Assembly (NCBI GenBank): GCA_008933835.1
Contig: WBUG01000016.1
Span: forward strand, 1-56,468
DNA from: Bacteroidota bacterium
GTDB lineage: Bacteria > Bacteroidota > Ignavibacteria > UBA10030 > UBA8401
Direction of reading: 5' to 3'
Length of the DNA: 56,468 bases
The translations under genes were made by a program, and so were the position numbers. Below the pieces are notes generated by a model. That model saw nothing but the letters and a program-made list of their open reading frames with translations. It did not search any database and was not told where the DNA came from. This document shows positions 1 through 56,468 of this stretch, piece after piece (positions within the stretch are counted from its first letter, which is position 1; every line of letters begins with the position of its first letter).

Positions 1-127
1 GAACGGTGGGGTATCACGACCCGCCGTTCTGCGGGGACGGAAGAGTCGCTGAACAGCAGAACACATAGGCACAGAGGGACAGAGAAGAGACATAGAACGG
101 TGGGGTATCACGACCCGCCGTTCTGCG
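1..127. repeat. composite palindromic repeat, left copy
   Basis: Two hairpins lie at 1-30 and 94-124, each with arms GAACGGTGGG and CCCGCCGTTC around a 9-base loop (gtatcacga). They are joined by a spacer containing 'aacacataggcacagaggg'. The same arrangement of hairpin, spacer and hairpin recurs at 2062-2187 on the other side of the first T9SS gene. Single copies occur at 39919-39948 and 42263-42294. The element probably continues left of the window. It is too symmetric to be coding, and an open frame over it is an artefact. Confidence 0.75.
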
Positions 128-608
128 ATGGGGTAGCGACAGACGAAACCTCGTAAGGGATGAGGTTTTAGGTTTTTGGTTGTGGCCGCTATTCACTGTT
201 TTGTGTTTTGTGTTTTGTGTTTTGTGTTTTGTGATTTTCATGCTGTTCATTGTTCATTGATGATTGTTCATTGATCACTGTTTACTGTTTACTGTTCACT
301 GATCACTGTTCATTGATGATTGCTCATTGAAAACTGTTCACTGATTTTCTCGATGTACGGTAGGACGGTGTTTCTCCTGCGTTCAAAGAACGAACTTCGG
401 AGAACAAGGGACACCGTCCCTACGCTTGGTATCTGGTCATTGATGATTGTTCATTGATCATTGTTCACTGTTCACTGTTTTCCGCATCGGCATCCTGCTC
501 CTTTCTTCCCGTCACATGCCCACTTCCGCATACGGTGAATGGATTCGTTTCTGCCCACATCCATAATAGCGCTGTTATTTGACAGGAAAAGGGCTTTTAT
601 CATTTTTC
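128..608. other. non-coding, low-complexity intergenic stretch
   Basis: No credible gene. The stretch holds a run of 'tttgtgttttgtg' units near 198-236 and many imperfect copies of 'tgttcattgatgattg' and 'cactgttcactg' between 240 and 480. A shorter version of the same oligonucleotide mixture sits at 2219-2310 after the right composite repeat, so the duplicated block is larger than its hairpins. A GTAG/CTAC-bounded palindrome (360-423) is listed separately. Confidence 0.6.
360..423. repeat. GTAG/CTAC-bounded long imperfect palindrome (REP-like)
   Basis: The left end reads GTAGGACGGTGT and the right end ACACCGTCCCTAC, complementary except for one missing G. Inside are a second arm pair (TTCTCC and GGAGAA) and a GTTC/GAAC pair, so the 64 bp could fold into one long hairpin. 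The GTAG head and CTAC tail match the ends of the palindromes around the RAYT transposase at 17.9 kb and of the fabF-rnc array. It may be a non-autonomous relative of those; that link is an inference. Confidence 0.5.
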
Positions 609-637
609 TTGACAATGAAAAATAAGTGGAGTACACT
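609..637 (+). promoter_or_regulatory. sigma-70-type promoter for first T9SS gene
   Basis: TTGACA (609-614), a 17-base spacer and TACACT (632-637). A transcript starting near 643 would carry the ribosome binding site at about 666-672 and the ATG at 678. The promoter lies downstream of the more upstream possible start at 579, which argues against that start. Confidence 0.6.
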
Positions 638-677
638 AATCCAATTTAGCACTGAACAATCACAGAAAGGAGATCGA

Positions 678-2021
678 ATGCGCATCATTTCTACCATCGT
701 TTTGTCCGTCATGGTATCCCTGACGGCATTCGCCGATATTCATCAGCCGGACGGATTGCGGATACCGGGTGACTGGAACGGATTTGCGAACACCAACGGT
801 ATGGGGGGCTCTTTTGACCTTGTGAAGATCGTAACCGGTACGGTGCGGTGGCAGACGACGTTTCAATATACCGGTACGACGGGCGACCAGACGTTCAAGT
901 TCGTCAGCGGCTCAGCGGATCCTTGGGCGAATCAATGGTATTTCGGCGCTCAGTTTTCCGACGACGCATCAACGATGAACACGCTCGAAACATACACGTG
1001 GAGCACGAACGGCGGAACATCGAACAACAAACTCTCGGTCACGAACGGGAAATATTACACGGTGAATTGGAAGGATGCCGGATACGGTCCGACGACCGCC
1101 ATTTTCATGGAAACATCCTCGGCGCCCGTGACGATCTCCGCGGTATCCGACGATTTTTCCGGTGCGGGAAATGCGGTGAACGTCTCCATCACGATGAGCG
1201 GTACTCCCTCGGCGGAAGAGAAGATCTATGTCCGCTACACGACGGATGACTGGACCACCTCCAGCTTCGTGCAGGCCTCCGGCAGCGGCACATCGTGGAC
1301 GGCGACCATCCCATCCGGAAGCGTCCTGGGGACCTCCGGCAATCAATATTATGTGATGACGACGACGGTGAGTTCGCCGACGCATGCCGACGCCGACATG
1401 CAGACCATCAAGCTGAACAATAACAGCGGATTGAACTATCCTCTCCCGGTCGAACTGACCTCCTTCACCGCCGTTGCGAAGGGACGCGGCGTGGAACTGG
1501 CGTGGAAGACGGCGAGCGAGCTGAACAATAAGGGATTCGAGATTCAACGGAAGGAATTGAATCAATCAGCCGATGGATCAATGAATCAATGGCACGGTGT
1601 CGGCTTCATTGCCGGACACGGTACCACCAACGCTCCGCAGTCCTACACCTTCGTCGACAACAGCGCCTCCGGCACCGTCCAGTACCGCCTGAAGCAGGTG
1701 GATAACGACGGTTCGTTCGAATACAGCAATGCGGTGGAAGTGACCGTCGCCGCTCCGGCCGCCTACACACTGAGCCAGAACCACCCGAATCCCTTCAACC
1801 CCGCGACCACCATCAGCTACTCGCTCCCCGCGGCGGGATTCGCCACCCTGAAGGTCTATGACATGCTCGGCAAGGAAGTCGCCACGCTCGTCAACGGCAT
1901 GCAGGAGTCGGGCGCGAACAAGGCCTCCTTCGACGCGTCGCAGCTGCCGAGCGGTATCTACTTCGCCCGTCTGAGCAGCGGTAGCTTCAACAGCGTCATC
2001 AAAATGACGTTGATGAAATAA
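678..2021 (+). CDS. secreted T9SS cargo protein, carbohydrate-binding-like, 447 aa
   Basis: Start chosen at 678: AAAGGAGAT sits just upstream and the product then begins with a clean signal peptide (hydrophobic core, ending near TAFA-D at about residue 19). Residues 20-250 are rich in Gly, Thr, Trp and Tyr and look like two beta-sandwich modules resembling bacterial glycan-binding repeats; no catalytic motif is visible. Residues 265-355 are a spacer seen in other cargo proteins of this window (PLPVELTSFTA...GHGTTNAPQSYTF...YRLKQVDNDGSF). The last 80 or so residues are a T9SS type A sorting domain ([33 protein letters not shown], ending KMTLMK). The protein should be exported by Sec and then anchored or released by T9SS. 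The gene is monocistronic and flanked by composite palindromic repeats. The ligand is unknown. Confidence 0.85.
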   Translation: MRIISTIVLSVMVSLTAFADIHQPDGLRIPGDWNGFANTNGMGGSFDLVKIVTGTVRWQTTFQYTGTTGDQTFKFVSGSADPWANQWYFGAQFSDDASTMNTLETYTWSTNGGTSNNKLSVTNGKYYTVNWKDAGYGPTTAIFMETSSAPVTISAVSDDFSGAGNAVNVSITMSGTPSAEEKIYVRYTTDDWTTSSFVQASGSGTSWTATIPSGSVLGTSGNQYYVMTTTVSSPTHADADMQTIKLNNNSGLNYPLPVELTSFTAVAKGRGVELAWKTASELNNKGFEIQRKELNQSADGSMNQWHGVGFIAGHGTTNAPQSYTFVDNSASGTVQYRLKQVDNDGSFEYSNAVEVTVAAPAAYTLSQNHPNPFNPATTISYSLPAAGFATLKVYDMLGKEVATLVNGMQESGANKASFDASQLPSGIYFARLSSGSFNSVIKMTLMK

Positions 2022-2061
2022 AACATCTCACGCAAAGACGCAAAGAAACACAAAGACACCA

Positions 2062-2310
2062 AGAACGGTGGGGTATCACGGCCCACCGTTCTGCTAGTCC
2101 GGAAGATTCGCTGAAAAGCGAAACACATAGGCACCGAGGGACAGAGAAGAGACATAGAACGGTGGGGGAAGTTTGACCCACCGTTCTGCGATGGGGTGGG
2201 GAGTGGCGCCGGCCAGTAATGAGGTTTTAGGTTTTAGGTTTTGGCGACTGACCACTGTTAACTGATCATTGTTCATTGATGATTGTTCATTGATCACTGT
2301 TCACTGACCT
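2062..2310. repeat. composite palindromic repeat, right copy, with low-complexity tail
   Basis: Two perfect hairpins with 11-base arms AGAACGGTGGG and CCCACCGTTCT lie at 2062-2092 and 2156-2187, joined by a spacer almost identical to the one at 31-93. The tail 2219-2310 repeats the 'gaggttttaggtttt' and 'gttcattgatgattg' sequences of the left copy. The block is therefore a direct repeat of the region at the start of the window, with the T9SS gene between the two copies. The first hairpin may also end transcription of that gene, but it has no T run. Confidence 0.75.
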
Positions 2311-2808
2311 ATGAAAACCCTCCTTCCCCTCCTTCTGCTCGCCGCCACGCTGCTTCCGGCACAGGAGCTCAAGTACGACAACGCCGGCCTCGGTCAGGTC
2401 GTCCAGACCGCCTCCTTCGAGTTCGCGAACTTCAAGATGTATGAGAACGAGAACGAATGGAAGGGGAAGACGGTCTCCGTCTCCGGCCTCTACTACCCGA
2501 ACCGCATCTACTCCCGCACGAAGTCGGTGCTCATTCACATCTCCGGCACCGGCGCGTTCGGTCCGGTGAGCACGGCGGTCTACCTGGACTCCCCTCTTCC
2601 CACCACGGTGAGCTACGGGCAGGAGACGCCGGTCATGACGCCGGGAATGAGCGCGCGGGTGGTCGGGACGCTGAAACGGACCGAGCCGTTCATCACGTGG
2701 GAAGGGTATCAGATGATGCTGCCGGCGATGGAGTGCATCGCCATCTACCGGCAGGACGATGCGAACCTGCAGTATCCCATCTGGGTGAGCCGCGCCTACA
2801 AGCGGTAG
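2311..2808 (+). CDS. small secreted protein, paralogue of the 2974-3468 product
   Basis: A 165-residue protein with a signal peptide (MKTLLPLLLLAATLLPAQ). The mature part has the pattern ASFEF...NEWKGKTVSVSGLY...GMSARVVGTLKR...AIYRQDDANLQYPIWVSRAYKR. It aligns along its whole length with the product of the convergent gene at 2974-3468: both share ASFEF, WKG(K/R), SFSG/SVSG, the xYLP block, AIY(R/Q)QDDA(N/E)L and a final WVSR. The strand pattern (short beta strands, conserved KGK...V.G and G..ARV.G) suggests a small OB-like barrel, which is only a fold guess. Function unknown. It is transcribed toward the sigma-54 operon, with only 165 bp between the two paralogues. Confidence 0.75.
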   Translation: MKTLLPLLLLAATLLPAQELKYDNAGLGQVVQTASFEFANFKMYENENEWKGKTVSVSGLYYPNRIYSRTKSVLIHISGTGAFGPVSTAVYLDSPLPTTVSYGQETPVMTPGMSARVVGTLKRTEPFITWEGYQMMLPAMECIAIYRQDDANLQYPIWVSRAYKR

Positions 2809-2816
2809 CAACAAGA

Positions 2817-2846
2817 ACGGCGCGACGGTGTTACCCGCCGCGCCGT
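2817..2846. terminator. GC-rich hairpin between convergent paralogues
   Basis: Arms ACGGCGCG (2817-2824) and CGCGCCGT (2839-2846) are perfectly complementary, with further pairing inside. There is no T run on either side, so this is a weak or factor-assisted bidirectional terminator at best. Confidence 0.4.
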
Positions 2847-2973
2847 GACGCATGGACCTCATCCCCTCTCACCGCTCCCGTGGGAGCCGCGCCGTCCCGC
2901 AGCGGGGACCGGATGAGGATACGGTCAATCTAGCATTCCCTCCGCACTTCCGCAAGCGCCGCCGTACCGGCGT

Positions 2974-3468
2974 TCACCGCCGGAGCTCCCTCGAGACCCA
3001 GAGCGCCCGCTTCAACTCCGCGTCGTCCTGCTGATAGATGGCCAGAAGTTTCACCACCGGAAGGTACATCCAGACCCCGTTCACGCTCAGGAAGTTCTCC
3101 GCCGTCCGGATCTCCGCCAGGAACCGCAGGTGCTGACCGGTGGTCACCACCGGCACGTCGGTACCGTACACCTGCTTCACCGGCAGCTTCCCGTCGTACT
3201 GTGCGATGACGCTGATGAGCCCGTTCACGCCGTTCCCCATCAGCTGGATGTACGGGCTCTTCCCCTTTCCGATGGCCGGCCGGTCCACCATGTACCCCGA
3301 AAAACTGATGACGCGCCCTTTCCAGGCCGGTTCGTCGCGGTAGAGCAGCTCGTTGTAGAACTCGAACGAGGCCTGCCGGACCACGGCGGAGAGGGCCGTT
3401 GCGTCGTAGTCCGGTCCCTGTCCGGCGGCGAACGCCGTCAGCGTCATGGAAAGAAGGAGCGTTCTCAT
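2974..3468 (-). CDS. small secreted protein, last gene of the sigma-54 operon
   Basis: The start is set at 3468, where a signal peptide begins (MRTLLLSMTLTAFAAGQ), giving 164 residues. A longer upstream reading frame is only antisense to the archaemetzincin gene and looks non-native. The start codon overlaps the archaemetzincin stop by four bases, so the two are translationally coupled. The mature part is a clear paralogue of the 2311-2808 product (ASFEFYNE, AWKGRVISFSG, LLAIYQQDDAEL, WVSRELRR). No catalytic motif or metal-ligand set is visible. Coupling to a metalloprotease gene suggests a shared envelope job, possibly as substrate, inhibitor or chaperone; that is inference only. Confidence 0.75.
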   Translation of the reverse strand: MRTLLLSMTLTAFAAGQGPDYDATALSAVVRQASFEFYNELLYRDEPAWKGRVISFSGYMVDRPAIGKGKSPYIQLMGNGVNGLISVIAQYDGKLPVKQVYGTDVPVVTTGQHLRFLAEIRTAENFLSVNGVWMYLPVVKLLAIYQQDDAELKRALWVSRELRR

Positions 3469-3998
3469 GGCTGCATCCCGATCTGTCGAAGGCAGGAAGG
3501 GCACAGCCCCGCTCCCTTCAGGTCGATGTCGTCCACGGTGGTGGAGGCGTGCATGGCGCAGTCGTAGTCGCGGCAGTGGAGCAGGCCGAACGTATGGCCG
3601 AGCTCGTGCACGCATTCTTTGAGGGTGCGTTCAAAGAGCTTCACCGGGTCCGCCTCGAGCCCGTACAGGACGTCGTCCAGGCGGTAGACGGACATGACGG
3701 CGGCGGTGCCGTCGAGCTGCGCTTCGCCGAAGACGTAGGTGAGCACCGGCACGAAGAGGTCCGCACCCGCCACGCCGAGCACCTTCTCCGGTCCGGCGGG
3801 GTACCGCTCCAGCAGCATACGGATGAGATCGGTGGAGTTGTACTGGCCGCGGGAGATGTCGTAGGTGCGGTCCATCGCCGAGCGGAGGGGCGGTTCCACG
3901 GTGACCTCGGTGCGGAAGACGGAGCCCACCGGACCGGCCACCGTCCGCACCAGCTCCTCGTTCACGGGCGCCAGCGGCACGATGCGGATGGGGACCAT
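3465..3998 (-). CDS. amzA: archaemetzincin-family zinc metalloprotease
   Basis: A 177-residue protein with the extended metzincin motif HELGHTFGLLH (residues 131-141). It is followed at once by the family-specific cysteines: C142, C147 with the Met-turn-like M149, and a CPSC pair at 166-169 expected to hold a second zinc. This is the archaemetzincin signature, a peptidase family known in archaea and scattered bacteria whose physiological substrates are poorly known. No signal peptide is present, so it is probably cytoplasmic. The gene starts one base after the stop of the NtrC-type regulator and overlaps the next gene by four bases, so it is part of the sigma-54 operon. A processing role for a subunit of that redox module is possible but unproven. 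Confidence 0.9.
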   Translation of the reverse strand: MVPIRIVPLAPVNEELVRTVAGPVGSVFRTEVTVEPPLRSAMDRTYDISRGQYNSTDLIRMLLERYPAGPEKVLGVAGADLFVPVLTYVFGEAQLDGTAAVMSVYRLDDVLYGLEADPVKLFERTLKECVHELGHTFGLLHCRDYDCAMHASTTVDDIDLKGAGLCPSCLRQIGMQP

Positions 3999-3999
3999 G

Positions 4000-5349
4000 C
4001 TACGGCTTCTTCAGTCCGTACTTGGCGATCTTGTTGTAGAGCGTGACGCGGTCGATGTCGAGGATCTCGGCGGAACGGGTGATGTTCCAGTGCGTCAGAC
4101 CGAGCACGGTCTCGATGTGCTGGCGCTCCACCGCCGCGAGGGTGTCGTCCTTCGGTCCTTCGCGTTTGGTGACGTTCTGGAACGGCAGGTCCGCGGGACG
4201 GATGGACGGGGGGTCCGCCAGTACCATGGCGCGCTCGACGACGTTCTCGAGTTCGCGCACGTTGCCGGGCCAGTCGTAGCGTACGAGCAGGTCCATCGCA
4301 TCGGACGAGACCTCCTTCACCGCTTTGTTCATCGCCGCGGCGTACTTCTTGACGAAGAAGTGGGCGAGCAGCGGGATGTCCATGCGGCGTTCCCGCAGCG
4401 GGGGGATGGAGATGCTGAACACGTTGAGCCGGTAGTAGAGGTCCTCGCGGAACGAGCCGTCCTTGATGGCCGCCTCGAGGTTGCGGTTGGTGGCGCAGAT
4501 GACGCGGAAGTCGCTGGTGATCTGCTCGTTCCCCCCCACGCGGGTGAACTGCTTCGTCTCGATGACGCGGAGCAGTTCCACCTGCATCTTGGGGCTCACG
4601 GTGCCGATCTCGTCCAGGAAGATGGTGCCGCCGTCGGCCATCTCGAACTTCCCTTTCCGGCGGTACTGCGCCCCGGTGAAGGCGCCCCGTTCGTGGCCGA
4701 AGAGCTCGCTCTCCAGCAGTGTTTCGGCCACCGCGCCGCAGTTGACGGTGATGACCGGGAAGTAGCGGCGTTCGCTGTTGGCGTGGATGGTGCGCGCGAT
4801 GAGCTCCTTGCCGGTGCCGCTCTCGCCGCGGATCATCACCGTGGTGTCGGTCTGCGCCACGGTCAGCGAAAGGTCGATCACCCGCTTGATCTGCGGACTG
4901 TCCCCCACGATCTCGTTGGCGGCGGTGATCTCGTTGATCTGCTGCCGGAGACTGGTGTTCTGCTCCTCGAGCGCCCGCTGCTGGATGGCGTTCGTGACGA
5001 GGTGCGACAGGTGGTCCGGGTCGATGGGCTTGGTGACGTAATCGAACGCGCCGTCCTTGAGCGCCTGCACCGCCGTCTCGACGGAGGCGAAGGCGGTGGC
5101 CATGATGACCTGCGACGTCCGGTCGATCTCGCGGAGCCGCTTGAGCAGTTCCATGCCGCTCATCCCGGGCATCTTGATGTCGAGAATGACCACGTCCCAC
5201 GGCCCCTTGTCCATCTTCTTCAGCGCATCGTTGGCGTTCTCGGCCGCCTCCACGCGGTAGCCGTCCTGCAGGAACCATTTGGTGAGCGATTCGCGGACGA
5301 TCTGTTCGTCGTCGACGATGAGGATGCTGTAGCGTTTTCCGTCTGCCAT
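4000..5349 (-). CDS. NtrC-family sigma-54-dependent response regulator
   Basis: 449 residues in the standard order. The receiver (1-120) has acidic pair D13/D14, phosphoacceptor D57 in [10 protein letters not shown] and K107. A linker precedes the AAA+ domain (about 147-375), which has Walker A GESGTGKE (175-182), the sigma-54 contact loop GAFTGA (222-227) and Walker [11 protein letters not shown] Fis-type helix-turn-helix (about 404-449) completes it. All functional motifs are intact, so it should activate sigma-54 promoters when phosphorylated. A GGAG ribosome binding site precedes the ATG. Its partner is the kinase gene immediately upstream. The operon is headed by a consensus -24/-12 promoter with an inverted repeat above it, so positive autoregulation is the simplest model. 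Confidence 0.95.
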
Positions 5350-5383
5350 GATGTGGTCTCCGGGAAGGGTGAGGACGCCGTGG

Positions 5384-7000
5384 TCACGCGCGCGCGGCGT
5401 CCGGCGCGTCCGCTCCGGGACGGAGCGGGAAGGTCAGGGTGAAGACGGTGCCGCCGCCGGGGGAGGCGTCCACCGTCACGGAACCGCCGTGGTTCTTCAC
5501 GATGCCGTACACCACCGCCAGGCCGAGCCCGGTCCCCTTCCCCTCCCTCTTGGTGGTGAAGAACGGCTCGAAGATGTGCGGCAGGTCCTCGGCGCGGATG
5601 CCGGTGCCGGTGTCGGACACCGTCACCGCGGCGTCGCCGGCGGCGGTGCGCAGCACGCTCACGGTGAGGTCGCCCCCCTGGGGCATCGCCTCCACCGCGT
5701 TGATCTGCAGCGCGAGCAGCGCCTGCAGCAGCTGTTCCGCGTCGCACACGAGCACCGCCTCCGGTTCCGCGAAGCGGGTCACCGGACGGATGTTGTTCAT
5801 CGCGAAGTGATGCGCCATCAGTTTCAGGCTCTGGTCGACGACGGCGCGCAGGCTCTCGGGCTTCATCTCGCCCACTTTGCGGCGCGAGAAGATGAGCAGG
5901 TTCTTGACGATGGAGCCGCAGCGCGCGGTCTCGTCCGCGATCATCTTCAGCTCGTCCAGCACGTCGGCCTTCTGTTCCGCGGTGAGCTCGCCGGCCTGCA
6001 TCCGCTTCCGGATGAGCTTCGCGTACGTGAGCACACCTTCGAGCGGGTTGTTCAGTTCATGGGCCACGGTGGCGGCCAGCGTGCCGAGCGACACCATCTT
6101 CTCCACCTGCACCAGGTTCGCCTGGGCCCGCCGCAGTTCCTCCGTCTTCCGTTCCACGCGCTTCTCCAGCGTGCGGTTGAGCTCCTCCAGTTCGTCCTGC
6201 GCCTGCTTGAGGGTCCGGGTCATGGTGTTGAACGACGTCGTGAGCGCGCCGAGCTCGTCGGTGGTGCGGACGTCGATGGTGTGGTCCAGCCTCCCCTGGA
6301 TGATGCGTTCGGTCCCCTCCTTCAGCCGCTTCACCGGTACGTTCACCGTGCGCCAGAAGAAGAGTCCCGCCAGTCCGGTGACGAAGACGATCATGGAGAG
6401 ACCGCCGAAGACGTACGCCTGTTCGAAACGGGCGATGTTCCGGTCCAGTTCGTCCAGCGGCACCATCACGTCCAGAACGCCGAGGATGGTCTGCGACGGG
6501 GAGTGCGCGTGGCACGCCGGGGTGTCACAGCCGGGCTCGTTCTTGATGGGGGTGATGACGCCCATGACGCGGTATCCGTTGGGGGAGCGGAAGGTGCGGA
6601 CCAGTTGCGGGTTCTGCGGGGTGACGCCGTCGCCGATGCCGCCGGCATGACACACGACGCACGCTTCGGCGGTCAGGTCCACGGTACGCCCGGTCTGCGA
6701 CGAATCGGTCGAGAAGGTGATGTCCCCCCGCTTATTGTAGATGCGGATCCCCTCGATGCCGGGTTCGGTGCCGATGGTGGTGATGATCTGGTAGATGTCC
6801 TCGCGGCGGTTGAGCATCATGCTGTAGTGGGTGGAGCGCTTGATGATGTCGCTGACGCGGGCGGCGTTGGAGGCGTAGTACTCGGTGTAGCGTTCGGCCT
6901 GCATGTCCGCGAGGACGAGCGTGACGATGGTGATGCCGATGACCATCATGACGAAGATGCCGACGAGGAGGCGGAAGGATAGGGAGCGAGTCAGTTTCAT
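5384..7000 (-). CDS. membrane histidine kinase with haem-c-like periplasmic sensor
   Basis: The start is set at the ATG at 7000; a TTG at 7084 would add 28 residues before the membrane segment. The 538-residue protein has TM1 (about 10-31), a periplasmic domain (32-195), TM2 (about 196-216), HAMP (217-270), a coiled coil, the DHp H-box VAHELNNP with H314, and an ATPase domain with N, G1 (DTGTGI) and G2 (GKGTGLGL) boxes. The sensor domain carries a canonical c-haem motif CxxCH (C114-H118) and a second, wider CX4CH (C158-H164). This suggests one or two covalently bound haems, that is, a redox or gas sensor. It lies 34 bp before the NtrC-type regulator and downstream of the NrfD/ferredoxin genes it presumably controls. 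Confidence 0.9.
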
Positions 7001-7090
7001 ACGACCGGAAAGCGCTGCCGCTTTCTTCGTGGAGGAGCGGGCGAGGGACTGTTGAAAAGTACAGCGATTTCCTTCCAACAGCAAGGGGAA

Positions 7091-7912
7091 TTATCGCGAA
7101 TGCGGACGGAGCAGTCTGGTTAGAAGCTGAACGTATCGTTTCTCACCGATGAATTGCTCGATGGTCTCGATGCGCACGCCGCCGTCGAACATGGAGGTGC
7201 CGATCTCCTTCCGCTGGCGTCCCAGCACGGAGGAGAGGAGCGATTCCACCTTCTGGATGTCGGCGTCGAGCCGTGCGCGGTACTCGCCGGCGGTGTAGCA
7301 GCGGACCGGGACCTCGCTCGTTTCGGACGGAGCGATGGTCATCAGCCAGCCGGCGCCGTACGGGTCCGCGGTGACGGACGACGGGCGCGCGGCAAGGGAG
7401 GTGTTGATGCCGGTGACGATTCCGGAGACGGAGGAATAGAGGGAGAAGGTCTGGTCGTCGCGGATGAACCAGGCGAACGGGGAATCCTTCTCGACCCGCG
7501 AGGGGGTGCCGACCACGACCGCCGCCATCACGGGCTGCAGGAACTGGGCGATGTAGCCGTTCAGACCGATGCGGTAACCGCCGTCATCGGTGCGCTGCAG
7601 CCAGGAATGGTTGGCGACGTACAGCCGGTCGCCGGGAAGCTCGGTCCGTTTCAGCGGGGCGAGGAGATGACGGAGCACGTCGCCGAACATCCGGTCCGAC
7701 GCGTCCGCCGGCGCGGCGTGCACCGCTGCCGCGTCGCTCTGCAGGGCCGCCCGTTCGGCGAACGGGTGGTGCTGGGTGCGCATCACCCGGTCGAACGGGC
7801 ACTGGTCGCACTCGAAGCCCTTGTCGCAGAGCTTGTAGTTGACCAGGCCCGCGTCCATCCACACGCAGTGGCTCTCGTTCTCCGGAATGATGGTATGTGA
7901 TCCTGTTCCCAT
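7091..7912 (-). CDS. GcvH-fold protein without lipoyl lysine, cysteine-rich N-terminus
   Basis: The start is the ATG at 7912, preceded by GAAGGA; upstream in-frame sequence is antisense-like. Of the 273 residues, 1-48 hold a conserved-looking cysteine cluster (C16, C29, C35, C38, pattern CVWMDAG...LCDKGFECDQCPFD). Residues 93-200 follow the glycine-cleavage H-protein fold (LYVANHSWL...YRIGLNGY...SLYSSVSGIVTGIN...GAGWLMTI). Aligned without gaps to the GcvH lipoylation segment, the modified lysine position is D153, so the domain cannot be lipoylated in the normal way. The cysteines could bind zinc or an iron-sulphur cluster. It sits between NrfD and the haem-motif kinase. Automatic annotation as glycine cleavage H protein would be misleading; an electron-transfer or scaffold role is inferred. 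Confidence 0.85.
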   Translation of the reverse strand: MGTGSHTIIPENESHCVWMDAGLVNYKLCDKGFECDQCPFDRVMRTQHHPFAERAALQSDAAAVHAAPADASDRMFGDVLRHLLAPLKRTELPGDRLYVANHSWLQRTDDGGYRIGLNGYIAQFLQPVMAAVVVGTPSRVEKDSPFAWFIRDDQTFSLYSSVSGIVTGINTSLAARPSSVTADPYGAGWLMTIAPSETSEVPVRCYTAGEYRARLDADIQKVESLLSSVLGRQRKEIGTSMFDGGVRIETIEQFIGEKRYVQLLTRLLRPHSR

Positions 7913-7941
7913 GGTGCACCGTTCCTTCGGCGGAGGCGCCG

Positions 7942-9144
7942 TCAGTTGCGCGCTTCCATCATGGTGTTGACCGAATCGATGTCGCGTTTCCAGGCCGCCG
8001 CGGCGTGCGCCGGCACCGGTTCGCCCTCGCCCTCCTCGTGCGTGAAGACCGGGAAGTACTTCGCGATGAAATAGAAGGCGATGAAGCCGATGGTGACGAT
8101 CATGACCGTGATCATGAACTCCGTGATGGAGGGGAAGTACGTCGTGCCGGACCACCCTTCCAGCGCGGTGATGGCGATGTTCATCCGGTTCATCACGAAC
8201 CCCGCCACCACGAACGCCGCCCCCGTGAAGATCCACGTGGTGTGCGTGCGGAGCCGGCGCTGGGAGAGGATGGCGAAGGGGATGACGATGCCGACGAGCA
8301 CCTCGGCCCAGTACATGTACGTCTCGAACCGCGGGACGAGCAGCAGCGGGAAGACCTTCCGGTCCGCCAGGTCCACCACCTTCATCATGGTGAGCACGGC
8401 GAGCATCACCACGCAGATGCGGGCGATCTCGGTGAGCAGGTGCATCTCCAGACCGCGCTTGAAGGCGCGGCTGCTGAGGAACGACTCGAAGATGACCATG
8501 GCGCAGCCGGCCGCGATGGCCGAGACGTAGAAGAACACCGGCATGTAGGCCGAGTACCACAGCGGGTACATCTTGTCCGGCACGATGAGGAAGAGCGAAC
8601 CGAGCGACGACTGGTGCAGCGTGGAGAGGAGCACCCCCAGGATGATGAGCGGGATGCTGATGCGCTTCACCGCCTTGATGGTGCGCTCCATCTTGAAGCG
8701 CTCCAGGACGACGGGCGAGAACTCCAGCGCGAGCACGGTGGTGTAGAGCATCACGCACCAGGCCACCTCGAACATCACCGAGCGGGGGTTCCACATGATG
8801 ATGGCGTGCCAGATCTGCAGCGGACGGCCGAGGTCGAACATGAGCCCCACGATGACCAGCACATACCCGAGAAATGCCGTCAGGATGGTGGGCCGGATGA
8901 TCGGCTCGAACCGTTTGATGTTGAAGATGTACACGATGGAGGCGAGCGTGAAACCGCCGGCGGCGAGACCGACGCCGCACAGCACGTCGAAGCCGATCCA
9001 GATGCCCCACGGGAACTTGTCGCTCAGGTTCGTCGAGGCGCCGAGGCCGTGGAAGAACCGGACGTACGTGGAGTAGAGACCGGCGGTGATGATGGCGACC
9101 GCCACGACCTTCCAGAATCCGAATGTAGTGAGGAACTTTTTCAT
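7942..9144 (-). CDS. NrfD/PsrC/HybB-family integral membrane subunit
   Basis: A 400-residue protein with about ten hydrophobic segments and the family pattern (FPWGIWIGFDVLCGVGLAAGGF near residues 44-65, then GLMFDLGRP and WHAIIMWNPRSVMFEV). It most resembles the long HybB-like branch that anchors hydrogenases and related enzymes and exchanges electrons with quinones through a partner ferredoxin. An AAGGTGA ribosome binding site precedes the ATG, nine bases after the ferredoxin stop. No hydrogenase, molybdopterin or multihaem catalytic subunit lies nearby, so the enzyme it serves is unknown. The C-terminus is charged (EEGEGEP...) and probably cytoplasmic. Confidence 0.92.
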   Translation of the reverse strand: MKKFLTTFGFWKVVAVAIITAGLYSTYVRFFHGLGASTNLSDKFPWGIWIGFDVLCGVGLAAGGFTLASIVYIFNIKRFEPIIRPTILTAFLGYVLVIVGLMFDLGRPLQIWHAIIMWNPRSVMFEVAWCVMLYTTVLALEFSPVVLERFKMERTIKAVKRISIPLIILGVLLSTLHQSSLGSLFLIVPDKMYPLWYSAYMPVFFYVSAIAAGCAMVIFESFLSSRAFKRGLEMHLLTEIARICVVMLAVLTMMKVVDLADRKVFPLLLVPRFETYMYWAEVLVGIVIPFAILSQRRLRTHTTWIFTGAAFVVAGFVMNRMNIAITALEGWSGTTYFPSITEFMITVMIVTIGFIAFYFIAKYFPVFTHEEGEGEPVPAHAAAAWKRDIDSVNTMMEARN

Positions 9145-9153
9145 GGGGTCACC

Positions 9154-9927
9154 TTACTGATTGCCGTTGGAGGGATGGTTCATGTCGCGGTGGTTCCGCT
9201 CGAACTCGGCCACTTCTTCGCGCCGGTTCGTGATCCACCAGATGCCGAAGAGCATCACGCCGCCCACCGACACCACGCCGGGGATCTTGGACAGCGCGTT
9301 CCAGGTGAGCTGCGGCAGCGGTGACTGCTGCAGCGTCGTGCGGAACCCGAGGTTCTCGAACGGCACGGAGGAGATGTAGAGCACGGAGGTACCGCCCACC
9401 TCTTTCTCCCCGTAGATCTTCTGCACGTACTTGTCCGGTTCCGCCGCCAGGCGCTCGTACGCCTCCTTCAGCAGCTCCTCCCGGTCACCGAACTTCGTGG
9501 CGCCGGTCGGACACGCTTCGGAGCACGCCGTGGGAAGGCCCTGCGCCAGACGCTCGTGGCACATGACGCACTTCTGGACGCGCGGATAGGTGCTCGCCCA
9601 TTCGTACCGCGGCACCTGGAAGGGACACGCCTGCATGCAGTAGCGGCAGCCGATGCACTTGTCTTCGGCGTACACCACGGGACCTTCCGGTGTCTTGGTG
9701 AAGGCGCCCACGGGGCAGACCGACGCGCAGGTCGGATCGTCGCAATGCTGGCACAGGCGCCGGACATAGACGCCGTCATACTCCTGCAACGCGGTGTACG
9801 CGGTCGGGGAGAGCTCTTGTTCCTCGTGGTCGGGAAGCTTGTTGGCCTCTTTACAGGCCGTCTGACACGCGTTGCAGCCGACGCAGAGGGTGAGATCGAT
9901 CAGGAGAGCTTTCTTGGTGGTTGACAT
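9154..9927 (-). CDS. four-cluster ferredoxin subunit (HybA/NrfC-like) with C-terminal anchor
   Basis: 257 residues with sixteen cysteines in four groups: 15/18/21/25, 59/62/67/71, 91/94/97/101 and 120/123/135/139. This is the four-[4Fe-4S] arrangement of electron-transfer subunits that pair with NrfD-type membrane proteins. A single membrane segment lies at about 214-232, as in HybA. There is no N-terminal twin-arginine or Sec signal (the protein starts MSTTKKALLIDLTLC), so the clusters probably face the cytoplasm unless it is exported with a partner. A clear AGGAG lies eight bases before the ATG. The gene is 15 bp after the first GcvH-like gene and 9 bp before the NrfD gene. Confidence 0.93.
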   Translation of the reverse strand: MSTTKKALLIDLTLCVGCNACQTACKEANKLPDHEEQELSPTAYTALQEYDGVYVRRLCQHCDDPTCASVCPVGAFTKTPEGPVVYAEDKCIGCRYCMQACPFQVPRYEWASTYPRVQKCVMCHERLAQGLPTACSEACPTGATKFGDREELLKEAYERLAAEPDKYVQKIYGEKEVGGTSVLYISSVPFENLGFRTTLQQSPLPQLTWNALSKIPGVVSVGGVMLFGIWWITNRREEVAEFERNHRDMNHPSNGNQ

Positions 9928-9942
9928 GACGTGCTCCTACGG

Positions 9943-10593
9943 TTACTCGATGCGGAGGAATTCGGACTCGAACCGCTTGCACTGCTCGGGGTTCATGCGG
10001 TCCATGAGCCCGCCCGCCGGCAGTCCGCCGTCCTGCATGAACGCCGGGACCGGACCCGCCGCCTGGGCGAAGAAGTCGCGGAGACGGCCCATCTCGGTGC
10101 GCAGCCACACGCGCGTGTCTTCGCCGAGGTAGAACGCCCGCAGATCGTTGGTGCGCGACGGCTTGATGGTGTACGCCCAGCCTTCGCTGAAGAGCGCTTC
10201 GTTCAGCAGCGAGGGGTTCTTCGGCAGGGTGGCGTTGACGGTGTCGATGACGCCGTCGATCGGGGAACGGACGATGACCTCATTGCCCCCTTCGCTCACG
10301 CGGAGGATGGGCTCGCCTTTCACCACATGCTCCGACGCGTTCTTCAGCAGGGAGACCTGCGGCGCGGAGAACATGCGGGCCAGGAAATCGTCGATGCCGA
10401 GCTGCACCTTCCCCGAGGGGAACAGGCTCAGCCAGGTGTGGGACTTGGTGAAGAAGATGCCGGCCGGCGTCCGCATCGGGATCGCCTTTTGCAGCACGGG
10501 CTGCAGCACGGCAACGGCCGCCTTGTTCCGGCGGAGGAAGTAATCGATGGCGAGGAACACCACGATTGTCGAGACGAACAGTAGAACGGTCAT
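9943..10593 (-). CDS. membrane-anchored GcvH-fold protein without lipoyl lysine; first gene of operon
   Basis: 216 residues. A membrane anchor (about 2-20) is followed by an H-protein-like domain: FFTKSHTWL near 47, KVQLGIDDF near 62, GEPILRVSEGG near 93, SPIDGVIDTVN near 110, then NPSLLNEALFSEGWAYTIKP. An ungapped match to the GcvH lipoylation segment places G103 where lipoyl-lysine should be, so it is not a substrate for lipoylation in the usual way. A strong AAAGGAG precedes the ATG. It is the first gene after the sigma-54 promoter. Two divergent lysine-less H-type proteins in one NrfD/ferredoxin operon imply a specific structural role, possibly holding a cofactor or bridging the ferredoxin to a partner enzyme. 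Confidence 0.85.
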   Translation of the reverse strand: MTVLLFVSTIVVFLAIDYFLRRNKAAVAVLQPVLQKAIPMRTPAGIFFTKSHTWLSLFPSGKVQLGIDDFLARMFSAPQVSLLKNASEHVVKGEPILRVSEGGNEVIVRSPIDGVIDTVNATLPKNPSLLNEALFSEGWAYTIKPSRTNDLRAFYLGEDTRVWLRTEMGRLRDFFAQAAGPVPAFMQDGGLPAGGLMDRMNPEQCKRFESEFLRIE

Positions 10594-10637
10594 TGTGAAC
10601 TCCTTTCGGTTCTTGGGTATGTTACACCCAACTAATT

Positions 10638-10653
10638 AGCAAGCGGCGTGCCA
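10638..10653 (-). promoter_or_regulatory. sigma-54 (-24/-12) promoter
   Basis: On the minus strand the sequence is TGGCAC-GCCGC-TTGCT, an exact match to the sigma-54 consensus TGGCAC-N5-TTGCW. It lies 45 bp before the ATG at 10593, giving a leader of about 34 bases with a good AAAGGAG ribosome binding site. The operon it heads encodes an NtrC-type activator with an intact GAFTGA loop, which supports the call. Confidence 0.85.
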
Positions 10654-10688
10654 GTACCGAAAATAGAGTCTGTTTATTTTTTCCGGGA

Positions 10689-10719
10689 CCGTAAACCGTT
10701 TTTTCACAACGGGTTACGG
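10689..10719. promoter_or_regulatory. inverted repeat, candidate activator-binding site
   Basis: Arms CCGTAAACCG (10689-10698) and CGGGTTACGG (10710-10719) are complementary at nine of ten positions around an 11-base AT-rich spacer. The repeat lies 36-66 bp above the -24 element, where enhancer sites for NtrC-type regulators can occur. Assignment to the regulator at 4000-5349 is inferred from position and operon logic. Confidence 0.5.
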
Positions 10720-11046
10720 ATGAAGAAATTTTCAAGCGGGGCGAAAAGTTGAAAAATTAAGCGAGGGGGTGTTGATGAAATCCTCTACAAAGAAATGAGT
10801 GACAACAGGAAAAACATGAAAATCTATACAGGTACAACGATTCGGAAGTGTTGAGAAATTATATACGAGGTGTTGGGAATATCTACACATTCTTCGCTCA
10901 CCGGACTGCCCGGAAAATGAACATCCCTGCTTTCTCACCGAAAACAGGGATGCGCTCAGAGCCAGGGTAACGTATTCGAAGGTGTTTGGACTTGGGGATA
11001 TTTCAGTGTGTCGTCAGGGTTCAGGTATTCCGATGTGCCCCCATCC
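10720..11046. other. AT-richer intergenic region with one terminator-like hairpin
   Basis: No gene is supported; a 68-codon open frame at 10732-10938 (minus) has no ribosome binding site and non-protein-like composition. This long upstream region of the sigma-54 operon may hold further activator or IHF sites. At 10922-10952 the arms CATCCCTG and CAGGGATG pair perfectly around a loop. Read on the minus strand the hairpin is followed by a T-rich stretch, so it could terminate the carboxypeptidase gene about 95 bp upstream of it. Confidence 0.45.
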
Positions 11047-12258
11047 TTACCGGATCTTCTCCAGCAACTCCTCGACATTCACGATGTCTCCCATCTCGAC
11101 GATGGAGGCATCGATGCTTTTGCCGAGTCCGCTGTAGACGTCATGAGCGGAGAAGACCGAGAGGTCTCCGAAATCCACCACTCTCCCCTTCCACCATGTC
11201 CCGTCCGGCTGCCGCACCTCCTCTTTATTGATGGCGATGTCCGCCACCAGCGGAGGCCGTCCGTCCGGGAAGACCACGGTCGCTTTCTCGATGATGATGT
11301 CGTACAGGTTCTTCGTGTTCATCGGGATCGCCTCGTACGGGGCGGTGCCGAACTTCTCGTAGGAACCGTCCGCCACCGCATGGAAGACCGACAATAGTCC
11401 GACGCAGTTGAGCTTGCGGATGAACATCTTCTCCGGATCGTTCTTCCAACCGCCCGATTCGATGAGCACCACGCTCGTCCCCCACTTCTGGATGTTGTCG
11501 CCGAAGGCGCGCGGCTCGAACGTATCGTCGTACTTCGCCAGATGTCCCTTCACGAAACGTTCGAGCGTCACCGTCAGCGCCGAGGCGACCTTCTTCGCCC
11601 GGGTGCGGACGGCGTTGTCGCTCTTCTCCGTGTTGTACGCCGGGGTGAGCAGGGAGATCACCGCCACGCCGCCGGTGTCCCCCACGGAATAGCGCGGGTC
11701 CTGGTCGTGCAGATTGAATCCGATCTCGGGCTGATACGTGTCGCGCACCGACTTCAGGACGCGCGCTTCGGGGGTCTGCAGGCGCAGCGCATCGCGGTTC
11801 ATGTCGATCCCCTGCGACGTCCGGCGCTGGAACCGCTCCGCCCCGTCCGGATTGAGCATGGGGATGATGAGCAGCGTGGTCTGTTTCAGGATCGCCTTCA
11901 CTTCGGGGGTCTCACGGCGCAGGGCGATGTAGTGGAGCAGGTCCAGCAGCGCCATCGTGGCGGTCGGTTCGTCGCCGTGCATCTGGGACCAGAGGAAGAC
12001 CTTCGTCTTGCCGGTGCCGAGCCGCAGCAGATTGATGGAACGTCCTTCCGCCGAACGTCCCGCCTCTTCCATCGTCGCCAGTCCCCCCAGTCTTGTTTGC
12101 AGTGCGGCGAGATGGGTCATCAGCTCCGCGTGCTTGAAGCGGCGGGAGGAGATGTCCGGGTACCGGTACGAATCGTAGGAATCGAACAGCTGCTGGGAGA
12201 ATTGCGCGTCGGCGGTGGTAAGCATGGCGAACACCAGAAGGAATGTGAAGGGTTTCAT
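11047..12258 (-). CDS. secreted M14-family zinc carboxypeptidase
   Basis: The ATG at 12258 is chosen because GGAG precedes it and a signal peptide starts there (MKPFTFLLVFAMLTTADA). The 403-residue protein has the M14 zinc site: H94 and E97 in SQMHGDEPT, and H184 in NLHDQ. Substrate-binding DMNRD lies near 152, NPDGAERF near 136 and an acidic IESGGW block in the position of the general base. The mature enzyme should trim C-terminal residues, or act as an amidase, in the periplasm or outside. No T9SS sorting domain is present, unlike its neighbours. It follows a T9SS gene (12323-14053) on the same strand, separated by a terminator hairpin, so it may have its own promoter. Peptide specificity cannot be told. 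Confidence 0.9.
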   Translation of the reverse strand: MKPFTFLLVFAMLTTADAQFSQQLFDSYDSYRYPDISSRRFKHAELMTHLAALQTRLGGLATMEEAGRSAEGRSINLLRLGTGKTKVFLWSQMHGDEPTATMALLDLLHYIALRRETPEVKAILKQTTLLIIPMLNPDGAERFQRRTSQGIDMNRDALRLQTPEARVLKSVRDTYQPEIGFNLHDQDPRYSVGDTGGVAVISLLTPAYNTEKSDNAVRTRAKKVASALTVTLERFVKGHLAKYDDTFEPRAFGDNIQKWGTSVVLIESGGWKNDPEKMFIRKLNCVGLLSVFHAVADGSYEKFGTAPYEAIPMNTKNLYDIIIEKATVVFPDGRPPLVADIAINKEEVRQPDGTWWKGRVVDFGDLSVFSAHDVYSGLGKSIDASIVEMGDIVNVEELLEKIR

Positions 12259-12273
12259 GGCGGCTCCGTACAT

Positions 12274-12308
12274 GAAAATGCCCGGTCCGCACCGTGCAGA
12301 CCGGGCAT
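12274..12308 (-). terminator. Rho-independent terminator after the 12323-14053 gene
   Basis: Arms ATGCCCGGTC (12278-12287) and GACCGGGCAT (12299-12308) pair perfectly. On the minus strand the hairpin is followed by TTTTC. It sits between the T9SS gene stop and the carboxypeptidase start. Confidence 0.7.
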
Positions 12309-12322
12309 AGTGTACTGAATTA

Positions 12323-14053
12323 TTACTTCAATAACATCATACGCTTCGTCTCGCTGAACGACCGTCCGTCGTCCGTGCGCGCGGTGACGCGGTAGAGGTA
12401 CACGCCGCTCGAGACGTTCGCTCCGGCGCGGTTCGTCGCGTTCCAGACGACGGCGTTCTGTCCGGCGTCCGCGCGGCCGTTGTAGAGCTCCTTCACCAGG
12501 GTCCCCAGGACGTCATACACCGCGACGGTGACCTCGGCGCCGGCCGGGAGCTGGTACGCGATGGCGGTGCTCGGGTTGAACGGGTTCGGGTAGTTCTGCC
12601 GCAACGCGAAGTCCGAGGGGTTCAGCGGAACGTCCCCCGCGGAGGAGGTGCCCGCAACGGCGACGGTGTCGTACGCCCGCGTGGTCCGTGTGACGCTGGT
12701 GCCGCTGCGCGGCGGCGAGACCATGAAGATCTCCTCGTTCGAGTTCTCGAACCAGACGATGTTCCCCGCCCAGTCCAGCGCCAGGTCGGCATTGGCGTTG
12801 TTGTTCCCGCCGAGGCTCCCCGCCACATCGCCGGAACGGAAGATCTGTTTCGTGTCCGGGAAGCCGCCGGCGATGTCGATGAGCCGGTGCACGCCGAAGG
12901 TGGTGTTGTCCGAGCTCGTCGCGCCGCGGACCGAATAGAAGATGGTGTCGTCCGACGCGCTGTTCTTGTCCGGGCCGGAGTTCTTCGCCATGCAGACCAT
13001 CTGTCCGGTGGCGGAGACGATCTGGAAGAGGGCGTCGGAACGTTGTTTCGGGAGTCCGGACGAGATGTCGTACTTTTCGATGTACCCCGGCGCCGTGCCG
13101 GCGGTGCCGGTGCGGAGCGTGACGAGGAGCCCGCCCCCGTCGTCGATGAGGACGTCACGCACGTACGTACCGAGCGAAGCCACGAGTTCGAGCGGCGTGG
13201 AGAGGGTGTCGTCGTTCCCGATGTTGGCGCGCCACACCACGGTGTCCGCCGCGATGTAGAGCTTGAGGTTCGCCCCTTCGCCGACGGCGTAGAGGCCGCG
13301 GGGGGAGACGACGTTCCGGACGATGACCTTCGGCGCTGCGGTGTCGTGGTCCACCCGGGTGACGAAGTTACCGCCGTTGCTCACCTGGTAGATGCGCCCT
13401 TTCCCGTCCAGCGCGGAGGTCCACGGTGCGGTGCTTCCCCAGTTGAACGTTCCGCTGTTGGAGGTACCGAGGGTGTTCACGAGAATGGGATGGTTCGGGT
13501 TCGTTCCGGCGAACGAACCGTCCGGGTTGTAGCGGAGCAGACCGGTGAGGTAGCCGCTCGAGCCGCCGTCGGAGTTGCTGGCGTACCAGTAGCCGAAATT
13601 GCGGGAGTTCATGTCATTGTTCGCGTCCACGCCGCGGGTGAAGATGCCGGTGGCGATGTCGCCGACGGGTGACGTCGGCTGGAAATAGAACGCCTTGTAG
13701 TCCGTCTCCGAATAGACCGGACCGGTGGCGGAGATGGAGAAGTAGTACTTCGCACCGTCCACAGCGCCGGCACCGTCCCACACCACCGAATTGGGATTGG
13801 TGGAGCGCCCCTGGTCCGCGGCGTTGATGGTGGCGGCGACGGCTCCGGACACCGTGTTGATCACCTTCACCGAGACGGCGGTGGCGGTGTCGTTCAGGTA
13901 GTACCACAGCTTGACCCCGGTGCCGTCCTTCACGTTCCCGTCGAACGGCGTTCCGTCGGGATTCGTGATGCGGGTGCGGGAGGCGAAGACGTCCGCCAGG
14001 GCGAAGGAACCGATGCAGAGCGACAGGAGAACGATGGTACCGTACTTCTTCAT
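12323..14053 (-). CDS. secreted T9SS cargo protein, propeller-like, 576 aa
   Basis: Signal peptide MKKYGTIVLLSLCIGSFALA; a strong GAGGAGGG precedes the ATG. An N-terminal module (about 25-130) has the FlgD-Ig look (NPDGTPFDGNVKDGTGVKLWYYLNDT...VWDG). The central part (about 130-480) has repeated 'DxxG.IYxVSN', 'LKLYIAADTVVWRA' and 'DWAGNIVWFENSNEEIF' segments like a beta-propeller binding protein. The C-terminal domain (about 492-576) is T9SS type A ([41 protein letters not shown]). Export by Sec then T9SS is expected. No enzyme active site can be recognised. It may be an extracellular sensor or binding protein. Confidence 0.82.
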   Translation of the reverse strand: MKKYGTIVLLSLCIGSFALADVFASRTRITNPDGTPFDGNVKDGTGVKLWYYLNDTATAVSVKVINTVSGAVAATINAADQGRSTNPNSVVWDGAGAVDGAKYYFSISATGPVYSETDYKAFYFQPTSPVGDIATGIFTRGVDANNDMNSRNFGYWYASNSDGGSSGYLTGLLRYNPDGSFAGTNPNHPILVNTLGTSNSGTFNWGSTAPWTSALDGKGRIYQVSNGGNFVTRVDHDTAAPKVIVRNVVSPRGLYAVGEGANLKLYIAADTVVWRANIGNDDTLSTPLELVASLGTYVRDVLIDDGGGLLVTLRTGTAGTAPGYIEKYDISSGLPKQRSDALFQIVSATGQMVCMAKNSGPDKNSASDDTIFYSVRGATSSDNTTFGVHRLIDIAGGFPDTKQIFRSGDVAGSLGGNNNANADLALDWAGNIVWFENSNEEIFMVSPPRSGTSVTRTTRAYDTVAVAGTSSAGDVPLNPSDFALRQNYPNPFNPSTAIAYQLPAGAEVTVAVYDVLGTLVKELYNGRADAGQNAVVWNATNRAGANVSSGVYLYRVTARTDDGRSFSETKRMMLLK

Positions 14054-14201
14054 GAACCCTCCTCATGAAAATGTGGTTGATAGAGCGTGGGATAGCCGAT
14101 ATCAGACCGGACGTTGTCTGGGGGGGGTCCGGTGAACGAAAGTACGGAGGATGGAGCACCGGACAATATAGTCCGTTTCCCGGTTCCGCGCAACATTCCG
14201 G

Positions 14202-14230
14202 TTGGGATTTCGCTCATATTTTCGTATTTT
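14202..14230 (+). promoter_or_regulatory. possible promoter for tig-clpP-clpX
   Basis: TTGGGA (14202-14207), a 17-base spacer and TATTTT (14225-14230) in the AT-rich gap before tig. The match is moderate. A terminator-like hairpin starts only about 8 bp after the predicted transcript start, which is unusual and makes this assignment uncertain. Confidence 0.35.
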
Positions 14231-14244
14231 TAGGCACATTTTTC

Positions 14245-14268
14245 ATCCCGAGTTCGTCGGGATTTTTT
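14245..14268 (+). terminator. terminator-like hairpin in the tig leader
   Basis: Arms ATCCCGA (14245-14251) and TCGGGAT (14257-14263), a five-base loop and then a run of Ts. It points into the tig coding direction, 35 bp before the start codon. It could shield tig from upstream transcription or attenuate it. Confidence 0.5.
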
Positions 14269-14302
14269 GTCACCTGCCGTTCAAAGAGAAGGAGTTTCCG
14301 CT

Positions 14303-15589
14303 GTGGAAGTGACCATCAATACCGTGAGCGACTGCGATCGCGAAATGACCGTGACCATGAGCCAGGAGGAATTGCAGCCCCATTTCGACAAGGCGTACCG
14401 CGAGGCGGCTCCGGAGCTGGAGATCAAGGGTTTCCGTAAGGGGAAGGTGCCGATGCCGATGATCAAGAAGATGTTCGGCGCCGGCATCGAGTACCAGACC
14501 ATCGAAGAGGTCACCAATGAGACCTTCCGCAAGGAATTGGAGTCCCGCAGCATCGAGCCCATCGGCGTGCCGACCATCGTGAAGATGGACTTCAAGCCGG
14601 GCACCCCCCTCACCTTCCAGGTGAAGTTCGAGGTGAAGCCCGAGTTCGCCCTGCAGGACCTCTCGGGCGTCGCGGTCGAGAAGTACGTGCACAGCGCCAC
14701 GGACGAGGAGGTGCAGAACGAGATCGAGCGTCTGCAGCAGATCAACGCCGCGTATGAAGAGGCGGCGGCGGTGTCGGGGAACGACTTCGTGGTGACGGCG
14801 GACATGACGGACCTCGACGAGAAGGGTGCGGTCGTTCCCGGTTCCGAACGGGCGGGGATGAAGGTGAACCTGCGCGAGAAGCAGACCGAGAAGGAGATCA
14901 AGGAGGCCCTGCAGGGGGCCGCGGCCGGCGACGTGCGCGAGGCGAAGTTCGAACACCAGCACGGCGACCACAGCCACCATGTGCACCTGCGCATCGCCGT
15001 GACCAAGGTCGAGAAGATGACCCTCCCCCCCGCCGACGACGCGCTGGCGCAGAAGGTGAGCAACGGCAAGTTCCGGACGGCCGACGAGATGCGGGCGAAC
15101 ATCCGCAAGGACCTCGAGACGTTCTGGACCGAGCGCAGCGACCGGCGCTTTGAGAGCGACCTGCTGAATCAGATCGTGACGCTGTACGGGTTCTCCGTTC
15201 CCGAGTCGCTGGTGCAGAGCGTCATCGACTCGTACATGGAGGACGTGAAGGGGCAGCAGCCGGGGCGCCAGTTCCCCAAGGGATTCGACGAGAAGCGGTA
15301 CCGGGAATCGGTGCGCGGCAGCGCGGTGTGGCAGGCCAAGTGGCTCCTCATCAAGGAGCGGATGCTCTCCGACGAGAAGATCGAGATCTCCGACGCCGAG
15401 ATCGATGCGGTGGCGGCCGAAGAGTCCGCCAAGCTGAACATCGACAAAGAGCGCCTCGTGAACTTCTACAAGACCTCCGAGAACGCGCTGGAGCGGCTGA
15501 AGTACAACCGGCTGCTTGCGTCTCTGAAGCAAAAAGTGAAGATCACCGAGGTGGCGACGGACGACTACTCCAAATTCGCCGTCCAGTAA
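14303..15589 (+). CDS. tig: trigger factor
   Basis: A GTG start at 14303, seven bases after AAGGAG, begins VEVTINTVSDCDREM and gives 428 residues. The N-terminal ribosome-docking domain has the signature GFRKGKVPM. The central peptidyl-prolyl isomerase region (about 150-240) is short and shows little of the FKBP pattern, with a histidine-rich loop HQHGDHSHHVH instead, so isomerase activity may be lost. The C-terminal helical chaperone domain is complete. The protein binds nascent chains at the ribosome exit tunnel. It is followed by clpP and clpX on the same strand, the common tig-clpP-clpX order. Confidence 0.95.
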   Translation: MEVTINTVSDCDREMTVTMSQEELQPHFDKAYREAAPELEIKGFRKGKVPMPMIKKMFGAGIEYQTIEEVTNETFRKELESRSIEPIGVPTIVKMDFKPGTPLTFQVKFEVKPEFALQDLSGVAVEKYVHSATDEEVQNEIERLQQINAAYEEAAAVSGNDFVVTADMTDLDEKGAVVPGSERAGMKVNLREKQTEKEIKEALQGAAAGDVREAKFEHQHGDHSHHVHLRIAVTKVEKMTLPPADDALAQKVSNGKFRTADEMRANIRKDLETFWTERSDRRFESDLLNQIVTLYGFSVPESLVQSVIDSYMEDVKGQQPGRQFPKGFDEKRYRESVRGSAVWQAKWLLIKERMLSDEKIEISDAEIDAVAAEESAKLNIDKERLVNFYKTSENALERLKYNRLLASLKQKVKITEVATDDYSKFAVQ

Positions 15590-15700
15590 GGCTTTTTCGA
15601 CGGCAATTTTCTGGCCGTTCCTGCGTCTATAGTGGAACGGACGGTCCCGCCGCGACGGGCGGCCGGACCATCGACACAGACCATCACCGAAAGGACCGCT

Positions 15701-16348
15701 ATGATCCATGTTCCCCAGTTCACCGCCAAGCCGTATGAACTGTTCAACCAGCTCGTTCCCATGGTGGTCGAACAGACCAACCGCGGCGAGCGCGCGTACG
15801 ACATCTTCTCGCGCCTGCTGAAGGAGCGCATCGTCTTCATCGGCACCCCCATCGACGACTACGTGGCGTCGCTCGCCATCGCGCAGATGCTGCACCTCGA
15901 AGCCGAGGACCCGGAGAAGGACATCAGCGTGTACATCAACTCCCCCGGCGGCTCGGTCTCGGCCGGTCTTGCTATTTATGACACTATGCAGTATATACGA
16001 CCACAGGTGGGCACCATCTGCGTCGGCATGGCCGCGAGCATGGGGGCCGTGCTGCTGCTGGCCGGCGAGAAGGGGAAACGCCAGGCGCTCCCCAACGCGC
16101 GCATCATGATCCATCAGCCGTGGGGCGGCGTGCAGGGAACGGCGTCGGACATCAGCATCCAGGCCGAAGAGATCCTGAAGACGAAGAAGCGGCTGAACGA
16201 GATCATCGCGCAGCACACCGGCAAGGCGGTGTCGGACATCGAAAAGGACACCGACCGCGACAACTACATGTCCTCCCAGCAGGCGCTCGAGTACGGCATC
16301 ATCGACAAGGTGCTCGCGAAGCGCCCCGCGGAGAAGAAGGAGAAGTAA
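15701..16348 (+). CDS. clpP: ATP-dependent Clp protease proteolytic subunit
   Basis: ATG at 15701 with AAAGGA upstream; 215 residues. Catalytic triad S113 (GMAASMGA), H138 (MIHQPWGG) and D187 (TDRDNYM), with the spacing of Escherichia coli ClpP. Oxyanion and handle motifs ([34 protein letters not shown]) are intact. The N-terminal propeptide region is short. It forms the double-heptamer peptidase used by ClpX, encoded 46 bp downstream. Confidence 0.97.
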
Positions 16349-16394
16349 CGGCGCTGCGGACCCCCGGGTCCCCCCGCCGCTCACGACACACCGC

Positions 16395-17651
16395 ATGAGC
16401 AAGCAAAAGACAGAAGACAAGGTCCGCTGTTCCTTCTGCGGACGGCGTCCGGAAGAGGTCACCAGCATCATCGCCGGTCCCGACGTGTACATCTGCGACC
16501 TGTGCGTCGGCACGTCGATGGACATCATCCGGAACAATCTCTCCTCCGCCCGCACCAAACGGTCGAAGAGCAAGGGACTGCTGACGCCGGCCCAGATCAA
16601 GACCGCGCTGGACGAGTACGTCATCGGCCAGGAGCAGGCGAAACGGACACTGGCGGTGGCGGTGTACAACCACTACAAGCGCATCGATGGGCAGGACCAG
16701 ACGCCCGACGGCGACACCGTGGAGATCGAGAAGAGCAACATCCTGCTCATCGGCTCCACCGGCACCGGCAAGACGCTGCTGGCGCAGACGCTGGCGCGCA
16801 TCCTCGACGTGCCGTTCGCCATCGCGGACGCGACGACGCTGACCGAGGCGGGGTACGTCGGCGACGACGTGGAGACGGTGCTGGTGCACCTGCTCCAGAA
16901 CGCGGAGTACAACGTGGAGCGGGCCGAGCGCGGCATCGTGTACATCGACGAGGTGGACAAGATCGCCCGCAAGAGCGACAGCGCCTCCATCACGCGCGAC
17001 GTCTCCGGCGAAGGGGTGCAGCAGGCGCTGCTGAAGATCCTGGAAGGGACCGTCGCCGGCGTGCCGCCCAAGGGGGGACGCAAGCATCCCGAGCAGAGCC
17101 TCATCAACATCAACACCCGGAACATCCTCTTCATCTGCGGCGGAGCGTTCGAGGGGCTGGAGAAGATCGTCGCCCGGCGCGTCCACAAGAACGCCATCGG
17201 GTTCGGCGCGGACATCCGGATGAAGAAGGAGGAATCGGCCGACGTGTACCTCCCGCAGTCCGAACCGGACGACCTGCTGAAGTTCGGGCTCATCCCCGAG
17301 TTCATCGGCCGGCTCCCGGTGCTCACCACGCTCCACTCGCTGGACGAAGCGGCGCTGCTGAACATCCTCACCGGTCCCCGGAACGCCATCGTGAAGCAGT
17401 TCAGGAAGCTCTTCAAGTACGAGGGGGTGGAACTGGACTTCGAGGAGGCGGCGCTGAAACAGGTGGTGCAGCGGGCGATGGCGCGCGGCACCGGCGCCCG
17501 CGCCCTGCGTTCCGTGGTGGAGGACGTCATGCGGGACATCATGTACGAGCTCCCCTCCAAATCCAACGTCACCAAGTGCATCATCACGAAGGAGACGGTG
17601 GAGAAGAAGAAGGAGCCCATCTACGTGCTCGAGGAGCGCAAATCCGCCTGA
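16395..17651 (+). CDS. clpX: Clp protease ATP-binding subunit ClpX
   Basis: 418 residues. The N-terminal zinc-binding domain has C12, C15, C34 and C37. The AAA+ core has Walker A GSTGTGKT, Walker [11 protein letters not shown], the pore-loop region GYVGDDVE and [10 protein letters not shown]-like sensor-2 ([15 protein letters not shown]). It unfolds tagged or adaptor-delivered substrates for ClpP. There is no strong ribosome binding site; translation may be coupled to clpP. A strong terminator follows. Confidence 0.97.
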
Positions 17652-17675
17652 CGCTCCGCTGCCGTTCCCGGTCGC

Positions 17676-17705
17676 AAAAAAATCCCGCCTCGGCGGGATT
17701 TTTTT
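17676..17705. terminator. strong bidirectional Rho-independent terminator after clpX
   Basis: A run of As, TCCCGCC, loop tc, GGCGGGA and a run of Ts. It is symmetric and so able to stop transcription in both directions. It separates clpX from the RAYT region. Confidence 0.9.
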
Positions 17706-17790
17706 GTAGGCCGGGACTCTGTCCCGGCGAGAGCGTAGGCCGGGATTCCATCCCGGCGAAAGAGTAGACCGGGGCTGGTGTCACGGCTAG
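17706..17790. repeat. REP-like palindromes, left of the RAYT gene
   Basis: Three units: 17706-17728 (GTAG then GCCGGGAC/GTCCCGGC), 17735-17757 (GTAG then GCCGGGAT/ATCCCGGC) and a degenerate one at 17764-17790. Each begins GTAG followed by a hairpin. Units of the same family lie on the other side of the transposase at 18656-18772. In known REP/RAYT systems the transposase recognises a GTAG tetranucleotide next to a hairpin. The gap 17791-17910 shows nothing else recognisable. Confidence 0.8.
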
Positions 17791-17910
17791 TGCCTGCAGA
17801 GCCAAAAACGGCAAACCATCCATCGGTGGAGGGAGGCCAGAACCCCGCTCCCGGTGGAACAGATCTCCGAACTCACAGCCTTCCGACTCCGCACAGGCGC
17901 ACAGTACCGT

Positions 17911-18591
17911 TCATCCTTCGAACGAACGGTGCTCCGAGGAGAAGAATGATCGGTATTCCTGTTTCACATAGGTCCATCTCCACATCCGCCAGTCGTCCGT
18001 CAAACCGGATTTGACCGGATTGTGAACGATGTACCGTATGGTCGCTTCAAACTCGGCATCCGAGCGGACGATATGGTCGTAACTTTCTTCCTGCCAGAAC
18101 GGGTTCCCCGTTCGGTTGACGATCGTGTTGCAGAGACGTCCGCTGTATCGTTTGATGGAACCGAGGATGTCGGTGACCGTCGTATTGAACTCCCTCGTAT
18201 CGTGATAGAACATCACGTGCACATGGTTTGGCATGACCGTGCCGGCGATGAGGTCGTACGACCGTACGTCGTGGAATCTCACCGCTTCAAGGACGGTCGA
18301 TGCGCAGTCGGACCGTTCCAGCCATCGAGGTCCCGTGCTTACGGAATCAAGAGATTGCTCGATCCGTTCGAAGTGAATTCGATGCATTGAACGCACCGCT
18401 TCACGGTTCATGTTCGGGAATCCTGCAGCGATACGCTCTTTGAGGAACTGCCTCTCCTGCCGCACCTGATTCAATACATGACCGGGCAATGAACCGGCGA
18501 GCCGAAATGTCACGAAATACACCGCTGCTGAAGGATGGAAATGAGGAAGATGTCGTCGGTAGTACGGCCGTTGCCGTTCTTCGGCATCCAT
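17911..18591 (-). CDS. REP-associated tyrosine transposase (RAYT, Y1/HUH family)
   Basis: 226 residues. The single-strand-cutting HUH motif is H123-x-H125 in TVMPNHVHVMF. The nucleophile candidate is Y171 in FWQEESYDHIVRS, followed by IRYIVHNPVKSGL, all typical of RAYTs (TnpA_REP) related to IS200/IS605 transposases. RAYTs are usually single-copy domesticated enzymes thought to move or maintain REP palindromes. Here the gene is framed by GTAG-headed palindromes on both sides. The reading frame is intact. The N-terminal RPYYRRHLPHFHPSAAVYFVTFRL matches the usual opening of the family. GC content is a little lower than in its neighbours. Confidence 0.93.
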   Translation of the reverse strand: MDAEERQRPYYRRHLPHFHPSAAVYFVTFRLAGSLPGHVLNQVRQERQFLKERIAAGFPNMNREAVRSMHRIHFERIEQSLDSVSTGPRWLERSDCASTVLEAVRFHDVRSYDLIAGTVMPNHVHVMFYHDTREFNTTVTDILGSIKRYSGRLCNTIVNRTGNPFWQEESYDHIVRSDAEFEATIRYIVHNPVKSGLTDDWRMWRWTYVKQEYRSFFSSEHRSFEG

Positions 18592-18655
18592 GGGAATCTG
18601 CAGCCTTTCCTGGGCGGGAGTGAAATACCGGATGAGTGAAGTGGGCGGTATGAAG

Positions 18656-18772
18656 GTAGGCCGGGACTCCAGTCCCGGCTAGTGCGTAGGCCGGGACTGG
18701 AGTCCCGGCGTGAGCGTATGTAACGACTTACGTACCGGCTCGAGTGTAGGCCGGGACTGCGTCCCGGCCTAC
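18656..18772. repeat. REP-like palindromes, right of the RAYT gene
   Basis: Units at 18656-18682 (GTAG; core GCCGGGACT cc AGTCCCGGC), 18686-18709 and 18746-18772. The last is a perfect palindrome with 12-base arms running from GTAG to CTAC around loop tgc. A fourth, decayed unit lies at about 18715-18740. The final unit contains the stop codon of rsmE (18769-18771), so the repeat has been fixed across a gene end. Confidence 0.82.
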
Positions 18773-19488
18773 TCGTTCCCGATGACCCAGGCGGCGGCCA
18801 TGACGGCCGCGGTCTCGGTGCGGAACCGGCGGCGGCCGAGGGAGACCTGGATGAACGCGGCCTGCTCGGCGAGCGAGACCTCCTCGTCCGTGAAGCCCCC
18901 TTCGGGTCCGATGAGGATGAGGACTGATCGGGGGGGCTTGCGGTGCTTCATCGCTTCGGCGATGAAGAGCACATGGTCGGTCCGTTCGTACGGGATGAGC
19001 TTCATGTCGTACCCGGAGGAGTTCGCGATGAGCTCGCGGATGGTCATCGGGGGGAGGATGCGCGGAAGGATGCATCGTCCGGACTGTTTCATGGCGGCGA
19101 CGGCGATGTTGCTCCACCGTTCCTCCTTCAGCGACCGGGCGATGGTCCGCTCGGTCTGCACCGGGATGAAGGTCCGCACCCCCAGCTCCGTCCCCTTCTC
19201 GATGAGCCAGTCCATGCGGGAAGGGTTCTTCAGCTGCGCCACCGCGAGCGTCACATCGATGTCCGGTTCGCGCAGGTGAAAGTGCTCGTAGAGCACCTCG
19301 CATTCCACCATGTCCGACGCGATGAGCCGGATGACCGCTTCGTACGCCTTCCCCGCTCCGTCCACCACCCAGAGGCGGTCGCCGGGCTGCTTGCGCAGGA
19401 CGCGGATGAGATGCTTCGCTTCGTCGCCGCCGATGACGATGTTGGCGTCGATGATGTGTTCCGATGGTACGTAGAAGAATTCGCTCAT
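18769..19488 (-). CDS. rsmE: 16S rRNA m3U1498 methyltransferase
   Basis: 239 residues with the RsmE/SPOUT pattern: an N-terminal PUA-like part (HLIRVLRKQPGDRLWVVDG), KGTELGVRTFIPVQTERT, and the knot motifs LILIGPEGGFTDEE and LGRRRFRTETAAV. It methylates U1498 of 16S rRNA at the decoding site. The stop codon is embedded in a REP-like palindrome. It is transcribed after the Omp85-type gene, separated by 16 bp. Confidence 0.95.
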   Translation of the reverse strand: MSEFFYVPSEHIIDANIVIGGDEAKHLIRVLRKQPGDRLWVVDGAGKAYEAVIRLIASDMVECEVLYEHFHLREPDIDVTLAVAQLKNPSRMDWLIEKGTELGVRTFIPVQTERTIARSLKEERWSNIAVAAMKQSGRCILPRILPPMTIRELIANSSGYDMKLIPYERTDHVLFIAEAMKHRKPPRSVLILIGPEGGFTDEEVSLAEQAAFIQVSLGRRRFRTETAAVMAAAWVIGNE

Positions 19489-19504
19489 GGTGTCGTCGGT
19501 GCGG

Positions 19505-20833
19505 TCACAGCGCCGCCCCCAAATCCAGGATAATTTGTCCTTCGGACAAAGGGCGTCCCCACGGAAAACCGAACTCGAACCGCGCCACCGCGCTGTAGGC
19601 GAGATGGAAGTGCAGGCCGAGGCCGTACCCGGAACGGACCGTGTTCAGCGCCAGGGGTTCGTCGCGGTACCACACCGCGCCCGCGTCGGCGAACGCGGCG
19701 GCATAGAGGGCGTAGCGGAGGTCGCGGAACTCCTCCACCGGCATGAACCCAAGACGCAGGTAGCGGGGCGAGACGAGCGGAACGTGCAGTTCCGCCGTGG
19801 TGCCGGCGATCTGTTCCCCCTCTTCGATCTCATTGAAGTGCCCGCGGATGCGTTCCGCGTAGCCGAAGAAGACATGCCCGTAGTTCGGTATCCTCCCCCC
19901 TCCCGCCAGGCTCGTGAACGCCCGTCCCGCGACGGTCGACCCGCCGGACAGGGGGACGTAGCGCCGCAGGTCCACGTTCACCCGCTGATAGTCCACCGTC
20001 TCCTCGAGCAGACCGTGCTTCGACACGCTGAACGACGCGAAGGTCCCTTCGGCCGGATATTCGCGGAGGTCGCGCGTATCGTACACGTATCCGGTGTGGA
20101 GGGAGTAGAACTCGTCCCGTCCCGTCGGTGACAGCGTGCGCCCCGCGCGGTCGTCGCTGACGTGAATGTTCAGGTATTCGAGGGAGACCGATACGAGCGA
20201 GAAGAGCGAGTACCGTTTCCCCAGCGTGACGATCCCGCCGGCGCGGTGTTCGTCGAAGTTCGGCGCGCCGGCCTTCGCCACCAGACTGCGGTTCCGCTGC
20301 TCCGTATAGTAGGCGCGCGCGGAGAAGAAGATGCGCCGTTCGATGTCCACGAGCGGGTTGACGTAGTTCAGCATCACGTACGGATCGTACCCCGCCGCGA
20401 ACGATGCGAACGCCTGCGTGTTCCTCCCGCCCACGTTGTTGTGGACCACCCCCGCGCCGTAGTAGAGCCGGGAGAAGTCGCGGTCCTTGATGCCGAGCAC
20501 CGGAAAGGGATAGAAGTACCACCGTTCCTGCACGGTGACGATGAGCGTGGCGACGTCGTCCGACACCGGTGCGGCGTCGAACGTGACCTTCGTGAAGAGC
20601 TTCAGTCCGTAGATGCGGTTGAGGTCGTACGACGCGGCCGCGTGGGTCAGCAGCGAATCGCGCTTCAGTCCCATCTCCTGCTCGATGACGTACCGCTTGG
20701 TCAGGTCGTTCCCGACGATGAGCACGTCGCCGATGCGGTACGCGGAGTCGGGAAAGGCGAAGACCGGCACCTCCACCTCCTGAGCGAAGGCGGGTGCGGC
20801 GAGCATGAGGACCAGGGACAGCGTTCGCAACAT
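19505..20833 (-). CDS. Omp85-superfamily outer-membrane protein (one POTRA plus barrel)
   Basis: 442 residues. Signal peptide MLRTLSLVLMLAAPAFAQ. One POTRA-like domain (about 30-108: YRIGDVLIVGNDLTKRYVIEQEMGLKRDSLL...LYGLKLFTKVTF) is followed by about 320 residues of amphipathic strands typical of the BamA/D15 surface-antigen barrel, with GYVYDTRDLREYPAEGTFAS and a hydrophobic end strand. It is much shorter than BamA, so it is not the essential assembly factor. It resembles the small TamA/ShlB-like or patatin-linked Omp85 proteins. It may insert or move a specific envelope protein or lipid. It is co-transcribed with rsmE. Confidence 0.85.
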   Translation of the reverse strand: MLRTLSLVLMLAAPAFAQEVEVPVFAFPDSAYRIGDVLIVGNDLTKRYVIEQEMGLKRDSLLTHAAASYDLNRIYGLKLFTKVTFDAAPVSDDVATLIVTVQERWYFYPFPVLGIKDRDFSRLYYGAGVVHNNVGGRNTQAFASFAAGYDPYVMLNYVNPLVDIERRIFFSARAYYTEQRNRSLVAKAGAPNFDEHRAGGIVTLGKRYSLFSLVSVSLEYLNIHVSDDRAGRTLSPTGRDEFYSLHTGYVYDTRDLREYPAEGTFASFSVSKHGLLEETVDYQRVNVDLRRYVPLSGGSTVAGRAFTSLAGGGRIPNYGHVFFGYAERIRGHFNEIEEGEQIAGTTAELHVPLVSPRYLRLGFMPVEEFRDLRYALYAAAFADAGAVWYRDEPLALNTVRSGYGLGLHFHLAYSAVARFEFGFPWGRPLSEGQIILDLGAAL

Positions 20834-20906
20834 AGGATAATATACTCAATTCGCCTCATTCCGCACGCGGAATAATCGGCCGTCGTGCGCATCCCGGCGG
20901 ACGGGA

Positions 20907-20935
20907 CAAAAAGAAAGGCACGCGTGGCGTGCCTT
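20907..20935 (-). terminator. Rho-independent terminator after the CoA-binding gene
   Basis: Arms AAGGCACGC (20915-20923) and GCGTGCCTT (20927-20935) pair perfectly. On the minus strand the hairpin is followed by TCTTTTTG. Confidence 0.85.
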
Positions 20936-20958
20936 CCATGCGGTCCGTCCGGTGCGCG

Positions 20959-21366
20959 TCAGCGCACCAGCGCGCGGTGCTCCACGGCGATGCACCGGTC
21001 CATCACCACCGCCAGGCCCGCCGCCTCCGCCTTCCGGGCCGCCGCCTCGTTCACCACGCCGAGCTGCATCCAGACCGCCTTCGCGCCGGCGGCGACGGCC
21101 TCGTCCACCGCCGCTTCCGCTTCGTCCGGATTCCGGAAGATGTCCACGATGTCCACCGGTCCCGGCAGGCTCTTCAGGTCCGGGTAACAGCGGACGCCCA
21201 GCACGTCGGTGTACCGCGGGTTCACCGGATAGACGGTGTACCCCCGCTTCATCAGGAAGTCGGCGATGGCGCCGCTGTCCCGCCACGGTTTCGGCGAGGC
21301 GCCGACGACGGCGATGGTCTTCGCCGAGGTCAGGAGCGTGCGCAGTTCGTCGTCGGTCGTCAGCAA
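20959..21366 (-). CDS. CoA-binding domain protein (YccU-like)
   Basis: A TTG at 21366 with GGAGG just upstream gives 135 residues beginning LTTDDELRTLLTSAKTIAVVGAS, the length and start usual for this family. The Rossmann motif is IAVVGASPKPWRDSG; further family blocks are YPVNPRY, VDIVDIFRNPDEA, KAVWMQLGVVNEAA and VVMDRCIAVEH. It resembles the nucleotide-binding half of succinyl-CoA synthetase alpha but stands alone. Such proteins bind CoA, and their function is not settled. It follows gcvP by 38 bp and is closed by a terminator, so it is probably the last gene of that unit. Confidence 0.88.
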   Translation of the reverse strand: MLTTDDELRTLLTSAKTIAVVGASPKPWRDSGAIADFLMKRGYTVYPVNPRYTDVLGVRCYPDLKSLPGPVDIVDIFRNPDEAEAAVDEAVAAGAKAVWMQLGVVNEAAARKAEAAGLAVVMDRCIAVEHRALVR

Positions 21367-21404
21367 GGGTCCTCCATCGTCATCGATCGGTGGTGTATCA
21401 TCCT

Positions 21405-24281
21405 CTACTGATAACTCTCCACCGGCGGGCAGGAGCAGATGAGCTGCCGGTCCCCGTGCGTGTTGTTGACCCGTCCCACGCTCGGCCAGAACTTGCGGGC
21501 CCGCACCCAGGGGGTGGGGAACGCCGCCGCTTCGCGCGAATATGGATGTTTCCAGTCGTTCGTCATCACGGCATGTGCGGTGTGCGGCGCATGCTTGAGC
21601 ATGTTGTCGTCCTTCGGCAGCCGTCCCTCTTCGATGGCGGCGATCTCGAGGCGGATATGGTGCATCGCGTCGCAGAAGCGGTCCAGTTCCGCCTTCGATT
21701 CGCTCTCCGTCGGCTCGATCATCAGCGTGCCGGCCACGGGGAACGAGACGGTCGGCGCGTGGAATCCGTAGTCCATCAGCCGCTTCGCGATGTCCTCCAC
21801 CTCCACGCCGGCGCTCGTCTTGAACTTCCGCATGTCCACGATCATCTCGTGCGCGCATCGGCCGTTGGACCCCACGTAGAGGATGTCGAACTCCTTCTCC
21901 AGCTTCGCCTTGATGTAGTTCGCGTTCAGGATGGCGGTCTTCGTGGCGTTGGTCAGCCCCTCCGCGCCCATCATCTTGATGTAGAGGTACGAGATGAGCA
22001 GCACGCTCGCGCTCCCCCAGGGGGCGGCGGAGACGGCGCTCATCGCCTGCTCCGACCCGATGGGCACGACGGCGTGTCCCGGCAGGAAGGGGACCAGGTG
22101 CTCCGCCACGCCGATGGGACCCATGCCCGGGCCGCCGCCGCCGTGCGGGATGCTGAAGGTCTTGTGCAGGTTGAGGTGACAGACGTCCGCGCCGATGCGC
22201 GCGGGCGAGGTGAGACCGACCTGCGCGTTCATGTTCGCGCCGTCCATGTACACCTGTCCGCCGTTGCGGTGGACGACCGCGCAGATCTCGCGGATGCTCT
22301 CTTCGAAGACGCCGTGCGTGGAGGGATAGGTCACCATCAGGCAGGCGAGGTTCGCGCGGTGCTGCTCCGCCTTCGCCTTCAGGTCCGCCACGTCGATGTT
22401 GCCGTGCTCATCGCACGCCACCACCACCACCTGCATCCCCGCCATCACCGCGCTGGCGGGGTTGGTGCCGTGCGCGGAGGAGGGGATGAGCGCTACGGTA
22501 CGGTGCGTCTCGCCCTTGCTCCGGAAGTGTTCGCGGATGACCATCAGTCCCGCATACTCCCCCTGCGCGCCGGCGTTGGGCTGCAGGCTGATGCCGGCGA
22601 ACCCGGTGATCTCCCGCAGGTCCGCCGAGAGCTCGTCGAACACCTGCCGGTACCCCTGCGCCTGGTCCTGCGGCGCGAACGGGTGCAGCGCCCCGAACTC
22701 GGGCATCGTCACCGGGAGCATCTCGGTGGTGGCGTTCAGTTTCATGGTGCAGGAACCGAGGGGGATCATGGAGAAGTTGAGCGACAGGTCCTTCATCTCC
22801 AGCGAATGCATGTACCGCAGCATCTCATGCTCGGTGTGGTACGAATGGAAGACCGGGTGCGTCATGAACGGCGAGGTACGGACGAACGGCGCGTCCCATT
22901 CCAGCTTCACGTGCTTGGCGAGGTCGGCCACGGAGGTGACCTTCCCCTTGGCGGAACCGAAGATGGCGAGGATGGTCTCGACGTCCTTCAGCGTCGTCGT
23001 TTCGTCCACCGCGATGCCGATGGTCTGCTCGTCGATGAGCCGGAAGTTCATCTGCGCGGCGAGCCCCCGCTGGCGGATCGTCTCCAGCGCGCCCCCCGCC
23101 TTCACGGTGAGCGTGTCGAAGAAGAGGGCGTTCGTCTGCTGGTACTCCAGCTTCTGCAGACCCTTGTTGAGCACGGAGGCCAGACCGTGGATGCGGGCGG
23201 CGATGCGCTTCAGTCCGTCCGGACCGTGGTACACGCCGTACATCCCCGCCATGACGGCCAGGAGCACCTGCGCCGTACAGATGTTGCTCGTCGCCTTCTC
23301 GCGGCGGATGTGCTGTTCGCGCGTCTGCAGCGCCATGCGGTAGGCGGGATTCCCGTGCGCGTCGATGGAGACGCCGATGATGCGCCCCGGCATGGAGCGT
23401 TTGTACTCGTCCTTGGTGGCGAGGAACGCCGCATGCGGTCCGCCGTATCCCATCGGCACGCCGAAGCGCTGCGTGCTCCCCACCACCGCGTCCGCTCCCC
23501 ATTCACCGGGGGGCGTCAGGAGCGTGAGCGACAGCAGGTCCGCGGCCGCCACGAGGTACGATCCGTTCGCCTTGAGGGCGCGCGCGAACTCCCGGTAGTC
23601 GTACACGGCGCCGCCGCCGGCCGGATACTGCACCAGGGCGCCGAAGATGTCGGCGGTGAGCGTCACGGTCCGGTGGTCGCCGATGAGCAGCTCGATGCCG
23701 AGCGGCACGGCGCGGGTCTTGAGCACGTCGATGGTCTGCGGGAAGCATTCCTCCGAGACGAAGAAGACGTTCCCGTGCTTCCCGTTGTCCACCGCGTGCA
23801 TCATCGCCATCGCCTCGGCGGCGGCGGTCGCCTCGTCCAGCAGCGACGCGTTGGCGATGACCATCCCCGTCAGGTCGATGACCATCGTCTGGAAGTTCAG
23901 CAACGCTTCAAGACGTCCCTGCGCGATCTCCGCCTGGTACGGCGTGTACTGCGTGTACCATCCCGGGTTCTCGAGGATGTTGCGGAGGATGACCGGCGGA
24001 GTGACGGTGCCGTAGTATCCCATGCCGATGAACGACTTGAAGACCTTGTTGCGCGACGCGACGGCGCGGACGGAGGCGAGCGCTTCGGACTCCGTCATCG
24101 GTCTGCCGAGCTTCATCGGCGCCTCCAGCCGGATGGCGGCCGGCACGGTCTGGTCGATGAGCTGGTCGAGCGATTCGGCGCCGACGGCGGCGAGCATCGC
24201 GGCGGTGTCCGCCGGGGAGGAGCCGTGGTGGCGCGGTTCAAAGAGGTCGGTCGGTGCGAGCGAGATGTTCATGACGTCCAT
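21405..24281 (-). CDS. gcvP: glycine dehydrogenase (decarboxylating), P-protein
   Basis: 958 residues, the single-chain form with two PLP-fold halves. The PLP lysine lies in [18 protein letters not shown] of the second half; [17 protein letters not shown] and [14 protein letters not shown] are conserved blocks. It decarboxylates glycine and passes the aminomethyl group to lipoylated GcvH. Genuine gcvH and gcvT are not in the window, and the two H-fold proteins at 7-10.6 kb lack the lipoyl lysine and cannot be its partners. The gene lies between rnc and the CoA-binding gene. The ATG at 24281 has no strong ribosome binding site, and an ATG three codons later is an alternative. Confidence 0.97.
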
Positions 24282-24344
24282 GGGCGTTGAGTGGTTCGTG
24301 CCGTTGTCGTGATGCGGAGGAGGACGGAGAGCGCGGCGTCCCGT

Positions 24345-25133
24345 TCAGCTTCTCTGCGGTTCCGGATGACCGTGCAGGCGCTGCACGGCGATCTCGGCGG
24401 CGGACTGCTCCGCCTCCTTCTTGTTCTTCCCTACGCCGGTCCCCAGCACCGCGTCCCCCACCGTCACTTCTATGGTGAACGTGCGGTCGTGGTCCGGTCC
24501 CTCCTCCTTCACCGTGTGGTAGCGCGGGATGCCTTTGCCGCGGGACTGCGACAGTTCGAGCAGTTCGCTCTTGTAGTTCTGATCGCTCTCCTTCAGGTAC
24601 CCTTTCGCGATCGCGGAGCGGAGCCGCGTGAGCACGAACGCACGCGCCGGTTCCAGTCCGCCGTCGAAGTAGATGGCGGCGATGACCGCCTCGAACGCGT
24701 CCGCCAGGATGGTGTCGTGCCCCTTCTCCACCACGCCGGAGGAGGTGGTGTGCGCGAAGAGGAAGCGGCGCAGGTCGATCTCCTTGGAGTAGAAGGCGAG
24801 CGCCTTGCGGTTGACGAGACGCGACCGAAGGATGGTGAGGTCCCCCTCCCCCTTGTTCGGATGCTGCGCGAAGAGGAACTCCGCCACCACCACGCTCAGC
24901 ACCGCGTCGCCGAGGAACTCCATCCGCTCGTTGGACTCCAGCCCCTCCCGGTGCGCCACGGGGATGTACGACCGGTGGATGAGCGCCTGCACGAACAGGT
25001 CCTTGTTATGGATGCGGTATTGCAGTGCCGATTCGAGCGCGGGCCAATCGATACGGGGATAGAGCGAGGCGAGCCGCTGCGGTGCGCGGCTGAAGAGGCG
25101 CTGTATGAACGACGGGAGGAACGAGGGGGTCAC
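24345..25133 (-). CDS. rnc: ribonuclease III
   Basis: GTG start at 25133; 262 residues. The catalytic signature NERMEFLGDAVL lies near residues 67-78, the second acidic site DAFEAVIAAIYFDGG near 145-159, and a C-terminal double-stranded RNA-binding domain at about 182-252 (KSELLELSQSRGKGIPRYHTV...GVGKNKKEAEQSAA). It processes rRNA and structured mRNA. In related genomes rnc follows acpP-fabF directly; here a 71-bp repeat array and a terminator separate it from fabF, so it probably has its own promoter. Confidence 0.96.
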   Translation of the reverse strand: MTPSFLPSFIQRLFSRAPQRLASLYPRIDWPALESALQYRIHNKDLFVQALIHRSYIPVAHREGLESNERMEFLGDAVLSVVVAEFLFAQHPNKGEGDLTILRSRLVNRKALAFYSKEIDLRRFLFAHTTSSGVVEKGHDTILADAFEAVIAAIYFDGGLEPARAFVLTRLRSAIAKGYLKESDQNYKSELLELSQSRGKGIPRYHTVKEEGPDHDRTFTIEVTVGDAVLGTGVGKNKKEAEQSAAEIAVQRLHGHPEPQRS

Positions 25134-25221
25134 AGAGATCCGGTCAATGGTGCCGTTATAGTGCCATAAATATAGAGAATTTTCGACACAATTGCCGGAG
25201 GAATTGAACCCTCGAAAAAGG

Positions 25222-25248
25222 AAAAGGCGGAATCACTTCCGCCTTTTT
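25222..25248. terminator. bidirectional Rho-independent terminator between fabF array and rnc
   Basis: AAAAGGCGGAA (25222-25232), loop tcac, TTCCGCCTTTTT (25237-25248). It can act on either strand. Reading from fabF it ends transcription that has passed through the repeat array, before rnc. Confidence 0.85.
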
Positions 25249-25317
25249 GAAAATAATGGGCTGGTCCGCCAACGATGCACCTGCGCCCGCCGGTCTCCAA
25301 CGTCAACCGAGGGTATT

Positions 25318-25948
25318 GCCATAAACCGAAAAACATCGGGACCACAAAGTAATTGCAGTTTATGCAGACAGTCTCTTGAAAGCCAATATGGCCCCGCAAA
25401 AAAACGCGGGACTACAAAGCTATCGACTGCTAAGCAGAATATCTCTTAAAAGCCAATGTAGCCCCGACAAAAAACATCGGGACTACAAAACTATTTCAGC
25501 TTATGCAATCAGTCTCTTAAAAGCCAATGTAGCCCCGATAGAAAACATCGGGACTACAAAGCTATCGACTGCTAAGCAGAATATCTCTTAAAAGCCAATG
25601 TAGCCCCGATAGAAAACATCGGGACTACAAAGCTATCGACTGCTAAGCAGAATATCTCTTAAAAGCCAATGTAGCCCCGACAAAAAACATCGGGACTACA
25701 AAACTATTTCAGCCTATGCAATCAGTCTCTTAAAAGCCAATGTAGCCCCGATAGAAAACATCGGGACTACAAAGCTATCGACTGCTAAGCAGAATATCTC
25801 TTAAAAGCCAATGTAGCCCCGACAAAAAACATCGGGACTACAAAACTATTTCAGCCTATGCAATCAGTCTCTTAAAAGCCAATGTAGCCCCGATAGAAAA
25901 CATCGGGACTACAAAGCTATCGACTGCTAAGCAGAATATCTCTTAAAA
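25318..25948. repeat. 71-bp tandem repeat array that copies the 3' end of fabF
   Basis: Nine units start at 25318 (decayed), 25382, 25452, 25523, 25594, 25665, 25736, 25807 and 25878; from 25452 on the period is exactly 71. Each begins gccaatgtag, then a hairpin CCCCGAT...ATCGGG flanked by GTAG and ACTAC, then a variable part, then tctcttaaaa. Type A units (25523, 25594, 25736, 25878, and 25382 with a variant hairpin) contain 'ctaagcagaatatctc', identical to the last codons and stop of fabF. Type B units (25452, 25665, 25807) have 'ctatttcagc' and 'gcaatcagtctc' instead. The array runs without a break into the true fabF end at 25927-25960. Open frames across it are artefacts of the repeat. 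Confidence 0.93.
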
Positions 25949-27186
25949 GCCAATGTAGCATTATGGCCGCCGAAGCCGAAGGCGTTGCAGATGGCGGCGT
26001 TGACGGTGCGCTTTTCGGACTTGTTCGGGACGTAGTACAGGTCGCACTCGGGGTCGGGGGTCTCGTAGTTGATGGTCGGATGGACCTCGTTGGAGACGAT
26101 GGACATGACGGTGGCGATGGCCCCCACCACGCCCGCCGCGCCGAGCAGATGCCCCACCATGGACTTGGTGGAGTTCACGGCGAGCTTCGGCGCATGCTCC
26201 CCGAAGACCGCCTTGATGGCCGCGGTCTCGTACTTGTCGTTGTAGTAGGTGGAGGTGCCGTGCGCGTTCACGTAATCGACCTCCTCGGGCCGGAGACCGG
26301 CGTCCTTCAGCGCCATGCGCATGGAGCGCTGGGCTCCCTCGCCGTTCGGCGCCGGTTCGGTGATGTGGTGCGCGTCGCCGGTGAACCCGATGCCCGCCAG
26401 TTCGGCGTAGATCTTCGCACCGCGCGCCTTCGCGTGCTCCAGCTCTTCGAGGATGAGCACGCCGCCCCCCTCACCCATCACGAATCCGTCACGGTCCTTA
26501 TCGAACGGCCGGCTCGCCTTCTCGGGAGCGTCGTTCCGGGTGGAGAGGGCCTTCAGCGCGTTGAACCCGCCGATCCCCATCTCGCAGATGCCCGCCTCGG
26601 AACCGCCGCACATCATCACGTCCGCCATGCCGCGCTGGATGAGCATCATCGCGTCGCCGATGGCGTGCGACGCGGTGGCGCAGGCCGAGACCGTGGCGTA
26701 GTTCGGTCCTTTCAGACCGTACTTGATGGAGAGCCGTCCCGCGGCGATGTCCGGGATCATCATCGGGATGAAGAAGGGACTGATGCGGTCCGGACTCTTC
26801 CGCTCCACCATGTTGCCGGTCTGCGTCTGGAACGTCTTGAACCCGCCGATGCCCGAACCGAACACCACCCCCGCCCGCTCCTTGTCCGTCTTCTCGAAGT
26901 CGATGCCGGCGTCCGTCACCGCCTGCTCCGCGGCCGCCATGGCGTACTGCGTGAACTGGTCCACCCGCTGCGCGAGCTTCCGGTCCATGTACGACAACGG
27001 GTCGAACCCTTTCAGTTCGCCGGCGAACTTGGTCTCGTAATTGGCGGTGTCGAAGTGCGTGATGGGGGCGATGCCGCTCTTCCCCGCCAGCGCGCTGGTC
27101 CAGAAATCGGCGACCGACAGGCCGATGGGGGTGACGGCGCCCATGCCGGTCACGACGACGCGGCGCGGGGTTCCGTGGTATGCCAT
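25927..27186 (-). CDS. fabF: 3-oxoacyl-ACP synthase II
   Basis: 419 residues with AAAAGGAG before the ATG. Active-site C169 (VSACATASHAIG), catalytic histidines in VNAHGTSTYYNDK and SMVGHLLGAAG, and the final GFGGHNATLAFKRY. It elongates acyl-ACP by condensation with malonyl-ACP. Its last eleven codons are the source of, or derive from, the type A units of the adjoining array: the coding end and stop (25927-25960) read straight into repeat sequence. It lies downstream of acpP with two hairpins in between. Confidence 0.97.
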   Translation of the reverse strand: MAYHGTPRRVVVTGMGAVTPIGLSVADFWTSALAGKSGIAPITHFDTANYETKFAGELKGFDPLSYMDRKLAQRVDQFTQYAMAAAEQAVTDAGIDFEKTDKERAGVVFGSGIGGFKTFQTQTGNMVERKSPDRISPFFIPMMIPDIAAGRLSIKYGLKGPNYATVSACATASHAIGDAMMLIQRGMADVMMCGGSEAGICEMGIGGFNALKALSTRNDAPEKASRPFDKDRDGFVMGEGGGVLILEELEHAKARGAKIYAELAGIGFTGDAHHITEPAPNGEGAQRSMRMALKDAGLRPEEVDYVNAHGTSTYYNDKYETAAIKAVFGEHAPKLAVNSTKSMVGHLLGAAGVVGAIATVMSIVSNEVHPTINYETPDPECDLYYVPNKSEKRTVNAAICNAFGFGGHNATLAFKRYSA

Positions 27187-27233
27187 GGGAAGCTCCTTTT
27201 AAAAACAGTAAACCACATCGTCACAGCGAACGT

Positions 27234-27276
27234 CGCAGACCGTACGGGGTCTGCGGTCCGGACCCGGAGGTCCGGA
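27234..27276 (-). promoter_or_regulatory. two adjacent hairpins between acpP and fabF
   Basis: The first has arms CGCAGACC (27234-27241) and GGTCTGCG (27248-27255); the second TCCGGACC (27257-27264) and GGTCCGGA (27269-27276). Both are perfect. They lie in the 136-bp gap after acpP, without T runs. They could stabilise the short acpP message or cause partial termination, so that carrier protein is made in excess of FabF; this role is inferred. Confidence 0.5.
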
Positions 27277-27322
27277 ACACGTATCGGGCCACCCGTGTGA
27301 CGGTGTGGTCTACAAGAACGAA

Positions 27323-27559
27323 TTAACCTTTTTTACCGGTGATGTACTTGATCGCATCGCCGACGGTGCCGATCTTCTCGGCGTCCTCGTCCGGAATGCT
27401 CAGGCCGAAGCTCTTCTCGAACTCCATCACCAGCTCCACGGTGTCGAGCGAATCGGCGCCGAGGTCGTTCGTGAAGGACGCGGTCTCAGTGACCTGCGCA
27501 GCATCAACGCCAAGCTTGTTGACGATGATCTCTTTCACTTTTGCAGCAACATCTGACAT
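27323..27559 (-). CDS. acpP: acyl carrier protein
   Basis: 78 residues with the phosphopantetheine site S37 in [16 protein letters not shown] and the usual acidic helices. AGGAGAG precedes the ATG. It carries growing acyl chains for the Fab enzymes encoded around it and for PlsX. The AT-rich 130-bp gap upstream (27560-27689) may contain an internal promoter, but no convincing box was found. Confidence 0.97.
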
Positions 27560-27689
27560 GGTGTCTCTCCTATTAGTAATTGGGAAAATGCGTTGTGTTT
27601 CGAAATCCTTAAAAACAGCGTGTTCTTTGCGTTTTCGTCTACTGTACCTTCAATTCCCAAATCCCACAATTTCACAATTTTTCAATTTA

Positions 27690-28442
27690 TTACATTGCCA
27701 TTCCGCCGTCGACGCTCAGGGTCTGTCCGGTGATGTATCCGGCATCGTCGGACGCCAGGAAGCAGACCACCCGGGCCACTTCCTCCGGTTTCGCCATCCG
27801 CTTCATCGGAATGATGCCCAAGATACCTTCTTTTTGTTTATCATTCAACTTTTCTGTCATGTCCGTTTCGATGAACCCGGGGGCGATAGCGTTCACCCGG
27901 ACGTTCCGGGAGGCGAGCTCCTTGGCCATCGATTTGGTGAATCCGACGACCCCGGCCTTGGAGGCGACGTAATTGGACTGTCCGGCGTTCCCCATCAATC
28001 CGACCACGGAGGAGATGTTGATGATGGAACCGGTCTGCTGACCCATCATCTGCCGGCAGGCGGCCTTCGTGAAGTTGAAGACGCTCTTCAGGTTCGTGGC
28101 GATGACCTCGTCCCAGTCCTGCTCGCTCATCCGCATCAGCAGCCCGTCCTTCGTCACCCCGGCGTTGTTCACCAGAATGTCCAGCCGGCCGAACTCTTTG
28201 ATGACCGCCTGGACCACGTCGTTGGACTGCGCCGTGCTGGCGGCGTCGGACTGGAACGCGAGCGCCTTCCGCCCCGATGCCTGGAGCTCCGCGACGAGAT
28301 TGTCCGCCTCCTCCTTCCGGCTTCGGTAGGTGAACGCCACGTCGGCCCCCGCCGCGGCCAGATGCTGCACGATGGCGCGGCCGATGCCGCGCGAACCGCC
28401 GGTGACCAGCGCCGTTTTGCCGTTGAGATGATAGTGCGTCAT
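27690..28442 (-). CDS. fabG: 3-oxoacyl-ACP reductase
   Basis: 250 residues, short-chain dehydrogenase/reductase. NADP-binding TGGSRGIGRAI near residues 14-24, NNAGVTKDGLLMRM, SSVVGLMGNAGQSNYVASKAGVVGFTKS with the YxxxK catalytic pair, and the C-terminal DAGYITGQTLSVDGGMAM. It reduces beta-ketoacyl-ACP. The position between fabD (via a DUF3109 gene) and acpP is the standard fab cluster order. Confidence 0.96.
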   Translation of the reverse strand: MTHYHLNGKTALVTGGSRGIGRAIVQHLAAAGADVAFTYRSRKEEADNLVAELQASGRKALAFQSDAASTAQSNDVVQAVIKEFGRLDILVNNAGVTKDGLLMRMSEQDWDEVIATNLKSVFNFTKAACRQMMGQQTGSIINISSVVGLMGNAGQSNYVASKAGVVGFTKSMAKELASRNVRVNAIAPGFIETDMTEKLNDKQKEGILGIIPMKRMAKPEEVARVVCFLASDDAGYITGQTLSVDGGMAM

Positions 28443-28492
28443 GATGTCGGTCCGTTAGTGTGGAAGGAACGTATCGAGGCACCGGCCGCGCG

Positions 28493-29068
28493 TCATGCGC
28501 TCCGGCGCGCCTCCTGCATCGCTTTGAGCGTCTGATATCCCTCGTTGCCGAGCACGTACTCCAGCTCCGCCTTGCACGAGTCGACCAGCGTGGTGTCGGT
28601 GTCCCGCACGATGGAGCAGCAGACCGCCTCGTCCTGCTGATAATCGTCGAACGTCACGGTGCCGTTGTCCACGCAGATCGGGAAGGCGATGCAGTAGAAC
28701 GGCTTGATCTTCCACGGGTCGCCGTACTTCTCCGCGCTGACGAGCTGGATGCTGCACCGGCCGTCCTTCCGCAGGAAGGTGCACTTGCCGTTGTGGACCT
28801 CGGTGCCGACGGCGTATCCGGAGGGGAAATCCAGGTCCTCTTCGAACCGTGTTTCGAACCAGACCGACTCGTCGCGCACCTGCGTCTCGTCCATCTGCCC
28901 CTTCACCTCCTCCTTGTGCTGAAGGACGACCTCCTTTTCCGCCGGGTCCACGAAGACGCCCGAGGAACAGCAGGTGGTCTGGCACTGGTACGGTCCGCAG
29001 CCGCGGGCGAACCCCTTCTCGAAGAGGATGGGGTCGATGCGGTATTTTCCGATGATGAGCTCGCTCAC
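28493..29068 (-). CDS. DUF3109/YkgJ-like cysteine-cluster protein inside the fab operon
   Basis: The start is a GTG at 29068 whose GTGA overlaps the fabD stop; upstream in-frame sequence is antisense-like to fabD. 191 residues, no signal peptide. A cysteine-rich entry motif GCGPYQCQTTCCSSG (about residues 24-38), then CTFLRKDGRCSIQ, FYCIAFPICVD, VCCSIVRDTD and DSCKAELEY: over ten cysteines suited to bind zinc or iron. The family is widespread in Bacteroidota-like genomes and uncharacterised. Translational coupling to fabD and location before fabG suggest a link to lipid synthesis or its redox state, but no function can be assigned. Confidence 0.8.
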   Translation of the reverse strand: MSELIIGKYRIDPILFEKGFARGCGPYQCQTTCCSSGVFVDPAEKEVVLQHKEEVKGQMDETQVRDESVWFETRFEEDLDFPSGYAVGTEVHNGKCTFLRKDGRCSIQLVSAEKYGDPWKIKPFYCIAFPICVDNGTVTFDDYQQDEAVCCSIVRDTDTTLVDSCKAELEYVLGNEGYQTLKAMQEARRSA

Positions 29069-29979
29069 GCCGACGCTCCCGGCAGGTCCGCCGCCGTATC
29101 GAATCCGGCGCACTCCGCCGCGGCCACGGTCCGTTTCACCAAACCCTGCAGCACCTTCCCCGGACCCACTTCGACGAAACGCGATGCTCCGGCGGCCGCC
29201 ATGGCGGCGGCCGATTCCTCCCAGCGCACGGGACTGGTCACCTGCTCGAACAGCAGCGTGCGGATCTCCTCCGCCGTGGTGACCGGACGGGCGGTGACGT
29301 TCGCATAGACGGGAATGGAGGCGTCGCGGAACGGTACCGCGTCCAGCGCCTCCTTCAGCCGCTCCTTGGCGGACTGCATGAGGGGGGAATGGAACGCGCC
29401 GCTCACCACCAGCTCCTTCACCAGTTTCGCCCCGGCGCCTTTCGCCAGCTCCATCGCCTTCCGCACGCCGTCCACACTGCCGGAGATGACGATCTGTCCG
29501 GGAGAATTGAAGTTGGCCGGCTGCACCACACCGGCAACGGACGCGTCGGCGCAGAGCCGCTGCACCGCCTCCGGTGCGAGACCGACCACCGCCGCCATGG
29601 TGCCCGGATGCTCTTCGCCCGCGCGCTGCATCAGTTCGCCGCGGAGGCGGACCAGCTTCAGCGCATCGGTGAACCCGACGGCGCCGGCCGCCACGAGGGC
29701 GGAGTACTCTCCGAGCGAATGTCCCGCGACCATCGCCGCATCGGCGGGCTTCAGGAGGTTCCACATCACCACGCTGTGCAGGAAGATGGCGGGCTGCGTG
29801 TTCTTGGTCTGCTTCAGTTCCGTTTCCGGACCGCCGAACAGAAGGGACGAGAGGGGGAACCCGAGGACGGCGTCCGCCTCATCGAACATCGCCCGTGCCG
29901 CCGGAAAACGCTCCGACAGCTCCTTGCCCATACCGACATACTGCGAACCCTGTCCGGGGAATATGTATGCTGTGCTCAT
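29065..29979 (-). CDS. fabD: malonyl-CoA:ACP transacylase
   Basis: 304 residues. Opening YIFPGQGSQYVGMG, nucleophile S88 in GHSLGEYSAL, QPANFNSPGQIVISG and the histidine in VSGAFHSPLM. It loads malonate onto ACP. The stop overlaps the start of the DUF3109 gene. Upstream is a 90-bp low-complexity gap after fabH. Confidence 0.97.
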   Translation of the reverse strand: MSTAYIFPGQGSQYVGMGKELSERFPAARAMFDEADAVLGFPLSSLLFGGPETELKQTKNTQPAIFLHSVVMWNLLKPADAAMVAGHSLGEYSALVAAGAVGFTDALKLVRLRGELMQRAGEEHPGTMAAVVGLAPEAVQRLCADASVAGVVQPANFNSPGQIVISGSVDGVRKAMELAKGAGAKLVKELVVSGAFHSPLMQSAKERLKEALDAVPFRDASIPVYANVTARPVTTAEEIRTLLFEQVTSPVRWEESAAAMAAAGASRFVEVGPGKVLQGLVKRTVAAAECAGFDTAADLPGASA

Positions 29980-30069
29980 GCTTCGTTGATCGCAAAGGGC
30001 CCCGAGTATCGCCCCATTCTTAATTCTTAATTCTTAATTTCTCTTTTCTTTTTTCTCTTTTCTTTTATT
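29980..30069. repeat. low-complexity spacer between fabH and fabD
   Basis: Three 7-bp ATTCTTA units lie at 30016-30036, followed by a T/C-only tract to about 30069. On the transcribed minus strand this is a purine-rich A/G tract ending at the fabH stop. Slippage-prone; no gene. Confidence 0.6.
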
Positions 30070-31065
30070 TCAGTATGCCCATTTCACATACACCGCGCCC
30101 CAGGTGAATCCGGCGCCGAAGCTGGCGAGGACGAGGTTCTGACCCTTCTTGATCTTCCCTTCGTGCCACCACTCCGACAGGCAGAGGGGAATGGTGGCGG
30201 CGGTGGTGTTGCCGTACCGTCCGATGTTGATCATCACCTTCGACTTGTCGAGTCCCATCCGGTCCGCCGTGGCGTCGATGATGCGCAGGTTGGCCTGGTG
30301 CGGCACGAGCCAGTCCACGTCCGCGCCGGTCAGTCCGTTCCGCGCCATGATCTCGGCCGAGACGTCCGCCATGCCGACCACGGCCACTTTGAAGACCGAC
30401 TTGCCGTCCTGGTAGATGTAGTGCATCTTGTTGGCGATGGTATCGGCGGAGGGTGGATTGAGGCTGCCGCCTCCCTTCATGTAGAGATAGTCGCCGCCGC
30501 TGCCGTCCGAGTACAGCTTATGGTCGATGATGCCCAGCGACGGGTCCGCGGAGGGTTCCAGCAGCACGGCGGCCCCGGCGTCGCCGAAGAGGATGCAGGT
30601 GTTCCGGTCCGTGTAGTCCAGGATGGAGCTCATCTTGTCCGCGCCGACGACGAGCACCTTCTTGTACGCGCCAGTCTGGACCAGCTGCGAACCGAGGGAG
30701 AGGGCGTAGACGAAGCCCGAGCAGGCGGCGGAGATGTCGAAGCCCCACGCCTTCTTCGCGCCGATCTTCTCCTGCAGCACGCAGGCGGTGGCGGGGAAGA
30801 ACATGTCCGGCGTGACGGTGGCGAAGATGATGACGTCCAGCTCCTCCGCCGTGATGCCGCGGTTCTTCAGCAGCATCTGCACGGCGGGCACGGCCAGGTC
30901 CGACGTGGCCCCCTGTTTCAGGATGCGGCGTTCGCTGATGCCGGTGCGGGTGCGGATCCATTCGTCGTTCGTTTCGACGAGCTTCTCGAGGTCGTGGTTG
31001 GTCATGACCGTGTCGGGAACGTAGTGTCCGACGGCGGTGATGGCGGCTCTGATGGTGTTCGGCAT
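30070..31065 (-). CDS. fabH: 3-oxoacyl-ACP synthase III
   Basis: The ATG at 31065 gives 331 residues beginning MPNTIRAAITAVGHYVP; a longer in-frame stretch upstream is antisense to plsX and not protein-like. Catalytic C115 in DISAACSGFVYAL, histidine in PHQANLRIID and asparagine in GRYGNTTAATIP. It starts fatty acid synthesis from an acyl-CoA primer and malonyl-ACP. It lies 44 bp after plsX in the same operon. Confidence 0.97.
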   Translation of the reverse strand: MPNTIRAAITAVGHYVPDTVMTNHDLEKLVETNDEWIRTRTGISERRILKQGATSDLAVPAVQMLLKNRGITAEELDVIIFATVTPDMFFPATACVLQEKIGAKKAWGFDISAACSGFVYALSLGSQLVQTGAYKKVLVVGADKMSSILDYTDRNTCILFGDAGAAVLLEPSADPSLGIIDHKLYSDGSGGDYLYMKGGGSLNPPSADTIANKMHYIYQDGKSVFKVAVVGMADVSAEIMARNGLTGADVDWLVPHQANLRIIDATADRMGLDKSKVMINIGRYGNTTAATIPLCLSEWWHEGKIKKGQNLVLASFGAGFTWGAVYVKWAY

Positions 31066-31109
31066 AGTGCTCCGATGCGGCGGTCGTTCGGCGGACCGGC
31101 CGGTGGTGA

Positions 31110-32135
31110 TTATCGTTGTCCCTGGAGTGATTCCCGGATGTGCTCGTTGACGCGGAACTGCACCGTCTCTTCGGCGCGGAAGAGCATGTTCTTGACCGCC
31201 TTCGGCGGCGAACTGCCGTGGCCGATGATGGTGACGCCGTTGACGCCGAGCAGCGGCACGCCGCCGAACTCGGTGTAGTCCATGTCCCGGAAGATCTCGC
31301 GGAGCGATCCGCGCAGCGCGCCGATCATCAGCTTGTTGAGCAGGCCCCTGTCGGCGAACTTCCGGAACTGGTGCTTGAGGTAGCCGGGGATGCTCTCGGC
31401 GAACTTCAGCAGGATGTTGCCGACGAATCCGTCGCACACCACCACGTCCACCTTCCCCTTCAGGATGTCGCGCCCCTCGATGTTGCCGACGAAGTTCAGC
31501 GTCCCCTTCCGTTCCGCGATGTACTTGTACGACTCCTTCGCCAGTTCGTTCCCCTTGGAGTCCTCCTCGCCGATGTTCAGCAGGCCCACCCGCGGCGTGC
31601 TCTTCTTCAGCATGGAACGGGAGTAGATGCTTCCCATCACGCCGAACTCGTAGAGGAACTGCGGACGGCAGTCGGAGACCGCGCCGGCGTCGACGATGAG
31701 GACCGGTCCGCTCTCGCTCGGAAAGATGGCCGCCACGGTGGGACGGCTCACGCCGGGAATGCGCCCCAGGATGAGGGTCGACGCCGCGGTCACCGCGCCG
31801 GTGTTGCCGGCGGAGACGAACGCGTCGACCTCCCCCTGTTTGTGCATCGTCATCCCTTTCACCATCGATGAGTCGGGCTTCGTCTTGATGGCGACGACGG
31901 GGGAATCGTGCATGTCGATGACGGCGGGGGCGTGGACGACGGAGAGCGGAAGTCCGGCGGTGTCGTGCTTCGCCAGTTCGGCGGCGATCCGCGGTTCGTC
32001 GCCGACCAGCACGACGTGGAAGCGGCCTCCGCATTGGCGCAGGCATTCGACGGCGCCGGTGACCTCATTGGCGGGGGCGAAATCGCCTCCCATCGCGTCG
32101 AGGGCGATGCGGACGGTACGCGGGGTCTGGTTCAC
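31110..32135 (-). CDS. plsX: phosphate acyltransferase PlsX
   Basis: GTG at 32135 chosen because the product then starts NQTPRTVRIALDAMGGDFAP, as usual; a GTG at 32183 is an alternative adding 16 residues. 341 residues. Conserved DAMGGD, AVIDMHDSPVVAIKTKPDSSMV, DAFVSAGNTGAVTAAS, NIGEEDSKGNEL, DVVVCDGFVGNILLK and FGGVPLLGVNG. It converts acyl-ACP to acyl-phosphate for phospholipid synthesis. It sits between rpmF and fabH, the classical cluster. Confidence 0.95.
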   Translation of the reverse strand: MNQTPRTVRIALDAMGGDFAPANEVTGAVECLRQCGGRFHVVLVGDEPRIAAELAKHDTAGLPLSVVHAPAVIDMHDSPVVAIKTKPDSSMVKGMTMHKQGEVDAFVSAGNTGAVTAASTLILGRIPGVSRPTVAAIFPSESGPVLIVDAGAVSDCRPQFLYEFGVMGSIYSRSMLKKSTPRVGLLNIGEEDSKGNELAKESYKYIAERKGTLNFVGNIEGRDILKGKVDVVVCDGFVGNILLKFAESIPGYLKHQFRKFADRGLLNKLMIGALRGSLREIFRDMDYTEFGGVPLLGVNGVTIIGHGSSPPKAVKNMLFRAEETVQFRVNEHIRESLQGQR

Positions 32136-32221
32136 GGTCGGGACGGTGTGTGGTGAGGTGCGGTCATGGAAAAGCCACAGCACTTCGTGAAAAATGCCAT
32201 GGCTTCCCGATGCGGCGTCGT

Positions 32222-32413
32222 TTACGCCTGCTTCTTCTCCATGATGACGCGACCCTTGTACATCAGCTTCCCGTCGGAGGTCCAGACGGCGCGATGGCTC
32301 AGGTGCGTCTCGCCCGAGGCGGGATCGACCGCGAGGGTCGGCGCTTCGGCCTTGTAGTGGGTCCGGCGTTTGCGGCCGCGGGTCTTCGAGTGTCGGCGTT
32401 TCGGATTCGGCAT
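32222..32413 (-). CDS. rpmF: 50S ribosomal protein L32
   Basis: 63 residues: [20 protein letters not shown] opening, [14 protein letters not shown] and a basic core. AAGGGA precedes the ATG. The zinc cysteines seen in some L32 proteins are absent, so this is the zinc-free form. It is followed by plsX, as in many bacteria. Confidence 0.96.
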
Positions 32414-32436
32414 GGCAGTGTCCCTTCAGATGATAA

Positions 32437-32913
32437 TTAGTGTTCTTCCTTCTTCAACAGTCTCTTGAGCCCCTCCCAGCGCGGGTCCGCCGCTTCGTCG
32501 CTCCGCTCCGGCACGGCGGGGATCTCGCACTCCGCGCGGCCGCACTCCAGTTTCAGCGGCACCGCCAGGGTGAGGTACTCGCGCACGCCCGGCGCGATGT
32601 CGATGATGTTCTGGTCCGGACGCAGCACGTGGAAATCGTCCTCCTCGTCGGAGGTCTCGCCGGGTTCCCAGGCATAGACGCTGACGAACCGGGCCGTCAC
32701 GGACCGCTCGAACTCCTCAGCGCACCGGTCACAGACGAAACGTCCCGTGACGGCGGCATCGACCGTAGCGTGGATCTGGTCCATGCTCTTCACGAGGGAG
32801 ACGCGGGCGGTCACCGTTCCGCGGAAGTGCGCCTCCAACCCGATGACGCCCGCGTCGGCGGTGAGTTCGTACGGGTGAAGTCCTTCGGAGAGGTTCGAAA
32901 TATTGATCTGCAT
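32437..32913 (-). CDS. YceD-family (DUF177) protein
   Basis: ATG at 32913 chosen, giving 158 residues beginning MQINISNLSEG; 16 further residues are possible upstream but would start inside the promoter-proximal leader. The family motif DRCAEEF (single CDRC, near residue 61) and VREYLTLAVPLKLECG are present. DUF177 proteins are almost always encoded before rpmF and are linked to 23S rRNA accumulation in Escherichia coli and plants. First gene of the fab operon here, with a good promoter 70-100 bp upstream. Confidence 0.92.
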   Translation of the reverse strand: MQINISNLSEGLHPYELTADAGVIGLEAHFRGTVTARVSLVKSMDQIHATVDAAVTGRFVCDRCAEEFERSVTARFVSVYAWEPGETSDEEDDFHVLRPDQNIIDIAPGVREYLTLAVPLKLECGRAECEIPAVPERSDEAADPRWEGLKRLLKKEEH

Positions 32914-32982
32914 CGCGTCCACTACCCCATCACGAAGGGAAAAACGGTCAAAATCGTCCAATTTTGCAAAAAGACAGGGAAT

Positions 32983-33011
32983 AATATACCAAAAGGGGCG
33001 GAGAGAGTCAA
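32983..33011 (-). promoter_or_regulatory. sigma-70-type promoter of the yceD-rpmF-plsX-fab operon
   Basis: On the minus strand TTGACT (33011-33006), a 17-base spacer, TATATT (32988-32983). Same boxes and spacer as the crp-family promoter at 37961-37989. Confidence 0.75.
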
Positions 33012-33101
33012 GAATTGTACCGAGGAGAGGTTCCGGGGCAGGAACGGCGATGCCCCGCCTCCGAGGGGAGACAGGGCATCGTCGGTAGACCGGAAATGAG
33101 G

Positions 33102-33425
33102 TCAGACCTCTTCCACGGGAGCGGCCTGCTGCTCTTCGTGGTGCGGCGAGGTGAGCGGGAGACCGTGACGCTGCAGTTCGTCGTGCACGAAATCCACCGC
33201 TTCGGCCAGCGCATCGGCGAACTTCTCGAAGTCCTCCTTGTACAGGAAGATCTTATGCTTCTTGAACTCGTCCTCCCCCACCTTCTTGCTCTCGGTGATG
33301 GTGATATAGAAGTCCTTCTCGGATTTCGTGGCCTTCACGTCGAAGAAATAGGTCCGCTTGCCGGCTCGCACACGGCGGCTGAACACCTCTTCTTTTTTCT
33401 CATCCAGTACGGTAGACGTTTCCAA
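33102..33425 (-). CDS. DUF3276 / PUR-family nucleic-acid-binding protein
   Basis: A TTG start at 33425 preceded by AGGAGGG gives 107 residues. The core KKEEVFSRRVRAGKRTYFFDVKATKSEKDFYITITESKK...KIFLYKEDFEKFADAL is the DUF3276 pattern, a bacterial relative of the PUR repeat that binds single-stranded nucleic acid; it is characteristic of Bacteroidota and neighbours. The last 20 residues are acidic and disordered. It is monocistronic. Its role in the cell is not established. Confidence 0.88.
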   Translation of the reverse strand: METSTVLDEKKEEVFSRRVRAGKRTYFFDVKATKSEKDFYITITESKKVGEDEFKKHKIFLYKEDFEKFADALAEAVDFVHDELQRHGLPLTSPHHEEQQAAPVEEV

Positions 33426-33497
33426 TGCTGCAACCCTCCTATGATAACTGATGGTGATGTTCCGTAGTGTGCAATCCTTGCACGTTGATTGAGACGA

Positions 33498-35759
33498 TCA
33501 TCGGCGAATGACGGCGACCTTGGCCGTGCCCGTCTGGGCTCCGGTGCGGTCGTGCGCCACAATGATGTAGATGCCGGACGCTACGGTGCGTCCTTCGCCG
33601 TCGGTGCAGTCCCACAGCGCCCGTCCGCCTCCCTGCGCGGGGAATTGCCGCAGTACCTTGCCGTACACAGTGAGCACTTTCACCGTGCTCTCCTCCACCA
33701 GCCCGCGGATCTCCACCTGCCGGTGCTCCGGAAGATAAACGGGATTTGGTGAAAGAGCAATGGAAGAAATCGCCGTCGCCGGTTCCACGGCGGTCATTTC
33801 CAGACTCGAAAGACCTTTTTCGGTGCCGATGTAGGCGATACCGCGCGTACGGTCGAACGCGATGGAAAAGATGGCGTTATCGGCCAGTTTTCCGCCGGTG
33901 TTCTCCACCGTGTATTGGTCCAGCAGCTGCGTCCCGTCCGGCGACAGTATGAAGACCCCCTTGGAGGTCCCGACCCACTTGTTGTTCAGCGGGTCCACCG
34001 CCACGGCGTAGACGAACTGGTCGCGCACTGCCCCCACGAAGACTTCGGACAGCCGGCGCGCCGGGTCGGACGGGTCCGTGACGATGGTGATACCGGAGGA
34101 GGTGCCGAGCCATACGTCGCCGTTCCGGTCCATGGCGATGCAGGTGACGTACGACGAGGTGAGCCCGTTCGCGACGGTGAGGGTCCCCCAGTTGTTGACG
34201 TCGTTCGGCAGCGTCCCGCGTTCGTTGTAGAAGGTGAGGGTCTGGTCGTTGGAGAAATCGCGCGCCGCGTTGGTGAACCACTTGGTGCCGTTGCGGTCGA
34301 TGATCAGGTCGAACATGTACCAGTCCGCGGCGTTCCCGAAGGGGCTCCGGCGGTGGACCGTCCATGTGCTGTCGGGCGCCATGCGCCACAGCACGGAATC
34401 GGAGCGGCTGGCGCGGAAGACGTTCACCCACACGCTCCCGTCACGGTCGACCGCCGTCCCTCCCGGAACGATGTAGTTGAGGTTCTCGCTGATGCCGACG
34501 AATCCCGGTGAGACACGCCCGAAGGTGCGGACGAGGTCCCCCGCGGCGTTCGCGAGCACAAGGCCGCTTCCCCAGGTGCCGATCCATGCCGAATGGTTCG
34601 GTCCGATCTCGACATTGAAGCAGTCGTTGGAGGAGACCAGTCCCTCATTGCCGGTGTGATAATTGCGCCAGCGTTCACCGTCGTACCGGTAGAAGCCCTT
34701 TCCGTTGGAGCGGCCGGAGACGGCCCACACCACGCCGCGCGAGTCCACCGCGATCTGGTAGAAGCTGTTGGAGCGGGGACCGTTCGGAAAGTATGTGCGC
34801 CACTGACGCCGGAGCGGATCGAACACCGCGGCACCGTTCTGCGCGAAGGCGGTCACCGGAACGTTGCCCGCCGCGATGGCGCCTCCCGCGGCGGCATCGG
34901 TGACCGGATCCGACAGCACCGACAGGACGCCGGCGGACGAATAGGACTGCAGCACGGAGGAGCCGAAGAGGACGAGCGCGCTGTCGGTCTGCCCGACGAT
35001 GCGCACCCCCGCGGCGACGGCGGGGACGGGAACGAACGCGCTGCCGTCGAACCGGAGGAGTCCGGAGGAGGTCCCGGCGTAGAGGCTGCCGGAGAGCGTA
35101 CCGAACGAAGTGCCGGTGACGTCCGCGGAGAGGAGCTCCCACGATTCGGGCGCGGCGAGGTTCACCGCCGAGGGTTTCGAGACGGCGATGCCGCGGTTCG
35201 TGGCGGCAGCGACGCGGCCGGCGTGCAGCGCCGCCGCGGCGACGGAGGGCTGCGAAGCGGTGGCGAAGTTGATGTACGTGTCGACGAACTCGAAGCGGTC
35301 GAGCGAGAAGAGGGCGATACCGAACGCCGTGGCGATGTAGAGGCGGTCGCCGGCGACGGTGAAGGAGCGGATGGTGCGGTCCGCCCGGCCGGAGAGCGTG
35401 ATGTCCGTGATGGCGGTCCAGACGCCGGTGCGCGGATCGAACACGTCGATGGCGCCGGAGGCCTGGCCGGTCCACACGCGGTGCGACGGGTCGATGGCGA
35501 TGGCGGTGACGTCGTTGGACGTGAGTCCGTCCGCGGTGGTGTAGCGGACGTAGGAGGAGTCCGCCGGATCGAAGCGGAAGACGCCGCCCGCGGTGGCGGC
35601 CCACAGCACGGCCCCGTCCGCCGCCACGGCGCGTGCGGAGCGCATGTCGGTGTGCACGCGCCAGGCGCCGATGCCCGCATGCGCGGAACGGACCGGCGCT
35701 CCGGCGAGGAGCAGGATGACAAGGAGGGTGACGGGGACGGAACGACCGGCAGCGGACAT
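33498..35759 (-). CDS. PorZ-like two-propeller T9SS component
   Basis: ATG at 35759 chosen (AAAGGGAT upstream; signal peptide follows). 753 residues, close to PorZ of Porphyromonas. After the signal the protein opens IGAWRVHTDMRSARAVAADG...LWAATAGGVFRFD, then many 'VWxGTxxGixxF' propeller blades in two groups (about 35-330 and 340-640). A C-terminal sorting-type beta domain follows (about 665-753: ALSPNPVYLPEHRQVEIRGL...VYGKVLRQF...ASGIYIIVA). PorZ helps the T9SS attachment complex deliver anionic lipopolysaccharide to cargo. Assignment rests on architecture and opening sequence; a generic propeller cargo protein is the alternative. ribH lies upstream on the same strand. Confidence 0.72.
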   Translation of the reverse strand: MSAAGRSVPVTLLVILLLAGAPVRSAHAGIGAWRVHTDMRSARAVAADGAVLWAATAGGVFRFDPADSSYVRYTTADGLTSNDVTAIAIDPSHRVWTGQASGAIDVFDPRTGVWTAITDITLSGRADRTIRSFTVAGDRLYIATAFGIALFSLDRFEFVDTYINFATASQPSVAAAALHAGRVAAATNRGIAVSKPSAVNLAAPESWELLSADVTGTSFGTLSGSLYAGTSSGLLRFDGSAFVPVPAVAAGVRIVGQTDSALVLFGSSVLQSYSSAGVLSVLSDPVTDAAAGGAIAAGNVPVTAFAQNGAAVFDPLRRQWRTYFPNGPRSNSFYQIAVDSRGVVWAVSGRSNGKGFYRYDGERWRNYHTGNEGLVSSNDCFNVEIGPNHSAWIGTWGSGLVLANAAGDLVRTFGRVSPGFVGISENLNYIVPGGTAVDRDGSVWVNVFRASRSDSVLWRMAPDSTWTVHRRSPFGNAADWYMFDLIIDRNGTKWFTNAARDFSNDQTLTFYNERGTLPNDVNNWGTLTVANGLTSSYVTCIAMDRNGDVWLGTSSGITIVTDPSDPARRLSEVFVGAVRDQFVYAVAVDPLNNKWVGTSKGVFILSPDGTQLLDQYTVENTGGKLADNAIFSIAFDRTRGIAYIGTEKGLSSLEMTAVEPATAISSIALSPNPVYLPEHRQVEIRGLVEESTVKVLTVYGKVLRQFPAQGGGRALWDCTDGEGRTVASGIYIIVAHDRTGAQTGTAKVAVIRR

Positions 35760-35822
35760 ACGGATGATCCCTTTCTCGACTGTACTACCCATGTATCAAC
35801 GCGGAATCCGTCGTCCTTTCGG

Positions 35823-36311
35823 TCAAAGAGAGGTCTGTGCGAAGAGGTCGGCCATCTGCACGGCGCCGAGGGCGGCGTCGTAGCCTTTGTTCCCCACCGA
35901 GCCGCCGGCGCGTTCCATCGCCTGTTCGAACGTGTCGGTGGTGAGCACGCCGAACATCACCGGAACGCCGCGCTGACGCGCCACGTCGCCGATGCCGCGG
36001 GCGCATTCCTGGCAGATGAAATCGAAGTGGGGGGTCTCGCCGCGGACGACCGCGCCGAGGCACACCACGGCGCTGTACCGTTTCTGCGCGGTGACGTGCG
36101 CGGCGACCTGCGGCAGTTCGTACGCGCCGGGACAGAAGAAGACCTCCACGCTGCGCGGGATGTCGACGCCGTTCTTGCGGAAACACTGGAGCGCGCCGTC
36201 AAGGAGGCGGTCGGTGACGGTCTGGTTGAACCGGCTGACGATGACGGCGAAGGTGCGTCCTTCCGTGCGGAGGGCGCCGTCGAAGATACGGGGGGAATCG
36301 TACGTGGTCAT
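35823..36311 (-). CDS. ribH: 6,7-dimethyl-8-ribityllumazine synthase
   Basis: 162 residues with VSRFNQTVTDRLLDGAL, the phosphate/ligand loop PGAYELP, CLGAVVRGETPHFDFIC with the catalytic histidine, and GVLTTDTFEQAMERAGG. It makes the lumazine precursor of riboflavin. No other rib genes are nearby. It lies between the PHP phosphoesterase and the PorZ-like gene. Confidence 0.97.
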   Translation of the reverse strand: MTTYDSPRIFDGALRTEGRTFAVIVSRFNQTVTDRLLDGALQCFRKNGVDIPRSVEVFFCPGAYELPQVAAHVTAQKRYSAVVCLGAVVRGETPHFDFICQECARGIGDVARQRGVPVMFGVLTTDTFEQAMERAGGSVGNKGYDAALGAVQMADLFAQTSL

Positions 36312-36333
36312 ACCGCTGTGCTGGGGAACTCGG

Positions 36334-37167
36334 TCATTGGGGCGATTGCTGGGAGAAGAGACGGCGCTTCATCATGCCGACCTTTCCCTCATCAATATAG
36401 TAAGAACCGAGCACATCATCATCATTTTTCTTCCCGCCGTGGAAGTCCGAGCCGCCGCTCTCCAGCAGGTAGTACTCCCCCACCACGCCGCGGTAGTGCG
36501 CGGTGTGCGCCGGCGTGTGCGAGGGATGGATGGTCTCGATGCCGTCCAGGCCGCTCTTGATGAGACGGATGACCGCCTCGTCCGGCGTGTACCGTCCCGG
36601 ATGGGCGAGGAACGAGAGGCCGCCGGAGGAGGAGATGAGCTTGATGGCGTCCTCCGGCGAGAGGTTGAACTTCTTCTCGAACGCCGGTCCGCCGTTGCCG
36701 ATGAAGCGTTCGAACGCCTCCTGGTACGACTGGATGTATCCCTTCTCGACCATGGCCGAGGCGATGTGCGGACGCCCGACGGAACCGGTGCCGGCGCGCT
36801 GCATGACGGAGTCGATGGAGAGGGGGACGTTGATGCTGTTGAGCTTGGCGACGATGCGCTCGGCGCGCTTGATGCGTTCGCGGCGGAAGAATTCGAGGTA
36901 CTCCTGGAGGCGGGCGCTGGTGTAATCGATGAAGTAGCCGAGGATGTGAACGTCCTTCTCGTCCACCATCGCGCTGAGTTCGACGCCGGGGATGACCTCC
37001 ACGCCGAACTCCTTGCCGTACGCGATGGCGTCCGGGAAGGCGGCCACGCTGTCATGGTCCGTGATGGCGATGACGGAGAGGCCGCGCTGCTTGCATCGTT
37101 TCACCAGTTCGTACGGGGAGAACACCCCGTCCGAGCAGGTGGTATGCATGTGAAGGTCCGCTTTCAC
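36334..37167 (-). CDS. PHP-domain phosphoesterase (YciV/RNase AM-like)
   Basis: GTG start at 37167; 277 residues. Metal-binding PHP motifs are complete: ADLHMHTTCSDG near 3-14, AITDHDSV near 34-41, PGVELSA, DVHILGYFID, FLAHPGRYTPDEAV and the final GGSDFHGG. The family includes 3',5'-nucleoside bisphosphate phosphatase and 5'-RNA-trimming enzymes. It is probably cytoplasmic. It is likely in one unit with the Crp/Fnr gene upstream (60 bp gap) and ribH downstream (22 bp gap). Confidence 0.9.
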   Translation of the reverse strand: MKADLHMHTTCSDGVFSPYELVKRCKQRGLSVIAITDHDSVAAFPDAIAYGKEFGVEVIPGVELSAMVDEKDVHILGYFIDYTSARLQEYLEFFRRERIKRAERIVAKLNSINVPLSIDSVMQRAGTGSVGRPHIASAMVEKGYIQSYQEAFERFIGNGGPAFEKKFNLSPEDAIKLISSSGGLSFLAHPGRYTPDEAVIRLIKSGLDGIETIHPSHTPAHTAHYRGVVGEYYLLESGGSDFHGGKKNDDDVLGSYYIDEGKVGMMKRRLFSQQSPQ

Positions 37168-37227
37168 GCCGATGGTCCGTTGTTCCGTTCCTGCACCCGA
37201 CCGCCCGACCGCCCGACGGCGGCGCGG

Positions 37228-37914
37228 TCACACATGCATCGTCTTGAACGCTTCGTAATCGTTGATGATGAGCTTGCTCCCCTGCATCTGCATGTATCCC
37301 TTCTTGATGAACTTATGGATCATGCGGGAGATAGTCTCGCGCGACGTTCCGGCCATGTTGGCCAGGTCCTGCTGCAGCGGCAGTTCGTCGATCTCGACCT
37401 TGCCCTTGCGGAAGACCCCCACGTCGTCCGCCAGCTGGAGGATGACGGTGGCGACGCGGCCGGAGGCGTCCTTCAGCGAAAGGCTCTTGATCTGCGCGTC
37501 CGCCTTCCGGAGGCGGCTGGTCATCTCGCGCAGCAGCGCGATGGCGACCGTGGGATAGTCCGCGAGCGCCTTGAGGAAGTCGCCGCGGTGGATCATGAAC
37601 AGCTCGGATTTGGAGGTGGCGACCACCGAGGCGGAACGGGTGAGTCCGTCCAGGATGGCCATTTCGCCGAAGAAGTCGCTCTCGCCGAGGATGGAGAGGA
37701 TGACCTCCCGGCCGTCGTCGTCCATCCGGACGATCTTCACCTTGCCGGAGATGATGACGAAGAGGGCGGCGCCCGTCTCCTCTTCCAGCAGGATGATCCC
37801 ACCCTTCTTGTACTTCTTGCGGACCCCGAGCTGGGCGATGCGCTCGAGTTCCTTATCGTTCAATTCGCTGAAAATGGGAACGTTCCGAAGGACATCGATC
37901 TCGTTGTTCATCAT
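37228..37914 (-). CDS. Crp/Fnr-family transcriptional regulator
   Basis: 228 residues. The N-terminal cyclic-nucleotide-binding barrel (about 12-130: YKKGGIILLEEETGAALFVIISGKVKI, GEMAILDGLTRSASVVA) is joined by a dimer helix to a Crp-type winged helix (about 165-220) with QQDLANMAGTSRETISRMIHKF. No Fnr-like cysteine cluster is present. The effector is unknown: the ISGKVKI...FFGEMAILD...RSASVVA pocket has the R-S pair compatible with cAMP-type ligands. A strong promoter lies about 45 bp upstream. It may regulate the downstream PHP and ribH genes in the same unit. Confidence 0.93.
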   Translation of the reverse strand: MMNNEIDVLRNVPIFSELNDKELERIAQLGVRKKYKKGGIILLEEETGAALFVIISGKVKIVRMDDDGREVILSILGESDFFGEMAILDGLTRSASVVATSKSELFMIHRGDFLKALADYPTVAIALLREMTSRLRKADAQIKSLSLKDASGRVATVILQLADDVGVFRKGKVEIDELPLQQDLANMAGTSRETISRMIHKFIKKGYMQMQGSKLIINDYEAFKTMHV

Positions 37915-37960
37915 GGCCGTGGGGACTGATGGTCAGAACAGGTCGCCTAAAGTCAGGCTT

Positions 37961-37989
37961 AATATAGAGCGTGTTGTGATGAAAGTCAA
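37961..37989 (-). promoter_or_regulatory. sigma-70-type promoter of the Crp/Fnr gene
   Basis: On the minus strand TTGACT (37989-37984), a 17-base spacer, TATATT (37966-37961), about 47 bp before the ATG. Identical boxes to the yceD operon promoter. Confidence 0.75.
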
Positions 37990-38016
37990 GGTAACGGAAA
38001 TCAGTCATCCCCCTTC

Positions 38017-38053
38017 AAAAAAATGCCGTACCGAAGCGTCGTCCGGTACGGCA
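38017..38053 (-). terminator. Rho-independent terminator of glnS
   Basis: Arms TGCCGTACCG (38024-38033) and CGGTACGGCA (38044-38053) pair perfectly; on the minus strand seven Ts follow. Confidence 0.9.
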
Positions 38054-38074
38054 CACGTCGGTACGGCGTCCGCC

Positions 38075-39763
38075 CTACGGCTGTCCGCTCTTCTTCTCGA
38101 TCTTCGCCCAGGCGTCCTTCAGCGTGACGATGCGGTTGAACACCGGCGCACCGGGAGCGCTCTCCTTCGGGTCCGCAGAGAAGTACCCGAGCCGTTCGAA
38201 CTGGTAGCGTTCACCCTCTTTCGCCTGCGCCAGCATCGGCTCCAGCTTCGCGCCGGTGAGCAGCGTGAGGGAGCCGGGATTGAGGTTGGAGAGGAAGTCC
38301 TGCCCCTCGTCCGTGTCGTCCGGGTCCTCTTTCAGGAAGAGACGGTCGTAGAGCCGCACGGGGGCGGACACGGCATGCCGGGCGGAGACCCAGTGGACGG
38401 TCGCCTTCACCTTGCGGCTGGCTCCGGCCATGCCGCTCTTCGATTCAGGGTCATAGGTGCAGCGCACTTCGGTCACGTTCCCCTGCGCGTCCTTCACCAC
38501 GTCGTGGCATTTGATGATATAGGCGTACTTCAGCCGCACCTCGGTCCCGGGCGACAGCCGGTGGTACTTCGGCGGCGGCACTTCGCGGAAGTCGTCCTGT
38601 TCGATGTACAGTTCCCGCCCGAACGGCACCCGGCGCGTGCCGGCCGCCTCGTTCTCGGGATTGTTCACCGCTTCGCACTCCTCGGACGTGCCTTCCGGAT
38701 AGTTGGTGATGACCACCTTGAGGGGATGGAGCACCGCCATGGCGCGCGGCGCCCGCACATTCAGGTCCTCGCGCACGGCGTACTCCAGCAGGGCCACGTC
38801 GATGACGGTGTCGCGCTTCGCCACGCCGATGATGTCGCAGAAGGCGCGGATGGACTCCGGCGTGTAGCCGCGGCGGCGGTAGCCGGCGATGGTGGGCATA
38901 CGCGGATCGTCCCAGCCGGCGACGTGCTTCTCCTGCACCAGCCGGAGCAGTTTCCGCTTGCTCAGCACGGTGTAGCTGAGGTTCAGCCGGGCGAACTCGA
39001 TCTGCTGCGGATGGTAGACCCCCAGTTCGTCCAGGTACCAATCATAGAGCGGACGGTGGTTCTCGAACTCCAGTGTGCAGATGGAATGGGTGATCCCTTC
39101 GAAAGAGTCCTCCAGTCCGTGCGCCCAGTCGTAGGTGGGATAGATGCACCACGCATCCCCCTGCCGGTGATGCCGTTCATGCACGATGCGGTACATGATG
39201 GGGTCGCGCAGGTTCATGTTCGGCGACGCCATGTCGATCTTCGCGCGCAGCGTCTTCCCGCCGTTGGGGAACTCCCCCGCCCGCATGCGGGCGAAGAGGT
39301 CCAGATTCTCCTCCACGGTGCGGTTCCGGAAGGGACTGTCGGTGCCGGGCTCGGTGAGGGTGCCGCGGGTCGCGCGGATCTGCTCCGCCGTCAGGTCGCA
39401 GACGTACGCCTTCCCCTTCCGGATGAGCTGAACGGCGAGCTCATACATCTTCCCGAAATAGTCCGAGGCGAAGAGGATGCGCTCCCCGAAGTCACCGCCG
39501 AGCCACCGCACGTCATCCACGATGGAATCGACGTACTCCTGTTCCTCCTTCTCCGGATTGGTGTCGTCGAACCGGAGATTGAACTTCCCGCCGTACTCCG
39601 CCGCGATGCCGTTGTTCAGACAGATGGACTTCGCGTGGCCGATGTGCAGATAGCCGTTCGGTTCGGGGGGGAACCGGGTGTGGACCCGCCCCTGGAACTT
39701 CCCCGTCTTCAGGTCTTCGTTGATGATGTCGCGGATGAAATCCGTTCGTTCTCGTTCTTCCAT
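38075..39763 (-). CDS. glnS: glutaminyl-tRNA synthetase
   Basis: ATG at 39763, giving 562 residues beginning [18 protein letters not shown]; the frame continues upstream only through a palindromic repeat. HIGH motif [15 protein letters not shown] near 34-46, KMSKS equivalent VLSKRKL near 262, and FDDTNPEKE. The two anticodon-binding beta-barrels at the C-terminus are complete. It charges tRNA-Gln directly, so the organism does not depend wholly on the GatCAB route for Gln-tRNA. Confidence 0.96.
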
Positions 39764-39849
39764 AGTGCTGCAGTTCCCTTTCCGTGGGGAAAAGTACGGA
39801 AAAACGGTGATTTTCGGAAGGATGAAAAAGGATAAACAACGGACATCGG

Positions 39850-39900
39850 GGATGGTGACAGTCACCTTCAGGAAATGATGGGTGGTGACTGTCACCATCC
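39850..39900. repeat. pair of GGTGACnGTCACC palindromes, also one 17-bp-arm inverted repeat
   Basis: GGTGACAGTCACC at 39854-39866 and GGTGACTGTCACC at 39884-39896 are each self-complementary and 30 bp apart. Together with flanking bases they form a larger inverted repeat with 17-bp perfect arms (39850-39866 and 39884-39900). They lie 90-135 bp above the glnS start. They could be operators or a REP-like element. Confidence 0.7.
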
Positions 39901-39918
39901 GACGCTTCAGAGCTCGCT

Positions 39919-39948
39919 GAACGGTGGGTCGACCTTCCCCCGCCGTTC
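39919..39948. repeat. GAACGGTGGG/CCCGCCGTTC hairpin, single copy
   Basis: Same family as the hairpins at 1-30 and 2062-2092. It lies just downstream of the Asp-box T9SS gene (stop at 39987, minus strand) and could serve as its terminator; there is no clear T run. Confidence 0.7.
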
Positions 39949-39986
39949 TTTGTGCTCTTAGTGTGAGTCCGGTTTGAAGACCGGAC

Positions 39987-42032
39987 CTACTTCATTAACG
40001 TCATTTTGATGACGCTGCTGTAACTGCCGCTGCTCAGCCGGGCGAAGTAGATGCCGCTCGGCAGGTGCGACGCATCGAAGGAGGCGGTCCGTGTGCCGGC
40101 GTTCTGCATGCCGTTGACGAGCGTGGCGACCTCTTTGCCCAGGATGTCGTACACCGTCAGCGCGGCATGTCCCGCCGACGGCAGCGAGTAGCGGATGGTC
40201 GTCGCGGGGTTGAAGGGATTCGGATAGTTCTGTGTCAGCTCGAACGCGGCCGGAGCTCCGTCCTTCCGGCGCACCGACGTGATCATCTCGGTGATGGAAC
40301 GTTTCCATATCCCGGAGCTGGTGCCGATGTAGAGTGCACCATTGTCCAGGAACATCGCCGAGACGACGCCCGTCGGCATGCCGGTGTTCGCGGCCTTCCA
40401 TATCGTGTCCTTTTGATTCATCACATACACTCCGTCCCCGTACGTGCCGGCGAACAGGAACTCGTTCACGGTGACAAGAGACGCGACCCCCGCGGGAAGT
40501 CCGATGGAGCGTTTCTTCCAGGTCGCACCGTTGTCCGTGCTGAGGAAGACGCCGGAATAACTGGCGGCATACAGCCGGGAGCCGTTGCCGTACATCGCGG
40601 TGATGATGGCGGTGTTGGGGATGCCGGCACCGGCGTACGTCCACAATGCGCCGTTGTTGGTGGAGCGGAAGATGCCGCTGTCGTTCACGGCGCAGAAGAG
40701 GGACCCGTTATGTGCCGCCATCGTGTTGATGTAGCCGACGGCCGGAAGCCCGGTGGTCCGGCGCACCCATGCCGACCCGACCCGTTCGTACACCCCGCGC
40801 GAGCCCAGACAGAACAGTCCCGGGTTCTTCACGAACTGATGCACCGCGTGTTGGGCGCCGAGCCCGACCGTGTCCGTTCCCCAGCTCAATCCCGCATCGG
40901 TGGAAAGGTATATCCCCAGGTTGGTACCGAGCCGGAACGCGGCACTGTCCGCGAAGAAGCGGCTGGTGATGACGTTCTTCACGCTGTTCGGGTTCGGATT
41001 CCAGGTGAGACCGCTGTTGATGCTCGTGAAAAGACCGCTCGTGGCGGTGGCAGCCGTGAACTCCCCGTTCGCGCGGCCGATGTATACCACCTGGGTCCCG
41101 GTGATACCGGTGTTCATATCCGTCCATGTCGTACCGGCATTGGTGGAGAACGAGATCCCCCAATTGGTGCCGGCGAAGATGTTCGGTCCGCGGGCGGTGA
41201 GGGACCGGACGGCACCCGAGGGAAGCGCGCCGGTCTTCGTCCAGTTTTCGCCGCCGTCGGTCGAACGGTAGGCGCCGTCCGAGCCGGTGCCGACGTACAG
41301 GTTCCCGCCGTTCGCGAGGATGCTATAGTTGATCTGCGCGATGCCCGAACCTTTCACGGCGGCCCAACTTCTGCCGGTGTCGGGCGAGACGTAGACGCCG
41401 TTGGAAGCGGAGACGTACAGTTTCGTGCCGAGCAGAGCGCCGCCGGTAGCCCACACCGAACCGTTCAGCAGCGTATCGGCGATCTTCCACGTGCCGCCGT
41501 TGTTCGTACTGCGGAAGAGCCCTTTCGTGGTGCCGGCGAAGAGCACATTCCCGACGGCGAAGATGGTCTTGAACTCGCGGTCACCGATCGAGGTATCCTT
41601 GGCGCTCCAGCTTTTTCCCAGGTCGGTCGAACGGTGCATTCCATGGAAGGTGCCGGCGAAGATCATCGAGTCTTTGGCGAAGACAGCGACGGCGTATTCG
41701 ATGGTTCCGGTGGAGTCGAGCCTGGTCCAGGTAACGCCGGCGTTCGTCGAGACGAACGGACCGGAACTGGTGGCGGCGTAGACCCCTCCTGTTCCCTGCT
41801 GCAGATTGATGACGACGGCTCCGAGGGGGATACCGCTGGCCTGCGCCCAGGTGACGCCGTCATTGGTCGTGCGGTAGATCCCGGACATGGTGGCGGCCAT
41901 AACGGTGGTGCCGGACGTGGCGAGTCCATTGACGGACGCGCCGTACGGACCGCCGGTCTGAAGCCATTGGGAAGAGGCCGAGGAGGCCAAGATCAGCGCC
42001 GTACCGAACAGACGGAAGAGAATGCGTTTCAT
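39987..42032 (-). CDS. secreted T9SS cargo protein with about eleven Asp-box repeats
   Basis: ATG at 42032 (GGAG seven bases before; signal peptide [21 protein letters not shown] follows). 681 residues. From about 35 to 560 the chain repeats an Asp-box pattern S-T/x-N/D-x-G-x-x-W roughly every 40-50 residues (for example [48 protein letters not shown]), as in sortilin/sialidase-like propellers. Sialidase catalytic residues are not apparent, so it is probably a binding propeller. The T9SS type A domain ends it ([42 protein letters not shown]). It carries the conserved upstream block shared with the LamG gene at 51564-52868. Confidence 0.87.
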
Positions 42033-42075
42033 ATCGCTCCTGCGATTGATGGTGGGGGAGGTGAACACCGTCAAC

Positions 42076-42117
42076 CTAGCGGAAGAAGAGGAGCGGAAAA
42101 CCTATATGAAGATATGG
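42076..42117 (-). promoter_or_regulatory. conserved upstream block A of a T9SS cargo gene
   Basis: On the minus strand: CCATATCTTCATATAGG, 16 bases, TTCCGCTAG, ending 44 bp before the ATG. The block at 52916-52957 has the same elements at identical spacing (ATATAGG-N16-TTCCGCTAG with a palindromic CTATATC/GATATAG just above). The shared block suggests one regulator, or one alternative promoter type, for both cargo genes. Confidence 0.6.
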
Positions 42118-42626
42118 AACAGCGGGGATGTGAGGCGTGTCATGCCCGGCGGGATGCAGAGCAGGAGCGGTGAGGAGCGTTCCTCAGCGCAGGAACGGGA
42201 AGCGGGTACGTCTTTGGATGAGCCCGATAGCAGTCTTTGTCGACCTCCTCTTCAGAAGTTGCAGAACGGCGGGTCGAGTTACCCCCGCCGTTCTTTGTGC
42301 CCACCTACGCGGTATACAGCACCGTTCCGGTAAAAAGCACCGGAATCCAAAAAACGGACTTCGGTGGGTGAACCCACCTGCGCACAAGAAACGTGTTTCG
42401 GTATTATGCACCGGAACACACAAAGCGTGCTTCGGTGGGTGAACCTTTGCGGGTATCTCTGGCCATCACGTTAACGCAGAGTGATGGAGTACGTTTTGTT
42501 GGGTTGCTCTGCGGATCTCCGATGATATTGAGCTGAGGCGTCTCACCGTTCTTTGCGCCCACCTGTGCACTGAAAAACGTGCTTCGGTGGATACATCTTT
42601 GCGTGAGTCCGGTCAGGAGACCGGAC
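42118..42626. repeat. non-coding region with hairpin repeats
   Basis: No gene is supported. A perfect AGAACGGCGGG/CCCGCCGTTCT hairpin at 42263-42294 belongs to the window-wide GAACGG family. From about 42300 to 42605 there are three degenerate copies of a roughly 70-bp unit with 'cccacctgcgcac' on one side and 'gcttcggtgggtgaacc' on the other (the latter at 42359 and 42430, 71 bp apart, and partly at 42582). The pattern resembles the other palindromic intergenic repeats. Confidence 0.6.
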
Positions 42627-45600
42627 TTACTTCATCAACGTCATTTTGATGACGCTGCTGTACCCGCCGCTGGTCAGACGTGTTATGTAGATACCGCTGG
42701 CAAAGGCCGAGCCGTCGAACCTCCGTTCATACGTGACGCCGCTTTCCGCGATGCCGTCGAACAGCGTCGCCACGCGCTGACCGATGCTGTTATAGACCGT
42801 CAGCGCCGTCCTCCCGGTGACCGGTACCGTGAAGGCGAGGAGCGTGCTCGGATTGAACGGGTTCGGATGGTTCTGCGACAGTTCGAACACCGCCGGCGCG
42901 CTGAGGTCCAACTCCACGCTCTGCGAATATGAGAACGAGCCGTCCCGGTCCAGCTGCTTCAGCCGGTACTCGACGCGGCCGGAGGCCTTCGCGTCGATGT
43001 ACGAGTATGACTGCGGAGCGTTCGTGGTACCGTGGCCGGGGATGAATGCAACGCGGTTCCATTGATGCATCGATGCGTCGGCCGCTTGTTCGGACGCACC
43101 GGAGACCCGTTGGAGCGGTTCCCTCCGTTCCACCTCGAAACCGAGGTTATCGGTCTCGGACGCCGTGTTCCAGCGCAGTTCCACTCCCCTTCCGTTCTTC
43201 GCGGCGGTGAACGACGCGAGTTCCACCGGCAGCGGCGTGGTGGAGGAGACGAAATTGGAGGTGGCACCCGTCAGGGCGAAGTTGAGCAATGAGCCGTTGT
43301 TGTCGTTGGCCGTGGCGTCCGCGGCCTGCGTCACGCCGGTATTGGTCCCCCCCGCCGTCCCCTGATCGAACCGGAAGAGAGCCGCGAGCCCGGCGGTGGA
43401 CGGACTCAGCGAGAAATTGTACCGCGTGTTCGCGATCTCAGAATCGGTCCGGACCGTGCTCCAGATGCGCACCTCGTCGATCTCGCCCGCCATGCGAAAG
43501 GATGGGTCCGTCACTGAACCACCGATGCCGAGCGGACCGTTGTTCGCGCCGATCGGACCGAAATCCACGACGGTGGTACCGCGGAGCACGCCGTCCACGT
43601 ACAGTTTCAGGTCCGTTCCGTCGTACGTCGCCGCCAGGTGATACCAGACGTTCGGCGTGCAGGTGACTCCCGAAGCGGCGACGTTGTATCGCACGGAATA
43701 ATCGTACACGTCCGCACGGAACACGCCGGTGCTCAGGATGTACAGTTCATACATCCCGTTATCCGAGTCCCCCGCCTTGAAGAGGACGCGCCGGTGGTCG
43801 GAGAGGTCGGTCACCCGCACCCATGCCTCCCAGCTTCCGGTCGAGAGGTTGATCGGGGAGGAGGCCGGAACGCTGACCACATCGTTGATGCCGTCGAAGT
43901 GCAGCATGTTCGACACCGGGTCGAGGAACTGAACGCGGAGACTGTCCGTCACGGCGTTCGTGACGTTCGACGCGTTCCCGCCGGCGAACGCGGTGTTCTG
44001 GAACGTGACGGTGAGATTGTCCGTACTGTCGGCCGCCGCATGGGCGGAGGCGATGCCGGTCAGCGTCACGGCCGCCGAGGTGTCTGTGGTCCGTTTGACG
44101 ACGGCGGTGAGCCCGGCCGGCACGTTGGTGACCGCCGCTTTCGCCGCTGCAGCGAAGTCGTCGTCGTTCGCGCCGGTGAAGGTCGCCGGACCGCTGATGG
44201 TCAGCACCAGCGACAGTGTCGAATCGAACTTGCCGACGTTGCCGTATGTCTCGGTCAGCGTCGTCGAGACGGGCGACACCACGCCGGCGTTCCCGCCGAC
44301 GATGTCCGCACCGTTCACCGGCTCGCCGTTCCGCCGCAGCGCCGAGAAATCGTAGAGGACCGAATCGGACCCTTCGCTGAAACGGTAGCAGGCGCGCAGT
44401 CCCGTCTCCGTGCTGTCCGGTTCATCGTGCATCGCATCGGCGATCTCCTGCCGGCTGCGGGCGTAGTCCCAGATGCGTACCTCGTCCACCCGGCCGTTGA
44501 ACCGGTAGATGCCCGTTTCGTTGGCTCCGATGCGGAGCGGGCTCGTGGTGTTCTGTGTGAACGCGATGTCCGCAGAATCCTCAAGAATGCCGTTCACGTA
44601 GAACCGCTGCCGTACGCCGTCGTACGTCATGGCGAGATGGGTCCAGACACCGTACTCCACCGTCGGTCCCGTCAGTCCGCTCCATTGTGTCCATTCGCTC
44701 GCCCACCCCTGCCACCGTTCGTTGTCGCCGGCGTAGAAGTTCACGCCGTACACATGGCTGCCGTCGTAGTACCGGGCGCAGAGCGGCGTACGGAAGGTCG
44801 ACGGCGAACCGTCCACGCGGGCCCACAGTTCGTACGTCCACTGCGCGGGATTGTGTGCGGCGGCGTACGCCACCTGGAAATAGTCGTCGGCGCCGTCCAG
44901 CGCCGCGGAACCGGGGGTGAGGGCGGTGAAATAGTCGATCCGAAACGACCGCTCGCTGTTCTCCACATACCCGGCGGAGGTGAAGGCAGAACTGGCGAAC
45001 GAGACGTTCAGGTCCGTGACGCTGTTCCCGGCGGCATGTGCGGCTGCCGCGCCGGTCACCGACACCGTGGCCTGCGTGGAGGACCGGAGCACGACCGTAA
45101 CGCTGAAACCGGCCGGAACGTTCGTGACAGTGACCTTGCTGTTACCGACGAAATCTTCGCCGGTCACCCCGTCGAACGTGTCGTGGACGAGCGTGACGGT
45201 TACCGAATCGCCCGGGTTGATGGAACCGTCGTTCATGACGGATTCCTGGAACGCCGTCCCGCTGTACGACAGCACCGGTTTGTCGAACAGCAGCTGAAGG
45301 TCGCCCCGGGTCGATGAAGAGACGGATGCCGCATCGCCCCCCGTGAACGCCGAATTTTGGAACGCGAACGTGAGCGTATACAGGTCGTTCGCGGAAGTGT
45401 GGAGGACCGCGTTCCCCGTGAACGACACCGTGAGCGTCGTGGCCGAGGTGCGCACGATGGAGACGCCCAGGTTCATGGGAAGGTTCGTGACGACCACATG
45501 CCCCAGTCCGACGAACTCGTCGCCGTTCGTGCCGGTGAAGGTCTCACCGTTATAGAGCGTGATGACGGCGGTGGTGCCGATGGAGCCGTTGTTCAGCGCC

Positions 45601-45704
45601 GATTCACGGAATTCGGTCGTGCTGTATCCAACCCACGTGGGTGTGGCGGAGAGCACGGTAAGGGAGAACAGCGCGATACAGCAGACACGGTACAGGCGAT
45701 TCAT
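42627..45704 (-). CDS. large secreted T9SS protein with two LamG domains
   Basis: 1025 residues. Signal peptide (MNRLYRVCCIALFSLTVLSA). Three copies of a roughly 110-residue beta module (about 25-135, 136-250, 480-600) share FxGxNxxDFxxxxxxxVTNVPxGL...LTGxAxAHAAxxSxxxLxVxFxNxAFxGGxAxxVxN. Two laminin-G/pentraxin-like domains follow the second and third copies (about 255-440: AALDGADDYFQVAYAA; about 605-770: LHFDGINDVVSVPASS), each with WTHLAMTYDG or WYHLAATYDG. A T9SS type A domain ends the chain. LamG folds bind glycans or proteins, so an extracellular adhesin or glycan-binding role is likely. Its ATG overlaps the stop of the receiver gene upstream (ATGA). Confidence 0.87.
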   Translation of the reverse strand: MNRLYRVCCIALFSLTVLSATPTWVGYSTTEFRESALNNGSIGTTAVITLYNGETFTGTNGDEFVGLGHVVVTNLPMNLGVSIVRTSATTLTVSFTGNAVLHTSANDLYTLTFAFQNSAFTGGDAASVSSSTRGDLQLLFDKPVLSYSGTAFQESVMNDGSINPGDSVTVTLVHDTFDGVTGEDFVGNSKVTVTNVPAGFSVTVVLRSSTQATVSVTGAAAAHAAGNSVTDLNVSFASSAFTSAGYVENSERSFRIDYFTALTPGSAALDGADDYFQVAYAAAHNPAQWTYELWARVDGSPSTFRTPLCARYYDGSHVYGVNFYAGDNERWQGWASEWTQWSGLTGPTVEYGVWTHLAMTYDGVRQRFYVNGILEDSADIAFTQNTTSPLRIGANETGIYRFNGRVDEVRIWDYARSRQEIADAMHDEPDSTETGLRACYRFSEGSDSVLYDFSALRRNGEPVNGADIVGGNAGVVSPVSTTLTETYGNVGKFDSTLSLVLTISGPATFTGANDDDFAAAAKAAVTNVPAGLTAVVKRTTDTSAAVTLTGIASAHAAADSTDNLTVTFQNTAFAGGNASNVTNAVTDSLRVQFLDPVSNMLHFDGINDVVSVPASSPINLSTGSWEAWVRVTDLSDHRRVLFKAGDSDNGMYELYILSTGVFRADVYDYSVRYNVAASGVTCTPNVWYHLAATYDGTDLKLYVDGVLRGTTVVDFGPIGANNGPLGIGGSVTDPSFRMAGEIDEVRIWSTVRTDSEIANTRYNFSLSPSTAGLAALFRFDQGTAGGTNTGVTQAADATANDNNGSLLNFALTGATSNFVSSTTPLPVELASFTAAKNGRGVELRWNTASETDNLGFEVERREPLQRVSGASEQAADASMHQWNRVAFIPGHGTTNAPQSYSYIDAKASGRVEYRLKQLDRDGSFSYSQSVELDLSAPAVFELSQNHPNPFNPSTLLAFTVPVTGRTALTVYNSIGQRVATLFDGIAESGVTYERRFDGSAFASGIYITRLTSGGYSSVIKMTLMK

Positions 45705-46081
45705 GACCTCTCCTCCTCTGATGATGGTGTAGATGATGGTGTGCGCTCAAGCAGTGTCAACAGGTCCGACAACCGGTCCTTGCACACGAATCCGGTGACA
45801 TGCAGCAATTTCGCCTTTGTGCGGAAGGCCGACGTATTATGGCTCGTGACGAAGATGATACGGGCGGCCGGGTCGATGTTCGTGATGTGCCCGGCCGCCG
45901 TGAAGCCGTCCATCCCCTTCATCTCGATGTCCATGAGCACCGTGTCCGGCCGGAAACGGCCGAACTCTGTCACTGCCGTTCCGCCGTCGGAACATTCCAC
46001 GACCTCGTCCGACGTCCGGCAGGCGATGTCGCGGATCATCTCACGCATCCCCGCATTGTCGTCGACGATCATGATCTTCAT
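45701..46081 (-). CDS. stand-alone response-regulator receiver protein
   Basis: ATG at 46081, 126 residues. CheY-like receiver with D7/D8, phosphoacceptor D51 (TVLMDIEMKGMDGF), a switch residue in FVTSHN and K101. No output domain follows, only a Ser/Glu-rich tail SSTPSSEEERS. The last codons overlap the first codon of the LamG protein gene (ATGA), so the two are translationally coupled, which is unusual for a cytoplasmic signalling protein and a secreted cargo. It could be a phosphate sink for the neighbouring kinase or a direct regulator of secretion. Confidence 0.88.
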   Translation of the reverse strand: MKIMIVDDNAGMREMIRDIACRTSDEVVECSDGGTAVTEFGRFRPDTVLMDIEMKGMDGFTAAGHITNIDPAARIIFVTSHNTSAFRTKAKLLHVTGFVCKDRLSDLLTLLERTPSSTPSSEEERS

Positions 46082-46155
46082 GGCGGTTCCGTTGGTGATG
46101 ATGGGGCCTTCGTTCGGACACAATGTCGCCGAACGGGAGGACGAAAGGGATACGC

Positions 46156-46184
46156 AGGGGTACGTATTCCGCTCCGCAGAGGTA
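46156..46184 (-). promoter_or_regulatory. two NarL-type heptamers upstream of the receiver/LamG unit
   Basis: On the minus strand TACCTCT (46184-46178) and TACCCCT (46162-46156), both fitting the NarL heptamer TACYYMT, in the same orientation and 22 bp apart (two helical turns). They lie 75-103 bp above the receiver start and just below the NarL-family regulator gene. Short motifs in GC-rich DNA can arise by chance. Confidence 0.35.
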
Positions 46185-46279
46185 CGGAGGAGGATGCGGG
46201 GGAACGGAACGACGGGGGAGGAGCGGCGGGACTTTCCGGGCCGGTTCAGCGACGGCGGCTCATCCCGGCGAACGGAACA

Positions 46280-46942
46280 CTATAAACGGTGTTTGACGTC
46301 GAGGGCGAACTTATACAGTGCGTTCGGCCCGTGCAGGCCGAGCTTCTGGCAGATGTTGTTACGGTGGGTGTCGACGGTGCGGGGGGAGACGAACAGCCGC
46401 TCTGCGATCTCCCGGGTGGAACGGTCCTGCGCGACCAGCGCGAGCACCTTCCGTTCCGCCGGCGTGAGCTGTGACAGGGCGTCGTGCTCCCGTTCGCGGA
46501 ACGGAGCGGGCCGTTCCGCGCGCCGGACGAGATGTCCGGAGAGGCCCGGGGAGACATAGTACTGCCCGCCGCGGACGCAGCGGAGCGCTTCGATGACCTC
46601 GGCGGCGGCGCTCTCCTTCAGCACGTACCCCAGGACGCCGAGGTCCATCGCCCGGTCGAGCATCGCGGCGGTGTCGTACATCGTGAGGATGACGAGACGG
46701 CACGGCAGTTTCTTCGTCCGCACCGCTTCGGCCACCTGCAGGCCGTTCATGCCGGGCATGTCGATGTCCAGCATTGCGATGTCGGGCCGAAGCCGCTCGA
46801 TGAGCTCCAGCGCCCGCTCGCCGTTCCCCGTCTCTTCCACGATGCGGTACGCCCCCTCCTCCTCGATCATTTCGCGCAGTCCCTTCCGCATCAGCGGGTG
46901 ATCGTCCGCCAGCAGCAGTGTCGGTCTCACATCGTCAGCCAT
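46280..46942 (-). CDS. NarL/FixJ-family response regulator 1
   Basis: 220 residues. The receiver (1-125) has D13/D14, phosphoacceptor D59 (IAMLDIDMPGMNG) and the lysine in GYVLKES. The LuxR-type helix-turn-helix (about 155-215) has LTPAERKVLALVAQDRSTREIAERLFVSPRTVDTHRNNI. The start overlaps the end of the propeller kinase gene by eight bases, so the pair is one two-component system. Its most likely targets are the secreted-protein genes around it. Confidence 0.94.
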   Translation of the reverse strand: MADDVRPTLLLADDHPLMRKGLREMIEEEGAYRIVEETGNGERALELIERLRPDIAMLDIDMPGMNGLQVAEAVRTKKLPCRLVILTMYDTAAMLDRAMDLGVLGYVLKESAAAEVIEALRCVRGGQYYVSPGLSGHLVRRAERPAPFREREHDALSQLTPAERKVLALVAQDRSTREIAERLFVSPRTVDTHRNNICQKLGLHGPNALYKFALDVKHRL

Positions 46943-49900
46943 GCATCCCCCGTAACGGTATCAGAATGGACACCTGCGTTCCGCGGCCCGCGGCGGAGGT
47001 GACGGTCATCGTTCCCTGCAAGATACGGACCCGTTCGGACATTCCCGCCAGTCCGATGCCGTTCCGCTCGGTATCCGGATCGAACCCCCGTCCGTCGTCC
47101 GACACCTCGACGGTGAGCACCGCATCGGTCCGTCCGATGGTCACCCGCACTGCGTTGGCGCCGGCGTGTTTCGCGATGTTGCTCAGCAGTTCCTGGAGGA
47201 TGCGCACGAGGTTGATCTCGTCCTCCGTCCGCAACGCCCCGTCGATGTCCCCCACTTCGGCTTGCAGGGTGAACGCCGACGCATCCCGCACGTTCTCGAG
47301 GATGGACCGGACGGTCTCGGTGAGGCCGAGCCGGTCCAGTTCCGGCGGACGCAGGATGTGCGACAGGGAGCGGACCTTCTCCAGTACGCCGGTGGCGCCG
47401 TCGGAGATCTGCTCCAGCTGCCGCCGTTCCTTCGTCCCGTCGCCGGCGCTCTTCAGTCCCATCAAAGCGCGGTTCTTGATGACGAGCAGTTCCTGGCCGA
47501 GCGAATCGTGCATCTCCTGCGCGATGCGCTTCCGCTCCGACTCCTGGCTCTCGATGAGCAGCCGCGACACCTCCTGCTGACGCCGCTGTTCGCGCTTCAG
47601 CTGCCGCACCCGGACGAAGTAAACGGCCGGTCCGGCGGACAGAAAGACGAGCGCCAGGATGCCGCGGAACCACCATGTCATCCAGAACGGCGGCAGGACG
47701 GTGAGGACGACGGAGCGGCCGTCGTCGTTCCAGACGCCGTCGCCGTTGGAGGCCTTGACGCGGAAGACGTAGCGCCCAGGGTCGAGGTTCGTGTACGTCG
47801 CGGTGCGCTGCATCCCCGCCTCGATCCAGGCCTGATTGAACCCCTCGAGCATGTACGCGTATCGGTTCTTCCGGGGCGTATGGTAGTCCAGCGCGGAGAA
47901 TTGGAAGGAGAAGACGTTCTGCTCGTACCGCAGCGCGATGGAATCGGTCTCGTTCACCGTCTGACGCAGGACGCCGGTGGAATCGCCGGGACGGACAGGG
48001 ACGTTGAAGAGCTGGAATCCGGTCACCGCCACGGAGGGCGGAACGGCGTTCCGTGCGATGGCGGAGGGATGGAACTCGTTATATCCGTAGATGCCGCCGA
48101 AGAACATCCGGCCGTCGCGGGCGCGCCAGTATTCGTTCCGGTTGAATTCGTTGCTCTGCAGTCCGTCCTGCTGGTCGAACACCTCCCACGTCCGTGCCGC
48201 GGGGTGGAACCGCACCAGTCCGTTGTTCGTGCTCATCCAGAGCCGTCCATCCTCCGCGGTGAGGATGGAGTACACGACGTTGTTTGGGAATCCTTCGCGT
48301 GTCGTGAACGGCGTGAATCGTCCTTCCGCGGCGTTCATCCGGTTGAGTCCGCCCCCGTCCGTACCGATCCACAGGATGGAATCGGGTTCGAACGGGTCCT
48401 CAGCGATGCTCAGCACGTGCGCGGAGGAGAACGAGCGACCGTCGGACGGGTCCGGCGCGTACCGCCTGACGCTCCCGTCCGCCGGGTCGTACCGGAGCAG
48501 GCCCAGTTCCGGCGTGCCGCACCAGAGGCGTCCGGCACGGTCGCGGAAGAGCGCGGTGATGTCCGCGTACGACGATGAGTTCTCCATCGTTCCGTTCCCC
48601 GACGGTCCCGGATAGAGACGCACGTACGACCACCGCTTCGCCGCTCGGTCCAACCACGCCACGCCCCCCGCCTGCGCCAGCCAGACATCGCCGGTACGGT
48701 CCACGTACACCCGGTTCGGCATCCGCGTCACGCCGGCGCTGTCCGCCGTCGGGACCATCCCGACGCTCCGCGCCGTCCGCCGGACCAGGAAGAGCGTTTC
48801 CCCCGACAGGAACCAGAGCGTATCGCCTCCTCCTTCCGCGACGGAGGCGAAGTTGGAACCGCGGAAGTTCAGCTCCACCCGGAACGGTACGCCGCGGCGC
48901 CGGCAATGTTCGTCGATGAGTCCGATCTCGTCCCGAAAGAGCGAGCCGAGGAAGTTCCCCGGCCGCTGGTTGAACTGACGGAGCCTGGGCCGGAGGATCA
49001 TCGCGCCGAGTCCCGACGTTCCGCACCACACCACGCCCGAGCGGTCGCTCACCAGACCGCGGCTGAACCGCTCGCGGTCCATCCGGGCGAGCGTGTCGCA
49101 CGTCCCGTCCGGCGCGATGCGGAGCACGCGCATCATGGTGCTCACGAGGAGCGAACCGTCCGCCTCTTCGCGAATGCGCGAGACCCAGAAGAGTCCGTTC
49201 CCCGGCACCGCGGTGAAGAGGGGTTCGAACGTCCGGCCGGTCCAATGGAACAGACCGCCACGAGCACCGACCAGCAGCCGTCCGCGCCGGTCGCGCAGCA
49301 GCGCCGTGGTGCCGCGCTGCGCGATCTCCGGGAAGCGCCCGTCACGCACAGCGCCTTCCGTCCCGTCGTCCAGCGAAAGGAATCCGAGCCCTTTCGTGGT
49401 GGAGATCCACAGTGTGTCCTCCGTCTCGATCGCGTCGATGATGTTGTCGCTCGCCATCGCGAGGGGAAAATCCGACGAGGTGTACCTCCGCACCCGCCCG
49501 GTGACCCGGTCGAAGCGGTTCAGTCCCGAGGTCGTACCGATCCAGAGCGCGCCGCCGCTCCCTTCGCTGATGCAGAGAATGTGGTCGTTACTGAGCGTGG
49601 CGGCATCGGTCTCGGAACGGGTGAAGCGCGTGAACGTTTCACGGCCGCGGTCGAACCGGTTCACCCCTCCGCCGGCGGTGCCGACCCACAGCGTGCCCGA
49701 GCGGTCCTCGAACAGCGTCGTGACGGTGTTGGAGGAGATGGAGGAGGGATCCGAGCGGTCGTGACGGTGGGAGATGACCGTGTACCCGTCGTACCGGTTG
49801 AGCCCCTCCTTGGTGCCGAGCCAGATGAACCCGCGGGAATCCTGCACGATGTCGAAGACGTAGTTCTGCGACAGTCCGTTGTTGATCGTCAGGAAATCGG

Positions 49901-49970
49901 GGGATGGCTGGGCGGCGAGCGGAAGCGCGGCCGTGCAGACCGCGGAGATGATGCGCCACAGACGTTTCAT
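46935..49970 (-). CDS. propeller-type sensor histidine kinase 1
   Basis: 1011 residues. Signal peptide (MKRLWRIISAVCTAALPLAA). A long extracytoplasmic propeller (about 25-660) of 'two-component regulator' blades (WLGTKEGLNRYD, WVGTAGGGVNRFD, WIGTTSGLNRFD, WMSTNNGLVRFHP) is followed by a Y_Y_Y domain (about 670-755: FQFSALDYHTPRKNRYAYMLEGFNQAWIEAG). One membrane segment (about 765-785) leads to a HisKA_3 helix with the phospho-acceptor in IAQEMHDSLGQEL and an ATPase domain with DDGRGFD and GIGLAGM. This is the sensing half of Bacteroidota glycan-responsive hybrid systems, here split from its regulator. It probably binds an oligosaccharide or surface signal. Confidence 0.93.
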   Translation of the reverse strand: MKRLWRIISAVCTAALPLAAQPSPDFLTINNGLSQNYVFDIVQDSRGFIWLGTKEGLNRYDGYTVISHRHDRSDPSSISSNTVTTLFEDRSGTLWVGTAGGGVNRFDRGRETFTRFTRSETDAATLSNDHILCISEGSGGALWIGTTSGLNRFDRVTGRVRRYTSSDFPLAMASDNIIDAIETEDTLWISTTKGLGFLSLDDGTEGAVRDGRFPEIAQRGTTALLRDRRGRLLVGARGGLFHWTGRTFEPLFTAVPGNGLFWVSRIREEADGSLLVSTMMRVLRIAPDGTCDTLARMDRERFSRGLVSDRSGVVWCGTSGLGAMILRPRLRQFNQRPGNFLGSLFRDEIGLIDEHCRRRGVPFRVELNFRGSNFASVAEGGGDTLWFLSGETLFLVRRTARSVGMVPTADSAGVTRMPNRVYVDRTGDVWLAQAGGVAWLDRAAKRWSYVRLYPGPSGNGTMENSSSYADITALFRDRAGRLWCGTPELGLLRYDPADGSVRRYAPDPSDGRSFSSAHVLSIAEDPFEPDSILWIGTDGGGLNRMNAAEGRFTPFTTREGFPNNVVYSILTAEDGRLWMSTNNGLVRFHPAARTWEVFDQQDGLQSNEFNRNEYWRARDGRMFFGGIYGYNEFHPSAIARNAVPPSVAVTGFQLFNVPVRPGDSTGVLRQTVNETDSIALRYEQNVFSFQFSALDYHTPRKNRYAYMLEGFNQAWIEAGMQRTATYTNLDPGRYVFRVKASNGDGVWNDDGRSVVLTVLPPFWMTWWFRGILALVFLSAGPAVYFVRVRQLKREQRRQQEVSRLLIESQESERKRIAQEMHDSLGQELLVIKNRALMGLKSAGDGTKERRQLEQISDGATGVLEKVRSLSHILRPPELDRLGLTETVRSILENVRDASAFTLQAEVGDIDGALRTEDEINLVRILQELLSNIAKHAGANAVRVTIGRTDAVLTVEVSDDGRGFDPDTERNGIGLAGMSERVRILQGTMTVTSAAGRGTQVSILIPLRGMHG

Positions 49971-50020
49971 TGAGGGGGAGTATACAAAGACCGGAGGCGA
50001 GAATCAACGAAAGACCGGTC

Positions 50021-50047
50021 CCCGCGGCGGTGCCGGACCGCCGCGGG
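50021..50047 (-). terminator. GC-rich hairpin after the GH18 gene
   Basis: Arms CCCGCGGCGGT (50021-50031) and ACCGCCGCGGG (50037-50047) pair perfectly over 11 bp. On the minus strand the sequence after it has only scattered Ts. It lies between the GH18 gene and kinase 1. Confidence 0.6.
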
Positions 50048-50056
50048 AACGATTCG

Positions 50057-51517
50057 TCAACGCAGAAGGAGCATCCGCTCGGTGACCGTCCGGGCGCCGC
50101 TCCGCAGCCGCGCCAGGTAGATGCCGGAGGAGTGTCCGGTACCGTCGAACCGTGCGGTGTGGCGACCTGCGTCACGCCGGCCCGCATCGAGCAGCGCCGT
50201 GCGGCGGCCGAGCATGTCGAACACTTCTAGCGTCACCTCCGCCCGTTCCGGCAGCACATACTCGATGGTCGTGGAAGGGTTGAACGGATTGGGATGATTG
50301 CGCAGCAGCGCGAACCGTTCCGGCGCTCGTTCCGGTCCGCACACGCCGTTCGTCACTGCGTAGGCGTTCGCGATGGCGCCCCACAGCTCCGGTTCCGTTC
50401 CGTCGTATCCGAGCGCCCACATGCCGGTGCCGGCGATGCCGAGGGAGCGGATGGAGTCGAACTTCATCGCCCAGCTGAGCGAATCCTCGTACCATGTCTG
50501 CCGCCAGACCCCTCCGCTGATGTAGCGGTACCAGGGAGAATTGTACGTCGCATCGAAGAAACGGTTCCCCGGCGGAATGGTGTCCAGATAGTTGTTCTTC
50601 GCGACGGTGTATGTGCGCGACGTTCCCTTTCCGGTCGTCGCGGCCATGCGCGACGGACCGGCCACCGGCCAGTCGTTGCCGTAGTTCGGGATGCCGGCGA
50701 TGAGCTTGTGCGGCGGACAGCCGCGGTCGAGGTACGTCTTGATGCTCTTCATGATGTGGTACCCGGAGGCGGCCGTCGCGCGCAGAGGCGCGTTCGGTCC
50801 GGCGGTGGAGCTGCCGGAGTAATAGTAAGCGTAGAGCATGATGAAGTACTGGTCCACCACCGCGTCCAGTTCCGTGAAGAACGCCGCCGGGAAGATGCCG
50901 TTCCAGTCCACCGCGAACAGTTCCACCGACAGCTCTTTCCCGTATTTCTTCAGCGTGTCGCCGAGCTGCTTCAGGAACGCGCGGTACGGCAGCGCCTGGC
51001 TGCCGCTGATGGACTCGAAGTCGATGTTCACTCCGTCCGCATTGCGCGCGTTCACCTGCTGCATGATGCTCTTGATGAGGTTGTCCTTCTTCGTCTGGCT
51101 CGAGAAGAGCGCGCTGTGTCCGCCGAAGAGGACGACCGCGAAGTGGACCTTCACGCCGTTGTTCTTGGCGCGGGTGACGACGTTGGCGGTGGCCCAGTTG
51201 TGCGTGGTGGTGAAATTGCCGGTGGCGGTGTCCACATCGCCGCTCATGTAGGCGATGTGGGTGAGCAGGTTGTAGTAGTAGTTCGATTCGGATCCGTTCA
51301 TCCAGTACGGATGGAACCCGTAGACGATGCCGTCCAGCGAACGGGCGGCGGCAAGGTCGCTCCTCTTCGGCATCCGCGGCGCGACCACCTGGGAACCGAC
51401 CTCCTCCGGATGGTCACGGTAGTATTCCCACTGCTGCTGATGGATGGAAGGGTGCTCCTGCGCCTGAAGCAGCGGAAGGGCACAGAAAAGCAGCGGGAGA
51501 AGGATGCGGCGGACCAT
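50057..51517 (-). CDS. secreted GH18-family glycoside hydrolase with T9SS domain
   Basis: 486 residues. Signal peptide (MVRRILLPLLFCALPLLQAQ). The GH18 barrel (about 60-385) has the catalytic strand DGVNIDFES at 161-169 with E168 as acid/base and D166; the middle Asp of the usual DxxDxDxE is N164. VYGFHPYWMNG at the start and WALGYDGTEPELWGAI at the end match the YaaH/chitinase-like subgroup. A T9SS type A domain (about 400-486: NHPNPFNPSTTIEY, FDMLGRRTALLDAG, SGIYLARLRSG) sends it out. Expected substrates are chitin, peptidoglycan-type or N-glycan GlcNAc linkages; which one cannot be told. It follows the LamG gene by 46 bp and is probably co-transcribed with it. Confidence 0.9.
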   Translation of the reverse strand: MVRRILLPLLFCALPLLQAQEHPSIHQQQWEYYRDHPEEVGSQVVAPRMPKRSDLAAARSLDGIVYGFHPYWMNGSESNYYYNLLTHIAYMSGDVDTATGNFTTTHNWATANVVTRAKNNGVKVHFAVVLFGGHSALFSSQTKKDNLIKSIMQQVNARNADGVNIDFESISGSQALPYRAFLKQLGDTLKKYGKELSVELFAVDWNGIFPAAFFTELDAVVDQYFIMLYAYYYSGSSTAGPNAPLRATAASGYHIMKSIKTYLDRGCPPHKLIAGIPNYGNDWPVAGPSRMAATTGKGTSRTYTVAKNNYLDTIPPGNRFFDATYNSPWYRYISGGVWRQTWYEDSLSWAMKFDSIRSLGIAGTGMWALGYDGTEPELWGAIANAYAVTNGVCGPERAPERFALLRNHPNPFNPSTTIEYVLPERAEVTLEVFDMLGRRTALLDAGRRDAGRHTARFDGTGHSSGIYLARLRSGARTVTERMLLLR

Positions 51518-51563
51518 ACGGAAAGGTACTCATCCTCGTCCGCCGAAACAATGGCCCGCCCCC

Positions 51564-52868
51564 CTACTTCAGCAGAAGCATCTTCACCGTGCGGACCGAT
51601 GAACCTGCCGTGAGGCGCGCCAGGTAGACGCCCCCCGCCAGCCGTTCCGCCGCGAAGGTCTGCCGATAGGTCATTCCGCTCTCCGCAATGCCGTCGAACA
51701 GCGTCGCGACATGCTGGCCGATGCTGTTGTAGACCGTCAGCGCCGCGTGTCCGGTGACCGGCACGGTGAAACTGACGGATGTGCTCGGATTGAACGGATT
51801 GGGAAAGTTCTGCGCCAGTTCGAACGCCGCCGGGGCGGAGAGCTCCACCTCCACGCTCCGCGAGTACGAGAACGAACCGTCACGGTCCAGCTGCTTCAGC
51901 CGGTACTGGACGCGGCCGGACGCGGCCGCATCGACGTACGAGTACGACTGCGGGACGTTCGTGGTGCCGTGGCCGGGGACGAAGGCGATGTTGTTCCATT
52001 GATCCGATGAACCGATGACTCGATGATTCAATTCCCTCCGCTCCACCTCGAAACCGAGGTTGTCGATTTCGGACTCTGTACGCCACCGCAGTTCCACTTT
52101 CCTTCCGCTCTTCGCCGCTGTGAACGATTCGAGCTCGACCGGAAGCGGTGCGGTGACGACGGTCCACGCCGGTCCGTTCATCAGCGTTCCGTCCTGATCG
52201 TACTGGGTCAGGTCCTGCGTGATGGTGCCGCTCCCTTCGCTGAACTCCCAGCAGCCGACCAGTCCCCCCTCGTTCCCCTGCATGGTTCGTCCCATCGCCG
52301 CCTGGATGCTGTCCGCCGGCCGCGCATGGTTCCAGATGCGGACGTTGTCGATGCTGCCGCTGAAGTAGTGTCCGAACGGTGTGTTCCCCGAGGACGCTTC
52401 CGCGCCGATGATGAGCGCGTTCTGGTATTGATAATGGATCGACGTCATGATGCCGGCATCGTTCGTCATCTTCAGCACACCGTCCAGATAGATCTTCGTG
52501 TACCGTCCGTCGAACGTTCCGGCGACGTGATGCCATCCGGTGCCGAAATCGGTCCGGGTGATGTAGGCGTCGCCGTACGAACCGTTCCGATACACCCAGA
52601 AATGGAGCCGGTCCTCGCCGCTCACCTGTTCCAGCTGAAGTTCGTAACCGCCGAACTCTGTGTTGCCGACGATGCCCGGATATCCGGTCCAGGCCGCGAT
52701 GTTCACCCATGTTTCGACCGTGACATGGGCCGGTTTCAGGGTATCGGTGTGCGGTACGACCACGTGGGCACTGGAAGAGGACGAGAAGGAAAGGGCGGTG
52801 TTGGACTGGGCGGACGCGCCGCCGAGCAGCAGCGAATACAGTGCGACGCCGTACAGCGATCGAAGCAT
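51564..52868 (-). CDS. secreted T9SS protein with one LamG domain
   Basis: 434 residues; GGAGGATC precedes the ATG; signal peptide MLRSLYGVALYSLLLGGASA. LamG/concanavalin-like domain at about 24-215 (ALSFSSSSSAHVVVPHTDTL, VTVETWVNI, GWHHVAGTFDGRYTKIYLDG, GSIDNVRIWNHARPADSI). Then the spacer shared with other cargo proteins (PLPVELESFTA...GHGTTNVPQSYSYVDAAASGRVQYRLKQLDRDGSF), then a T9SS type A domain. Over its last 190 or so residues it is closely similar to the large LamG protein at 42627-45704, suggesting recent duplication or gene conversion. A conserved upstream block lies 48 bp before the ATG. Confidence 0.88.
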   Translation of the reverse strand: MLRSLYGVALYSLLLGGASAQSNTALSFSSSSSAHVVVPHTDTLKPAHVTVETWVNIAAWTGYPGIVGNTEFGGYELQLEQVSGEDRLHFWVYRNGSYGDAYITRTDFGTGWHHVAGTFDGRYTKIYLDGVLKMTNDAGIMTSIHYQYQNALIIGAEASSGNTPFGHYFSGSIDNVRIWNHARPADSIQAAMGRTMQGNEGGLVGCWEFSEGSGTITQDLTQYDQDGTLMNGPAWTVVTAPLPVELESFTAAKSGRKVELRWRTESEIDNLGFEVERRELNHRVIGSSDQWNNIAFVPGHGTTNVPQSYSYVDAAASGRVQYRLKQLDRDGSFSYSRSVEVELSAPAAFELAQNFPNPFNPSTSVSFTVPVTGHAALTVYNSIGQHVATLFDGIAESGMTYRQTFAAERLAGGVYLARLTAGSSVRTVKMLLLK

Positions 52869-52915
52869 GGAGATCCTCCGGAGTGGTTGGACATGGACTC
52901 GGTTCGGAGGAGAAT

Positions 52916-52957
52916 CTAGCGGAAAGGGGAGTGCGGTGGGCCTATATCTTGATATAG
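52916..52957 (-). promoter_or_regulatory. conserved upstream block B of a T9SS cargo gene
   Basis: On the minus strand: CTATATC-AA-GATATAG (a perfect palindrome) overlapping ATATAGG, then 16 bases and TTCCGCTAG, ending 48 bp before the ATG at 52868. Spacing and sequence match block A at 42076-42117. Confidence 0.6.
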
Positions 52958-52993
52958 TATTTCCGGTTTGTGCGTCCGGTCAAACACCCTCGC

Positions 52994-53668
52994 TCACCGG
53001 CGGAGCAGTTCCCGGCCGCCGCCAAGCTTGGCGACGACCTCGTTGCGGGAACGGACGTGCAGCTTCTTGTAGATGTTCTGCAGATGGAACCGCACGGTGG
53101 GAAGACTGATGAAGAGCCGTTCGGCAATGGACTTGTAGGTGTGCCCCTGCACCAGTTCGCGGAGCACCTCCTTCTCGCGGTCGGAGAGGAGCGTGTCGAT
53201 GTCCACCGCCGCGGGTTCGGGGGCGCTGAAGTACTGGAGCACCTTCCGGGCGACCTCGCCGGTGAACGGTACGCCGCCGCGATGCGCTTCGGTGATGGCG
53301 TGGAGCACCGCCTCCGGCGTGTTCTTCTTGAGGATGTATCCGACGGCGCCGGCGCGGAGGGACTGGAAGATCTTCTCGTCCTCCGAATAGACCGTCTGCA
53401 TCACCACCTGCACGTCGGGATGGAACCGCTTGAGGGCGCGCACCGCATCGATGCCCGATTCCCCCTGCAGTCCGATGTCCATGAGGACGACGTCCGCGGG
53501 ATGCTCGCCGAGCCCGCGCAGCAGGGCGGCGGAGGAGCGGTAGATGCCGGTCGTGCGGCACGTGCCGCTGCGGTCGATGATCCACGCGATGCCGTTCGCC
53601 AGGTCGGCATCGTCGTCCACGATGGCGACGCGGACGAGGTTCTTCGCGGGCCGGTTCTGTTTTTTCAT
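52994..53668 (-). CDS. NarL/FixJ-family response regulator 2
   Basis: ATG at 53668 preferred (TTAGGA eight bases upstream; an ATG at 53674 is too close to it). 224 residues. Receiver with IVDDDAD, phosphoacceptor in DVVLMDIGLQGESG, and GYILKKN. C-terminal LuxR-type helix-turn-helix LSDREKEVLRELVQGHTYKSIAERLFISLPTVRFHLQNI. It lies 57 bp after propeller kinase 2, its obvious partner, and upstream of the LamG/GH18 unit. Confidence 0.93.
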   Translation of the reverse strand: MKKQNRPAKNLVRVAIVDDDADLANGIAWIIDRSGTCRTTGIYRSSAALLRGLGEHPADVVLMDIGLQGESGIDAVRALKRFHPDVQVVMQTVYSEDEKIFQSLRAGAVGYILKKNTPEAVLHAITEAHRGGVPFTGEVARKVLQYFSAPEPAAVDIDTLLSDREKEVLRELVQGHTYKSIAERLFISLPTVRFHLQNIYKKLHVRSRNEVVAKLGGGRELLRR

Positions 53669-53725
53669 GGTCATCGTCCTAATGTACCGATATGAACGTT
53701 GGGTGCAACAGTACCAAGATATGGT

Positions 53726-56468
53726 TCACAACGGAAGGAGAAGGGACACTTCCGTCCCCTTTCCCGGTGCGGAACGGACCTCGCACGTTCCGCCGCACGA
53801 CGCGGCGCGCTGACGCATATTGTAGAGGCCGTTGACCCGCCCGAGAGCGCGTTCGTCGAATCCGCGCCCGTCATCGCGGAGCGAGAAGGAGATGCGCCGG
53901 TCCGTCACCACCAACCGGACGACGACGGCGGAGGCCGAGGCGTGGCGCAGCACGTTCGCGGCCGCCTCCTTCACGATGAGCAGCGTGGCGCGCGACGTCT
54001 TCGGGTCCACGCTCCGTCCGGCGGTCCGTCCTTCGACCTCCCATGTCACCGTCAGACCGTGCGCATCGCCGAGTTCGAACAGGTGTTCGCGGAGCCGCGA
54101 GGCGAGGCGGTCGAGGTCGTCGTTGCGCGGGTCCACCGACCACACGACGTCGGACATCTTCTCCATCAGTCCGCGCGAGAGTTCCGCGATGGTGCGCGGG
54201 TCCGCGGCGGGGGTGCGCCGCCGTACGCCGCGCGCCGGCGCTTTCTTCCCCGTCATCGTCATGATGTCCGCCAGGTTCGCGATGCGCGCCAGCACGGAGC
54301 CGATCTCGTCGTGCAGGTCCGCCGCGATGGAGGTGCGGAGCCGTTCCAGCGCCAGCCGGTGCCGCACCCGCAGCACGGTGATGCCGGCCGCGGCAGCGAT
54401 GACGAGCAGCAGCACGAGAGGGCGGAACCACCACCGCTGCATCAGCGGAGGGATGACGGTGAGCTGCACCGACGCGGCGCGTTCGTTCCATACGCCGTCG
54501 CGGCCCGCCGAGCGCACCTGGAACCGGTAGCTCCCTTCCGCCAGGTTCGCATACGTCACATTGCGCCGGGCGGTGGTGACGGTCCAGTCCGGTTCGAGAC
54601 CCTCAAGGCGGTACGCGTACGCGTTGCCGCGGGGGAAGCGGAAGTCCATCACCGCGAACTCGAACCGGACGAACGGATCACCCGGCTCAAGGACGATGTG
54701 CGCCGGTTCGCCCGACGAGACGGCGCGGGCGGACGGGACGTCGCTCCGCAGGAACGCCTGCACCACCACGGGAGGCACGGCCGTTCCGCTCTGCACCGCG
54801 GCGGGATCGACGATGCTCAGACCGTACGCGCCGCCGAAGGCGACGGAGCCGGAGCGGAGCGCGAGCGTCGCGCCGGTGTTGAAGAGGTCGTTCTGCAGTC
54901 CGTCGGCGCCGAAGAGGGTCTGCCGCACCGCGCCGGTGCTGTCGATGGTGGCCAGTCCGCCGTACGTGCTCACCCAGAGGTCGCCGCGCCGGTCCTCCGC
55001 CAGTCCGACGATGATGTCGTTGATGAAGCCGTTCCAGACACCGTACTGGCGGAACGTTCCGCTCTCCCGGTCGAACCGGTTCAGGTCGCCGCTCGTGGCG
55101 ATCCACACCGTACCGCGCCGGTCCTCCAGCAGCGCCAGCACGCGCGCGTTGCTCAGCGTCCGCGGATCGTTCTCGACCGTCGTGTACAATGTGAAGGTCC
55201 GCTCGTCCGGATGGAGCATCACCGCGCCTCCGAACGTTCCGATCCAGATGTTGCCGAGCCGGTCGTGCAGCACGGAGCGGACGTTGTTGTGCGGCAGCGG
55301 CGCCGGACCCGTTCCCATCGCATACCGTTTCAGGAATCGTCCGTCGCCGGTGAGCACGGCGACGCCTCCTTCGCGCGTTCCGACCCACGCCCGGCCGAAC
55401 CGGTCGAACGTGATGTCGTGAATGGTGTTGTCCGCCGGACCGCCCGCCGCGCTGCCGGCGCCGAGCCGGTGCACCGGACGGCCGGTCTGCAGGTCCATCG
55501 TATACAGTCCGTCGGTTCCGGTGCCGATCCACAGTACGCCGTCGCGGTACGCGAGCGCGTTCATATGCTGGATGGGCCTGCCGGACGCATCCTTCAGCAG
55601 CGCGGGATAGCGGCGGAAGGCGCCGTCCGCCGGATCATACCGCACGAGGCCGCCGAACGTCCCGATCCAAAGACGGCCGGCCGAATCCTCCGCCAGTCCG
55701 CGGATGTACCGGTGCGGCAGACCCCGCCGCGGATCGGGATGCTCTCGCAGCGTGGTGATGCCGGCGTTGAGCGGATGGACGCTCACCATCCCGTAGACGC
55801 CGTATCCGATCCACACGACGCCGGTGCGGTCGATGGTGACGGTGCGCGAGGAGATACGGATGAACTCCTTCGGATAGCCGGGAAGGGAGCGGAGGTCGAG
55901 CGTGGTGCGAGTCGATTCGTCGTACCGGAAGACGCCGTCGTTCGTGGCGATCCAGAGAACGCCGGGACGTTCCGCCGTGATGTCGCCGATGAAGGTGACG
56001 CCATCGGCACGATGTCCGTGGAGGAACGGAACGGGACGGAACGCTTCTCCGCCGCGTTCCCGCATCCACAGCCGCCCCGCCGCGCCGATCCAGAGCCGTC
56101 CGGACGCATCGCGCAGCATCGCACTGTAACCGTTCTCCGCCGCGGCGGGAGGAAGGCCCGGCACGGACGAGACCGTGCCGTCGCGCGAGACCGACAGCAG
56201 CCTTCTGGCGGTCAGAATGAACATGCTCCCCTGCTCCTCTTCGGCGAAACCACGGACGGCGGCGTTGCCCGTCTCGCCGTACGAAAGCCGACGCACCGCG
56301 CCGGACCATTCATCGATACGGTCCACCGTACCGCTGAGCGTGCCGTACCAGACGGTTCCGTTCCGGTCCGCATAGATGCGTGTCCCCTCGTCGCTCGATA
56401 TCCGGGTCGTGTCCGCCGCGACAGCGGCGAGACGTTTCACGCGGCCGGTGACGGCGTCGAAACGGCAG
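53726..56468 (-). CDS. propeller-type sensor histidine kinase 2 (5' end outside the window)
   Basis: The frame is open to the right edge of the window (the last visible codons read CRFDAVTGRVKRLA, mid-propeller), so the start and signal peptide are missing. At least 913 residues are present. Propeller blades (WYGTLSGTVDRID, WIGAAGRLW, WIGTFGGLVRYDP, WVGTREGGVAV, WIATSGDLNRFD, WVSTYGGLATID) are followed by a Y_Y_Y domain (FAVMDFRFPRGNAYAYRLEGLEPDWTV), one membrane segment (RPLVLLLVIAAAAGITVL), a HisKA_3 helix with the histidine in IAADLHDEIGSVLARI, and an ATPase domain (NVLRHASA, DDGRGFD, NGLYNMRQRA). It pairs with regulator 2. Same architecture as kinase 1 but well diverged from it. Confidence 0.93.
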   Translation of the reverse strand, partial: CRFDAVTGRVKRLAAVAADTTRISSDEGTRIYADRNGTVWYGTLSGTVDRIDEWSGAVRRLSYGETGNAAVRGFAEEEQGSMFILTARRLLSVSRDGTVSSVPGLPPAAAENGYSAMLRDASGRLWIGAAGRLWMRERGGEAFRPVPFLHGHRADGVTFIGDITAERPGVLWIATNDGVFRYDESTRTTLDLRSLPGYPKEFIRISSRTVTIDRTGVVWIGYGVYGMVSVHPLNAGITTLREHPDPRRGLPHRYIRGLAEDSAGRLWIGTFGGLVRYDPADGAFRRYPALLKDASGRPIQHMNALAYRDGVLWIGTGTDGLYTMDLQTGRPVHRLGAGSAAGGPADNTIHDITFDRFGRAWVGTREGGVAVLTGDGRFLKRYAMGTGPAPLPHNNVRSVLHDRLGNIWIGTFGGAVMLHPDERTFTLYTTVENDPRTLSNARVLALLEDRRGTVWIATSGDLNRFDRESGTFRQYGVWNGFINDIIVGLAEDRRGDLWVSTYGGLATIDSTGAVRQTLFGADGLQNDLFNTGATLALRSGSVAFGGAYGLSIVDPAAVQSGTAVPPVVVQAFLRSDVPSARAVSSGEPAHIVLEPGDPFVRFEFAVMDFRFPRGNAYAYRLEGLEPDWTVTTARRNVTYANLAEGSYRFQVRSAGRDGVWNERAASVQLTVIPPLMQRWWFRPLVLLLVIAAAAGITVLRVRHRLALERLRTSIAADLHDEIGSVLARIANLADIMTMTGKKAPARGVRRRTPAADPRTIAELSRGLMEKMSDVVWSVDPRNDDLDRLASRLREHLFELGDAHGLTVTWEVEGRTAGRSVDPKTSRATLLIVKEAAANVLRHASASAVVVRLVVTDRRISFSLRDDGRGFDERALGRVNGLYNMRQRAASCGGTCEVRSAPGKGTEVSLLLPL

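Follow-up and report, generated by a model that had tools for sequence, protein, structure and literature searches.

H-fold proteins without a conserved lipoyl-lysine in an operon with NrfD-type electron-transfer genes and a sigma-54 two-component system

In the textbook view, H proteins are carriers whose lipoyl arm is their only means of action. The locus described here, in a 56,468-nucleotide stretch of Bacteroidota DNA (contig WBUG01000016.1, hereafter the window), encodes two proteins of this fold with no lysine where the arm should be attached.

The H fold and the lipoyl-lysine position

The two proteins, referred to as GcvH1 and GcvH2, and the sites discussed in this section are as follows.

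9943..10593, reverse strand: GcvH1 (P0002), membrane-anchored H-fold protein, 216 residues; Pfam PF01597, 43.1 bits
10285..10287, reverse strand: codon of GcvH1 G103, at the position of lipoyl-Lys64 in E. coli GcvH (alignment and model)
10024..10032, reverse strand: DGG motif (D188-G190) in the GcvH1 C-terminal tail (alignment of relatives)
7091..7912, reverse strand: GcvH2 (P0001), H-fold protein with an N-terminal Cys4 segment, 273 residues; PF01597, 53.4 bits
7799..7867, reverse strand: Cys4 segment of GcvH2, CVWMDAGLVNYKLCDKGFECDQC (C16, C29, C35, C38; alignment of relatives)
7454..7456, reverse strand: codon of GcvH2 D153, equivalent to lipoyl-Lys64 (alignment and model)
7178..7186, reverse strand: DGG motif (D243-G245) in the GcvH2 C-terminal tail (alignment of relatives)

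Both proteins score above the Pfam GCV_H (PF01597) cut-off of 22.2 bits. The 639-residue open reading frame listed at the place of GcvH2 starts too early, GcvH2 proper being 273 residues long. AlphaFold (AF2) models with a pLDDT of 91.5 (GcvH1) and 83.6 (GcvH2) each matched E. coli GcvH (3a7l) with a VIA Z of 17.9, with an rmsd of 1.5 over 128 residues for GcvH2, and the modelling thus confirms an H-protein fold for both. The Foldseek and VIA match lists were filled by the H domain and were uninformative on the Cys4 segment and the DGG tail. GcvH1 begins with a hydrophobic helix (residues 2-27 of the model). The first-pass annotation of this DNA had described two H-fold proteins lacking the lipoyl-lysine, one with a membrane anchor and the other with four N-terminal cysteines, and had proposed superposition of predicted structures on GcvH; the open reading frames, Pfam, alignment and models all agree with this description, and the fold landmarks it cited (GIDDF/GLNGY, SPIDG/SSVSG, GWAYTI/GWLMTI) are present in the sequences. 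Its expectation that both would be mis-annotated as GcvH holds for Pfam GCV_H but not for the NCBIfam GcvH equivalog, where GcvH1 (31.4 bits) and GcvH2 (50.2 bits) fall below the cut-off of 115.85. Nor do they belong to TIGR03077 (not_gcvH) or NF045810 (GcvH_rel_desulf), scoring 13-24.8 bits against cut-offs of 144-150. Pfam GCV_H matches alone are therefore no proof of glycine cleavage or lipoylation.

The lipoyl column was placed by aligning both proteins to the GcvH sequences of E. coli and of the source genome. Residues 40-167 of the GcvH1 model superpose on residues 1-128 of E. coli GcvH, equal in number, hence G103 corresponds to residue 64, which is the lipoyl-lysine in mature numbering. 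D153 of GcvH2 sits at the matching beta-hairpin tip, between strands 145-151 and 154-159. In the alignment, the column holds lysine in 20 of 20 true GcvH proteins versus 10 of 134 relatives of the GcvH1/GcvH2 family, which is near the family's overall lysine frequency of ~5%. Among these 134 the column is a variable, unconstrained turn with no fixed replacement residue. The residues D153 and G103 named in the first-pass annotation are thus correct, but neither is a set substitute for lysine, and its suggestion that lysine loss might be fixed in NrfD-linked homologues is too strong, as lysine is not conserved there yet persists at about the background rate.

Tip lysines include those of three GcvH1 relatives (L058, L064 and L066; EGKNEVIV), three of nine GcvHb proteins and two of six long receiver fusions; one, in the form HKAA, is in the source genome's own second cluster. 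A search across the H-domain columns for a conserved alternative lysine found none, the richest columns reaching only 51% lysine in GcvH1 and 42% in GcvH2. K27 is an exception among lysine-rich columns but is part of the Cys motif and not of the H domain. An alternative lipoyl-lysine elsewhere in the H domain was therefore rejected, and no alternative alignment restores a conserved one. Furthermore, all 20 lipoylatable proteins fall on one side of a branch with 100/100 support. By sequence, the GcvH1/GcvH2 family is independent of the lysine, although some members may be modified, since a minority keep lysine at the site. Cryptic lipoylation or acylation, whether of another lysine or of this tip-lysine minority, would fit the preserved fold and hairpin and the ten tip lysines, including HKAA; we consider it very unlikely, as the H domain has no conserved lysine and the tip lysines occur at background rate, mostly outside the E-x-x-K context of GcvH. 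The first-pass annotation was also concerned that gcvP in the window needs a lipoylated H protein, and contig C56 of the source genome, which is separate from the window, does encode a normal lysine-bearing GcvH (EAVKAVSD).

Other positions are conserved, among them a C-terminal DGG in both proteins. The DGG of GcvH1 is invariant in 18 aligned relatives and at least 90% conserved in 51, and H52, W54, G66 and W139 of GcvH1 are also conserved. In GcvH2, C16, C29, C35 and C38 are invariant or nearly so among relatives (pattern CxW...C...CxxC), in a region modelled with a pLDDT of only ~50. The Cys4 segment was considered as a general module and rejected as such, since only GcvH2-type open reading frames carry it in the phylum sample of 118 genomes. 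Conservation of the DGG tail, the four GcvH1 residues and Cys4 indicates purifying selection, and the genes are therefore not decaying. That they are degenerate, functionless GcvH paralogues is suggested by the lost cofactor site, but this reading is already contradicted by the long-term conservation of DGG, Cys4 and gene order across phyla, and we give it almost no credence.

The cassette and its promoter

GcvH1 and GcvH2 frame an Fe-S and an NrfD gene in a cassette ordered GcvH1-FeS-NrfD-GcvH2-HK-RR-AMZ, with the following further features.

10638..10653, reverse strand: sigma-54 (-24/-12) promoter, TGGCACGCCGCTTGCT, 45 bp ahead of the start codon of GcvH1
9154..9927, reverse strand: HmcB/HybA-like 4Fe-4S protein without a Tat signal; PF13247, best NCBIfam match HmcB
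7942..9144, reverse strand: HmcC/HybB-like NrfD-family membrane protein; PF03916 at 101.4 bits, above cut-off, best NCBIfam match HmcC
5384..7000, reverse strand: sensor histidine kinase (HK); HAMP, HisKA, HATPase_c
4000..5349, reverse strand: NtrC-type sigma-54 response regulator (RR); Response_reg, Sigma54_activat, HTH_8
3465..3998, reverse strand: archaemetzincin-family metalloprotease (AMZ); PF07998, 70.5 bits

The NrfD gene (PF03916) between GcvH1 and GcvH2 bears out the NrfD linkage proposed in the first-pass annotation; the cassette has no hdr gene. Against NCBIfam the Fe-S protein scored 265.8 bits for HmcB (cut-off 420) and the NrfD protein 336.4 bits for HmcC (cut-off 550), both under threshold. 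TGGCACGCCGCTTGCT is the sole match in the window to the sigma-54 search pattern TGGCACRN4TTGCW, with no mismatches, where ~0.025 exact matches are expected per window. A HisKA and HATPase kinase, a regulator with receiver, sigma-54 activator and Fis HTH domains, and a sigma-54 promoter together make up an NtrC-type two-component system. Between its first two membrane segments the kinase carries CxxCH and Cx4CH motifs, both of which are kept in 82 of 83 high-scoring homologues. The archaemetzincin (M54) motif HExxHxxGxxHCx4CxM is present as HELGHTFGLLHCRDYDCAM, and 89 of 91 homologues retain the zinc motif. The first-pass annotation had not mentioned the two-component genes (kinase and sigma-54 regulator), the archaemetzincin or the promoter as parts of the cassette, nor the fusions in relatives described below.

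Recurrence and fusions in relatives

The GcvH1-GcvH2 pair was found at dozens of loci, the seven-gene order or large parts of it is repeated across phyla, and the cassette, whole or in part, occurs in at least eight phyla. This recurrence rejects chance or a single odd genome as the source of the arrangement. Among 149 genomes of the class, 57 had both a strong match to the GcvH2 profile and an archaemetzincin, one GcvH2 only, nine archaemetzincin only and 82 neither (Fisher p ~3e-30, ignoring relatedness and with a threshold of E 1e-36 chosen afterwards). Across 109 loci, 41 of 74 sigma-54 sites lay just upstream of GcvH-like genes, a ~47-fold enrichment with counts inflated by near-duplicate loci. 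Among Desulfobacterota, sigma-54 apparently targets the H-like gene itself, which adjoins hdrABC/metF, and at many loci there a lone GcvH2 has a sigma-54 promoter of its own and neither an NrfD nor an Fe-S gene nearby. The parts of the cassette are not obligate partners, as HK-RR-AMZ occurs without nearby GcvH-like genes at L139, L140 and L142-L144, and GcvH2 is absent at L145.

Fusions point to the function of the H fold. Receiver-GcvH fusions occur in soluble and membrane-anchored forms, with full-length copies of the long form in 15 genomes from 12 genera, and have heme-motif kinase, NrfD, Fe-S and 13-heme cytochrome genes as neighbours. A GcvH-HdrC fusion lies inside an hdrA/B operon at L110, as a single metagenome open reading frame. 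GcvH1 and GcvH2 could be plain structural subunits, fixed scaffold or assembly parts of an NrfD-type quinone oxidoreductase whose expression alone is controlled by the two-component system, with no contact between them. The tight operon with the Fe-S and NrfD genes, the GcvH1 membrane tether, the GcvH-HdrC fusion and the placement of sigma-54 promoters, which makes GcvH-like genes expression targets, are all consistent with such a role. However, the lone GcvH2 genes of Desulfobacterota argue against it, and the fusions to a receiver imply that the H domain itself is controlled by phosphorylation, leaving this a possible but rather doubtful explanation.

Alternatively, the Cys4 site of GcvH2 might bind an Fe-S cluster or zinc, and the protein might supply the NrfD or Hdr complex with electrons or metal as a shuttle, a metal centre replacing the lipoyl arm. 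The near-invariant cysteines, the low-confidence modelling of this part without ligand and the redox modules that always adjoin are in its favour. Yet Cys4 is not the common function, because GcvH1, both receiver-GcvH forms shown and one GcvH2 (L048) lack the motif; in addition, two cysteines 12 residues apart match no known cluster motif among those testable. We regard this carrier role as improbable.

Published accounts of GcvH with NrfD, with hdrA/metF in sulfate reducers or as a response-regulator output domain, or of archaemetzincin with sigma-54, were sought in the open-licence literature and none was found. In that literature, the gene set linking H-fold proteins, NrfD/Hdr complexes and a heme-motif sensor is undescribed.

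Proposed role and comparison with known systems

The linkage of these genes is evident from sequence. For their biochemical role, we tentatively favour the reading that lipoate-independent H-fold domains serve as adaptors or regulatory subunits, placed between electron-transfer modules and a redox-sensing two-component system and coupling the two. The kinase, whose extracytoplasmic sensor part carries the c-heme-type motifs, would probably sense redox state or a ligand there and phosphorylate the NtrC-type regulator, which would activate the sigma-54 promoter ahead of GcvH1, so that the whole operon would be positively autoregulated. The operon is predicted to encode an NrfD subunit in the membrane, facing quinone, as well as a ferredoxin-like subunit in the cytoplasm, the membrane-tethered GcvH1 and the soluble GcvH2 with its Cys4 site, a putative metal site. 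Instead of carrying substrate on a lipoyl arm, GcvH1 and GcvH2 would most likely dock with the NrfD complex on its cytoplasmic side, where they would hold the Fe-S subunit in position or gate the flow of electrons; the archaemetzincin may have a role as well. A bolder version, which we hold to be unlikely, is that the H fold is a lipoate-free two-component output domain: a phosphorylated receiver-GcvH, or the sigma-54-controlled GcvH1/GcvH2 pair, would bind and gate NrfD/Hdr complexes, and the heme-sensing kinase would thereby control respiration directly and post-translationally.

If true, the H fold would have found a new use, in a large family that retains it, dispenses with the lysine and travels with electron-transfer complexes, a kinase and a sigma-54 regulator. 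Two-component signalling would then seem to be tied directly, at the protein level, to respiratory or Hdr complexes, and this would extend to sulfate reducers, among them Eth-SRB2, an ethane-consortium partner.

Compared with GcvH (PF01597/TIGR00527), the window proteins share the fold over the whole domain (VIA Z ~18, rmsd 1.5 over 127-128 residues) but lack the lipoyl-lysine, score below the equivalog cut-off, add a membrane helix (GcvH1) or Cys4 (GcvH2) and a DGG tail, and are encoded in an operon without gcvT/P. Members of TIGR03077 and NF045810 are likewise H-protein-like and outside the glycine cleavage operon, though the window proteins are far under their cut-offs. LbpA of the sulfur-oxidising sHdr system is also an H fold that has left glycine cleavage for service in a redox complex, and Desulfobacterota relatives of the window family adjoin hdrABC, although the window cassette itself has no hdr gene. 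LbpA kept its lipoyl-lysine in 95 of 95 proteins examined (PMC6067878), whereas in the window family it is not conserved and a two-component system and archaemetzincin accompany the genes. Among Hmc/HybA-HybB modules, HmcB is the closest match to the Fe-S subunit and HmcC to the NrfD subunit, but both fall under the Hmc cut-offs, with no Tat signal on the Fe-S subunit, no cytochrome or hydrogenase in the operon and two H-fold proteins added. Finally, NtrC-family systems (AtoSC/ZraSR-like) have the same HisKA/HATPase kinase, receiver-AAA-Fis regulator and sigma-54 promoter; the window system differs in the c-heme-type motifs of its sensor and an obligate-looking archaemetzincin neighbour, and its relatives use an H-fold domain as receiver output.

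The H fold and its lipoyl position

The window cassette consists of seven tightly packed genes, all on the minus strand:

10593-9943, minus, GcvH1 (membrane-anchored)
9927-9154, minus, Fe-S protein
9144-7942, minus, NrfD-family protein
7912-7091, minus, GcvH2 (N-terminal Cys4 segment)
7000-5384, minus, histidine kinase
5349-4000, minus, NtrC-type regulator
3998-3465, minus, archaemetzincin

Both GcvH1 and GcvH2 passed the Pfam GCV_H cut-off, with the NCBIfam GcvH equivalog cut-off far out of reach. The first-pass annotation reported the lipoyl lysine missing in both, and sequence alignment agreed, placing G103 (GcvH1) and D153 (GcvH2) in the column of E. coli GcvH Lys64. AlphaFold models, for which alignments of 51 (GcvH1) and 59 (GcvH2) relatives were the input, reached mean pLDDT values of 91.5 and 83.6, with low confidence (~50) in the Cys4 N-terminal part of GcvH2. 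The top structural matches of both were GcvH crystal structures (Foldseek E ~1e-10 and ~1e-11; VIA Z 17.9-18.1, rmsd ~1.5, 126-128 residues). E. coli GcvH 1-128 aligned with GcvH1 residues 40-167, hence G103 corresponds to E. coli residue 64. Superposition bore out the H fold in both proteins, and G103 and D153 both sit at the hairpin tip, where GcvH carries its lipoyl arm.

A profile scan of 84,980 species genomes gave 80 loci and 135 relatives, according to record titles from Bacteroidota, Gemmatimonadota, Desulfobacterota, Acidobacteriota, Planctomycetota, Nitrospirota, Calditrichota and KSB1. Lysine occupied the lipoyl column in 10 of 134 family domains (otherwise G, D, N, E, S and others) versus 20/20 true GcvH; in larger, partly redundant sets it did so in 4/73 and 4/97, against overall lysine contents of 4.7 and 5.1%. 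The position is thus an unconstrained turn in which no replacement residue has become fixed; to call the lysine loss itself fixed would be too strong, as lysine still turns up there at a near-background rate. Constraint lies instead in the C-terminal DGG motif of both types and, in GcvH2, in C16-x12-C29-x5-C35-x2-C38 within CxW...YKLCD...C..C. All 20 lipoylatable proteins fell on one side of a 100/100-supported branch, although this true set is mainly Bacteroidota and does not settle the deep history. These sequence facts are solid. A metal or electron carrier role for the H-fold proteins seems improbable.

Fusion proteins and the role of the H domain

A ~385-aa fusion (membrane helix, receiver, then H domain) occurred in 15 genomes of 12 genera, adjoined by a 264-aa receiver-GcvH protein. 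Adjacent pairs, short soluble plus long membrane-anchored, were located at:

L155, 7038-9048
L156, 8243-10281
L157, 7846-9811
L158, 6477-8451
L159, 6991-8992
L090, 3976-6072

Both domains exceeded Pfam cut-offs, and in the receiver the acidic pair is kept, as are the phospho-Asp, Thr/Ser and Lys positions; because of the receiver domain we place the fusions in the cytoplasm. Encoded in the same cluster are an Fe-S protein with a Tat signal, NrfD, a 13-heme cytochrome and the kinase. Because the Tat signal is present in receiver-GcvH-type Fe-S genes (L155-L158) and absent from the window type (9154-9927), the two modules probably face opposite membrane sides.

In a Desulfobacterota locus, one protein (L110:6082-7173) joins an H domain to an HdrC-like dicluster ferredoxin; its gene is part of an hdrA/hdrB operon, where it is flanked by HdrA and HdrB, and is followed by another H-like gene and GcvH2.

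Of all the evidence, these fusions hint most strongly at a place for the H domain itself between signalling and electron transfer. We tentatively prefer adaptor or regulatory subunits as a possible reading; a purely structural role is rather unlikely, though likelier than the carrier role. Under the adaptor or regulatory reading, we infer sensing, phosphotransfer, docking and gating as parts of the mechanism.

Regulation and gene neighbourhoods

The window's single sigma-54 promoter match, an exact one, lies 45 bp upstream of GcvH1. Across the fetched loci, 41 of 74 sites were ≤400 bp upstream of GcvH1-/GcvH2-type genes, ~47 times the density elsewhere; in Desulfobacterota the promoter sits on GcvH2 itself, and the MTHFR genes of L112 and L131 also have one. 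In 82 of 83 high-scoring kinases CxxCH is accompanied by a second motif, C(x3-4)CH, which suggests heme binding by the sensor part. Two Desulfobacterota cassette kinases (L110:11813-14080, L116:5273-6724) start with Rossmann-like segments (NLAIVGAGRQG, NIAVVGGGVRC) in place of a heme-motif sensor, and may sense a nucleotide cofactor.

The order of the seven genes was almost constant among Ignavibacteria-type loci. In Desulfobacterota, GcvH2 stays with kinase, regulator and archaemetzincin while NrfD is absent, the set adjoining HdrA, HdrB-like and MTHFR proteins in L131 and L112, and molybdopterin-type genes in L116. Among 149 class genomes, 57 had both a strong GcvH2-profile match (E ≤1e-36) and archaemetzincin, 1 and 9 had a single one and 82 neither (p 3e-30, an indication only, as the genomes are related and the threshold was chosen after seeing the data). 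The kinase-regulator-archaemetzincin trio also occurs away from GcvH-like genes, hence it forms a wider unit, which may be general. Five such loci (L139, L140, L142, L143, L144) lack GcvH and NrfD, several adjoining large proteins with C-terminal segments resembling secretion sorting signals.

The ordinary GcvH and known systems

The genome encodes five GCV_H proteins: two in the window, two on contig C79 and one ordinary GcvH, carrying EAVKAVSD, on contig C56. The window GcvP (24281-21405) was noted to need a lipoylated GcvH; with the C56 protein, the genome offers it a lipoylatable partner outside the window.

The C79 cluster (L006:7382-18294) is paralogous, with Fe-S, NrfD, heme-motif kinase, archaemetzincin and sigma-54 regulator genes, GcvHa, GcvHb, and an extra multiheme cytochrome and molybdopterin-type oxidoreductase. 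GcvHa has a Cys-rich N-terminus; GcvHb has lysine at the lipoyl column (HKAA), where the majority of its orthologues lack it.

Our search of the open literature found no account of a GcvH-NrfD-kinase cassette or of receiver-GcvH fusions. GcvH1 and GcvH2 share the GcvH fold, yet testing showed the lysine that defines H proteins to be missing from both, so they probably do not work as H proteins. LbpA of the sulfur-oxidising sHdr system, a known recruitment of the H fold to a redox system, retains its lysine, whereas GcvH1 and GcvH2 do not (PMC6067878).
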